Shown here: one piece after another, positions 1 to 30,275 of the stretch
Layout: each line of letters starts with the position of its first letter
How positions within the stretch are numbered: position 1 is the first letter of the stretch
Origin: a virus
DNA: 30,275 bases
Strand: one strand, 5' to 3'
Virus record (IMG/VR): IMGVR_UViG_3300035680_000062
Location: 1-30,275 of that record
Notes under the pieces: generated by a model
Told to the model about the DNA's origin: nothing
Databases searched by the model: none
Seen by the model: only the letters and a program-made list of their open reading frames with translations
Program-made: the position numbers and the translations under genes

Positions 1-168
1 CTCCTTGATTAAGTACGAATCCACAAACCACGCCGCCCCAACTGCAAGTGCATACTTGCTAAGACCGACCGCGAATGTGCTAAAACTCCCATCTCCCACT
101 CCTAAGGTCGCACCAAGTGCAATTACTGATAATGCGACCAAAGGGACAAAGGTCTTCAATGCATCCAT
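1..168 (-). CDS. Small membrane protein, 3' end cut by window
   Basis: This is the first 56 codons of a reading frame that is still open at the window edge. It starts at ATG 168 with a GGAAT-like ribosome site about 8 bases upstream. Two hydrophobic stretches are visible, at about residues 7-24 (VPLVALSVIALGATLGVG) and 31-52, so it is probably an integral membrane protein with a short N-terminal tail. It follows the GT7-like gene after an 11-base gap and belongs to the same leftward operon. Its size and two-helix layout would fit a holin, but no family signature is visible, the C-terminus is missing and no endolysin is in view. The function is unassigned. Confidence 0.6.
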   Translation of the reverse strand, partial: MDALKTFVPLVALSVIALGATLGVGDGSFSTFAVGLSKYALAVGAAWFVDSYLIKE

Positions 169-179
169 TGTGATTATTC

Positions 180-815
180 CTAAATAGAAACTAAAATGCG
201 TCTAAGCTGTGGATTAAATTGCTCAGACTCTAGTATTGTGTATTCCGTTGTTGTAATTCCGCTCTTAGCTTCAGTGTCCAAAAGCGAAGCCTGAAACTTA
301 GCCCAGTTTTCCTCTTGCCATTTGTCATAGTTCTCACGGTCATGGTCATCACTGTAGAACCAGCCCTCCCTTCTTGCAAAGCCTGTCAATACGCATCTCC
401 AATATAGATCGTCATCGTCAACGGCCCAACCCCAGTATTCATTGGAGTAGCCGTTTATTTTGCGGTAACTATCTTTGTCAAATAGCGTCACTCCACCAAA
501 GTAAGCACGGTAAGGCATATCCCATTCGTATTGCTCTACATACCTTGCCAAATGAGTCGGCGTAAAGACTGGTGAATAGTCCGCGTCTTTGGCGTACATA
601 TCCACATCGTGAAAGCAAAAGTAATCAGCATGCTGAGACTCTAGGAATCCTATGTTTTTCATCATGCCCGTATTAAAGAGCTTGCCTTCTTCTTGCTCTA
701 CAATGGTAATACCAAAGTCCAAGCCTTGAGCCTCAAGCGTCTTAAAGAGGTGAGGCACTTGCTTTCTTATGTGAGCCTCGCGATTGCGATAGGGAATAAT
801 TACTTCAAGTCTCAT
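180..815 (-). CDS. Beta-1,4-galactosyltransferase-like glycosyltransferase (GT7 family)
   Basis: This 211-residue protein carries the ordered motifs of the GT7 (B4GALT-type) family. They are IIPYRNRE at residues 6-13, FNTGMMKNIGF at 47-57, the metal-binding DVDM at 70-73, YFGGVTLF at 105-112 and NGYSNEYWGWAVDDDD at 121-136. The last corresponds to the animal NGFxNxYWGWGGEDDD block, with GGED replaced by AVDD. HDRENYDKW at 158-166 resembles the His-containing C-terminal segment. Family members transfer a sugar, usually Gal or GalNAc, from a UDP donor to a GlcNAc-type acceptor using manganese. There is no signal peptide or membrane anchor, so it should act in the cytoplasm. The start overlaps the upstream stop as ATGA. 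The acceptor is unknown; virion protein, host glycan or DNA base are all possible. Confidence 0.8.
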   Translation of the reverse strand: MRLEVIIPYRNREAHIRKQVPHLFKTLEAQGLDFGITIVEQEEGKLFNTGMMKNIGFLESQHADYFCFHDVDMYAKDADYSPVFTPTHLARYVEQYEWDMPYRAYFGGVTLFDKDSYRKINGYSNEYWGWAVDDDDLYWRCVLTGFARREGWFYSDDHDRENYDKWQEENWAKFQASLLDTEAKSGITTTEYTILESEQFNPQLRRILVSI

Positions 816-1072
816 TCCAAGTTCTCCAATATGTAAAACTCCGCCTTTACCATCGCATCGTTAAGACTCATATTACGGAAGCGAAGCTCCAAAGCGTATC
901 GGCCTGTTATCTTGTTGGTTAACTTCAGCTTCCATCCCGAACCTGCGAGAAACAGGCGCGCCTCGTAAGGCACGCCGTTTTTCATGATCTCGGTCTTGAA
1001 GTCTTTGTCTTTGAGTTCCTCCCAGTCAAGGGTAGGCATCTCATCAAAGCTATCGTCAAAATGGTATAGCAT
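812..1072 (-). CDS. Hypothetical protein, 86 aa
   Basis: This 86-residue protein has no recognised family. It begins with an acidic segment (DDSFDEMPTLDWEELKDKDF). A basic, strand-like middle follows (YEARLFLAGSGWKLKLTNKITGRYALELRF), and then a helix. ATG 1072 is preceded by GAGG seven bases upstream. It overlaps the end of the SSB gene by 17 bases and the GT7-like gene by 4, so it is translationally coupled to both. The coupling to an SSB suggests a replication accessory role, but that is only inference from position. Confidence 0.65.
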   Translation of the reverse strand: MLYHFDDSFDEMPTLDWEELKDKDFKTEIMKNGVPYEARLFLAGSGWKLKLTNKITGRYALELRFRNMSLNDAMVKAEFYILENLE

Positions 1073-1379
1073 CGGGAACCTCTACAGGCGCGGGCTTGTT
1101 TTCGTAAATCTTAGCGAGTTTGATACTTGTTATGTATCCAATCCCGCCCTCTTTCTTTTGATACTCCTTACCACCGACAAAGCCCTCTGCAATTACTTGA
1201 GTACCAACTGGATACCCTCGCATGAGTTCGACCTTGTCATTGATTGCCTCGAACTTGATAAACTCGGGATACTTGCTTGTCGAATCCTTTACCACGATCT
1301 CCGCTTTGGTGAATTTATCGGAATACTTTACAGGCGCTCCGACATACACTACCTCTCCGCTAATCTCAATCTTTGCCAT
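1056..1379 (-). CDS. Single-stranded DNA-binding protein, DUF3127-like OB fold
   Basis: This 107-residue protein begins MAKIEISGEVVYVGAP and has the alternating strand pattern of an OB fold. It contains the segment KYPEFIKFEAINDKVELM, followed by GTQVIAEGFVGGKEY. It ends in DAIPF, like the acidic D-x-IPF tip that bacterial and phage SSBs use to recruit partners. The body resembles DUF3127 proteins, which are common in Bacteroidota and their phages. The start was set at ATG 1379, which has AGGAG eight bases upstream; a longer in-frame version would begin at GTG 1388 inside that site. It probably coats single strands during replication and recombination alongside the Sak4-like ATPase and the nucleases. 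Confidence 0.72.
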   Translation of the reverse strand: MAKIEISGEVVYVGAPVKYSDKFTKAEIVVKDSTSKYPEFIKFEAINDKVELMRGYPVGTQVIAEGFVGGKEYQKKEGGIGYITSIKLAKIYENKPAPVEVPDAIPF

Positions 1380-1947
1380 TCTCTTCACTCCTAGAAATGT
1401 ATAACCATGACTTGCCGATAATTTGCAAGTCCGTAAAATAAGTATCTACTGCATTCTTTACTGTTTCATGCGTCGTATAATCGTGACCGCCAATCATTCC
1501 GCCCGGCTTGAGCTTCGGTAGCCATATCTCAATATCTACGCAAACAGAGTCGTAATCATGCGAGCCGTCAATAAAGATAAAGTCAACGCTTCGCTTCTTG
1601 AAATTCTTAGACGCTTGAGCGCTTGTCATATCGTAGGTTTTAATCACCTTACTAACAGGCTCGATATTTGCATGATATTCCGTTCGTAATTCGCCACTTT
1701 GGCATTTAAAGTCGTAAAAGTCACTCACGGGATTCCGATGTTCTTCAGAGCCTAAGAAGTGATCTACTGCATAGTAAGTGATAGCCTTGCCGGAATTCAT
1801 GATCTCAACGCCCGCGTAAGCGGCGCTCTTGCCTTTCCATGCTCCGATCTCTACAAACTTTGCGCCGTCTTCGGCTTTGTCTATGGCTAGCTTGATTATC
1901 TCTTCGTAGTCAAACCAGCCTTGAATGTTTTGGTAGTAATGATTCAT
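1366..1947 (-). CDS. Class I SAM-dependent methyltransferase (Methyltransf_24-like)
   Basis: This 193-residue protein has a Rossmann methyltransferase core. The AdoMet-binding motif FVEIGAWKGKSA is at about residues 31-42. The acidic strand FIFIDGSHDYDSV and the segment LKPGGMIGGHDY match the CmcI/Methyltransf_24 type of small-molecule, sugar or rhamnosyl O-methyltransferases. It is not a DNA methyltransferase, because no DPPY or NPPY motif is present. No good ribosome site precedes ATG 1947, so expression may depend on read-through from the upstream gene 13 bases away. It ends inside the SSB start region. Together with the GT7-like gene and the GT2-like gene at 24094-24789, it suggests a glycan-modifying capacity. 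The substrate is unknown. Confidence 0.75.
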   Translation of the reverse strand: MNHYYQNIQGWFDYEEIIKLAIDKAEDGAKFVEIGAWKGKSAAYAGVEIMNSGKAITYYAVDHFLGSEEHRNPVSDFYDFKCQSGELRTEYHANIEPVSKVIKTYDMTSAQASKNFKKRSVDFIFIDGSHDYDSVCVDIEIWLPKLKPGGMIGGHDYTTHETVKNAVDTYFTDLQIIGKSWLYISRSEENGKD

Positions 1948-1960
1948 AAGTGTAATATAC

Positions 1961-2281
1961 TCAAATATCTATGGACTTTACAAACTCTTCAAAATTTCTT
2001 ACTATCTCGTAGCGATACCCAGCCGCTTCGACTTGAGACTGCCACCACTTTTGGCGGTCCGTTTGCCGGCCCGTCGGAGTCTTAAACTCCAAGAATATCG
2101 GGCCGCTCTTGGATAGGTAAGTCATATCAGCTACTCCCGATATCATACCCATCACCTTCAATTGAGCGCCTTGCCTCGCATCGCGGGGGTTATTGTGATT
2201 CATGTACAAAAGCCCGCGCTCTTCAGGTCGCGCGTTCCAATGCCATGTAAAGCAGTGCGCTTGAAGTTGTTGTTCAGTCAT
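1961..2281 (-). CDS. VRR-NUC domain nuclease, 106 aa
   Basis: This is a compact PD-(D/E)xK nuclease of the VRR-NUC type. GVAD at residues 49-52 supplies the acidic residue, and FLEFKTPTGRQTDRQ at 63-77 contains E-x-K and the following polar residues. QSQVEAAGYRYEIV closes the fold. Free-standing VRR-NUC proteins are found in many phages and are thought to cleave branched DNA such as Holliday junctions. The start is placed at ATG 2281, with GGAG six bases upstream. The longer frame to 2347 would overlap the preceding gene by 65 bases and adds unrelated sequence. It sits directly after the PAPS-reductase-like gene. Confidence 0.8.
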   Translation of the reverse strand: MTEQQLQAHCFTWHWNARPEERGLLYMNHNNPRDARQGAQLKVMGMISGVADMTYLSKSGPIFLEFKTPTGRQTDRQKWWQSQVEAAGYRYEIVRNFEEFVKSIDI

Positions 2282-2282
2282 A

Positions 2283-3059
2283 CTATACTCCGCACATCCC
2301 TTCGCATTCATTGATAAACATATTGACTTGACCATGTTCTTCTTCATTCCTAAAGTCTATCTCATCAAGAGGCTTGCAGCTTCTATGCATATATTGCTGA
2401 GACTTAAAACCGGGCTGATTCCTTATTGCTTTGTCAATTAACACGGCATCTGCAAACTCTTCAGAGCTTAAAGCTCTCCATTGGTCATTGCTATGGTAAG
2501 GGCATCCAATACATGAAGACTTCGGCGGCTTTGGGAATCCTTTTGATTGCATCCAATTTAAGCAATCTATTCGTGACATACCTTTGTCTATCAATGGGTA
2601 TTGATTTTTGATATATTGCACTTTTGAAGGCTTCATTCTATGCGCTTCGTCAGTGCTTATTCCAATAAGCATTGTGCATCCGCCTTTAGGCCTTCCACCT
2701 AATATCTCCACTACTTTTCTTTGTAATGGTCGGATCTTATACTCACCTGTGCATTGCCTCATTCCCATCCCCTTTTGTCCTTTTTCATTCAAAGTATACC
2801 ATGGGATCGCTGCAAGTCTTTCGTTATTGCCATCGGCTTTGCTTAAAATATCACTTCGTATATTCCCTGCATTTACACGATATACAGGATACGGCAATTG
2901 AGTCTCTAACCAATCAAGCCAATCGTATACGGCTTTTGGTTCCCATCCTGTATCGCTAAAAATAGCACAATCAACAGTATAGGGTAACTCATTCAAAGCA
3001 GCCATCAAAGCAAGTGTCGAAGATTGAACACCAGCGCCAAGAGAAAGTATTTTACTCAT
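2283..3059 (-). CDS. PAPS reductase / DndC-like ATP pyrophosphatase family protein
   Basis: This 258-residue protein opens with the ATP-pyrophosphatase loop SLGAGVQSSTLALM (residues 6-19). RQCTGEYKIRP (101-111), SSCIGCPYH (181-189) and a C-terminal CEGMCG follow, giving several cysteines that could hold an iron-sulfur cluster. This is the phage-borne phosphoadenosine-phosphosulfate reductase-like group, related to DndC and to tRNA thiolation enzymes. Its members activate a substrate by adenylation and then reduce it or insert sulfur. Its place between DNA methyltransferase and nuclease genes, away from any sulfur-assimilation gene, makes nucleic-acid modification a reasonable guess. The reaction is not proven. 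Its start overlaps the end of the 53-residue gene by 8 bases. Confidence 0.78.
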   Translation of the reverse strand: MSKILSLGAGVQSSTLALMAALNELPYTVDCAIFSDTGWEPKAVYDWLDWLETQLPYPVYRVNAGNIRSDILSKADGNNERLAAIPWYTLNEKGQKGMGMRQCTGEYKIRPLQRKVVEILGGRPKGGCTMLIGISTDEAHRMKPSKVQYIKNQYPLIDKGMSRIDCLNWMQSKGFPKPPKSSCIGCPYHSNDQWRALSSEEFADAVLIDKAIRNQPGFKSQQYMHRSCKPLDEIDFRNEEEHGQVNMFINECEGMCGV

Positions 3060-3213
3060 TTAGCAAATAATCCATCATTGCGTAAAACTTAGGACTCCAT
3101 CTTAGTAACTCTGCAAGCCAAGCGAATAGCATAACCCTTGCAATATCATGAGAGACGCCGTATTCCATGACTATGTCGTCAATCATATCATTAAGCCATT
3201 GCTCGGTAGTCAT
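3052..3213 (-). CDS. Small hypothetical protein, 53 aa
   Basis: This short frame exactly fills the gap between the nuclease-like gene and the PAPS-reductase-like gene. Its ATG at 3213 overlaps the upstream stop as ATGA, and its end overlaps the next start as ATGAGTAA. The 53-residue product begins MTTEQWLNDMIDDIVMEYG and reads as two amphipathic helices with a hydrophobic centre (ARVMLFAWLAELLRW). It lacks a strong membrane segment. The overlaps on both sides are the main support for a real gene. No function can be given. Confidence 0.6.
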   Translation of the reverse strand: MTTEQWLNDMIDDIVMEYGVSHDIARVMLFAWLAELLRWSPKFYAMMDYLLNE

Positions 3214-3623
3214 TTCGGTAATATATTGAAAGTTGAGATATCAAATATTATTCTTTTACCAGTCTTGGTCAAGACTTTTTTATCATCAGGTAAATCATTT
3301 AGGACATCCAAATATTGCCAATAGACAATCTCATCGTCAGTATCATACACGAATAATACTGCCCTTGCATCTATACGCTTTGCAAACTCAAGTCTTTTCT
3401 GCATTTGATACGGCGGTAATCCATGACCGTCAAAAGGGTAGTCGGGTAATCGCTTTGTAAACTTCTCTTGTGACTTCACTTCGCATATAAAGTAATTACC
3501 ATCCTTTTCGCAGACTATGTCTATTTGCATAAAGTCGTATTTACTCTTTGCAAGATAATCCCTAACAATACCCTCGCCAATAAAGCCCTTGCGTATCTCT
3601 TCTAATGAATCATCAAAGTTCAT
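3210..3623 (-). CDS. PD-(D/E)xK nuclease-like protein, 137 aa
   Basis: The N-terminal half has the spacing of a restriction-endonuclease-like fold: E17 in GFIGEGIV, D35 in QIDIVCEKDG, and E48-V-K50 in FICEVKSQ. A conserved-looking GLPPYQMQKRLEF helix follows. The product could be a Holliday-junction resolvase-like or restriction-type enzyme. It is coupled by ATGA to the DNA methyltransferase gene upstream, which raises the possibility of a restriction-modification pair. The family is too divergent to decide by eye. Confidence is good for the fold and low for the function. Confidence 0.65.
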   Translation of the reverse strand: MNFDDSLEEIRKGFIGEGIVRDYLAKSKYDFMQIDIVCEKDGNYFICEVKSQEKFTKRLPDYPFDGHGLPPYQMQKRLEFAKRIDARAVLFVYDTDDEIVYWQYLDVLNDLPDDKKVLTKTGKRIIFDISTFNILPK

Positions 3624-4825
3624 AATCTGCTCTTAATTAAATCAACATACTTACTCTCTATCTCTATCCCAGTGCATTTTCTATTTGTATTCTTTGCTGC
3701 CACTAATGTACTTCCACCACCAGCAAAAGGATCAAGAATTAAGTCATTCTCTTTTGTGCTTTTCTTAATCAAATATTCTAGCATATCCAAGGGCTTCTCA
3801 GTTGGGTGAATCATCTTTGCAGGGTCGCATCGGTTGTAATAAAGAATATCTCTATCTCTTGTGCCATTCAAATCTCGCCATACTTTATTTATGCCAAAAT
3901 ACACAACATCGAAAGACTTGCCATAAGACTTCAAATCTCCCATTCCAATAACTCGCCTGTCCCATATAAGTATATTTTTCAATGTTAAGTATTTTTCAAT
4001 TATTGGACGCAATTCTCCAATATAATCTATACTTCCAAATAGGTAAAAGTGAGCATCGTCTTTTAAGTGCTTTACTGATTTCGATAGTACACTTTCAAAA
4101 AGCTCAATAGTATCATCAATCTTATCATTAGCAATCTTTTCTTTATCGCTCCATCCGGACTTAAAATCCATGCCGTACGGCGGATCACTTAACAAAAGAT
4201 CAAACTTTGGTCCGTCGTAACTTTGCAAGTATTCTCTTGAATCTGCATGAATGATAATCTGGTCTATATTTTTGGGCTTGATTTCAGCATTGAAAGTGGT
4301 CTTAGCTTCTTCAAACTTAAATTTCTTATCCCTCTCTTTCACCACCTGCAGTACCGCCGTTCTTGTAGCAAGATCATCATTCTCTCGTGCCTCTTGCTTG
4401 ATCTGCTCAACTATCTCTTTGTTAGCGGCGAGGGTTTGAAAGCGATGCACTTGTTTTCTATCAAAGCCTAATTTCTCAACGGCTTGTTCTTTGGTTTCGA
4501 TAGGGGCTTGTGTAGAAGTGCCAAATGTTCCAGCAGTGGAACTTTTGCCACCCGTGTATTGATTGCCTCTATCACCACCACTCGCCTTTGGCATCCTCGC
4601 CAATATCTCACCAATCTTTACCTCGGCATCAAGAAGCGCCTCGGCTAACATTTGAGCCTCTTCTTTCTTTTGCTGGCGAACGCCCTCAGCTACATCAAGC
4701 TTATCAAGCGCCTTGATACCAGCCCTCACCATCGCGAGCTTATCGCGTCCAACAAGCACAAACTGAGCAAGGTCTTCAATCTTGCTAGGTAAATTACTCT
4801 CTACTCTCATCACTCCATTACTCAT
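3620..4825 (-). CDS. DNA methyltransferase with N-terminal ParB-like regulatory domain
   Basis: The C-terminal half (residues about 185-401) is an amino-methyltransferase that modifies adenine N6 or cytosine N4. The catalytic DPPYG is at 214-218, HPTEKP at 340-345 and the AdoMet-binding DPFAGGGST at 365-373. The catalytic motif comes before the AdoMet motif, as in beta-type enzymes. Residues about 10-170 form a separate helical part. It includes GEILARMPKASGGDRGNQ and a segment, KLGFDRKQVHRFQTLA, resembling the DNA-reading helix-turn-helix of ParB-like phage regulators, so this is a fusion. It may protect phage DNA from host restriction or work with the nuclease gene that overlaps its stop. 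The start overlaps the helicase stop as ATGA. Confidence 0.85.
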   Translation of the reverse strand: MSNGVMRVESNLPSKIEDLAQFVLVGRDKLAMVRAGIKALDKLDVAEGVRQQKKEEAQMLAEALLDAEVKIGEILARMPKASGGDRGNQYTGGKSSTAGTFGTSTQAPIETKEQAVEKLGFDRKQVHRFQTLAANKEIVEQIKQEARENDDLATRTAVLQVVKERDKKFKFEEAKTTFNAEIKPKNIDQIIIHADSREYLQSYDGPKFDLLLSDPPYGMDFKSGWSDKEKIANDKIDDTIELFESVLSKSVKHLKDDAHFYLFGSIDYIGELRPIIEKYLTLKNILIWDRRVIGMGDLKSYGKSFDVVYFGINKVWRDLNGTRDRDILYYNRCDPAKMIHPTEKPLDMLEYLIKKSTKENDLILDPFAGGGSTLVAAKNTNRKCTGIEIESKYVDLIKSRL

Positions 4826-6243
4826 ACCAAATGCCTCGTTTTATCTTTGTGAATGAATAGCCAGCCTCTCGCATATCCCATCGCATCTCGGTAAGCCTCG
4901 GCTTCAGTTCGCAATTTACACAAACTTTGCAGAACATACAAAGGATGTAATTTGCCCGCCTTGGTTAGTGCTATCCAATCCGGCAAGCCTCCAAGCCGTG
5001 CCATCTCGCGAGCCTCATGCTTTGTCAATATAACTAACTCTTCTAGAACTTCGCGTTCTGTTTTCGGGATAAGTTTTCCACACTCCGAGCAAACTCTTGC
5101 ACTGGCATATAGGAACGCGTCGCAATGAATGCAATTCTTGTAAACTGCCAAACCGTCCCGCTTCTTCTTTGGTGGCTTAGTCCAATCTCTAGAATCGTCC
5201 CACATTCCAAAACGGTAAAGGTTATTCCCGAAGTCCAAGACCGTGAATTTGTCCTTACCCTCGCAAGTCCGAGAGCCGCGTCCTACCATCTGAAGAAACA
5301 ACGGCAAACTCTTGGTAGCTCGGTATAAAATTACCGTCTCAATACTCGGCTCGTCAAAACCTGTGGTAAAAAGCCCTACATTGATTAAAACCGCGGCGGG
5401 TGTCTCTTTATACCACTTAAGAGCGTTTCGCCTCTCTACGCGCCCCGCAGATCCGTCTAATGATATTACAGGGTGTCCCGCCTTCTTAAATTCTGCATAG
5501 AGTTCAGCCGCGCTCTTCAAATTCGGCGCAAAAGCTATCGCCTTTGTATTCGGTGTCCATCGTTGGTAGTTTTGCACGGCTCCCTTGAATATCTGCATTC
5601 TTGAGTATTCGGCTCCTAGTGAATCAGCATCAAAGTCATTGCCTTTGGTTTTTACGCCGCTTAAATCGATAGGCACGGAATAGTAAGAAGGCTTGGCTAA
5701 GTAGCCATCGGAGATAAGGCTCGGAATAGTTGAAGCTTCGACCATGTGAGTATAGATGTCGGTCAACGGCGTTCCCTTCCCCTCTCGGTATGGCGTGGCC
5801 GTCGCTCCGAGCACTCTCGCATGAGAGGGAAGAAGAGGGAAGAGCTTGTCGAATGTTCGCTTATGGCATTCATCAAATATGAATAAGTCAACGCTCTGAA
5901 GTAGTTCGCTGTAGATCCGCTGTTCAGCTCGGCGGTATATCGTCTCGATCATAGCGACAAAGATTCGCTGGCTTGAGTTAACTCTGGTAGTCTCGGCGGT
6001 AATAAGCTCGGGAACGATAGCAAGGTTGTTAAGCGCCCCGCCTGCTTGCCATAGCAGCTCGCCTCGGTCGGTCAAGATCATGACTCTTTTGCCTTTCTGC
6101 AATGCGCTTTGTGCAATAGCAGAGAACATTATTGTCTTACCAGCTCCAGTCGGAGCGCAAAGAATTACTTTTTTATGGCCATCAGCATAGGCTTGTCGAA
6201 GGTTTTGGATAGCAATTTCTTGGTATGGTCTAAGTGAAATCAT
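4822..6243 (-). CDS. SF2 DEAD/DEAH-type helicase with C-terminal zinc-binding motif
   Basis: This 473-residue helicase opens with RPYQEIAIQNL (Q-motif region). The P-loop APTGAGKT is at residues 30-37, motif II DECH at 124-127, motif III GATATPYR at 146-153, and the motif VI segment QMVGRGSRT lies near residue 330. Four cysteines in two CxxC pairs (CIHC and CSEC) near the C-terminus suggest a zinc ribbon. Phage proteins of this type unwind DNA or branched structures during replication or recombination. ATG 6243 has no Shine-Dalgarno sequence. Instead it sits directly beside tandem CTTACTACA repeats, so its expression may be controlled by whatever binds them. Confidence 0.88.
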   Translation of the reverse strand: MISLRPYQEIAIQNLRQAYADGHKKVILCAPTGAGKTIMFSAIAQSALQKGKRVMILTDRGELLWQAGGALNNLAIVPELITAETTRVNSSQRIFVAMIETIYRRAEQRIYSELLQSVDLFIFDECHKRTFDKLFPLLPSHARVLGATATPYREGKGTPLTDIYTHMVEASTIPSLISDGYLAKPSYYSVPIDLSGVKTKGNDFDADSLGAEYSRMQIFKGAVQNYQRWTPNTKAIAFAPNLKSAAELYAEFKKAGHPVISLDGSAGRVERRNALKWYKETPAAVLINVGLFTTGFDEPSIETVILYRATKSLPLFLQMVGRGSRTCEGKDKFTVLDFGNNLYRFGMWDDSRDWTKPPKKKRDGLAVYKNCIHCDAFLYASARVCSECGKLIPKTEREVLEELVILTKHEAREMARLGGLPDWIALTKAGKLHPLYVLQSLCKLRTEAEAYRDAMGYARGWLFIHKDKTRHLV

Positions 6244-6486
6244 AATGTAGTAAGTGTAGTAAGAGTGTAGTAAGAGTTTTTTAAGTCTTACTACATCGTA
6301 AATTGTTGTAATTTAGTGACTTACATAAGTGTAGTAAGTGTAGTAAGTAATTATTTAAAATAAACTATTATAGAATAATAAGAGTACTAGTATATTGGCC
6401 TATATGTATATGTAATTGTATAATAGTTTTAGGCCTTTTTTTTGCTAAGTCTTACTACATTTTGAATAGGGCAATTTTTGTTAAAT
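6244..6486. other. Non-coding AT-rich region, candidate replication origin or operator
   Basis: This is the largest gene-free stretch in the window. It separates the primase-helicase gene from the SF2 helicase gene. It combines clustered 9-bp repeats, a very AT-rich core at about 6348-6430 and an inverted pair GGCCTA (6398-6403) / TAGGCC (6430-6435). A T8 run follows that pair on the plus strand. A minus-strand TATAAT is at 6367-6372 but lacks a good -35 box. Repeats plus an AT-rich segment beside primase and helicase genes fit a phage origin. Autoregulation of the helicase gene is the alternative, and both may apply. Confidence 0.5.
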
Positions 6487-6522
6487 TTACCCATTAATAC
6501 CGTAGTAGGATGGTGTAGTAAG
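6246..6522. repeat. Eight-copy iteron array, TGTAGTAAG
   Basis: Exact plus-strand copies of TGTAGTAAG begin at 6246, 6255, 6266, 6330, 6339 and 6514. Exact inverted copies (CTTACTACA) lie at 6287-6295 and 6451-6459. The copies at 6246/6255 and 6330/6339 are directly abutting pairs. The two inverted copies share a longer 15-bp block (TAAGTCTTACTACAT, at 6282-6296 and 6446-6460). The copy at 6514 lies inside the 3' end of the primase gene. Such clustering is characteristic of initiator or repressor binding sites. Confidence 0.85.
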
Positions 6523-8700
6523 GACTTGTTTTACCTTGTAACACTTCACCGGCTTGCCATTTCGGCGCTTGGTGATCCTCTCGAAGCCTAAATTCTTCAT
6601 TGCGATACCAACCCTTTGCGGATTGAAGTGGAGCTTTGTAAATTGCATCATATGTGCAATTATTTCGGTTGTTGTCTTACAATTCTCTTCGGATGAATCA
6701 TCTGTTTGCGTAAAAAACATCATGATTGATTCTTCGACTGTATCGATTTGCTCATTATATGCAGATAGCTGGTTAAGTGTTTCAATATCAGCCTTAGTGA
6801 GTTGCCAAGAGCTATTACCTTCAGTGTGATAGATGCGATATGCTTCCATGAATAAGTCCGCCTTGTCGATTGCATTATATGCGTCAAAGTCAATAGACTT
6901 TATGTTTAGGGGCACGATACGGCGGTTCCCTGTAGGGTCGTTTATGATCTCAAGGTCATTTGAAGTCCCTGAAAGCACGGCATAGCGTGTAAAGTCCTGC
7001 GTAGTGCGTCCATACGGCAATCTAAGAGTAATTGTTTGCTTTGAACTTATGTCTTTAATATGCTTGTATTCAGATTTGGATTTCCCGGAGAATTCGTCAT
7101 CACAAATAATCAGTTTTTTACACATGAGGACTTCATCGTCTTTCCCTCGGTCAAGTTTTGACTCTGCATAGTAGTTAATTAGCTCTTTTGGTAGTAACCA
7201 ACGAAAGAAATTAGTCTTTCCTATCCCTTGACCACCAACTAAGACCAGGATTAAGAGAGAATAAGTACCGTGCATGGATGCAACGATTGATACTATCCAC
7301 TTTTGCAGGAATCTATGTGCATAAGCCTCGTATTCTTCGTATGGAGCACCTTGATTATCAAAGGTTATACAATTAGCTAATTTTTCTATGCAGTTTTGGG
7401 CTGTTTTACTCTTATGTAACTCAAAAAACTCTAAAAATGGGTTGTATGTAGGTATAAAGTCCGAGTAAATAATGGCATTAAAGTATGTTTGCGTGCATTT
7501 AGGCCCAAGAGACTCGGTCAATTGGATGTAAATGCTATTCATATCTGTATCAGTAATCGCTTTGCCTTTATATTCGATTTCATGAGTTAATTCATTGCGT
7601 TTGAGATCAAACTCTTTTAGCATTACCTTCATAAGAGGTATGATATTATCGTCTTTTTCCTTTTTGAGTTGCTCTTTGGGTGTATTTATGACTTTCTCTG
7701 CTATTTCCAGCGCTTCTTTTGGGTCTTCGCCTTCAGATTCGGCAAGTTTACCAACAGAGCGCTTGATATCATCTTTACTCATGCGTCCATTACGCACCAT
7801 TGAAGTAGCTGCAGCCTCCCACTTCTTTGTTCTTTCTGTTTGAATGTCAATGTTATACTTTTTGCATAGATAGAATAGAGTTCCAATACCTATGACCCCT
7901 TTATTAGTTGCAAGGATATTGTCATACTTCTTATCAGTCTTTTGAGCGTCGTATTTATTGCTATTGATTTCAGATATTTGGTGAAAGAAGTCGCGGCCGC
8001 GTTCACCATATTCGGTAGCGAGTGCTCTACCGACATTAACCCAATCGCCATAGTCATTCACTAAATCGATGCGTCTTGCTCGGAGTTGTTTGATCATGTG
8101 CTCTACATCCGGTTCGATTATGGCGTGCATAACCTTTGGCGCTGTTTGAACTACTTTCTTTCTATATCGTGTGAATACTGGTACTTTATCCGGATCATTA
8201 GTGACTATGTTAGGATCATAGGATATAAAACGCAATCGGCTTATATCTTTGCATGATGGATCGCATTCGAGTTGATAGTTTTCCAGTAGATAGTCTTCAA
8301 GGCCTTCGAATGATTCGAGGTGCTTGTTTGGGTCAATCTTAAAATAAGCAGCGTATCCATAGCCTCCGAGTGACATATGAAGTGCTAGGATATGCTTATC
8401 GGCTCGGAGCTTGTCAATCTTTTCATTTATGTCTATATTGTCTTGATCATCGATATCCATGCAGATGACGCCGTTATGTTTGACCAGTGATGCGACGCCT
8501 CTGCCTTGGAACTCTCCTGACATTGCAAAAGCTGGCATTTTGCTTTTAGCGGCTTTTTGTTCTTCTTTGGTTTTCATATTACGGTAGGGAGTTACTATAT
8601 CCTCCCACCTCCCTCTTTTGATATCCCAAAAAAACTGCACAATGTCTCTGAAGTCCTTTTGTTCAGTAGCTTGTGCGCTGGTGTATTCAGTGATTCTCAT
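6487..8700 (-). CDS. Primase-helicase: BT4734-like N-terminus, PriCT-2-like middle, VirE-like helicase
   Basis: This 737-residue multidomain replication protein has three parts. Residues 1-185 resemble the BT4734-like N-terminal domain; MDIDDQD at 81-87 could bind the metals of a primase-polymerase fold. Residues about 195-285 (DYGDWVNVGRALATEYG) resemble Primase C-terminal 2. Residues about 400-650 are a VirE-type superfamily 3 helicase/ATPase, with P-loop GGQGIGKT at 489-496, acidic motif LIICDDEF at 530-537, sensor LSGTSND at 576-582 and arginine segment GNRRIVPL at 591-598. It probably both primes and unwinds phage DNA. It is coupled by ATGA to the DnaA-like gene upstream and ends at the candidate origin, which supports a replication-initiation module. 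Confidence 0.87.
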   Translation of the reverse strand: MRITEYTSAQATEQKDFRDIVQFFWDIKRGRWEDIVTPYRNMKTKEEQKAAKSKMPAFAMSGEFQGRGVASLVKHNGVICMDIDDQDNIDINEKIDKLRADKHILALHMSLGGYGYAAYFKIDPNKHLESFEGLEDYLLENYQLECDPSCKDISRLRFISYDPNIVTNDPDKVPVFTRYRKKVVQTAPKVMHAIIEPDVEHMIKQLRARRIDLVNDYGDWVNVGRALATEYGERGRDFFHQISEINSNKYDAQKTDKKYDNILATNKGVIGIGTLFYLCKKYNIDIQTERTKKWEAAATSMVRNGRMSKDDIKRSVGKLAESEGEDPKEALEIAEKVINTPKEQLKKEKDDNIIPLMKVMLKEFDLKRNELTHEIEYKGKAITDTDMNSIYIQLTESLGPKCTQTYFNAIIYSDFIPTYNPFLEFFELHKSKTAQNCIEKLANCITFDNQGAPYEEYEAYAHRFLQKWIVSIVASMHGTYSLLILVLVGGQGIGKTNFFRWLLPKELINYYAESKLDRGKDDEVLMCKKLIICDDEFSGKSKSEYKHIKDISSKQTITLRLPYGRTTQDFTRYAVLSGTSNDLEIINDPTGNRRIVPLNIKSIDFDAYNAIDKADLFMEAYRIYHTEGNSSWQLTKADIETLNQLSAYNEQIDTVEESIMMFFTQTDDSSEENCKTTTEIIAHMMQFTKLHFNPQRVGIAMKNLGFERITKRRNGKPVKCYKVKQVLTTPSYYGING

Positions 8701-9137
8701 GCCTTGGCCTTGCGAATAAGTTGTAAGTAGATTTCGTTGAAGTTCGGGTCTAGTATGCGCTCGTGTTTGATATTTCGGGCTGCAATTATAGGTAATTTAC
8801 GATCGCAATTAAATATAAAAGCGATATCCGTCATTGTGAATGCAAAGTCTTGATAGCATATTGTTATTGCCACATGGCGCGCAAAGCTTTGGCGCTGGTG
8901 GATATGCTGAACTGATACGCCGTAATATTCTGCGACTACTTCAATAACCCGCTCGGATACTTCATAGAGTTGGGCCGTGTTCAGTTTTCGAACACGCCCG
9001 CGCGGTTTCTTTGTTCGATTTCCGAACAATTCCTCGCGTTCTATTTTAAGAATCGCAGAAAGCGGGAGCGTAGCCAGCGGCTTAGGGTTTGTATCTTGCG
9101 CGAGATCACTGATGTGACCGATCGGATGTAAGGGCAT
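8697..9137 (-). CDS. DnaA domain IV-like DNA-binding protein with shared N-terminal motif
   Basis: Residues about 55-146 follow the layout of the DnaA C-terminal DNA-binding domain. VIEVVAEYYGVSVQHIHQ leads into a helix with RQSFARHVAITI. DIAFIFNCDRKLPIIAARNI then corresponds to the family's IG-x-x-F-x-x-RDHSTV recognition helix, although the RDHS signature is not intact. PLSAILKIEREEL (residues 25-37) is a diverged copy of the motif found in the next three upstream genes. A basic, AT-hook-like KKPRGRVRK follows it. ATG 9137 has GAGG seven bases upstream. Immediately before the primase gene, it is a strong candidate for an origin-binding protein. Confidence 0.7.
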   Translation of the reverse strand: MPLHPIGHISDLAQDTNPKPLATLPLSAILKIEREELFGNRTKKPRGRVRKLNTAQLYEVSERVIEVVAEYYGVSVQHIHQRQSFARHVAITICYQDFAFTMTDIAFIFNCDRKLPIIAARNIKHERILDPNFNEIYLQLIRKAKA

Positions 9138-9176
9138 ACTTTTTCCTCAATGTAATATCCGACTTGTAAAGTAGTT

Positions 9177-9740
9177 TCACGATCTAAATTGTTCATGTCG
9201 AGTCCAGAGATAGTCTTCGATTTTTTGGGCTGTTAGTTGCACTTGCGAGTAAGTATCGAGCTCGTCCATAGCCGCGTAAATATGATGCGAAAGAGTCGAG
9301 CGATTCATGTTTAGGTATTCGGCGATCTTGAATGATGTAAGCTTCAGATATACGGTTGCAAAGAATATAAACATCCGCTTTGCTGCTATTAGCTCTTGGA
9401 ATCTTACCTTGTCTCTAAGAGTGTGATTTGTTGGAAAGTGTTTGAGCACTTCGACTTCAAGCCCGGATAGCTCCGCGTATGGATTTGCGAAGGCAAAGTC
9501 TATGCCTCGTTTCATAAAGTGAGCGCTTTTGGTTTTGTGGTTAATTTGAGCGTATTGAAGCTGCGGCCTCTTTTGTTTTGCAAAGTAATAATCTGCAAGT
9601 TTGTTGTTAGTTTTTATCGCTTGGTTTGCTTTGCGTTCGAGTTCTTCGCGTTCCTCTCGTAGTTGCTCTGATAGGCTTTTGCCTTTGATGAAGGGGGTCG
9701 GTAGACCTTCCCCCTCATCTAGTAAAAACACTGAATTCAT
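9177..9740 (-). CDS. Shared-motif protein with DnaA-C-like helix-turn-helix, 187 aa
   Basis: The N-terminus carries KGKSLSEQLREEREELERKA (residues 19-38), nearly the same motif as in the two genes upstream. After a basic linker, residues about 85-170 form a helical domain. Its ELIAAKRMFIFFATVYLKL and FKIAEYLNMNRSTLSHHI read as the two core helices and recognition helix of a DnaA domain IV-type helix-turn-helix (compare 'IA..L...RSTV.H'). It begins by ATGA overlap with the RHH gene, with GAGG in front. It probably binds DNA, perhaps the repeats at 6246-6522. It is not obviously a recent duplicate of the 146-residue gene, because the two differ in most positions. Confidence 0.68.
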   Translation of the reverse strand: MNSVFLLDEGEGLPTPFIKGKSLSEQLREEREELERKANQAIKTNNKLADYYFAKQKRPQLQYAQINHKTKSAHFMKRGIDFAFANPYAELSGLEVEVLKHFPTNHTLRDKVRFQELIAAKRMFIFFATVYLKLTSFKIAEYLNMNRSTLSHHIYAAMDELDTYSQVQLTAQKIEDYLWTRHEQFRS

Positions 9741-10045
9741 TTTACATCCTCGAAATCTTTGAAGTATTTAGTTAGTGCTCGGCGGAATAGCTCTCTTTGT
9801 GAGATATTTTGCGCCTTTGCAAGTGCTCGGAATCTATCCGCCATTGCGTGTGGTAACTTGAGAGCAAGCGGAGTAATGCCTTGTCTTTCATCTGGTGTGA
9901 GTCCTTCGCCTTTGCTCTTTTGGTATCCGATTGCAGTTTTCTCAATTACCTTGCGTTCCTCTCGTAATTGCTGAGACAATGGAACTCCTAGCTTAAGCGA
10001 AGTCTCGATACCTGCTACTTCTTTGTATAGAGCGGAGATTTTCAT
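9737..10045 (-). CDS. Shared-motif protein with ribbon-helix-helix domain, 102 aa
   Basis: Residues 20-38 (GVPLSQQLREERKVIEKTA) are the shared motif. A short linker (about 39-57) precedes PLALKLPHAMADRFRALAKA followed by NISQRELFRRALTKYF. Together these read as the strand and two helices of an Arc/MetJ-type ribbon-helix-helix DNA-binding domain. Such domains dimerise and repress promoters or segregate DNA. It overlaps both neighbours by ATGA, and AGGTG precedes the start. A repressor of the early operon is one plausible role. Confidence 0.68.
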   Translation of the reverse strand: MKISALYKEVAGIETSLKLGVPLSQQLREERKVIEKTAIGYQKSKGEGLTPDERQGITPLALKLPHAMADRFRALAKAQNISQRELFRRALTKYFKDFEDVK

Positions 10046-10380
10046 AGTTCACCTGTTTCATGCATTGCAATAATGTAAGCTAAGAATTTGATTTTTACTT
10101 TATCATGTATATTCATGGTTAACACTTCGCGAGCGTGTTTTACAAATTCAGATGGTATCCAATCCAAGCCTTTGTTTATTCTTGCTTCAGGCTTTGGCTT
10201 ATTAGTTCCACCTGGTTTGCGCCCGCGTTTCCTCGGCGCTCCAAGTTCATCGGGTGTGGCTTTATGTTTGATTGCAGATTTCTCTACGATTTCTCTTTCT
10301 TGTCTTAATTGCTGGCTCATAGGTACTCCTTTTTTAAATGCTGTTTGTTCCGGTGGTACGGGAACTGGTTTTATATTCAT
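10042..10380 (-). CDS. Shared-motif protein with AT-hook-like segment, 112 aa
   Basis: Residues 18-36 (GVPMSQQLRQEREIVEKSA) are the shared motif. Residues about 49-58 (PRKRGRKPGG) contain a classical AT-hook core, RGRKP, which binds the minor groove of AT-rich DNA. The C-terminal helical part (WIPSEFVKHAREVLTM, then KVKIKFLAYIIAMHE) is not recognised. AAGGAG lies seven bases before ATG 10380, and the start overlaps the nuclease stop as ATGA. This is the most upstream member of the four-gene set. DNA binding is inferred from the AT-hook alone. Confidence 0.62.
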   Translation of the reverse strand: MNIKPVPVPPEQTAFKKGVPMSQQLRQEREIVEKSAIKHKATPDELGAPRKRGRKPGGTNKPKPEARINKGLDWIPSEFVKHAREVLTMNIHDKVKIKFLAYIIAMHETGEL

Positions 10381-10994
10381 GCTGCTACTCCTTCTTTCAA
10401 TTGCAAAACATCTTCTTTATCAAGGCCTCGAACTAAGATATACTCATGCAAGTAGTGTATCATATTTCGGACATATTCGTAATTGTACGCGGGTCTCGGG
10501 AATGAGTATTCCGCTTTGTTTTTAAAGTCCATCGCTTCAGGTGAATCGAACTCGAATATCTTGTAATGGACATATGGCGCGTTGAATAGCTCGCAATATA
10601 CTCGCCATTGCAGAGAGTTATAATAGTCATCAAAACTGATTGTACTGTACTTGGTTTTGATTTCCACAACATCAAGCCCGATAAGTTGGTCTGCAACGCC
10701 TGTAACTGATATATCACCAAATTGAGTACGGAAGACGCGGCGAACTTTATACTCAAACACTCGCGAGCGGTAATCCATGCAATTACGGGCATTAATAATG
10801 CAGTTATCGCTAAATTGTCCCTCGAACTCTTGCGGGCTGTCGGTTTGCATCATCTCATGGAATGCGATACCTCTTTGCATCATTGCATTAGGCGGATCGA
10901 GTCTCAAAAGTGAGCGCTCGAACTGCTCGACTGTTATTAGACCATCAAGAAAGCGGCGGTAAGATTCGAGCTGGGTTGCGGAGATTTTAATCAT
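10377..10994 (-). CDS. PD-(D/E)xK exonuclease, RecB/Cas4-like, 205 aa
   Basis: The nuclease core is visible in order. H46 lies in GIAFHEMM, D102 in VTGVADQL, E111-x-K113 in VVEIKTKYS, and LQWRVYCELF resembles the QxxxY helix of RecB and Cas4 nucleases. Such enzymes resect double-stranded ends to load a single-strand annealing protein, and the Sak4-like ATPase sits four genes upstream. I chose ATG 10994 because AGGA lies eight bases before it and it overlaps the upstream stop as ATGATTAA. The longer frame to 11075 adds 27 residues inside the previous gene. Confidence 0.8.
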   Translation of the reverse strand: MIKISATQLESYRRFLDGLITVEQFERSLLRLDPPNAMMQRGIAFHEMMQTDSPQEFEGQFSDNCIINARNCMDYRSRVFEYKVRRVFRTQFGDISVTGVADQLIGLDVVEIKTKYSTISFDDYYNSLQWRVYCELFNAPYVHYKIFEFDSPEAMDFKNKAEYSFPRPAYNYEYVRNMIHYLHEYILVRGLDKEDVLQLKEGVAA

Positions 10995-11490
10995 ACCATA
11001 TTCCTTTGTATCTATCAAGTTTTCTTTGAAATAGGTGCTTTGTAGTATCATGGATATAAAAAACCTCTTGGTCACGCTTTGTCAAAATTGCAACCGCACT
11101 TAAGTCTTCACAATCTTGCACATCTTCGATATCATCTAATGCAATCCACAATGTCAAGTGCTTAGTTTGCGGATCTCTTTCATAACAGCATTCTACAGAT
11201 GGTCTCAATTGGAATTTTAATTCATTATTCCAATTTTCAATAAGGCCTTCAACATTAGGCAATGGTAGCCAGTATTTAGGCTCCCAAAAACCATCCAAAT
11301 CAATGTTCGCAACAGTGCTAAATTGATATGTATTCCACACATCACCGTCTGTTTTGTAATCGCGTTCTGCTTCATTTATCCAACACCATGATGCAACATG
11401 AACAAACTGCTGTCCACAATGGTGATACATAACCAGAATCTCTGTCCCGTCTTTCGGCGCTGTCTCAATAGGCATCCAATATTTACTCAT
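10987..11490 (-). CDS. DUF551-like phage protein, 167 aa
   Basis: The N-terminus WMPIETAPKDGTEILVMYH and the later GFWEPKYWLPLP have the start and end signatures of DUF551-like small phage proteins ('WI..PKDG..VLV' and 'W.PLP'). The second half (from about residue 90) is extra; it contains an acidic helix (IEDVQDCEDLSAVA) and is unrecognised. AGGAGG lies five bases before ATG 11490, one of the strongest ribosome sites here, and the start overlaps the previous stop. No biochemical role is known for the family. Confidence 0.65.
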   Translation of the reverse strand: MSKYWMPIETAPKDGTEILVMYHHCGQQFVHVASWCWINEAERDYKTDGDVWNTYQFSTVANIDLDGFWEPKYWLPLPNVEGLIENWNNELKFQLRPSVECCYERDPQTKHLTLWIALDDIEDVQDCEDLSAVAILTKRDQEVFYIHDTTKHLFQRKLDRYKGIWYD

Positions 11491-11720
11491 ACTTCCTCCT
11501 GTCCATATACTAGTCTATAATACGCTTCCGGCGTGCAAGCTTCTTTGAGTTTTGCGCCCGCCTCGAATGCTTTGATAATTTGCTCGCGTTCCTTTGCAAC
11601 AAGGTCAACTGTTTGGAATCTGATTTGCGATAATACTTCGCCTGGTGTCCGAGTCACTGAAGCTTCATAATATGCAAAGTCGAGTGATTGGCGTAGGGTC
11701 TGCATTGCGGTTTTACTCAT
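11487..11720 (-). CDS. Hypothetical early protein, 77 aa
   Basis: This 77-residue, mostly helical protein has no recognised family. The centre (VDLVAKEREQIIKAFEAGAKL) is an amphipathic helix. It overlaps the upstream gene by 8 bases and the next by 4, with AGGAG about 8 bases before the start. Its reality rests on these couplings and the ribosome site. It belongs to the run of small accessory early genes. Confidence 0.6.
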   Translation of the reverse strand: MSKTAMQTLRQSLDFAYYEASVTRTPGEVLSQIRFQTVDLVAKEREQIIKAFEAGAKLKEACTPEAYYRLVYGQEEV

Positions 11721-11919
11721 CTATCATCTCCTGATACGGGTCTCTTAAATTGCGAATCTTAACAAGCTCGCGTTCATGTATTGTCATTTTGGCTATGCTT
11801 ACCATCTCTTTCTCAAAGCGATCATAAGCCCACTCTCTGACATCCTCTTCGGATAGCGAGTAGTCTAGGAGCACATCGTCTTCATCGAATGCGCCCCAGA
11901 CTTCGAATGTGTTAGTCAT
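11713..11919 (-). CDS. Hypothetical acidic protein, 68 aa
   Basis: The product begins MTNTFEVWGAFDEDDVLLD and is strongly acidic in its first half. Helices with WAYDRFEKEMVSIAKM follow. I placed the start at ATG 11919 because AGGAG sits seven bases upstream; the longer frame to 11958 would run into the preceding gene. A small acidic early phage protein could be an inhibitor or a DNA mimic, but nothing in the sequence demonstrates this. No family is recognised. Confidence 0.6.
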   Translation of the reverse strand: MTNTFEVWGAFDEDDVLLDYSLSEEDVREWAYDRFEKEMVSIAKMTIHERELVKIRNLRDPYQEMIDE

Positions 11920-11929
11920 TGTTGTTCTC

Positions 11930-12202
11930 CTACCTTGGTTCTTTATATCTAACTTCATTGTATACTAGACCAGATTTTCTATGCATATTTTCACCATGAA
12001 ACTCCAGCCTATTTGTCAAAATATCTAAATATAGATTTTGAGCGCAGTATTGCATTTCAAGTTGCACCCTATCGTATTCAGGAATTTCCATGAAGGATGA
12101 ATCTTGAAAGATTTTATAGATTTCATTATTCTTTTTCCATACATAATTATATTCTTCTTCTAATTCTTCTAGCATTCTTTCTGTCATATATTTCCAAATC
12201 AT
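11930..12202 (-). CDS. Hypothetical protein, 90 aa
   Basis: This 90-residue protein is rich in aromatic and acidic residues. Its long N-terminal helix (MLEELEEEYNYVWKKNNE) may form a coiled coil. It overlaps the Sak4-like gene stop as ATGA, with GAGG just before the start. No family is recognised. The base composition of this gene and of 10987-11490 is more AT-rich than that of the neighbours, which could mean later acquisition. Confidence 0.55.
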   Translation of the reverse strand: MIWKYMTERMLEELEEEYNYVWKKNNEIYKIFQDSSFMEIPEYDRVQLEMQYCAQNLYLDILTNRLEFHGENMHRKSGLVYNEVRYKEPR

Positions 12203-13092
12203 CTCACCACCTCTTCAAACTTACCGCTTTCTTTATTCCAAGTCAAGCCACGCTCTCCAAAGGTAGTCACGACTGAAGCCCAAACCGCGCGCTTTAAAGC
12301 ATCCTCTAACCCCGCTTTACTTAAGTCTGAAACGAATTTATTAGCATCCTTTGCGGCTTTTGCCTTTTCGGACCACTCGCTGACCAAGGCAATTGCTGCC
12401 TCTTGCTCTTTGGAGCGTCTGCTTATTGCCGTTTTGGTATGTTCTAAAATATCGGCAAGACAAGTAGTCATAGAGTGCAAGCCATCTACATGAACGGGTG
12501 CAATCTCCGCGCAATTTTTAGCTACGATGCTATCAGAGAGGTCAAATGTCAATACTCTCTTATTGCCTTGCGTAGTATAGTATCCTACTAGGTCGCATGA
12601 CTGCATAAGTAGGTCATAACTTGCACCCGGTATGAGAGGGCGTTTAATTCGCATATCGCCTTCTTCTTTCTCTTTGGCATGTGCAATGAAAACTACATTC
12701 TTACCACTAAGCTTAAGAGGTGTAAAAAACTCTTGAAATGTTCTCTTTGTTTCGCCCCATAGCTTGATCGTATTGCGAAGAAGTCCGGGGTTATTGATAG
12801 TAAGGTGCATCTGCATTAATTCAATAACAGTGCCCGCCGTATCGATAATGATCGTATCATGCTTGGCTAGGATGCTATCAAGTTCAACCTTGTTATTTAG
12901 CAAGTCTTGCCATGACTCGAACTGCAGGCCGTTCTTGAGTAGTGAGGATCTATGAAGCCCTCGGTCGAAGTCCAATACAATTGGATTCGGTGCGGTATTC
13001 GCGAGTGTGGTCTTGCCGATTCCGGGATCGCCGTAGATTAGGACATTCAGCCCGTTTACTTGCATCCCGCCTGTTTGTGTGATTAGTCTCAT
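12199..13092 (-). CDS. Sak4-like RecA-fold ATPase (AAA_24), recombination
   Basis: This 297-residue P-loop ATPase has Walker A GDPGIGKTT at residues 21-29 and Walker B TIIIDTAG at 80-87. The segment VVFIAHAKEKEEGDMRIKRPLIPG is typical of the phage AAA_24/Sak4 group. Sak4 proteins are short RecA-like single-strand annealing or strand-exchange proteins that work with an SSB. The SSB (1056-1379) and the RecB-like nuclease (10377-10994) would complete such a pathway. The C-terminal helical part (from about residue 215) is charged and less typical. The start is set by AGGAG inside the repeated 27-bp leader. Confidence 0.8.
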   Translation of the reverse strand: MRLITQTGGMQVNGLNVLIYGDPGIGKTTLANTAPNPIVLDFDRGLHRSSLLKNGLQFESWQDLLNNKVELDSILAKHDTIIIDTAGTVIELMQMHLTINNPGLLRNTIKLWGETKRTFQEFFTPLKLSGKNVVFIAHAKEKEEGDMRIKRPLIPGASYDLLMQSCDLVGYYTTQGNKRVLTFDLSDSIVAKNCAEIAPVHVDGLHSMTTCLADILEHTKTAISRRSKEQEAAIALVSEWSEKAKAAKDANKFVSDLSKAGLEDALKRAVWASVVTTFGERGLTWNKESGKFEEVVR

Positions 13093-13115
13093 GTCTCAAC
13101 TCCTTTAATAAATTA
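13089..13115 (-). repeat. 27-bp gene-junction repeat, copy 1
   Basis: This is identical to 13295-13321. Read on the minus strand, it holds the TAA stop of the 61-residue gene, a short AT spacer, the AAAGGAG ribosome site and the ATGA start of the Sak4-like gene. The two copies exactly bracket the 61-residue gene. Confidence 0.9.
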
Positions 13116-13298
13116 ACGTTCGTAATCAGTGCCTAAAAGTAGCATCTGTTCTGTTGCTTGTTCGAGTTCGTTCTCTGCTTGTTCAAGCTCTTTCTCAAGT
13201 GCTCGGACTCTTTCTGTTGCTTTCATGTGTCTAGCAATTGCCTCTCGGCATTTCATTTGTTCGACCTCTGCCATTGTGTCGATATCGCATTCATTCAT
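13113..13298 (-). CDS. Small coiled-coil protein, 61 aa
   Basis: From about residue 12, almost the entire product is a predicted coiled coil. ATERVRALEKELEQAENELE shows a clear heptad pattern. It has ATG 13298 with AGGAG seven bases upstream. It is flanked on both sides by the identical 27-bp junction, so it looks like a single-gene cassette inserted between the 79-residue gene and the Sak4-like gene. No family or function is recognised; oligomerisation is likely. Confidence 0.6.
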   Translation of the reverse strand: MNECDIDTMAEVEQMKCREAIARHMKATERVRALEKELEQAENELEQATEQMLLLGTDYER

Positions 13299-13321
13299 GT
13301 CTCAACTCCTTTAATAAATTA
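13295..13321 (-). repeat. 27-bp gene-junction repeat, copy 2
   Basis: This is identical to 13089-13115. It contains the stop codon of the 79-residue gene, the AAAGGAG ribosome site and the ATGA start of the 61-residue coiled-coil gene. Confidence 0.9.
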
Positions 13322-13558
13322 GATTTTATTGCCCCAGTTCACAAAGGGCACTTGTTTAGTAAAACTTGCCATAAACTCATCGAAGGTTTTGCCTTCTTGC
13401 CCGTATCTCCATGCGAGTTGAAATTGCATATTCTCTGTTTGTCTCACATAGCGTAGAATATCCTCTACTTTTGCGAAGTCTTGCGGGCTTAATGCCTCGC
13501 GAAGTTCTTCAGTTGCTCTATGCGCGGCGGGCATAGTGTGTTTTGCCATTGTTTTCAT
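13319..13558 (-). CDS. Hypothetical protein, 79 aa
   Basis: This small helical protein is basic at its N-terminus (MKTMAKHTMPAAHRATEELR). A long helix (FAKVEDILRYVRQTENMQF) and an aromatic C-terminus follow. It overlaps the helix-turn-helix gene as ATGA, with GGAG about 7 bases before the start. ATG 13549, three codons in, is an alternative start. No family is recognised. Confidence 0.58.
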   Translation of the reverse strand: MKTMAKHTMPAAHRATEELREALSPQDFAKVEDILRYVRQTENMQFQLAWRYGQEGKTFDEFMASFTKQVPFVNWGNKI

Positions 13559-13767
13559 CTCTTCGCTCCTAGTATTTTTTTTAATTCGTTATAGTTTAAT
13601 AGATACATTGTCTTTTCGCCGTAGGGCACTTGCTTTACTTGTCTTAGAACCGCCTCTTTTTCGTTTCGGACTTTACTTGCAGGCCGTCCGACGGCCATAT
13701 AGTGCAAGAGCCGCCTTGATACTTGGAATAATTCGGCGGCTTCGCGAATAGTCAGCCAGTCACTCAT
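13555..13767 (-). CDS. MerR/excisionase-type helix-turn-helix protein, 70 aa
   Basis: DWLTIREAAELFQVSRRLLH (residues 3-22) is the N-terminal winged helix-turn-helix of the MerR/HTH_17 excisionase group. The wing and linker (RPASKVRNEKEA) and a C-terminal LLNYNELKKIL follow. Such proteins act as excisionases or small transcriptional regulators. I set the start at ATG 13767, which overlaps the upstream stop as ATGA and has AGGAG six bases upstream. Lying in the promoter-proximal early genes, it probably regulates phage transcription. No integrase is visible to support an excisionase role. Confidence 0.7.
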   Translation of the reverse strand: MSDWLTIREAAELFQVSRRLLHYMAVGRPASKVRNEKEAVLRQVKQVPYGEKTMYLLNYNELKKILGAKR

Positions 13768-13862
13768 TTGATCTCCTGTCCGTATAGCCAAAAGTCATAA
13801 GCTCGGATTGCTACGAAGCAAAGTGCAAAAATTACCACCATATGCCAAGGTTTGAGTTTCAT
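13764..13862 (-). CDS. Single-pass membrane microprotein, 32 aa
   Basis: This is a 32-residue frame between two ATGA overlaps. MKLKPWHM is followed by a hydrophobic helix (VVIFALCFVAIRAYDFWLY) and a polar end. Its positive N-terminus and single membrane segment suggest a membrane-inserted microprotein. Overlaps on both ends, plus the AGGAG it carries for the next gene, favour a real coding frame. The function is unknown. Confidence 0.5.
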   Translation of the reverse strand: MKLKPWHMVVIFALCFVAIRAYDFWLYGQEIK

Positions 13863-13969
13863 CGTACTAGTCCATTAATGATTGCGTAAACAATTAAGTA
13901 GCTTAAAAACAGGCCGCCGAAGAGTCCGACGGCCATCTCGAATATCGCCTGCTTGGTTTCGGGCTTCAT
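13859..13969 (-). CDS. Single-pass membrane microprotein, 36 aa
   Basis: This is a 36-residue frame with ATGA overlaps at both ends. The sequence MKPETKQAIFEMAVG is followed by LFGGLFLSYLIVYAIINGLV, a single strong membrane helix with a Gly-rich face. It could be a small holin-like or superinfection-related membrane protein. Nothing beyond the membrane segment supports a specific role. A purine-rich stretch precedes the start. Confidence 0.5.
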   Translation of the reverse strand: MKPETKQAIFEMAVGLFGGLFLSYLIVYAIINGLVR

Positions 13970-14100
13970 TTTGCACCTCGCTTGAGGATTACCCATTTGC
14001 CGTTATATGGCATGACTTGAGCCTCGCCTGGAGGATGCAAGAAGATTGCAGCCATTGCCTCGGCGAAAGAGTTGTAAATTTTGTGTGGTTTGAGTTTCAT
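13966..14100 (-). CDS. Hypothetical microprotein, 44 aa, first gene after promoter candidate
   Basis: ATG 14100 has GGAG eight bases upstream and lies about 36 bases after the predicted start of transcription. The 44-residue product begins MKLKPHKIYNSFAEAM and ends in KWVILKRGAK. It is basic, with no membrane helix, and ends in an ATGA overlap. Its first codons share 16 identical bases with the start of the 32-residue gene. No family is recognised. Confidence 0.52.
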   Translation of the reverse strand: MKLKPHKIYNSFAEAMAAIFLHPPGEAQVMPYNGKWVILKRGAK

Positions 14101-14142
14101 CGCGTTCACTCCGTTTGTTAGTGCGTTGTTAATTACGGTGCG

Positions 14143-14171
14143 AACTTACGAAACAAAACAATACTTGTCAA
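14143..14171 (-). promoter_or_regulatory. Early promoter candidate P1
   Basis: On the minus strand, TTGACA (14171-14166) is followed by 17 bases and TAAGTT (14148-14143). The -35 box is perfect and the -10 box is weak. TAAGTTCG also resembles the Bacteroidota TAnnTTTG element. Transcription would begin near 14136, just before the run of small early genes. Confidence 0.5.
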
Positions 14172-14184
14172 GTCTTTTTTTTTA

Positions 14185-14397
14185 TTATCTAATTATTTCT
14201 ACTTTCGAGGGCAGGTGCAAAGAGCGTAAGTAGTTGAATTCTCTGGGAGTTATGGCAAAAATAAAAATTTTCGTTATGTCGCAAATTTGTGCAAGATTTA
14301 CGACTGCATTTAGAGAGGGGACGGCGGCGCGGTAGCTCTGGCCTGAAATTTTATGTATTTCTATTTGAATCATTTTAGTATATTTGTTTGTCATCAT
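14185..14397 (-). CDS. Hypothetical protein, 70 aa
   Basis: This frame of 70 codons from ATG 14397 ends just upstream of promoter P1. It has no clear ribosome site. The product (starting MMTNKYTKMIQIEIHKIS) is rich in isoleucine and lysine and includes a plausible helix and strand (NAVVNLAQICDITKIFIFAI). A longer version would start at TTG 14427. It lies downstream of promoter candidate P2. It may be an AT-rich non-coding leader rather than a gene, and no family is recognised. Confidence 0.35.
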   Translation of the reverse strand: MMTNKYTKMIQIEIHKISGQSYRAAVPSLNAVVNLAQICDITKIFIFAITPREFNYLRSLHLPSKVEIIR

Positions 14398-14441
14398 GCT
14401 CAATTTTGCAGGTGGCCAAATACTCAAAGCATTGGCGTGCG

Positions 14442-14474
14442 AAAAGGCTACCCGGGGAAGGTAGCCTTTTTTTT
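14442..14474 (+). terminator. Intrinsic terminator, plus-strand T-tract
   Basis: A perfect 11-bp stem (AAAAGGCTACC, 14442-14452, with GGTAGCCTTTT, 14460-14470) encloses a 7-base loop, and the T run continues to 14474. In the plus direction this is a textbook terminator. In the minus direction only the four T bases of the stem follow, so action on the genes here would be weaker. Confidence 0.75.
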
Positions 14475-14480
14475 ATTTGC

Positions 14481-14509
14481 ATTATACGGTTTTTTTGGTT
14501 AGATTGCAA
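14481..14509 (-). promoter_or_regulatory. Early promoter candidate P2
   Basis: On the minus strand, TTGCAA (14509-14504), a 17-base spacer and a perfect TATAAT (14486-14481) are present. The predicted start of transcription is near 14474, so the RNA would begin with the 14442-14474 hairpin. It lies between the late and early genes. Confidence 0.5.
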
Positions 14510-14550
14510 TCAGCGGCCTATCATAGCCGCGTGTCTCCCCCCAGAGCTGA

Positions 14551-14586
14551 AGCCTTGAAAGCCATAAACTTTCAGGGCTTTTTATT
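14551..14586 (+). terminator. Intrinsic terminator at end of late operon, plus-strand T-tract
   Basis: AGCCTTGAAAG (14551-14561) pairs with CTTTCAGGGCT (14569-14579) over 11 positions, one of them G-T. A 7-base loop separates the arms and TTTTTATT follows. The stop codon of the 65-residue gene lies in the right arm. The T-tract again points in the plus direction. On the minus strand it is a strong hairpin without a T-tract that could protect the 3' end of the late mRNA. Confidence 0.6.
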
Positions 14587-14769
14587 ATAGTAGTCTTCCT
14601 TCATGACTTTCAGCATGAATTTACAAGTTGCTATCTCGCCTTGTGCCATAAGAAGCTGATCGCATTCTTTTACGGCCAAAGATACGGCCTTATTTATTGG
14701 TAGCTTCTTGCGAATAGCATAGGCTCTAATTGCCCGCTCTTCTTTTGGGTCTGTTATGCGAATGACCAT
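14572..14769 (-). CDS. Small ribbon-helix-helix-like protein, 65 aa
   Basis: The N-terminus MVIRITDPKEERAIRAYAI followed by KKLPINKAVSLAVKE has the strand, helix, turn, helix pattern of Arc/CopG-type ribbon-helix-helix proteins. A further helix makes up the rest. It overlaps the stop of the paralogue gene as TAATG and is the last gene of the structural run, next to the two early promoter candidates. A DNA-binding regulator of the late/early switch would fit. The motif match is moderate. Confidence 0.6.
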   Translation of the reverse strand: MVIRITDPKEERAIRAYAIRKKLPINKAVSLAVKECDQLLMAQGEIATCKFMLKVMKEDYYNKKP

Positions 14770-15260
14770 TAATCGCGTCTCAGTACGATTTGACCTTTGA
14801 TGGTTGCACCTGATGCGAAAGTATTAGCGTCTTTGATTTCGGGAACCATGTAAAGCGTTTTGCTTGTAGGCTGGCATACATATTCAATTGCTATATTCTT
14901 TTGCAATATTCTTACGCCTGTACCCGCTGCTATCCAGTCAGCTTCTGCAATATCTGCATAGCCTACCATAAGATCCATTTGAGCGCTTGTAAAGGCTTGC
15001 GGGCTATTCCGCGCTGCTGGTGTAATTGCCGATCCGAAAAACCAAAGGCGCAAAGCTGGGACTTGAACTGTACCCGATGAGGTTTCTTTTAGTATTATGC
15101 GTTCCATCATACCTGAAAACCCAAGGAATCTAGCCGCGTCAATTGAGATAGCGCCTGAAGTTAGAATGTCATTTGCAGCATATGCGGCGGTATCGAGCGT
15201 TCCAAAGTCAAAGGCTCTTAATACTCTATCTTGTCCTGTTTTACCTGTATAAAATTCCAT
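14769..15260 (-). CDS. Virion or fibre-associated protein, paralogue B, 163 aa
   Basis: This 163-residue protein is clearly related to its upstream neighbour. Shared blocks are FDFGTLDTAAYAANDILTSG (neighbour: FDFGVLTGSYSTLDVLTSG), FFGSAITPAARNSPQAFTS (IFGAPIDPPAQNAPRDFTA) with a following QMD, and a C-terminus YVCQPTSKTLYM ... IVLRRD (YVTQPDSNALYI ... FILKRD). The strand-rich, Ala/Ser/Thr-rich composition suggests a beta-sandwich surface protein. Its place after the tail genes suggests a tail tip, fibre or head-decoration component. No named family is recognised. Confidence 0.7.
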   Translation of the reverse strand: MEFYTGKTGQDRVLRAFDFGTLDTAAYAANDILTSGAISIDAARFLGFSGMMERIILKETSSGTVQVPALRLWFFGSAITPAARNSPQAFTSAQMDLMVGYADIAEADWIAAGTGVRILQKNIAIEYVCQPTSKTLYMVPEIKDANTFASGATIKGQIVLRRD

Positions 15261-15262
15261 GT

Positions 15263-15745
15263 TTAATCTCTTTTTAGAATGAAGTGTCCTGTAACTTTCG
15301 AGGTTGCAAAATAACCATCTGCTTGACTGATTACAAATACAATATACAGCGCATTTGAATCTGGCTGAGTAACGTAAGGCATATCAATTGTCTTGTATAC
15401 AACGTATCCATCCGAAGTTGATCTATACTCATTTGATGATAGAGTAATAAGCCCAACAAACTTATCCATTTGCTCCGCAGTAAAGTCTCTTGGCGCGTTT
15501 TGCGCTGGTGGATCAATCGGAGCGCCAAAGATATACATAGAACCTACCGGAACTGCATTTATAATTTTAAAGTAAATTGCTTCAATGACTCCAGATGATT
15601 GACCAGTCCTACCGGTATAAGATGGTATATTACCAGAGGTTAGTACATCTAGTGTGCTATAACTTCCTGTTAATACGCCGAAGTCAAACTCTGATTTATA
15701 ATTATCATTTCCAATGCTACCGAGATACCGATTATTCATAATCAC
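15263..15745 (-). CDS. Virion or fibre-associated protein, paralogue A, 160 aa
   Basis: This is the upstream member of the tandem pair. It begins MIMNNRYLGSIGNDNY and then carries FDFGVLTGSYSTLDVLTSG, the IFGAPIDPPAQNAPRDFTA block and a VTGHFILKRD ending. It directly follows the 249-residue candidate fibre gene with no gap. Divergence between the copies is greatest in the middle, as expected for surface proteins that contact different partners. An N-terminal start at the second methionine (third codon) is also possible. Confidence 0.7.
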   Translation of the reverse strand: MIMNNRYLGSIGNDNYKSEFDFGVLTGSYSTLDVLTSGNIPSYTGRTGQSSGVIEAIYFKIINAVPVGSMYIFGAPIDPPAQNAPRDFTAEQMDKFVGLITLSSNEYRSTSDGYVVYKTIDMPYVTQPDSNALYIVFVISQADGYFATSKVTGHFILKRD

Positions 15746-16495
15746 TCATGCAAAGTTGTAAGTATTTTCATCTTCAAAAGGTCTTAGCCAAATTATCTGA
15801 AGTTGCGCTTCGACATTGTCATCGTCAAGCTCGTATACTTCAGCGCCGTGCCCGGGGTTTTGGCTTCTAAATTCTATCTGTATTCCACCATCGATTGTCG
15901 TGCTTGGTTTTCCTAGGTTATTACCGCTTGGAACTCCGATAAGCGTCGAGAGGCGCAAAACAGGGTATGTATCTGTAATGCAAACATCTTGCATGGTATA
16001 GAATGAGTCTTGCTGATCAACTGCGAGCGCTCTAAGATAATATATTGAGTTGTTATGATACCACTCGGTCTGTAAAAAGATCACATTGACTAGATACCAT
16101 CCTTTTTTTCGGACTCTAATAATGGTCGGGTCTTCAGTATCGATATACGCAAGGCTTGTATTTATTCCATAGGCTTCATTTCGCGGGTCTGATTCCCATT
16201 TTATGAGGCTAGTGCCGAGGTGTTGAGCATTTATGGTATGAGTCCAAGGCACTACGGTCTTAATGCCCCATACTTCATTCATATTATTGCTAATTGCACT
16301 ACTTGCAGCGGAATAAGCAATTACGCGGGCACTTTGCACGGCTTGTGCAAGTACGGCTTGATTCTCTTCTATGTTATTTATTTCTTCATTGTCTTGTTGC
16401 TCGACTATTGTCAGGCTACTAGGCATATCGGGCATTGAAAAAGCTACTTGCTTTCTTCCAATACCTGAAGGTCTTACGGGTTCATTAAATTTCAT
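15746..16495 (-). CDS. Candidate tail fibre / receptor-binding protein, 249 aa
   Basis: Residues 1-75 contain a helical, coiled-coil-like part (NNIEENQAVLAQAVQSARVI). The rest, from about residue 95, is strand-rich. IIRVRKKGWYLVNVIFLQTE is followed by SIYYLRALAVDQQDS and IQIEFRSQNPGHGAEVY. This resembles the C1q/TNF-like jelly-roll layout seen in trimeric phage receptor-binding proteins ('G.Y.V...F', then 'R..VDG', then 'V...N....'). A trimer with an N-terminal stalk would fit. It overlaps the tail-tip gene by 4 bases, with GGAG before the start. The fold assignment is tentative. Confidence 0.58.
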   Translation of the reverse strand: MKFNEPVRPSGIGRKQVAFSMPDMPSSLTIVEQQDNEEINNIEENQAVLAQAVQSARVIAYSAASSAISNNMNEVWGIKTVVPWTHTINAQHLGTSLIKWESDPRNEAYGINTSLAYIDTEDPTIIRVRKKGWYLVNVIFLQTEWYHNNSIYYLRALAVDQQDSFYTMQDVCITDTYPVLRLSTLIGVPSGNNLGKPSTTIDGGIQIEFRSQNPGHGAEVYELDDDNVEAQLQIIWLRPFEDENTYNFA

Positions 16496-18294
16496 TCGGA
16501 CTCCGCGTCGATTCTTAGTGTAATATCGGCCATACCTTCATAGACTTTATGCGAGTGCTTTGTCATAACTGCAAGCGCAGTCTCTTCGCCGTAGATAGAT
16601 TCCAAGAGCGTATTATAGTCTACAAGGTCAATTGTACATCGTTTACCTACTTCTGTAAACTTTGCAGTAGTGAAGTTTGTTGTTAGAGTCGCTTCGGCTT
16701 GTTTTTTACGACCTAAGAAAGTGACCATAGCCTCTGATATAGTTTGAGGGAGGCAAGCATTTTGTTGCTTCCAAATTACTTGCGTACTTGGATCGATATA
16801 AGGGCTTGTATCAGTTGGGGCGGCGTAATCTTCACTGCCAAAAAATACATTTACGATAGGCTTTGGAACTATGATTATAGTACTTGATTCAAAGTATAGC
16901 AAGTATCCACTATTTATCGTATTTCTTTGCCATTTTATGAATGACGAGTACGGTATATCTGCATAGGATGCAAGATTTGCAGAACGGCTTGTCAATTGAG
17001 GCACATTATGAAACATGATTTTCAAGTCTTTGCTATTATCGCCGCTTGTCCCTTGTTTACCGCTTGGGAATGAAGTTGTATCACTATTTCCCGTTATGCT
17101 TGTAACTTCCGTAGTCACTTGATTAAGCACTTCGCTAAACATTTTTATTTTGAAATTGCTATATGTATTATCCTGATCGAATGTAATTGACGGCGTTGCA
17201 AGCACTGGATAAGGATTACTTGATACCATTGTAATAGTATAAGCATCTGGATTTCCGCTTGTGAAGCTATATGTAGGTCTTACAGTTTCAAGAGCATTAT
17301 CGCAAAGCATCTTATATGCTTCGTAGAAATTCGTAAACTGTGCAAACATCTTAGAATCACCAAGAGCGCCGCCTACGAGTTGACCTTGGTTATCGTAAAT
17401 TTCGGATACATAACAAAGATACTGAGGCAAAATAAAGTTATTGCTTGAATCTTTAAGAAATACCGAGTAAGTAAATATGTCATGACATACGAAGGACGCG
17501 GTCAATTTACCTGTAAGTGCTCTGAGGTATTTTGAGTACATTTCACCTATCTTAGTTTTGAGCCTTGCGAATGTACTGATATACATCGAGAATCCATCGG
17601 GCAAAATATCAAGCATTGCATAACCAGTATTCGGGTCATCAAGCATAAATCCCGAATATAACTGATTAAATTGCGTGTTTTCGCTTAAGGCTACCGATGC
17701 TGAATAATTGACGGTTGTATCATCCCTCATTAGCAATCGCGACCATATATGAGGAGTTATTGCCTCTCCTATGCATCGTTGTATGTCGTAAATTTCAATT
17801 GTAAAGGTTATCACATTATCAAGCGCGGTTATTTCGAGCTCATTTTCGGCGCTGTATTTTTGGCATCCGATAAAAGCGGTCTTGAATCCAGAGCCGTCAT
17901 TGTATTGCAGAACAAAAGTATTGAATGCATCGAATTCAGTTTGCTCTGTCGTAGTGAATGCATCTATCCATGGCGTTCCATCGCTATTGAGGGGGCGCTT
18001 TTTTGTCGTAGTCCCTTGCAATAAGTCAACGCGCAAATCATTCAGCGCTGTAGTGCCCTGCAAAGCGGCTATATTGACATTTATCTTGAGTACTTGGCTA
18101 ACAAGACCCGCGGGGATGCTTCCTAGCTCGGTATCGAGAGACATATCCCTAAGCAGAAACTCACTAGGGAGCGTCACATTCGAACTCAAGGCGGGGGTAA
18201 TGTAATCTACACTACTCGGTATGATATACATACGCCATTGAATGCTATCCTCTGAAGTCCAAGTAGTTACAAATCTTTGGTTTGATAATGCCAT
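16492..18294 (-). CDS. Tail tip / baseplate hub protein, 600 aa
   Basis: This large strand-rich protein is the second gene after the tape measure, the usual place of the tail-associated (Tal/gp27-like) hub in siphoviruses. No catalytic motif is visible. It contains Ser/Thr/Asn-rich stretches (around SITGNSDTTSFPSGKQGTSG). The C-terminal part, KRCTIDLVDYNTLLESIYGE, is reminiscent of hub proteins that define a coordinate-like domain. It overlaps the upstream gene as TAATG. The assignment rests mainly on position and size. Confidence 0.6.
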   Translation of the reverse strand: MALSNQRFVTTWTSEDSIQWRMYIIPSSVDYITPALSSNVTLPSEFLLRDMSLDTELGSIPAGLVSQVLKINVNIAALQGTTALNDLRVDLLQGTTTKKRPLNSDGTPWIDAFTTTEQTEFDAFNTFVLQYNDGSGFKTAFIGCQKYSAENELEITALDNVITFTIEIYDIQRCIGEAITPHIWSRLLMRDDTTVNYSASVALSENTQFNQLYSGFMLDDPNTGYAMLDILPDGFSMYISTFARLKTKIGEMYSKYLRALTGKLTASFVCHDIFTYSVFLKDSSNNFILPQYLCYVSEIYDNQGQLVGGALGDSKMFAQFTNFYEAYKMLCDNALETVRPTYSFTSGNPDAYTITMVSSNPYPVLATPSITFDQDNTYSNFKIKMFSEVLNQVTTEVTSITGNSDTTSFPSGKQGTSGDNSKDLKIMFHNVPQLTSRSANLASYADIPYSSFIKWQRNTINSGYLLYFESSTIIIVPKPIVNVFFGSEDYAAPTDTSPYIDPSTQVIWKQQNACLPQTISEAMVTFLGRKKQAEATLTTNFTTAKFTEVGKRCTIDLVDYNTLLESIYGEETALAVMTKHSHKVYEGMADITLRIDAESE

Positions 18295-18755
18295 TAGATC
18301 AAGTCCCTACGATAGCAAGTAATAGTAAACTTTTCAAGCCCTGAAGCCCATTGTTTTTCGTTGCTAAAGTCGCATCGTGCAAAGACAAACGGAATAAGCG
18401 CTTTTGAGTAAGTGAAAGAGCTTGTGGACTGATACCTTTTAGGCATTTGATACGGCGGGGTCGGTTCTACTATGCGAGTGTATTTCTTTTGCAGAATCTC
18501 TTGCAATAGGTAATACACATTATCACTATTTACCGTGCCGTAGTCCCATGTACTTACCGGGATGCAATCTACTTCAAGTGCTATCCTGATTCGGCGCTGT
18601 CCTATTTCCGTTCCTGACATGCTAACTTCATTCGAGGACTCGACTGTAAAGGTCGGCAATATCCCGAAAACAGGTAACTCAACCCCAAGTGTATTTATCG
18701 ATGCAAAGGTCGGATCGTCTGACCCTTCGAATTTGACCCAATATCTCCAAGACAT
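18294..18755 (-). CDS. Probable distal tail (Dit-like) protein, 153 aa
   Basis: This gene lies immediately after the tape measure, where Dit-like proteins are encoded. It has a strand-rich body (FGILPTFTVESSNEVSMSG, then RRIRIALEVDCIP). I placed the start at ATG 18755. AGGAGAGG precedes it by six bases, and it follows the tape measure TAA with a single intervening base. A longer frame beginning at 18773 would lie inside the tape measure gene. A distal tail or tape-measure-adjacent minor tail protein is likely. Confidence 0.55.
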   Translation of the reverse strand: MSWRYWVKFEGSDDPTFASINTLGVELPVFGILPTFTVESSNEVSMSGTEIGQRRIRIALEVDCIPVSTWDYGTVNSDNVYYLLQEILQKKYTRIVEPTPPYQMPKRYQSTSSFTYSKALIPFVFARCDFSNEKQWASGLEKFTITCYRRDLI

Positions 18756-18756
18756 A

Positions 18757-21700
18757 TTATCCTCTCCTTGCATTACGGCGGCGGTCTCTTTCGATCACGG
18801 CCTTTATTGAGTTATTATCGGCTACAAGAGCGCCGCTTATTTCGACGTGTGTATTTCGGTTGATTTGCTTACCTAGCCCGCGCGTCTCTTCGCGAAGCTT
18901 TCTAACCTCTTGGATTAGATTGCCATCCTCTTGCACTGAATAGCGCATTTGCGGAGCGTTTGAAGTAAAGTAGTCACGAATACTCATACCGGGGTTATTA
19001 TTCATCCATTCGAGTTCTTGGCGGTTTGCACGCGTACCCGCGGCTGTAATAACTGACTCGCCTTTCGATAGCCAAGCGGGTATAGAGTCGCTTCTTTCAT
19101 CTCCCGGGCCTTCTAGGCCTACGACACCGTCTTTGAAGCCTAGAGCGCCTCTGGCAAGTCCAAGTAATCCGTAGAGCGTTCCTGTTAATGCTGCAGCTGC
19201 AAGAGGTCCGAATACAGGTCCGAGTGTGGTAATCGAGCTTCCTAAAATACCAGCTACGAATGATGGTATCATCTTTGAGACGGCATCAAACGCCGCGCCC
19301 GCGGCTGCATTTCCAAAGTCTGCTAGGGTGGCTTTACCAGTTGCTGCGAGTTCTGAAAATTTACTAAGTGTATTACCGACAAATTCGTTAAAGTCTGCAG
19401 TCCTTACGCCATATATTCTAGCTTCATTTTTAGCAGCTTCCTCTTGTGCTTTGTTTACCTTTTCTTGAGCTGCTGCAAACTGATCAAGTGTGCCTTTACC
19501 TGACAAAGCTGCAAGTTCTTTCTTTGCATCATCAAGGTTCTTATCAAGAATAACTTGTTTGTCATTTCTTTGTTTTGCAGCATCAAGGTATATTTTGCTT
19601 TGCGAAGTCGCAACTTGTGAAGCCGTCTGATCTCCAACTGTTTTTAGTCTTTGCAAGAAAGTTACTTCGGTTTGCTCTTCGACTTGCTTTCTTTGTGCGT
19701 CAATTTCTGCAATCTTAGCAGCATAATCCTCAAAGCTAATTTCTCTCTTTGCAAGGCTCTTTGTTAAGTCATCCTCTTCAGCATTGAGGGCTCCGAGGCG
19801 TTCCTCTCTTATGGCATCATTAGCCTCTTTTTCTTTTCTGATTTTCTCCGAGTTGAAGGCATCAAGAATGCTAGTTTGCAAAGCGGTCTGTATTTGGAAT
19901 TCGAGAGTAGACTCGCGGGCGGCTTTCTCGATTGCCGTTTTGCTTTCAGTTCCGAACCGATCTAGTCTAGAACTCAGCAAATTGATATTCTGGATATTGG
20001 TTTGGATTGACTCTTCGAATTTATCGGCCGCATCTTGATTACCCGCCGCAATCGCCTCTGCTTGCTTGAGTGCAATTTCGTCATTCTGAAGCTTTATGAA
20101 GTCGATATATTGCTGAACCGTCGCAATAGTACCATCGAGCGCCTCTTGACTCGTAGCGAGGGTTTTAGGCACTAAGGATTCGGTATTTTTTGCTATGTCT
20201 TTTGCGAGTGTATCGAATTCTTTAATTACATCTTTGAAGTCTGGTATCTTTACTGGTATATTTACCTCAAATTTACCTACTTCAGTAAGTAACTTGCGAA
20301 CATTAAGAGTAGCCTCTGCAATGTTTTCTGTTTTACCAAGTTTTACACCAAGTACAAGATTGCCTTGCGCGTCTCGAGTAGTTCCGAATGTATTTTCTAT
20401 GGTCTTAGTCAAAGCATCTGCAGTCGGTGCTGCATTAGGATCTTGAGATAGTTTGAGTTGTATCTCTTCTTTGTTTAGTCCTAGTGCGTCAAATTTAGTA
20501 ATTTGCTCTTTGCGGTATATTTCGATTCCATCAATATAGCTTTTATATCGTGCAAGAGCTTTTTTATACTCTGATTCTGCAGGCTCGCCTGCGGGTTTCT
20601 TTTCCCCTGCAGGTGCTTTTGCTTTTGGAGCAGCTGCTCTCTTTTCAGCTTCTACTTGTTCGGCTGCTCTTTCGGCTTCGGCTTTCTTTTCAACTTCGCG
20701 AGTCTTATTAATATTGTCTTTTGTAGCATTAAATCCCTTGTCATACGCTTGAGTAAGTTTATCACCAAAACCAGTGAATGCAGAGAGCGCCTTTTGAATA
20801 TCAAGTTGCGTAATAGCATCCCAAAACTCACCAATAGTAGTTTTGATTTGAATAAATGACTCGCGAACTCCTCCGATAGTTCCTCGGATGTTATCGAATG
20901 CTTGTCGTAGAGTATCGATAAAGCCTTTGCTATTTTGCGCGGCTTTTCCTGATTCCTTCATTGATTCGGTACTTGAATCATTTGTCGATATCCACCCTGC
21001 AATAGAACGCGTAACATCTGCAATGACTTCGATAAGCGTTTGGAATGGTGTGATAAGAAACTCAATGATAAGCCCGCCAATATCGGCAACTATACCGCCG
21101 ACTTCGCGCATAATTTCAGTCATGAGATTCAGTCCTTCCTGAAACATTTGCATGACATCCATACCCTCACCAAGAGCGCCGTCAAGACCGAATGCTTCTT
21201 TAAATACTTGAATCAAGGGTTGAAGTGCGTTTGCAATAGCGTCGAATGCTTCGCTTAACACTGAATACACAACATCAATAGTCACCATGACTGCATTGAG
21301 TGCATATACTATATTGGCAATTATAGAACCACCAATTAAGGCAGCAATCGGGCCAATAACAGACCATAATCTTTCCCAATAACCAGTCAATGTATCCATC
21401 AAATTTGACATAGTAGGCCCTACGGCCTCTGCAATCATTCCAAAAGTTTGCGACAAGCCACCAACTACCATCGCACTGCCTTTCTCGAATGCAAGCGACA
21501 AGTTACGACCAACGACATCAAAACTAAGATACTGACCTGCAGCATTCATAGCATCTTGACCCGCTTGCGCTGCTTTCTTCTTGATTTCTTCAGTTGGTAT
21601 TGGAGCGCCGAACATTTTATTATACGCTTCGACTCCAATATCTTCGGCGGGCGTTCCGGCTACGGCTACTTGTAATTGAGTCGCCATCGCTTCGGAGATT

Positions 21701-22749
21701 TGACCTGCATCAAAAGCCGTTTTGATTGATTCCCCTGACTTTTGCAAGAATTCTTTGATTGTGATTTGACCACTAGATGCAAGTTGCTCAAGATTCCCAA
21801 GAGTTGAACCAAGCGCTTGAGGCAATTGGTTTTTAATATCAGTAAATGCCTTTGCAGTATCCCCTGCTTTTAGTCTGATTTGAGCTTCTTTGATCGAGTC
21901 TGCAATCTTGTCGGTATTAAACAATCCCTCTTGACCTGCGATTGCCATTTGACCCGCGAACTCCTCAGCGCTGAATCCCGCTTCACTTAGTAATTGCGAG
22001 TATTCGGCAAGCGTATCAAGTACATCGTCTTGCGAAGTCTTACCCTCTTTTGCGGCGAATGCAATTAAGTCGAATGCTTCTTGACCATCAAGCCCAAACT
22101 GCTTAATAAACGGCGTTGACTTTGCAATGACTTCGTTAACATCCTTCTCATACAAATTACCAAGAGCTTGCGCGCCTTTTACGAATTCTCCGATTTGGTC
22201 GGTAGGCAAGGCATCCTTAAGCACTACCTTTGCATTGCTTATCACTTTTGTAGCTTCTGCTACTGATTCACCAACACCACCGAGAAACGCCTCATCAGCT
22301 GCATTTTTCAGTGCCTCAAATTCCGCGCCCGTTGCGCCTGTTTGTGCTTGCAAATCACCTTGTGCGGAAATAAGACCGCGTCCTGCATCTACAACCGCCC
22401 CAAAGCCATCAACGATAGCACCGACCCCCGCTTGCACGCCAGCGGCCAAGCCACCACCTACAAGCCCTCCAATCAAGCCACCGCTAAGAGCGTCACCTAG
22501 CCCGCCTTTGAGTCCTTCAAATACACCACTTATACCGCTTGCAGAATCACCAACGCCATCAATCGCCGCGGATAGCTTGTTGACATCTGCGACGGCTCCC
22601 GAAGTATTTATATCAGCCATTTTATCAAGTGCTTGGTCGGTTTGCTTCGACTCATTTTGCACCTGATTAAGTTCGGTAGTGACTTTATTCAGACCATTGA
22701 ATAATTCGGCTGCATCCAGTCCAAGTTTAATTTTGATATCATCGGCCAT
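18757..22749 (-). CDS. Tape measure protein, 1330 aa
   Basis: This is the longest gene in the window. It has an N-terminal helical part and a Gly/Ala-rich hydrophobic stretch (residues about 83-120). A TP901-type domain follows, then a second hydrophobic zone (LIGGSIIANIVYALNAVMV). There is a Lys/Ala/Pro linker at about residues 690-730 and long charged helices. A third hydrophobic stretch (about 1160-1200) leads to GVVGLEGPGDERSDSIPAWL and SKGESVITA near the C-terminus, a tail typical of phage tape measures. At roughly 0.15 nm per residue it implies a tail near 200 nm, if all of it spans the tube. The start overlaps the chaperone frame by 11 bases. Confidence 0.93.
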   Translation of the reverse strand: MADDIKIKLGLDAAELFNGLNKVTTELNQVQNESKQTDQALDKMADINTSGAVADVNKLSAAIDGVGDSASGISGVFEGLKGGLGDALSGGLIGGLVGGGLAAGVQAGVGAIVDGFGAVVDAGRGLISAQGDLQAQTGATGAEFEALKNAADEAFLGGVGESVAEATKVISNAKVVLKDALPTDQIGEFVKGAQALGNLYEKDVNEVIAKSTPFIKQFGLDGQEAFDLIAFAAKEGKTSQDDVLDTLAEYSQLLSEAGFSAEEFAGQMAIAGQEGLFNTDKIADSIKEAQIRLKAGDTAKAFTDIKNQLPQALGSTLGNLEQLASSGQITIKEFLQKSGESIKTAFDAGQISEAMATQLQVAVAGTPAEDIGVEAYNKMFGAPIPTEEIKKKAAQAGQDAMNAAGQYLSFDVVGRNLSLAFEKGSAMVVGGLSQTFGMIAEAVGPTMSNLMDTLTGYWERLWSVIGPIAALIGGSIIANIVYALNAVMVTIDVVYSVLSEAFDAIANALQPLIQVFKEAFGLDGALGEGMDVMQMFQEGLNLMTEIMREVGGIVADIGGLIIEFLITPFQTLIEVIADVTRSIAGWISTNDSSTESMKESGKAAQNSKGFIDTLRQAFDNIRGTIGGVRESFIQIKTTIGEFWDAITQLDIQKALSAFTGFGDKLTQAYDKGFNATKDNINKTREVEKKAEAERAAEQVEAEKRAAAPKAKAPAGEKKPAGEPAESEYKKALARYKSYIDGIEIYRKEQITKFDALGLNKEEIQLKLSQDPNAAPTADALTKTIENTFGTTRDAQGNLVLGVKLGKTENIAEATLNVRKLLTEVGKFEVNIPVKIPDFKDVIKEFDTLAKDIAKNTESLVPKTLATSQEALDGTIATVQQYIDFIKLQNDEIALKQAEAIAAGNQDAADKFEESIQTNIQNINLLSSRLDRFGTESKTAIEKAARESTLEFQIQTALQTSILDAFNSEKIRKEKEANDAIREERLGALNAEEDDLTKSLAKREISFEDYAAKIAEIDAQRKQVEEQTEVTFLQRLKTVGDQTASQVATSQSKIYLDAAKQRNDKQVILDKNLDDAKKELAALSGKGTLDQFAAAQEKVNKAQEEAAKNEARIYGVRTADFNEFVGNTLSKFSELAATGKATLADFGNAAAGAAFDAVSKMIPSFVAGILGSSITTLGPVFGPLAAAALTGTLYGLLGLARGALGFKDGVVGLEGPGDERSDSIPAWLSKGESVITAAGTRANRQELEWMNNNPGMSIRDYFTSNAPQMRYSVQEDGNLIQEVRKLREETRGLGKQINRNTHVEISGALVADNNSIKAVIERDRRRNARRG

Positions 22750-23035
22750 TGATTCTGCGCTCCATTTTGCGGCGTTCTTTGTGGTAAGTTATTGTGTAAG
22801 CATAAGTACGGATTACATCTACGCGCGGAGTATCGTAATATAGTCTTAGATACGCTGCAGGATCGCCGCCTGCAACGCCTTTGAATATCCAATATGAGCC
22901 TACAATTTCGCCAAGGTAATAAGCACTCTCATCTCCGTCCGTCTCTTCATACTCGTCATCGTCTGGATCGTTAAATACCGTCAAGTCTTCAAGATAGTAC
23001 TCACATAATGCGGACTCTTCGGCATACCGTTTCAC
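22739..23035 (-). CDS. Tail assembly chaperone, downstream frame (gpT-like), expressed by frameshift
   Basis: This 98-codon frame lies +1 relative to the preceding chaperone gene. It opens only 12 bases upstream of its nominal GTG 23035, after TAA (23047-23045). No Shine-Dalgarno sequence precedes the GTG, so independent start is unlikely. The sequence is acidic first (FNDPDDDEYEETDGDE), then aromatic and strongly basic at the end (KERRKMERRINGR). Overlapping frames just before a tape measure are the hallmark of gpG/gpGT-type tail chaperones. The expected product is a 252-residue fusion made by slipping at 23036-23042. Confidence 0.78.
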   Translation of the reverse strand: MKRYAEESALCEYYLEDLTVFNDPDDDEYEETDGDESAYYLGEIVGSYWIFKGVAGGDPAAYLRLYYDTPRVDVIRTYAYTITYHKERRKMERRINGR

Positions 23036-23498
23036 GAAAAAACTTTAGTGAGTCCAAAATACCGTCTAAGTCTTGGTTTTGCCAAAACTCGCTTGAAGCC
23101 TCGGACTGAATACCACTCAAAAGCTCAGTATTTTGCACTTTAGGCTCGTCAATCACGGCCTTTACAAACTCAAAGATTTTCGGTATGGTAGTTTCATCGA
23201 CATTGATAAGCTCGAATAGATTTGCTCGGACTTTTAAATATGCAGTCTTTACAATTTCTTGGAACTCGAACTCTTGCATAATGTCCTTAAAAGCGTCTTG
23301 CCCCTTTGTTAAGTCTATCTTTTTTGCAAGGCTCTCGCGGCTAAATACCTTCTCCATAATCTCGGTTTCGGCGGCTGCTTGCGCGCCTTTAGTATTTGCA
23401 AGTTCTGAGAGAAGCGGCGTAACCTTGTCATAAAGAGCGGGGGTCAATTTTGAATAGAGTGCTACTTCGTGTGCTGTTTCGTTTAGATATAATTTCAT
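23001..23498 (-). CDS. Tail assembly chaperone, upstream frame (gpG-like), 165 aa
   Basis: This mostly helical 165-residue protein begins MKLYLNETAHEVALYSKL and lies between the major tail protein and the tape measure. That is the standard place for the first tail assembly chaperone, which coats the tape measure before tube polymerisation. GGAG is five bases before ATG 23498. Its last 11 codons after FF (RETVCRRVRIM) are specific to the unshifted product. A strong hairpin upstream (23510-23542) probably lowers its expression relative to the major tail protein. Confidence 0.82.
   Translation of the reverse strand: MKLYLNETAHEVALYSKLTPALYDKVTPLLSELANTKGAQAAAETEIMEKVFSRESLAKKIDLTKGQDAFKDIMQEFEFQEIVKTAYLKVRANLFELINVDETTIPKIFEFVKAVIDEPKVQNTELLSGIQSEASSEFWQNQDLDGILDSLKFFRETVCRRVRIM
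23036..23042 (-). promoter_or_regulatory. Programmed +1 frameshift slippery site TTTTTTC
   Basis: In the gpG-like frame the codons are AAG TTT TTT CGT. Shifting forward by one base at the second Phe codon moves the tRNA from TTT to TTC, which the same Phe tRNA (anticodon GAA) reads at least as well. Translation then continues GTG AAA CGG into the downstream frame. The +1 frame is closed by TAA 3 bases before the T run, so the shift must occur here or in the next 36 bases. Confidence 0.68.
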
Positions 23499-23509
23499 GC
23501 TATCTCCAT

Positions 23510-23542
23510 AGTAAAAATAATGGGGCGGGTTTTGCCCGCCCC
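23510..23542 (-). terminator. Hairpin terminator/attenuator after the major tail gene
   Basis: On the minus strand, GGGGCGGG (23542-23535) pairs with CCCGCCCC (23529-23522) around a 5-base loop. It is followed by ATTATTTTTACT, a U-rich tract. It begins 7 bases after the major tail gene's stop codon. It should partly terminate transcription or protect the 3' end, giving far more tail tube protein than chaperone. Confidence 0.72.
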
Positions 23543-23549
23543 GTGTGAA

Positions 23550-24089
23550 TTAAGGGGCTGTAAACCAGATCTCTTTGTAACCAATCTTTGAAGGGATTGT
23601 GACCGCAGTCGCACCGCTTACAAGAGTAGTCAAAAAGTAAGTTGCAGGGATAACCAAGTCTGTATCGTTATTTACCACATCGCCGCCTACTTTTGGCTTT
23701 GTGTACTTACCTGATTCTTGGTCAAACGCGCCCGCGTCTTGCGCCAATTTGCATAGCATCAAAACAACCTTACGCTTGTTTAGAGTTGTATCAACACCAC
23801 CGTATACGATTTGCAAAAGTGTATCGCTTGTCGCTTGTGAAGAGTTGAACTTTGTCCCGTCCTCATATTCCCCTTGATCTGCAGTGACAGTTGTAATAGG
23901 TGCATAGTTTTCAAGGAATGAAGTGAGTTCTGGATTGTCTTCGTTTTGATCGATTGTAAAAGTTGTGCGTGTTAATGAAGTCTTGATTTTGCGCTTCATT
24001 GTATGAATTGCAGTAGAGCCGACTGAAGGGGCTGTACCGAGTTCATTTGCTGTATAGAATACGCTAAGGTTAGCGCCGCCTACTACCAT
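23550..24089 (-). CDS. Probable major tail (tube) protein, 179 aa
   Basis: This 179-residue, strand-rich protein (MVVGGANLSVFYTANELG) has Thr/Val-rich segments and a central acidic loop (ITTVTADQGEYEDGTKFN). It lies between neck genes and the chaperones, where the tail tube gene belongs. AGAGG precedes ATG 24089 by eight bases. The strong hairpin just after its stop and its isolation from the next gene agree with high expression. No enzymatic motif is visible. Family matching by eye is not possible, so the call rests on order, size and composition. Confidence 0.72.
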   Translation of the reverse strand: MVVGGANLSVFYTANELGTAPSVGSTAIHTMKRKIKTSLTRTTFTIDQNEDNPELTSFLENYAPITTVTADQGEYEDGTKFNSSQATSDTLLQIVYGGVDTTLNKRKVVLMLCKLAQDAGAFDQESGKYTKPKVGGDVVNNDTDLVIPATYFLTTLVSGATAVTIPSKIGYKEIWFTAP

Positions 24090-24093
24090 GATA

Positions 24094-24789
24094 TTACCTC
24101 TTAGATAATTGTTTTAAATATGCGAAAGTGTTAACTAAATAATCCCAGTTTCTTTGTGATTTATCGCGTGTGTATTCTCTTACCATCAAGCCGCCGTTTC
24201 GTTCTGCTTTATGCATTAAGACTTCAGTGTCTTGGCTATATCCTTTGTGGTATAGCAATATGTCAGTATCAGCTACGACCGTTCCATTCGGATCTACTTC
24301 GAGCGTCTCATGGCATATTCTTTGCCATTTGAGAAACGCGCTTCTTCTATGCAGTCGCATTGCCGGTATGTTGTAGCGTTTGCGAATATGCGTATATTGC
24401 GGATCTAGATCATTATTGCATCCTCCAATGGATAGATAAGCCGCGACCGCTTCGGTATTGTTAAGCTCTTCGATGTATTGCCAAAACTCATCTTCAGGAC
24501 TTGCAAGGCGCTCGTCTGAATCCATGTGCAAAATCCAATCACCAGTCGCATACTCATCTAGCTTATTTCTGCAATAACTGAAGTCGAAATACTCTTCGAA
24601 GTCTGGATATTCCCATGAGAGAACTATATGGTCATCAATGCGACCGACTTCTTGAAAAACAGGCTCTTTCAGTTTCGGATTTACCGCCGTGCGAAGTGCT
24701 ACGACTTCGACATTATCACTCGGTAAAGAATCCCTCCATCCTTTCAGGTCATCTCCATCCTGAAAGATTACACATGCACTTAACTTCAT
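24094..24789 (-). CDS. Family 2-type glycosyltransferase inserted in the structural operon
   Basis: This 231-residue protein has a GT-A layout. The first strand is LSACVIFQDGDD, and YCRNKLDEYATGDWILHMDSDE places the nucleotide-sugar/metal-binding D90-S-D92 after the typical 'RN..A.GDWIL' helix. ICHETLEVDPNGT and LLYHKGYS resemble the C-terminal signatures of the WaaE/SunS-like group. It would transfer a sugar from a nucleotide donor. The gene lies between the tail terminator and the major tail protein and is coupled to the former by ATGA, with GAGGAG before the start. Modification of a virion protein is a reasonable guess. Confidence 0.8.
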   Translation of the reverse strand: MKLSACVIFQDGDDLKGWRDSLPSDNVEVVALRTAVNPKLKEPVFQEVGRIDDHIVLSWEYPDFEEYFDFSYCRNKLDEYATGDWILHMDSDERLASPEDEFWQYIEELNNTEAVAAYLSIGGCNNDLDPQYTHIRKRYNIPAMRLHRRSAFLKWQRICHETLEVDPNGTVVADTDILLYHKGYSQDTEVLMHKAERNGGLMVREYTRDKSQRNWDYLVNTFAYLKQLSKR

Positions 24790-25250
24790 ACATCTCCTCT
24801 GTAATATACCGTCCTAAAAGTCATGAAAGATATGCCTTTTGTCTCATCGTCATTAAATGTGACCGCTTGAGCGTCGACAAAATGCACGGGCGCAAAATAA
24901 GTGCGCTCATAATCTGACTCATAGACATCGGGTTTGTAGTTTGTGAGCTTATTCTCGATTGCCTCGCATAAGTCTGCAAGCGCCTCGCGTAAATTAGCTT
25001 TGCCCGCCGTGCTATTCTTCTTTACCTGTACTCCGACAAGTAAATACATATCCAAAGTGCCTTTATTTGCAAAAGCAGAATCGTCTTCAAGTCCAATAAC
25101 CTCGCGAGCGTCGGCACCTGACAAAACGCCGACAAAAGGGAACTGATAGGTATTCCATTTATCTAGCATTACTTGGTCATAGACTTTGACCCCACTCATT
25201 GTGCGGAGTCTATCTGCTATGGATTTGATCGCCGCTGACTCTCTTGCCAT
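24786..25250 (-). CDS. Tail terminator / tail completion candidate, 154 aa
   Basis: This 154-residue protein sits between the gpG/gp10-like neck gene and the tail tube region, as tail terminator genes do. It has an N-terminal helix (SAAIKSIADRLRTM), a central strand (LDMYLLVGVQVKK) and a helix (LREALADLCEAIENKL). C-terminal strands end in FMTFRTVYYRGDV. This helix-strand layout resembles gpU/gp17-like terminators. It overlaps the upstream gene by 34 bases. There is no strict signature, so confidence is moderate. Confidence 0.6.
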   Translation of the reverse strand: MARESAAIKSIADRLRTMSGVKVYDQVMLDKWNTYQFPFVGVLSGADAREVIGLEDDSAFANKGTLDMYLLVGVQVKKNSTAGKANLREALADLCEAIENKLTNYKPDVYESDYERTYFAPVHFVDAQAVTFNDDETKGISFMTFRTVYYRGDV

Positions 25251-25810
25251 TGTTGTATTCCGTTTATGACTTGTTGTTTTATATCGCTTGCGAATTTGGT
25301 ATCATTTCGAAGTCTATCGACCGCAGGATTAAAGTACGGGCGGGCGGGTATGTTTACGCCGCCTTTCTTTTCAACACTAAGAGCAAGCCGTTTGAAGTAT
25401 GGCTGTTTAGTAGTGTAATACTTAGCCCAAAAAAACTGAGCCATAACATAAGTTGACTTATTCATCTTTCGACCGCTCTTGCTTTTAATTACGGTCACGG
25501 GAGTAGCCTTTATGAAGCCACCAAATTCTTGAATAGCTGCGTATTTTATGCTTGACCCGTATTCTACTTCAAAGTTATCTCCATTTTGTGAGACTTTGAA
25601 AACATTACCGGGCTGACCTTTTGTGAAGCTACGGAAGAGAGCGCCTGAGTAAGTTGTTAGCTTATCGCTCTTTGATGGCGCTATCCTATCGGCTTGACCT
25701 TGAAAGTTCATATTAGCTCCGATATACGCCTGCATCACAAAAGGCATGCGCTCCAAGCTCTTCAGAATAACAGGCCGTAAAATGCCCTTTAAAGCTTCGC
25801 TATTAATCAT
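25217..25810 (-). CDS. Head-tail joining protein, HK97 gp10 / virion morphogenesis family
   Basis: YAAIQEFGG near residue 90 and IPARPYFNPAVDRL near the C-terminus are the two characteristic segments of the gpG-like virion morphogenesis and HK97 gp10-like families ('A.iqEfGg' and 'ipaRPf'). The product, 197 residues, helps to join the head to the tail. It lies just downstream of the connector gene and overlaps the terminator candidate gene. Confidence 0.8.
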   Translation of the reverse strand: MINSEALKGILRPVILKSLERMPFVMQAYIGANMNFQGQADRIAPSKSDKLTTYSGALFRSFTKGQPGNVFKVSQNGDNFEVEYGSSIKYAAIQEFGGFIKATPVTVIKSKSGRKMNKSTYVMAQFFWAKYYTTKQPYFKRLALSVEKKGGVNIPARPYFNPAVDRLRNDTKFASDIKQQVINGIQQWQESQRRSNP

Positions 25811-25812
25811 TA

Positions 25813-26439
25813 TTACACCGTTGGTATAACGAACTGCGCAAAGTATTTATGCCATCCTATATCGGTTTTGAGTGATTGGCTGACTGTTTGACCCGCGCCG
25901 CCTGTTGCGACTGAGTTAAGCCCGAACCAATTACCGCCTTGAGGGCTTTGCTTGTATGCAAGAGTGACCATTTCGGCTATTCCTTGCAAGATTGTATAAG
26001 GCATAGACGCATCACTGAAGCCAGTTGTTAGCGTCGCCTTGAATTGTCCATTTGTCTTATCACGAAAGACAATGTAATTAGCATACGGCTCGGCGTTCCA
26101 TGCATAGTTACCCGCGTCAAAGTTCACATAAGTTGCAAACTCATTCTCGCGCCACTGCAAAGCCGTAAGAGCCGTGTTAGCATTGTAGGGGATATATTTC
26201 CATGAGTGATTCGCTTCGAGGCCGCGTTGAGCTTTTGAGGCGTAAAATTGGTAATATATCGTCCCACTACGGAGAGGCTGACCGCAATAGCCTTCAGCCT
26301 CTACATAGCAAGTTGTTATCAGGTCATCAAACCAAGTATACAGCGCCGTATCCTCGGAGGTCGGATCGCCATTAACTTCCAAATTAAGAAAGGTCATGAG
26401 AGCATTGAACGCCCTCGGATTTGCGCTTGTATATGGCAT
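25813..26439 (-). CDS. Head-tail connector (gp6-like adaptor), 208 aa
   Basis: The helical N-terminal half includes TWFDDLITTCYVEAEGYCGQ, a pattern of connector/adaptor proteins that form a 12-fold ring beneath the portal ('l...i..A...i..y.g'). The rest contains a long strand-rich insert with a DKTNGQFKATLTTGF segment and a C-terminal helical part (ILQGIAEMVTLAYKQSP), again typical. It follows the capsid gene and the 52-residue gene, with a 2-base gap and AGGT before the start. Confidence 0.78.
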   Translation of the reverse strand: MPYTSANPRAFNALMTFLNLEVNGDPTSEDTALYTWFDDLITTCYVEAEGYCGQPLRSGTIYYQFYASKAQRGLEANHSWKYIPYNANTALTALQWRENEFATYVNFDAGNYAWNAEPYANYIVFRDKTNGQFKATLTTGFSDASMPYTILQGIAEMVTLAYKQSPQGGNWFGLNSVATGGAGQTVSQSLKTDIGWHKYFAQFVIPTV

Positions 26440-26441
26440 GG

Positions 26442-26600
26442 TTATTTACCTGTTTTCTTTGTTTCTACTTTTGGCGCGGGCTTTGCATCTTTCGCCTTGC
26501 CTTCTTTAATAAGAGCCTCGGCAATCTCGGCAGGGAGAGAAGTCTCATACCCTGCCGAAACACCTTTATACGGCTCGATTAGAATTACATCTACGAGCAT
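26442..26600 (-). CDS. Small capsid-adjacent protein, 52 aa
   Basis: This short gene fills the space between the capsid and connector genes. Its product begins MLVDVILIEPYKGVSAGYE and continues LPAEIAEALIKEGKAKDA, ending in a Lys/Pro-rich tail. The pattern 'LI.P..G...G....lp..iA..Li..G.A' is that of very small phage proteins commonly found next to the major capsid gene (DUF7210-like). Its role, possibly in capsid stability or connector docking, is unknown. TAA at 26442 is followed two bases later by the next start. Confidence 0.7.
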   Translation of the reverse strand: MLVDVILIEPYKGVSAGYETSLPAEIAEALIKEGKAKDAKPAPKVETKKTGK

Positions 26601-26611
26601 AAATCACCTAA

Positions 26612-27796
26612 TTAGGTTGTTGAAGTTTTGAGAACACCGATAGCACTTGGAGCTGGGAATGCGAAAGCAACGCGCTCAACTACTTCGATACCTTTTTGAT
26701 GTGTACCACCCAAACCAGTCGCACCGAAATACTCTTTGTATTCGTTTACTGTTACATCCTCGCGGATACCCATAACAGTGAACTGATTCCAATCAGCATA
26801 GAATGCAGACGCTGTATTTGCTGCTGAAGTTGGGAAGAGTGCATCTGGTACGACATGCATCGGACGGCCTGTTGGTGTAAAGTATGAATTACCTGCAAGA
26901 GCTGTAAGACCGATTGAAGTAACTTCGATAGGGCGCACCATGTCGAAAACAGGGCGTGAGCCTGCTGTTTCTTTCATCAAGAATCCGAAAACTGACTGAG
27001 GCACTACAAAAGCACCATTTGCACCAACGCCGGAATTTACACCGAGGCGCAAGTTCCAAAGGTCAGTCCAAGAGATTTCGCCGAATGTATCTTTACCAGA
27101 GTTATTAGCACCACCTTGGCGAACTGTTGTAGTTCCGGAGATACCTGTTAAACCTGTAAAGTTTGGAGAATTACCATCGCCATTGAAAAACTGCTTGTCT
27201 TCTGTTTCAGCAAGAGCGCGGCCAAGACCGTTCACTACATAATCCAAAAATGCTGGAGTAGCATCTTGAAGTTGCTCTTCAGAAACGATAGCACCTGCAA
27301 CGATTTTCTTTGCAGTCATCGCTGTAGCTGTAAAGAATGAAGTTGAGTCAGTCAAAGTCAAGCCAGAACCTTCGGCAACTACCGCGCCTGTAAACGCGCC
27401 AGAGCTTACCAAGTTTTCAGTCTTACCGCGCATTGGATAGATCTTCGCGAGTGCTCTTGCATATCCATATTGATCCGCAAAAGACATGATCTCTTCTACC
27501 CAAAACTGAGGAACTGCAGCGCCACCTTGTGAGGATGTACCAGTATTGAAGTTTGCGCGTGTGATATACTTTTCATTTGCCTTGCGTGCGATTTCGTCTG
27601 CAACGCCATCGCGTCCTTTGTGAACTGCAAGAATATAATCAGCTACTACGCGAGCTTGGTCACGGCGTGAGTCGTGATCCGCTTTGATTGTTACAAAGCC
27701 ATTGTTACTTGATGGCTTTTGTGTGCGAAGTTGATCGGCTACTTTGCGGTCTACAACTTCTTTAAGTTGGTCTTTTGTTACGATAATGTTTTCCAT
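26612..27796 (-). CDS. Major capsid protein, HK97 fold, 394 aa
   Basis: This protein has the typical HK97-type order. A short N-terminal helical delta-like region (residues 1-75) is followed by GGAAVPQFWVEEIMSFADQY and the spine-helix region TPAFLDYVVNGLGRALAETE. KQFFNGDGNSPNFTGLTG, which lies in the P/A-domain region, comes next. PTGRPMHVVPDALFP and a C-terminal TVNEYKEYFGATG complete it. Its place after a prohead protease agrees. The short N-terminal segment may be the part removed by the protease. AAGGA lies nine bases upstream of ATG 27796. Confidence 0.95.
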   Translation of the reverse strand: MENIIVTKDQLKEVVDRKVADQLRTQKPSSNNGFVTIKADHDSRRDQARVVADYILAVHKGRDGVADEIARKANEKYITRANFNTGTSSQGGAAVPQFWVEEIMSFADQYGYARALAKIYPMRGKTENLVSSGAFTGAVVAEGSGLTLTDSTSFFTATAMTAKKIVAGAIVSEEQLQDATPAFLDYVVNGLGRALAETEDKQFFNGDGNSPNFTGLTGISGTTTVRQGGANNSGKDTFGEISWTDLWNLRLGVNSGVGANGAFVVPQSVFGFLMKETAGSRPVFDMVRPIEVTSIGLTALAGNSYFTPTGRPMHVVPDALFPTSAANTASAFYADWNQFTVMGIREDVTVNEYKEYFGATGLGGTHQKGIEVVERVAFAFPAPSAIGVLKTSTT

Positions 27797-27808
27797 TATG
27801 CAATATCC

Positions 27809-28252
27809 TTAGATTAAATTAATAAGATCTTCTGTTGTAAGTTTTTTAGGCATGTTCAAAGTAATTGAACGGCCTGCTTCGCCGGCTACTGCAGATTTGA
27901 TAATCTTGTAACCGTTTTGAATCATATCCATACCTTCACTGATTTGCGCTTGTGTTGAAGCTGCAATTTTCTTACCTACGCGAGTTTCAGGAACCTCGAA
28001 ACTAGCCTCGATGGACTCGGCTACCACTTCGACTGGGGGCTCGGCGGCGGCTGGTTCTTCGGCTACTTCAGGCTCTACTTCGCCTTGTAAAACTGCTAGC
28101 ATAGGAGGAGCGCCTGCAGTAATAAAAGCGTTTACAGATGCTTCGGCTTCTTCAGGTGAAAAGCCGAGATTAATTACCTCATTGACAAACGCTTCTTTGA
28201 TTGCAGGGAGAAGCTCGTCTTTGATCTTGGCTTCGATCTCTGGGGTTAACAT
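27809..28252 (-). CDS. Nested scaffold protein from an internal start in the protease gene
   Basis: ATG 28252 (codon 178 of the protease) is preceded by AAGGAAAG, ending four bases before it. This is as good as most gene starts here. It would give a 147-residue product beginning MLTPEIEAKIKDELLP that contains only the scaffold-like part. Phages such as lambda make a separate scaffold from within the protease gene in the same way. The product is inferred and might not be made. Confidence 0.6.
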   Translation of the reverse strand: MLTPEIEAKIKDELLPAIKEAFVNEVINLGFSPEEAEASVNAFITAGAPPMLAVLQGEVEPEVAEEPAAAEPPVEVVAESIEASFEVPETRVGKKIAASTQAQISEGMDMIQNGYKIIKSAVAGEAGRSITLNMPKKLTTEDLINLI

Positions 28253-28783
28253 TCTACTTTCCTTTTTGTATTTTTGAATTGAATCTTGTAAAAGAGTCTT
28301 GATTGATTTCTTAAGCAAGGCTTGGCGATTTGCCGGAACTGAAACGACGCTAAACTCTACAAGCTCGGACTTTGTATAAACAGTCACTTTTTGACCGTCG
28401 ATTGTTTGCTCTTCGTATTCATTTGGAATGATACCAACTGATACGGCTTTGACAAAACCTGCATTGATTAGCTTATTGAGTTTCTTACCCTCTTCGGTAA
28501 TACACTCAATTTGAATTGTAGCTTCCAAGTTTTCGCCATTCATTGCAAAACCCAAACATCGACCGATAGGCCACTTGTCCGAGTCATGTTGAGCTAAGAC
28601 TATGGGATTATTTAGATATGCTGTATAGTCTATTCCGCTTGGAACTATGATTGTCCCATAGCGATCTACTTCGGGAGTTGAAACTACGAAAGTATAGAGA
28701 TCATTCTCTTTCTCTTCGTAGCCTTCCTCCATTTCGTAGCCGTCCCTAAGTTGTAGGTTCAGCTCGCGTGTTATTAAATTCAT
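27809..28783 (-). CDS. Prohead protease with scaffold-like C-terminus, 324 aa
   Basis: Residues 1-160 are a herpesvirus-like HK97/S78 protease. RYGTIIVPSGIDYTAYL precedes H66 in LAQHDSDKWPIGR, S115 lies in FVKAVSVGIIP, and SELVEFSVVSVPANRQAL closes the domain. Residues about 178-324 are charged and helical, with an Ala/Glu/Pro-rich stretch and a helical basic end (ITLNMPKKLTTEDLINLI), as in scaffold domains. I set the start at ATG 28783, preceded by AGAGG; the open frame extends to 28891 but would overlap the MuF-like gene. The scaffold part also has its own internal start (27809-28252). Confidence 0.88.
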   Translation of the reverse strand: MNLITRELNLQLRDGYEMEEGYEEKENDLYTFVVSTPEVDRYGTIIVPSGIDYTAYLNNPIVLAQHDSDKWPIGRCLGFAMNGENLEATIQIECITEEGKKLNKLINAGFVKAVSVGIIPNEYEEQTIDGQKVTVYTKSELVEFSVVSVPANRQALLKKSIKTLLQDSIQKYKKESRMLTPEIEAKIKDELLPAIKEAFVNEVINLGFSPEEAEASVNAFITAGAPPMLAVLQGEVEPEVAEEPAAAEPPVEVVAESIEASFEVPETRVGKKIAASTQAQISEGMDMIQNGYKIIKSAVAGEAGRSITLNMPKKLTTEDLINLI

Positions 28784-28802
28784 ATTAAAACCTCTATTTT
28801 TA

Positions 28803-29375
28803 TTACTTTTCCACTGGGAATAATTGGCATCTGCAGTTGACTGAATTACCAGCCGATAAGCCCGCACCGAGAGGGCGTGTGGTTTTCTCACCTGCTACGG
28901 TAAAATATCCGTCTTCGCCTTGCTTTTGACCTTCCATCGAAGCATGAGCGGGTCTTACACGGCCGTCTCTTTGTGTTAGCCACATCATGTCAAAGCCTTG
29001 ATCTTTGTAGACCGCGTATTGCATACCGCTTGTTACATTTGCGCTTGTCGTATTTGCAATTGCTTTCGCTCTGCTTGTTGAAAGGCTATCGAATTTATCA
29101 GTCAATATCTTGTTTAGCTCTTCTTTTGTCTTGTCTGCATTGTCTACAAGTGTCTTTTGCACTTCTTCTTTAATGATTCCGATTGAATCTTTGATTTGAG
29201 CACTTGAATCGGCTACCATTTGCTTTATTTCTTGACCTACAACGCCTGTTAAATCACTTTCTCCAATTGAAAGCTCTTGTAATAATTGTTGAGTCACTTT
29301 ATCGCATGCTTTTGCTATAATCTCATCATACTTTTCAAAGTCTTTATCAGAGATTTCCACACTTTCAAGACTCAA
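28803..29375 (-). CDS. MuF-like minor head protein (SPP1 gp7 type), 190 aa
   Basis: The C-terminal third carries the MuF signature. TQRDGRVRPAHASMEGQ (residues 134-150) contains the 'D.rVR..H' segment, and NCRC is at 180-183. The N-terminal two-thirds is a long charged helical region. In related phages this protein is a few-copy head component near the portal. It starts with TTG 29375, preceded by AAGG four bases upstream. No alternative ATG in frame gives the full domain. Confidence 0.85.
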   Translation of the reverse strand: MSLESVEISDKDFEKYDEIIAKACDKVTQQLLQELSIGESDLTGVVGQEIKQMVADSSAQIKDSIGIIKEEVQKTLVDNADKTKEELNKILTDKFDSLSTSRAKAIANTTSANVTSGMQYAVYKDQGFDMMWLTQRDGRVRPAHASMEGQKQGEDGYFTVAGEKTTRPLGAGLSAGNSVNCRCQLFPVEK

Positions 29376-29390
29376 TATGCCTTCATCTGC

Positions 29391-30275
29391 TTATTGGAAT
29401 ACTTGCTCTTTGACTTGTGCAATAATCATCTTAACTACGCTATCAAAGCGCTCGCTATTAGTCTCGGTAATGCCATCGAATTGCCTCCAAAAGTAGTCCT
29501 TGTATTCGGCTGTTATGAGAGGCAATTTAGCCCGCTTGGCTGTTAGGCTTCGGGTCTCTGCATTTCGAGGCGCAAAAGGCACGGGAGCGGGATTTACGGC
29601 CGTGTTAAGCGGGACAAAACCACTTGCAATAAGCGGCGTATCTCCATTTGGTATCGGATCATATCCGCGCTCGCCTCTTGCGTCATTAATTGTCTTGATT
29701 CCCCATTTAAGCTCAAACTCTTCTTGTCTCATATCAGCATCGGGGTCTGCATATTCATACGGATTAGCTTCGATTAAGACATCCTCTTCCCATCTACGGA
29801 AATGGCGTGTAAATTCTTCAGCAATATAGAGCGCTTCGGGATCGATTGTGTTTTGTCTAAAGATTGCGAATTGAACCTCTGCAGTCGCTCGGTTTTGGAA
29901 TGATCCATCTAGCATACCGGGAGGCACGCCGAAGACTTGCGAAATTTGAGATCTTACATCTTTGCTAACAGAGTCATAGCCTACCGATAGCTCGCCTTTC
30001 GGCGGTAACTCTAATTGCATTCCACCTCCAAGCAAAGCTCGGAGCTTGTAGTCTGGTAGTTCTTCATTCCAAGCGCTTTTCAGTTTTTGCCATTCGTCTT
30101 GGTCGAACCTTTCTGGAAACTTTGCAATAAGCGGCGGGACTGTATTATTAGCAAAGAGGCGTGCTAAATAAGCACTAACCTCGCGGTCTATATTCGCATA
30201 TTCCAAAGCGGCTGAAACAAGACCAACGCCAAAGATATTCATACCGATTATCTCTTCAGGACGCGCGGCGGGGTG
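29391..30275 (-). CDS. Portal protein, N-terminal part outside window
   Basis: The frame stays open to the window edge; the first visible residues are HPAARPEEIIG before MNIFGVG. An internal ATG at 30242 exists, but the upstream residues fit the family's 'p..i.G.spl..a' helix, so the gene is truncated here. FANNTVPPLIAKFPERF, RALLGGGMQLELPPKGELSV and SQVFGVPPGMLD belong to the HK97-type portal stem and wing. The last about 60 residues before the stop are extra relative to the usual portal. The portal forms the 12-subunit ring through which DNA enters and leaves the head. Confidence 0.92.
   Translation of the reverse strand, partial: HPAARPEEIIGMNIFGVGLVSAALEYANIDREVSAYLARLFANNTVPPLIAKFPERFDQDEWQKLKSAWNEELPDYKLRALLGGGMQLELPPKGELSVGYDSVSKDVRSQISQVFGVPPGMLDGSFQNRATAEVQFAIFRQNTIDPEALYIAEEFTRHFRRWEEDVLIEANPYEYADPDADMRQEEFELKWGIKTINDARGERGYDPIPNGDTPLIASGFVPLNTAVNPAPVPFAPRNAETRSLTAKRAKLPLITAEYKDYFWRQFDGITETNSERFDSVVKMIIAQVKEQVFQ

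Follow-up and report, generated by a model that had tools for sequence, protein, structure and literature searches.

Where does a phage known from its sequence begin to copy its DNA, and which protein reads that start site? A cluster of short repeats between two helicase genes raises this question in the viral record IMGVR_UViG_3300035680_000062, whose whole stretch of 30,275 nucleotides is called the window here. This contig of a tailed phage encodes capsid, protease and portal proteins at 26.6-30.2 kb, and the host presumably belongs to the phylum Bacteroidota. Judged from sequence, the repeat cluster is very probably the start site of phage DNA replication. Specifically, we put at about 85% the probability that positions 6246-6522 are the origin and that the adjacent 737-residue primase-helicase is a self-loading initiator whose winged helix reads the TGTAGTAAG iterons. 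A preliminary description of this DNA had already named the region a candidate origin, a proposal now supported by its position, its AT-rich core, its presence in relatives, its conserved layout and the kinship of the adjacent protein to PriRep1 of SaPI5.

The exact word TGTAGTAAG occurs eight times within the 277 bases from 6246 to 6522, six times forward and twice inverted, which agrees with the earlier count. Only 0.23 exact copies are expected in the window, and eight were reached in none of 100 shuffles. A count of the 9-mer elsewhere had been suggested as a check, and the rest of the 30,275-base record, which may be a fragment, holds no exact copy. With one mismatch allowed, the window has 11 matches against 5.9 expected, and the signal is therefore the exact word. 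All eight iterons were placed by exact match. Iterons 1 and 2 abut on the plus strand (6246-6254 and 6255-6263), followed by iteron 3 (6266-6274, plus), the inverted iteron 4 (6287-6295, minus) and the abutting iterons 5 and 6 (6330-6338 and 6339-6347, both plus); the two tandem pairs described before, starting at 6246/6255 and 6330/6339, are thus real. Beyond the core lie the inverted iteron 7 (6451-6459, minus) and iteron 8 (6514-6522, plus). The core itself (6348-6450), a candidate unwinding element between two iteron blocks that recurs at the same place in relatives, spans 103 bases, is 80% AT and has iterons on both sides. It deserves to be called very AT-rich, as it was, since the AT-richest 50-mer of the window starts at 6348; the AT-richest 100-mer starts at 6344. 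The earlier description called the region intergenic, which is not wholly correct. Iteron 8 (6514-6522) falls within the 3'-terminal part of the primase ORF (6487-8700), and iteron 1 begins at a distance of 2 bases from the start codon (ATG) of the SF2 helicase.

This closeness of the first iteron to a start codon also fits a reading in which the repeats are operators for a phage regulator, perhaps the initiator, that controls transcription of the SF2 helicase gene, with no origin at the site. Promoter-like sites are present in the AT-rich core, in a number at chance level; Rfam and tRNA scans were empty, and no terminator-like site was found. An operator function is harder to reconcile with eight sites spread over 277 bases round the AT-richest stretch of the window, with a layout that is kept across word classes, with a word that moves together with the helicase and tail module of the primase, and with iterons that also lie 3' of VapE genes in phages in which the next gene is a different one. 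As such, we regard operators in place of an origin as unlikely, and autoregulation may exist alongside origin function.

The genes under discussion here all lie on the minus strand. The candidate initiator (6487-8700) stands just upstream of the repeats in the sense of transcription, and the SF2 (ResIII/DEAD) helicase gene, assigned with Pfam, occupies 4822-6243. A DNA methyltransferase gene at 3620-4825 comes after the SF2 helicase gene in the same operon-like run, and the left end of the window encodes galactosyltransferase-like and methyltransferase-like proteins (180-815 and 1366-1947). In the 737-residue protein, Pfam recognizes BT4734-like_N, PriCT_2 and VapE-like domains (VapE-like E 8e-31), the last being a VapE/D5-type SF3 helicase, and PHROGs labels the protein 'DNA primase'. 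No TOPRIM domain is matched by Pfam in this protein, which has BT4734-like_N and PriCT_2 instead. A sequence profile built from eight relatives matched a single chain sequence in the PDB, 7pds, with an E value of 2e-13.

Structure prediction points in the same direction. An AlphaFold model of the last 98 residues, built from 28 sequences and with a pLDDT of 90 or more in 62 of them, folds into three helices and a two-stranded wing, that is, a winged helix (residues about 674-722, encoded at 6535-6681 on the minus strand), which on this model and on the covariation described below is the proposed iteron reader. Compared with the PDB, the tail model matches RFX5 best (Z 8.4), with other winged helices such as RFX1 (Z 7.2) close by and the two best matches, RFX5 and Zur, less than 1 Z apart. 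The origin-binding domain of P4, 1ka8, is absent from the matches listed in this Z-scored comparison and is a weak match in Foldseek (rank 27, E 0.66, TM 0.42). A second model, of helicase plus tail (16 sequences, pLDDT 83.6), has all six chains of 7pds, the SaPI5 PriRep1 structure with dsDNA, as its best matches, the top chain with an E value of 1e-16 over 447 columns.

If the repeats belong to the initiator, they should accompany its gene in other phages. An IMG/VR scan with the eight-sequence alignment found 158 relatives, of which the best 80 were used, and a GTDB scan yielded 14 loci, all Bacteroidota by title, of which one, L213, was added to make 81 loci. Seven of the 81 were unusable, four being cut and three having short downstream DNA, and 74 remained. 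With iterons defined as one 9-mer present at least three times within 360 bases around the primase stop, 72 of these 74 loci have them (from the best 80 of 158 plus L213), compared with 1 of 68 upstream regions and 0 of 370 interior tiles of the same locus set. When only distinct tails are counted, the same set gives 39 of 40 at the stop, 0 of 36 upstream and 0 of 200 interior tiles. L148 and L149, which are one sequence type, have no word three times at the primase stop. Seven named phages were examined from among 179 records with a match: strong iterons follow the VapE gene on its 3' side in FPSV-S1, lotta8-2 and Streptococcus phage SMP, and no clear ones were found there in phi46:1, P12024S, P12024L and mymlan6-1. 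One of 31 plasmid records with a match, a Prevotella nigrescens plasmid, carries TACTACA five times.

A search was also started from the repeat. The tandem 18-mer occurs in 46 stretches and the reversed 18-mer in 40, so that raw abundance is uninformative. Both orientations within 600 bases are found in 35 of the 46 stretches, many of which are near-copies, and in 5 of the 40 controls; a VapE-like ORF lies within 1 kb in 28 of 46 and 3 of 40, respectively. Four of the 18 stretches that have no VapE match (L020, L026, L048 and L063) are cut contigs of the same kind. As a control the reversed 18-mer is imperfect, because its three VapE-positive stretches (L088, L101 and L104) have clusters with both orientations next to weak VapE matches. 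In these three and in L105, repeats of the reversed control word GAATGATGT run both ways, and with weak VapE-like ORFs near the repeats in L088, L101 and L104 this word perhaps marks another iteron class. Several further loci are unusual. In L031, an ORF at 3-380 with a C-terminus that looks D5-like by eye ends before TGTAGTAAG sites, possibly placing this word beside a different initiator family. In L032, the VapE ORF (2958-5760) stops within the winged helix, the remainder seems to lie in another frame, and two repeat blocks with different words follow. The primase C-termini of L192, L314 and L328 look frameshifted, with the winged helix out of frame and the iterons still there, through sequencing error or decay.

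Which protein reads the word can be approached by asking what changes when the word does. In the window's phage group, whose neighbouring genes are near-identical, the word has at least five forms, and these track the C-terminus of the primase. L009 and L012 carry TGTAGTAAG, and L011 carries [TC]GTCTCCAG. Compared with L011, the first two agree at mostly 88-100% of nucleotides in the upstream genes and in the initial 1.2 kb of the primase gene (83% in the lowest 150-nt tile), at 42-82% in the part that encodes helicase and tail and holds the iterons, and again at mostly at least 87% in the SF2 helicase gene. A finer switch separates GTAGTA from GTGGTA cores: the former make up 8 of 8 in L013, L015 and L018, the latter 8 of 8 in L014, L016, L017 and L019, and no locus is mixed. 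The word of L014 is TGTGGTAAG. Five primase positions (264, 400, 688, 717 and 735) separate the TGTAGTAAG from the TGTGGTAAG set when the window, L009, L010 and L012 are grouped with the TGTAGTAAG phages. T688S and P717S fall in the winged helix, position 735 in the end tail beyond it, and 264 and 400 outside the tail; the TGTGGTAAG switch is probably one event.

The same comparisons speak against the readers proposed before. The preliminary description had suggested that the repeats are recognized by two nearby proteins with DnaA-C-like domains, of 146 residues (8697-9137, minus strand) and 187 residues (9177-9740, minus strand), and that the repeat resembles a DnaA box. Matches to DnaA-C do exist, but at 23.4 and 14.3 bits, the latter very weak, they stay below the Pfam cut-off of 31.5. 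A DnaA-like origin, at which these proteins or the host's DnaA would bind the repeats as degenerate DnaA boxes, can draw on these sub-threshold matches in both proteins, on the genes adjoining that of the primase, and on residues 73-74 of the 146-residue protein, which segregate with TGTAGTAAG and TGTGGTAAG in the set above. However, the same residues at 73-74 occur with several other words in other phages, and the 146-residue protein of L106 is 99% identical to that of the window and yet accompanied by the word TGTTGTCAG and a different tail. In the 187-residue protein, no position separates all TGTAGTAAG from all TGTGGTAAG phages. The box likeness fares no better: allowing one mismatch, TTATNCACA is found 24 times in the window against 30 expected, and not once in 6244-6522. 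An origin of this kind is thus highly improbable, and both proteins were rejected as readers. The SF2 helicase was likewise rejected, being 96.6-98.1% identical between L009/L012 and L011 despite their different words; SF2 helicases 79-80% identical to the window's accompany another tail and GGTAG-type sites in L250, L251, L253 and L254.

The 146-residue DnaA-C-like protein is strongly conserved across the phage group while the origin words differ, and in phi46:1 one gene carries the annotation 'putative DnaA protein'. Near either end, the 47,520-base contig 3300032050_006297 (L251 and L259) has an SF2-helicase/origin region, one with GGTAG-type iterons and the other with TGTAGTAAG; it is likely a chimeric assembly or two phages.

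A sharper view of the primase tail is offered by a natural minimal pair. The primases of L191 and L193 are identical at 694 of 711 residues, and their words are AGT(G/A)ACTA and AGTAACCA, respectively. Six of the 17 differences fall within the 51-residue winged helix (Fisher p 7e-4), four of the 17 within its 15-residue wing. The word AGTAACCA recurs in L180, which sits on a separate branch and shares the wing residues H-N...G; in a tree of the rest of the primase (39 rows), the starred branches force two separate occurrences of this word. The clean switches in the wing are P717S on the one hand and, on the other, VA to HN plus N to G, the latter found twice. Contact residues would lie in the winged helix, and we hypothesize, from these switch positions and the RFX-like fold, that specificity is read mainly by the wing; if the wing and not the recognition helix did the reading, the position of these switches would be accounted for.

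A further VapE/BT4734 scan listed the best 80 of 173 relatives. A wider comparison covered 82 unique loci; L192, L314 and L328, proteins shorter than 640 residues, repeat-less loci and exact duplicates had been left out. Among these, no pair that is more than 85% identical outside the tail and has tails at least 97% identical differs in its word, and among all pairs, tails that go with different words reach at most 95.9% identity. In pairs 85-99.9% identical outside the tail, which are not independent of one another, tails are on average 25.6 points less alike than the remainder of the protein when the words differ (n=43) and 12.7 points when they are shared (n=578). In a partial Mantel test on 39 loci, the word correlated with each of the primase domains (r 0.71-0.74), and the tail did not stand out among them. 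From the covariation as a whole we infer that the tail binds the iterons.

The arrangement of the sites, by comparison, hardly changes. Read in the sense of the primase gene, the window has a site at the gene end, a forward site, the AT core, a tandem reverse pair, a forward site and three reverse sites. With word patterns picked after seeing the words, 81 of 87 unique downstream regions proved to have four sites or more; L320 and L343 had been left out for their short downstream DNA, and the six regions with fewer than four sites were dropped from the layout comparison. Across word classes, the layout '> AT-core << > <<<' keeps its order and nearly its spacing, although the words differ widely, as do the primases of distant loci. 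Thus L334 (TGTAGTCA), L202 (GTGGTAAG), L250 (GGTAG) and L137 show the window's order at nearly its spacing, some without single sites; L213 and L340 are among the regions that depart from the common order. A search with the layout pattern returned 22 stretches, and a VapE ORF is near in 7 of the 17 that were inspected. Of those without a VapE match, L346 and L355 lie by PriCT_2 primases missed by the profile; the other neighbours, from 10 proteins scanned, are an integrase (L354), a GmrSD gene (L360), a TOPRIM protein (L352) or nothing recognized. A modular origin grammar, in which an array of about eight sites is fixed round an unwinding core and the word of 8-9 bases is wholly rewritten when a few residues of an RFX-like wing change, is a tentative generalization to which we give somewhat less than even odds.

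GC skew, proposed earlier as a check, gave a mixed answer. An upward change of skew across the site is seen in 64 of 66 loci, a set that includes many near-copies. In the window itself, the largest upward step lies at about 5,550-5,650 at all five window sizes (0.24-0.32, the next-best step at the same sizes being 0.08-0.19), that is, some 0.7 kb from the repeats and inside the SF2 helicase gene; the step at 6400 ranks only 29th to 190th. The skew agrees with a two-way origin nearby without placing it.

Short direct repeats near an AT-rich stretch are also known from partition and packaging sites, and the cluster could on this ground be a centromere-like partition site or a packaging site. No partition gene was found among the twenty window proteins scanned with Pfam, however, the capsid, protease and portal genes are far off, and the covariation is with the initiator; such a role has next to no likelihood. 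The reading as an origin is well supported, and a replicon of the SaPI5 PriRep1 type is the best explanation, with the P4 alpha protein as a functional cousin. PriRep1 is the best structural match over helicase and tail and the sole PDB sequence match (7pds). In SaPI Rep and in Cch2 of SCCmec, iterons are described directly downstream of the helicase gene (PMC7581432), as they lie in the window and in the 72 relatives above; as far as that description goes, these proteins also share with ours an SF3/D5-type helicase and a C-terminal DNA-binding domain, the latter predicted here. Unlike the SaPI replicons, the present ones have a BT4734-like N-terminus and PriCT_2, belong to tailed phages and not to satellites, show the eight-site layout, and have specificity classes that are exchanged among near-identical phages. 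P4 alpha is described as joining primase, helicase and a repeat-binding winged helix in one protein, with a primase of the TOPRIM type (PMC4234260). The likeness to this description is the union of all three parts in one chain, with primase function and winged helix predicted here; the difference is that the TOPRIM primase is P4's, and its 1ka8 domain is only a weak fold match.

Other systems share single features. In lambdoid phages, type-specific iterons in ori are paired with type-specific domains of the initiator O; there the iterons are part of the initiator gene itself, and O lacks a helicase. The word-tail pairing described here resembles this arrangement and differs from it in both respects. 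ASFV C962R and the NrS-1 protein are primase-helicases for which, to our knowledge, no iteron origin is known. Both resemble the present protein in joining SF3 helicase and tail, together with an AEP domain to which the N-terminus here may correspond, and in the account available the tail of C962R resembles the P4 domain and Rfx1, its direct DNA binding being called unclear (PMC10516667); the tail here is RFX-like too. The nearest parallel for the joint exchange of origin and reader comes from PLE satellites, for which a co-swap of origin and cognate DNA-binding domain between otherwise alike elements is reported, together with the Odn nuclease of phage ICP1 (PMC8263062). PLE RepA is described as a RepA_N protein, not a predicted primase or helicase (PMC7145576), and in these descriptions the PLE iterons are semi-palindromic and longer than those here, and swapping takes place in satellites under nuclease attack, whereas the swaps described here are among tailed phages. 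A literature search that covered subscription journals thinly found no earlier account of the origin family described here, of its site layout or of its classes of words; its match to the 9-mer, PMC9569500, was discarded, as it concerned only cloning primers for an archaeal shuttle vector.

The data point to a model in which the 737-residue primase-helicase, encoded just upstream of the repeats, acts as a self-loading initiator. Its C-terminal winged helix would bind the TGTAGTAAG iterons directly 3' of its own gene. By analogy with SaPI Rep, the two iteron blocks flanking the core would load SF3 helicase hexamers, whose rings would open the AT-rich DNA between them, and the N-terminal primase domain, to judge by the domain names, would then prime synthesis. 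The sequences show word and winged helix inherited and exchanged as one unit, and otherwise near-identical phages would therefore carry mutually foreign origins.

The kind of replicon is already known from PriRep1 of the SaPIs, and the natural specificity switches are the interesting part. In a large group of uncultured phages, the annotation of the primase usually goes no further than VapE or 'DNA primase'; for this group the analysis provides a mapped, testable candidate origin and initiator. A search 3' of the primase gene should reveal the origins of these phages in metagenomes. The natural minimal pairs, in which initiators of about 97-98% identity go with different words, could yield a protein-DNA specificity code for D5-type initiators. 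The exchange of word and reader suggests that origin identity is under diversifying selection, as has been argued for PLE satellites. If true, rapid switching of the word would keep co-infecting phages, satellites and origin-directed nucleases from using or cutting each other's origins.

Follow-up and report, generated by a model that had tools for sequence, protein, structure and literature searches.

A short N-terminal tag on different DNA-binding proteins of uncultured phages: a putative docking helix next to a primase-helicase whose C-terminus covaries with the origin repeats

Four consecutive genes (gp1 to gp4) of a virus record of 30,275 bases, here called the window (the whole stretch of DNA that was analysed), encode proteins in which homologous versions of one N-terminal module of ~28 residues precede different DNA-binding domains. 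The four genes and the adjacent primase-helicase gene are on the minus strand. The reading that we favour, with some reservation, is that two to four different DNA-binding proteins of each phage dock to one common partner through this tag, which would be a short amphipathic helix. In a limited literature search we found no precedent for shared tags on DNA-binding proteins.

Table 1. Features of the tag locus and its neighbourhood (positions in the window).
Feature	Position	Strand	Description
gp1	10042..10380	(-)	112 aa; the tag module precedes an AT-hook-like basic region; gene present in some phages only
tag module of gp1 (QTAFKKGVPMSQQLRQEREIVEKSAIKH)	10264..10347	(-)	tag profile E 1.6e-17
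gp2	9737..10045	(-)	102 aa; tag module and ribbon-helix-helix (RHH) domain
tag module of gp2 (ETSLKLGVPLSQQLREERKVIEKTAIGY)	9923..10006	(-)	tag profile E 3.2e-14
gp3	9177..9740	(-)	187 aa; the tag module leads via a flexible linker to a DnaA-domain-IV-like domain (residues ~70-187)
tag module of gp3 (TPFIKGKSLSEQLREEREELERKANQ)	9621..9698	(-)	tag profile E 6.6e-15
gp4	8697..9137	(-)	146 aa; the tag module is followed by the basic stretch KKPRGRVRK and a DnaA-domain-IV-like domain (residues ~54-146)
tag module of gp4 (NPKPLATLPLSAILKIEREELFGNRTKK)	9006..9089	(-)	tag profile E 2.9e-13 (gp4 family itself in profile)
primase-helicase	6487..8700	(-)	BT4734-like N-terminal domain, PriCT_2, VapE-like AAA+ domain
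primase-helicase C-terminal region	6490..6753	(-)	residues 650-737, predicted DNA-binding; covaries with iteron sequence
putative origin	6244..6486	(.)	seven copies of the CTTACTACA-type repeat, in both orientations, and AT-rich DNA; between primase and helicase genes
PD-(D/E)XK nuclease-like protein	10377..10994	(-)	upstream neighbour; candidate tag partner
Sak4-like recombinase	12199..13092	(-)	found alongside tags in the contigs recovered; candidate tag partner

All four ORFs are present as described earlier (Table 1). The preliminary description had also presented the genes as one coupled operon close to an iteron array, and both points need correction: gp3 and gp4 do not overlap but are separated by a gap of 39 bp, and the iterons lie on the far side of the primase gene, at a distance of ~2.3 kb. 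An Rfam search returned no matches, and the result of a promoter scan was no better than chance. Elsewhere in the window there is a perfect 27-bp direct repeat (13089-13115 and 13295-13321), which comprises a ribosome-binding site and start codon region and stands before the Sak4-like gene and before a 61-aa ORF. A phosphoadenosine phosphosulfate reductase-like gene (2283-3059; phrog_424, E 1.6e-47) has methyltransferase genes nearby (1366-1947 and 3620-4825).

The core of the module can be written as Phi0-S1-x-x-L4-[RK]5-x-E7-R8-x-x-Phi11; it starts at residues 21, 23, 23 and 26 in the four proteins, and its location within each protein is nearly constant. The simpler pattern [PS][LM]S..L[RK].ER, in which the resemblance had originally been noticed, is indeed confined to gp1-gp4 when all six frames of the window are scanned. 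Judged from their alignments, gp1, gp2 and gp3 are beyond doubt homologous within the module: the Smith-Waterman scores are 98, 66 and 62 as against shuffle means of ~28, and none of 2000 shuffles scored as high. The gp4 module gave no significant similarity in such comparisons (Smith-Waterman, shuffles) when the sequences of the window alone were used. We assign it to the tag set because its distant orthologues, which have LSQQLKIER, and leave-one-family-out profiles tie it in. A profile of gp1-gp3 reaches the gp4 orthologues at E 0.014, the best non-member being at 2.7, and a profile of gp4 and gp5 (a further tagged protein, see below) reaches gp1 and gp2 at ~0.001 and gp3 at ~0.1, barely above non-members. 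The case for homology of the gp4 and gp5 tags with those of gp1-gp3, built on these profiles, is the weaker one. Across ~190 loci (5260 ORFs) the motif was found near the N-terminus of 83 distinct ORFs, 81 of which belong to the tagged family, and this excludes the possibility that the tag is a generic helix of early proteins. The idea that it is a sliding-clamp motif, suggested by ELFG and QLFG in gp4 and gp5, was dropped because gp1-gp3 do not have these sequences.

The domains which follow the tag are different, as had been proposed. The gp2 protein matches RHH_1 with 25.1 bits, above the Pfam gathering cut-off of 20.5. The matches to Bac_DnaA_C stay below the cut-off of 31.5 bits both for gp4 (23.4 bits, E 6e-5) and for gp3, where the match is weak (14.3 bits); a profile of gp4 orthologues matches DnaA in the PDB at 0.0015. 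The AlphaFold2 models of gp3 and gp4 were matched by Foldseek to 1j1v and 3pvp with target TM-scores of 0.80-0.86, rmsd values of 1.3-1.7 and a probability of 1.00, at E-values between 3e-3 and 2e-1. Both proteins, as modelled, adopt the fold of DnaA domain IV. Neither of these proteins (187 and 146 aa) has a Pfam match to an AAA+ domain, hence they are not full-length DnaA initiators. In gp1 of the window the basic stretch RKRGRKPGG is AT-hook-like, and the gp1 orthologue of the distant relative L100 has two textbook AT-hooks (RGRPPK and MGRPKK), which are sub-threshold in Pfam (AT_hook, 0.033, 14.5 vs. 17.4 bits). In the AlphaFold2 models the tag forms a helix of its own (residues 23-43 in gp3 and 26-38 in gp4) outside the folded DNA-binding domain and joined to the DnaA-IV-like fold by a low-confidence linker; the pLDDT of the tag itself is only ~60 in gp3 and ~50 in gp4.

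Judged from dN/dS ratios, purifying selection on the tag is stronger than on the rest of the gene for gp2 (0.035 vs. 0.177) and gp3 (0.074 vs. 0.128), whereas the difference is small for gp4 (0.066, close to the 0.089 of the rest). Between paralogues the synonymous differences of the tags are ~0.6-1.2, i.e. near saturation, which rules out a recent copying of the tag, and the nonsynonymous differences are 0.2-0.55. Because the synonymous sites are nearly saturated while the amino acids are kept and dN/dS is low, the tag must be old and constrained. Among divergent orthologues it is one of the most conserved stretches, whereas the DNA-binding part diverges. The conserved positions 0, 4, 7, 8 and 11 fall on one face of a helix, with modest statistical support (permutation p 0.017 for positions 0-11 and 0.10 for positions 0-15).

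The tag occurs on two to four proteins per phage in ~35 related IMG/VR contigs, which were recovered alike by scans with gp1, gp2, gp3, gp4, gp5, the primase and Sak4. About 30 of the IMG/VR contigs are close relatives, the distant ones (L100/L101 and L105-L107) were reached via the primase. We presume from the sample numbering that the tagged phages are of freshwater origin. In a census with the tag profile, 17 records had two to four tags per phage, all within this gene neighbourhood, and no match was found in eight tagless control records. The genes around the tag are less constant. The gp1 gene is optional and is replaced in some phages by an untagged gene with a match to the Recombinase domain; such small genes occupy the place of gp1 in L015 (5382-5696) and L018 (5379-5696), the copy in L015 scoring just above the Pfam Recombinase cut-off. 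L105 and L107 encode the additional tagged protein gp5, whose N-terminus resembles that of gp4 and whose C-terminal sequence is different. In the distant relatives L100 and L101 gp3 has no tag, and a six-frame profile search of these two found no remnant of it, thus the tag is not obligatory for gp3. The preliminary description had named homologues without the motif, or a motif that is generic, as observations that would speak against the proposed grouping. The untagged gp3 proteins are such homologues; on the other side, gp4 has the tag in all records in which this gene is covered, the tag is present in every gp2 examined, and the generic-helix explanation has failed. A cassette of an SNF2-type helicase and a DNA methyltransferase lies between gp2 (or gp5) and gp3 in some relatives (L022:3634-6001, L055:6306-8655, L105:4291-6680) and is absent from this place in the window.

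Outside this group of phages the searches were negative. Isolated phages gave no match with gp3, gp4 or the gp3 N-terminus, nor did cellular genomes with the gp3 and gp4 profiles, and the plasmids searched with gp2 yielded no tag, just one irrelevant weak match; the gp3 of L105, used as query, found two weak matches only, both outside the tag. Co-occurrence with BT4734/VapE primases, which had been suggested as a check, turned out not to be general: no tag was found beside primase relatives at 44% identity or less. The type of the primase and the closest named phages suggest hosts among the Bacteroidota.

The docking interpretation pictures the tag as the constant docking part and the DNA-binding domains as the interchangeable, more variable part of these proteins. 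The tagged proteins would act as accessory adaptors and recruit the partner to DNA sites other than the iterons; their layout would be like that of a DnaA that has lost the ATPase and retains only domain IV and the N-terminal part for docking. In its favour we counted, besides the homology, rarity and constraint of the tag, the independent turnover of genes around it, including the appearance of gp5, and against it the untagged gp3 of L100/L101, the modest result of the helical-face test, the low pLDDT of the tag, the weakness of gp4 when taken alone and the small dN/dS difference within gp4. The partner would have to be kept in phages whose primases differ greatly in their N-terminal regions. 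The most likely candidates are therefore the primase-helicase with its AAA+ core, the recombination pair of Sak4 and PD-(D/E)XK, a replication protein of the host, and the tagged proteins themselves. Co-occurrence does not discriminate between these candidates because Sak4, PD-(D/E)XK and the tags were inherited together.

The last candidate amounts to a different explanation, in which the tag is a mutual assembly helix, and the tagged proteins of one phage pair into mixed oligomers with no third protein involved. It would account for the fact that every phage with tags has two or more of them, the partial heptad pattern of gp1-gp3 (positions 0, 4, 11 and 15 are hydrophobic) agrees with it, and DnaA domain I, which both self-associates and docks DnaB (PMC5448010), provides a parallel. 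The helix is, however, short, and its gp4/gp5 form, with Phi11-F-G as the end, is highly charged, and in L100, where gp3 lacks the tag, only gp1 and gp4 would be left to pair; we consider this explanation unlikely, although worth keeping in mind. Still less probable in our judgement is that the tag is a leftover of old early-gene duplications or fusions, kept for reasons local to each protein and without any common partner. Some of the genes are paralogous (gp3, gp4 and gp5 share a DnaA-IV-like layout or a similar N-terminus) and gp3 can do without the tag, but a leftover would hardly be expected on three different folds near the same residue in each, nor to evolve under tighter constraint than the remainder of gp2 and gp3. 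That the tagged proteins form an origin complex on the iterons, as the preliminary description proposed, is very improbable: two members have DnaA-domain-IV folds and the primase gene comes directly after the cluster, with a repeat array nearby, but the repeat type varies in step with the primase C-terminus despite near-constant gp2-gp4.

The primase gene is directly followed by the repeats, which occupy the space between it and the helicase gene, and this layout is kept in the relatives, whereas the repeat unit varies (TTACTACA, CTTACCAC, TGACAACA, CTGGAGAC and others). Across the iteron types gp4 is 95-99%, gp3 mostly 87-99% and gp2 86-98% identical. Compared with the window, L088, L091 and L097 have gp4 proteins of 95-97%, gp3 proteins of 88-95% and gp2 proteins of 86-97% identity; since these proteins are nearly the same while the repeats differ, gp2-gp4 are unlikely to set the repeat. 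What does change together with the iteron sequence is the C-terminus of the primase-helicase. L088 represents a natural swap: its primase is 99% identical to that of the window over residues 1-290, but only 40% over residues 650-737, and its repeat is different. Conversely, the primases of L090, L092 and L095 are ~42-44% identical to that of the window in the N-terminal part and 68-72% at the C-terminus, and these phages have retained TTACTACA. L091, L093, L094 and L109, which carry CTTACCAC, differ from L095 at the C-terminus by YTK to YSK, NGKP to NGKS and a few changes near the tail end; in phages of this type the T to S and P to S replacements are paired with a one-base change of the repeat, from TTACTACA to TTACCAC. 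This covariation suggests that origin choice tracks the primase-helicase C-terminus and not the tagged proteins, and we infer from it that the C-terminal domain recognises the iterons. Contig IMGVR_UViG_3300032050_006297 (L086 and L104; 47.5 kb) has two primase-helicase genes, which belong to different sub-types and have different repeats; two phages may have been joined here, or the assembly may be chimeric.

As an iteron-binding initiator complex, gp1-gp4 were thus rejected, their identity does not follow the iterons. The more general proposal, that the set docks to one partner, for example as an origin-binding or partition complex, survives in part: the selected common tag, the different domains and the tight cluster speak for a common partner, whereas varying iterons next to gp2-gp4 proteins of 86-99% identity speak against the iterons as their target. 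The tagged proteins could still have a role at the origin by binding a non-iteron part of it. An alignment of the origins revealed an AT-rich block (around TTGAATTTTAA..AACTTA), which is independent of the repeat type and conserved among the tag-bearing phages; L113 and L148, which have no tags, have a different sequence at this position. As a lead only, we regard this block as a candidate target of the accessory tagged proteins.

The two lines of evidence can be combined, tentatively, into a wider picture in which a single docking helix, used as a plug on changing domains (DnaA-IV, RHH, AT-hook, gp5-type), would bring one replication/recombination machine to several kinds of DNA sites, while the primase-helicase, through its swappable C-terminus, would choose the origin. 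This combined picture is possible rather than probable. If the tag docks to one partner, it would be a compact natural case of plug-in DNA targeting in phages. The comparison also separates, by covariation, the reader of the origin repeats (the primase C-terminus) from the accessory proteins, and with the swap in L088 and the paired changes of the L091-type phages, origin recognition by enzymes of this family becomes open to direct tests.

It is instructive to compare these proteins with known systems. By their primase (VapE-type, with a ResIII helicase) the closest named phages are the Flavobacteriaceae phages phi46:1, P12024S and mumin (32-39% identity), whose genomes have no match to the tag profile anywhere. 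Small proteins consisting of the DnaA C-terminal part only are common in uncultured Caudovirales (many are in BFVD), and Flavobacterium phages have proteins with a DnaA-type HTH. Like gp3 and gp4, the small proteins of tailed phages have the fold of DnaA domain IV without the AAA+ part; here, in contrast, there are two or three per phage, and they have the N-terminal tag in common with RHH and AT-hook proteins. No tag was found on the DnaA-type proteins of the phage isolates examined. Bacterial DnaA resembles the tagged proteins in that an N-terminal part for protein-protein docking, its domain I, is joined to domain IV. The tagged proteins differ from it by having neither the AAA+ domain III nor a folded domain I, the tag being one helix that also occurs on unrelated folds. 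The likeness to SaPI Rep and SCCmec Cch2 concerns the primase-helicase and not the tagged proteins. In SaPI Rep and Cch2 the recognition of iterons downstream of the gene is attributed to the C-terminal domain (PMC7581432). Here as well the iterons are directly downstream of the primase-helicase gene, and we read the C-terminus of the phage enzyme by the same logic. The phage enzyme, a BT4734/PriCT_2 fusion, is of a different lineage, and its recognition of the iterons would be a property that the covariation of C-terminus and repeat points to.
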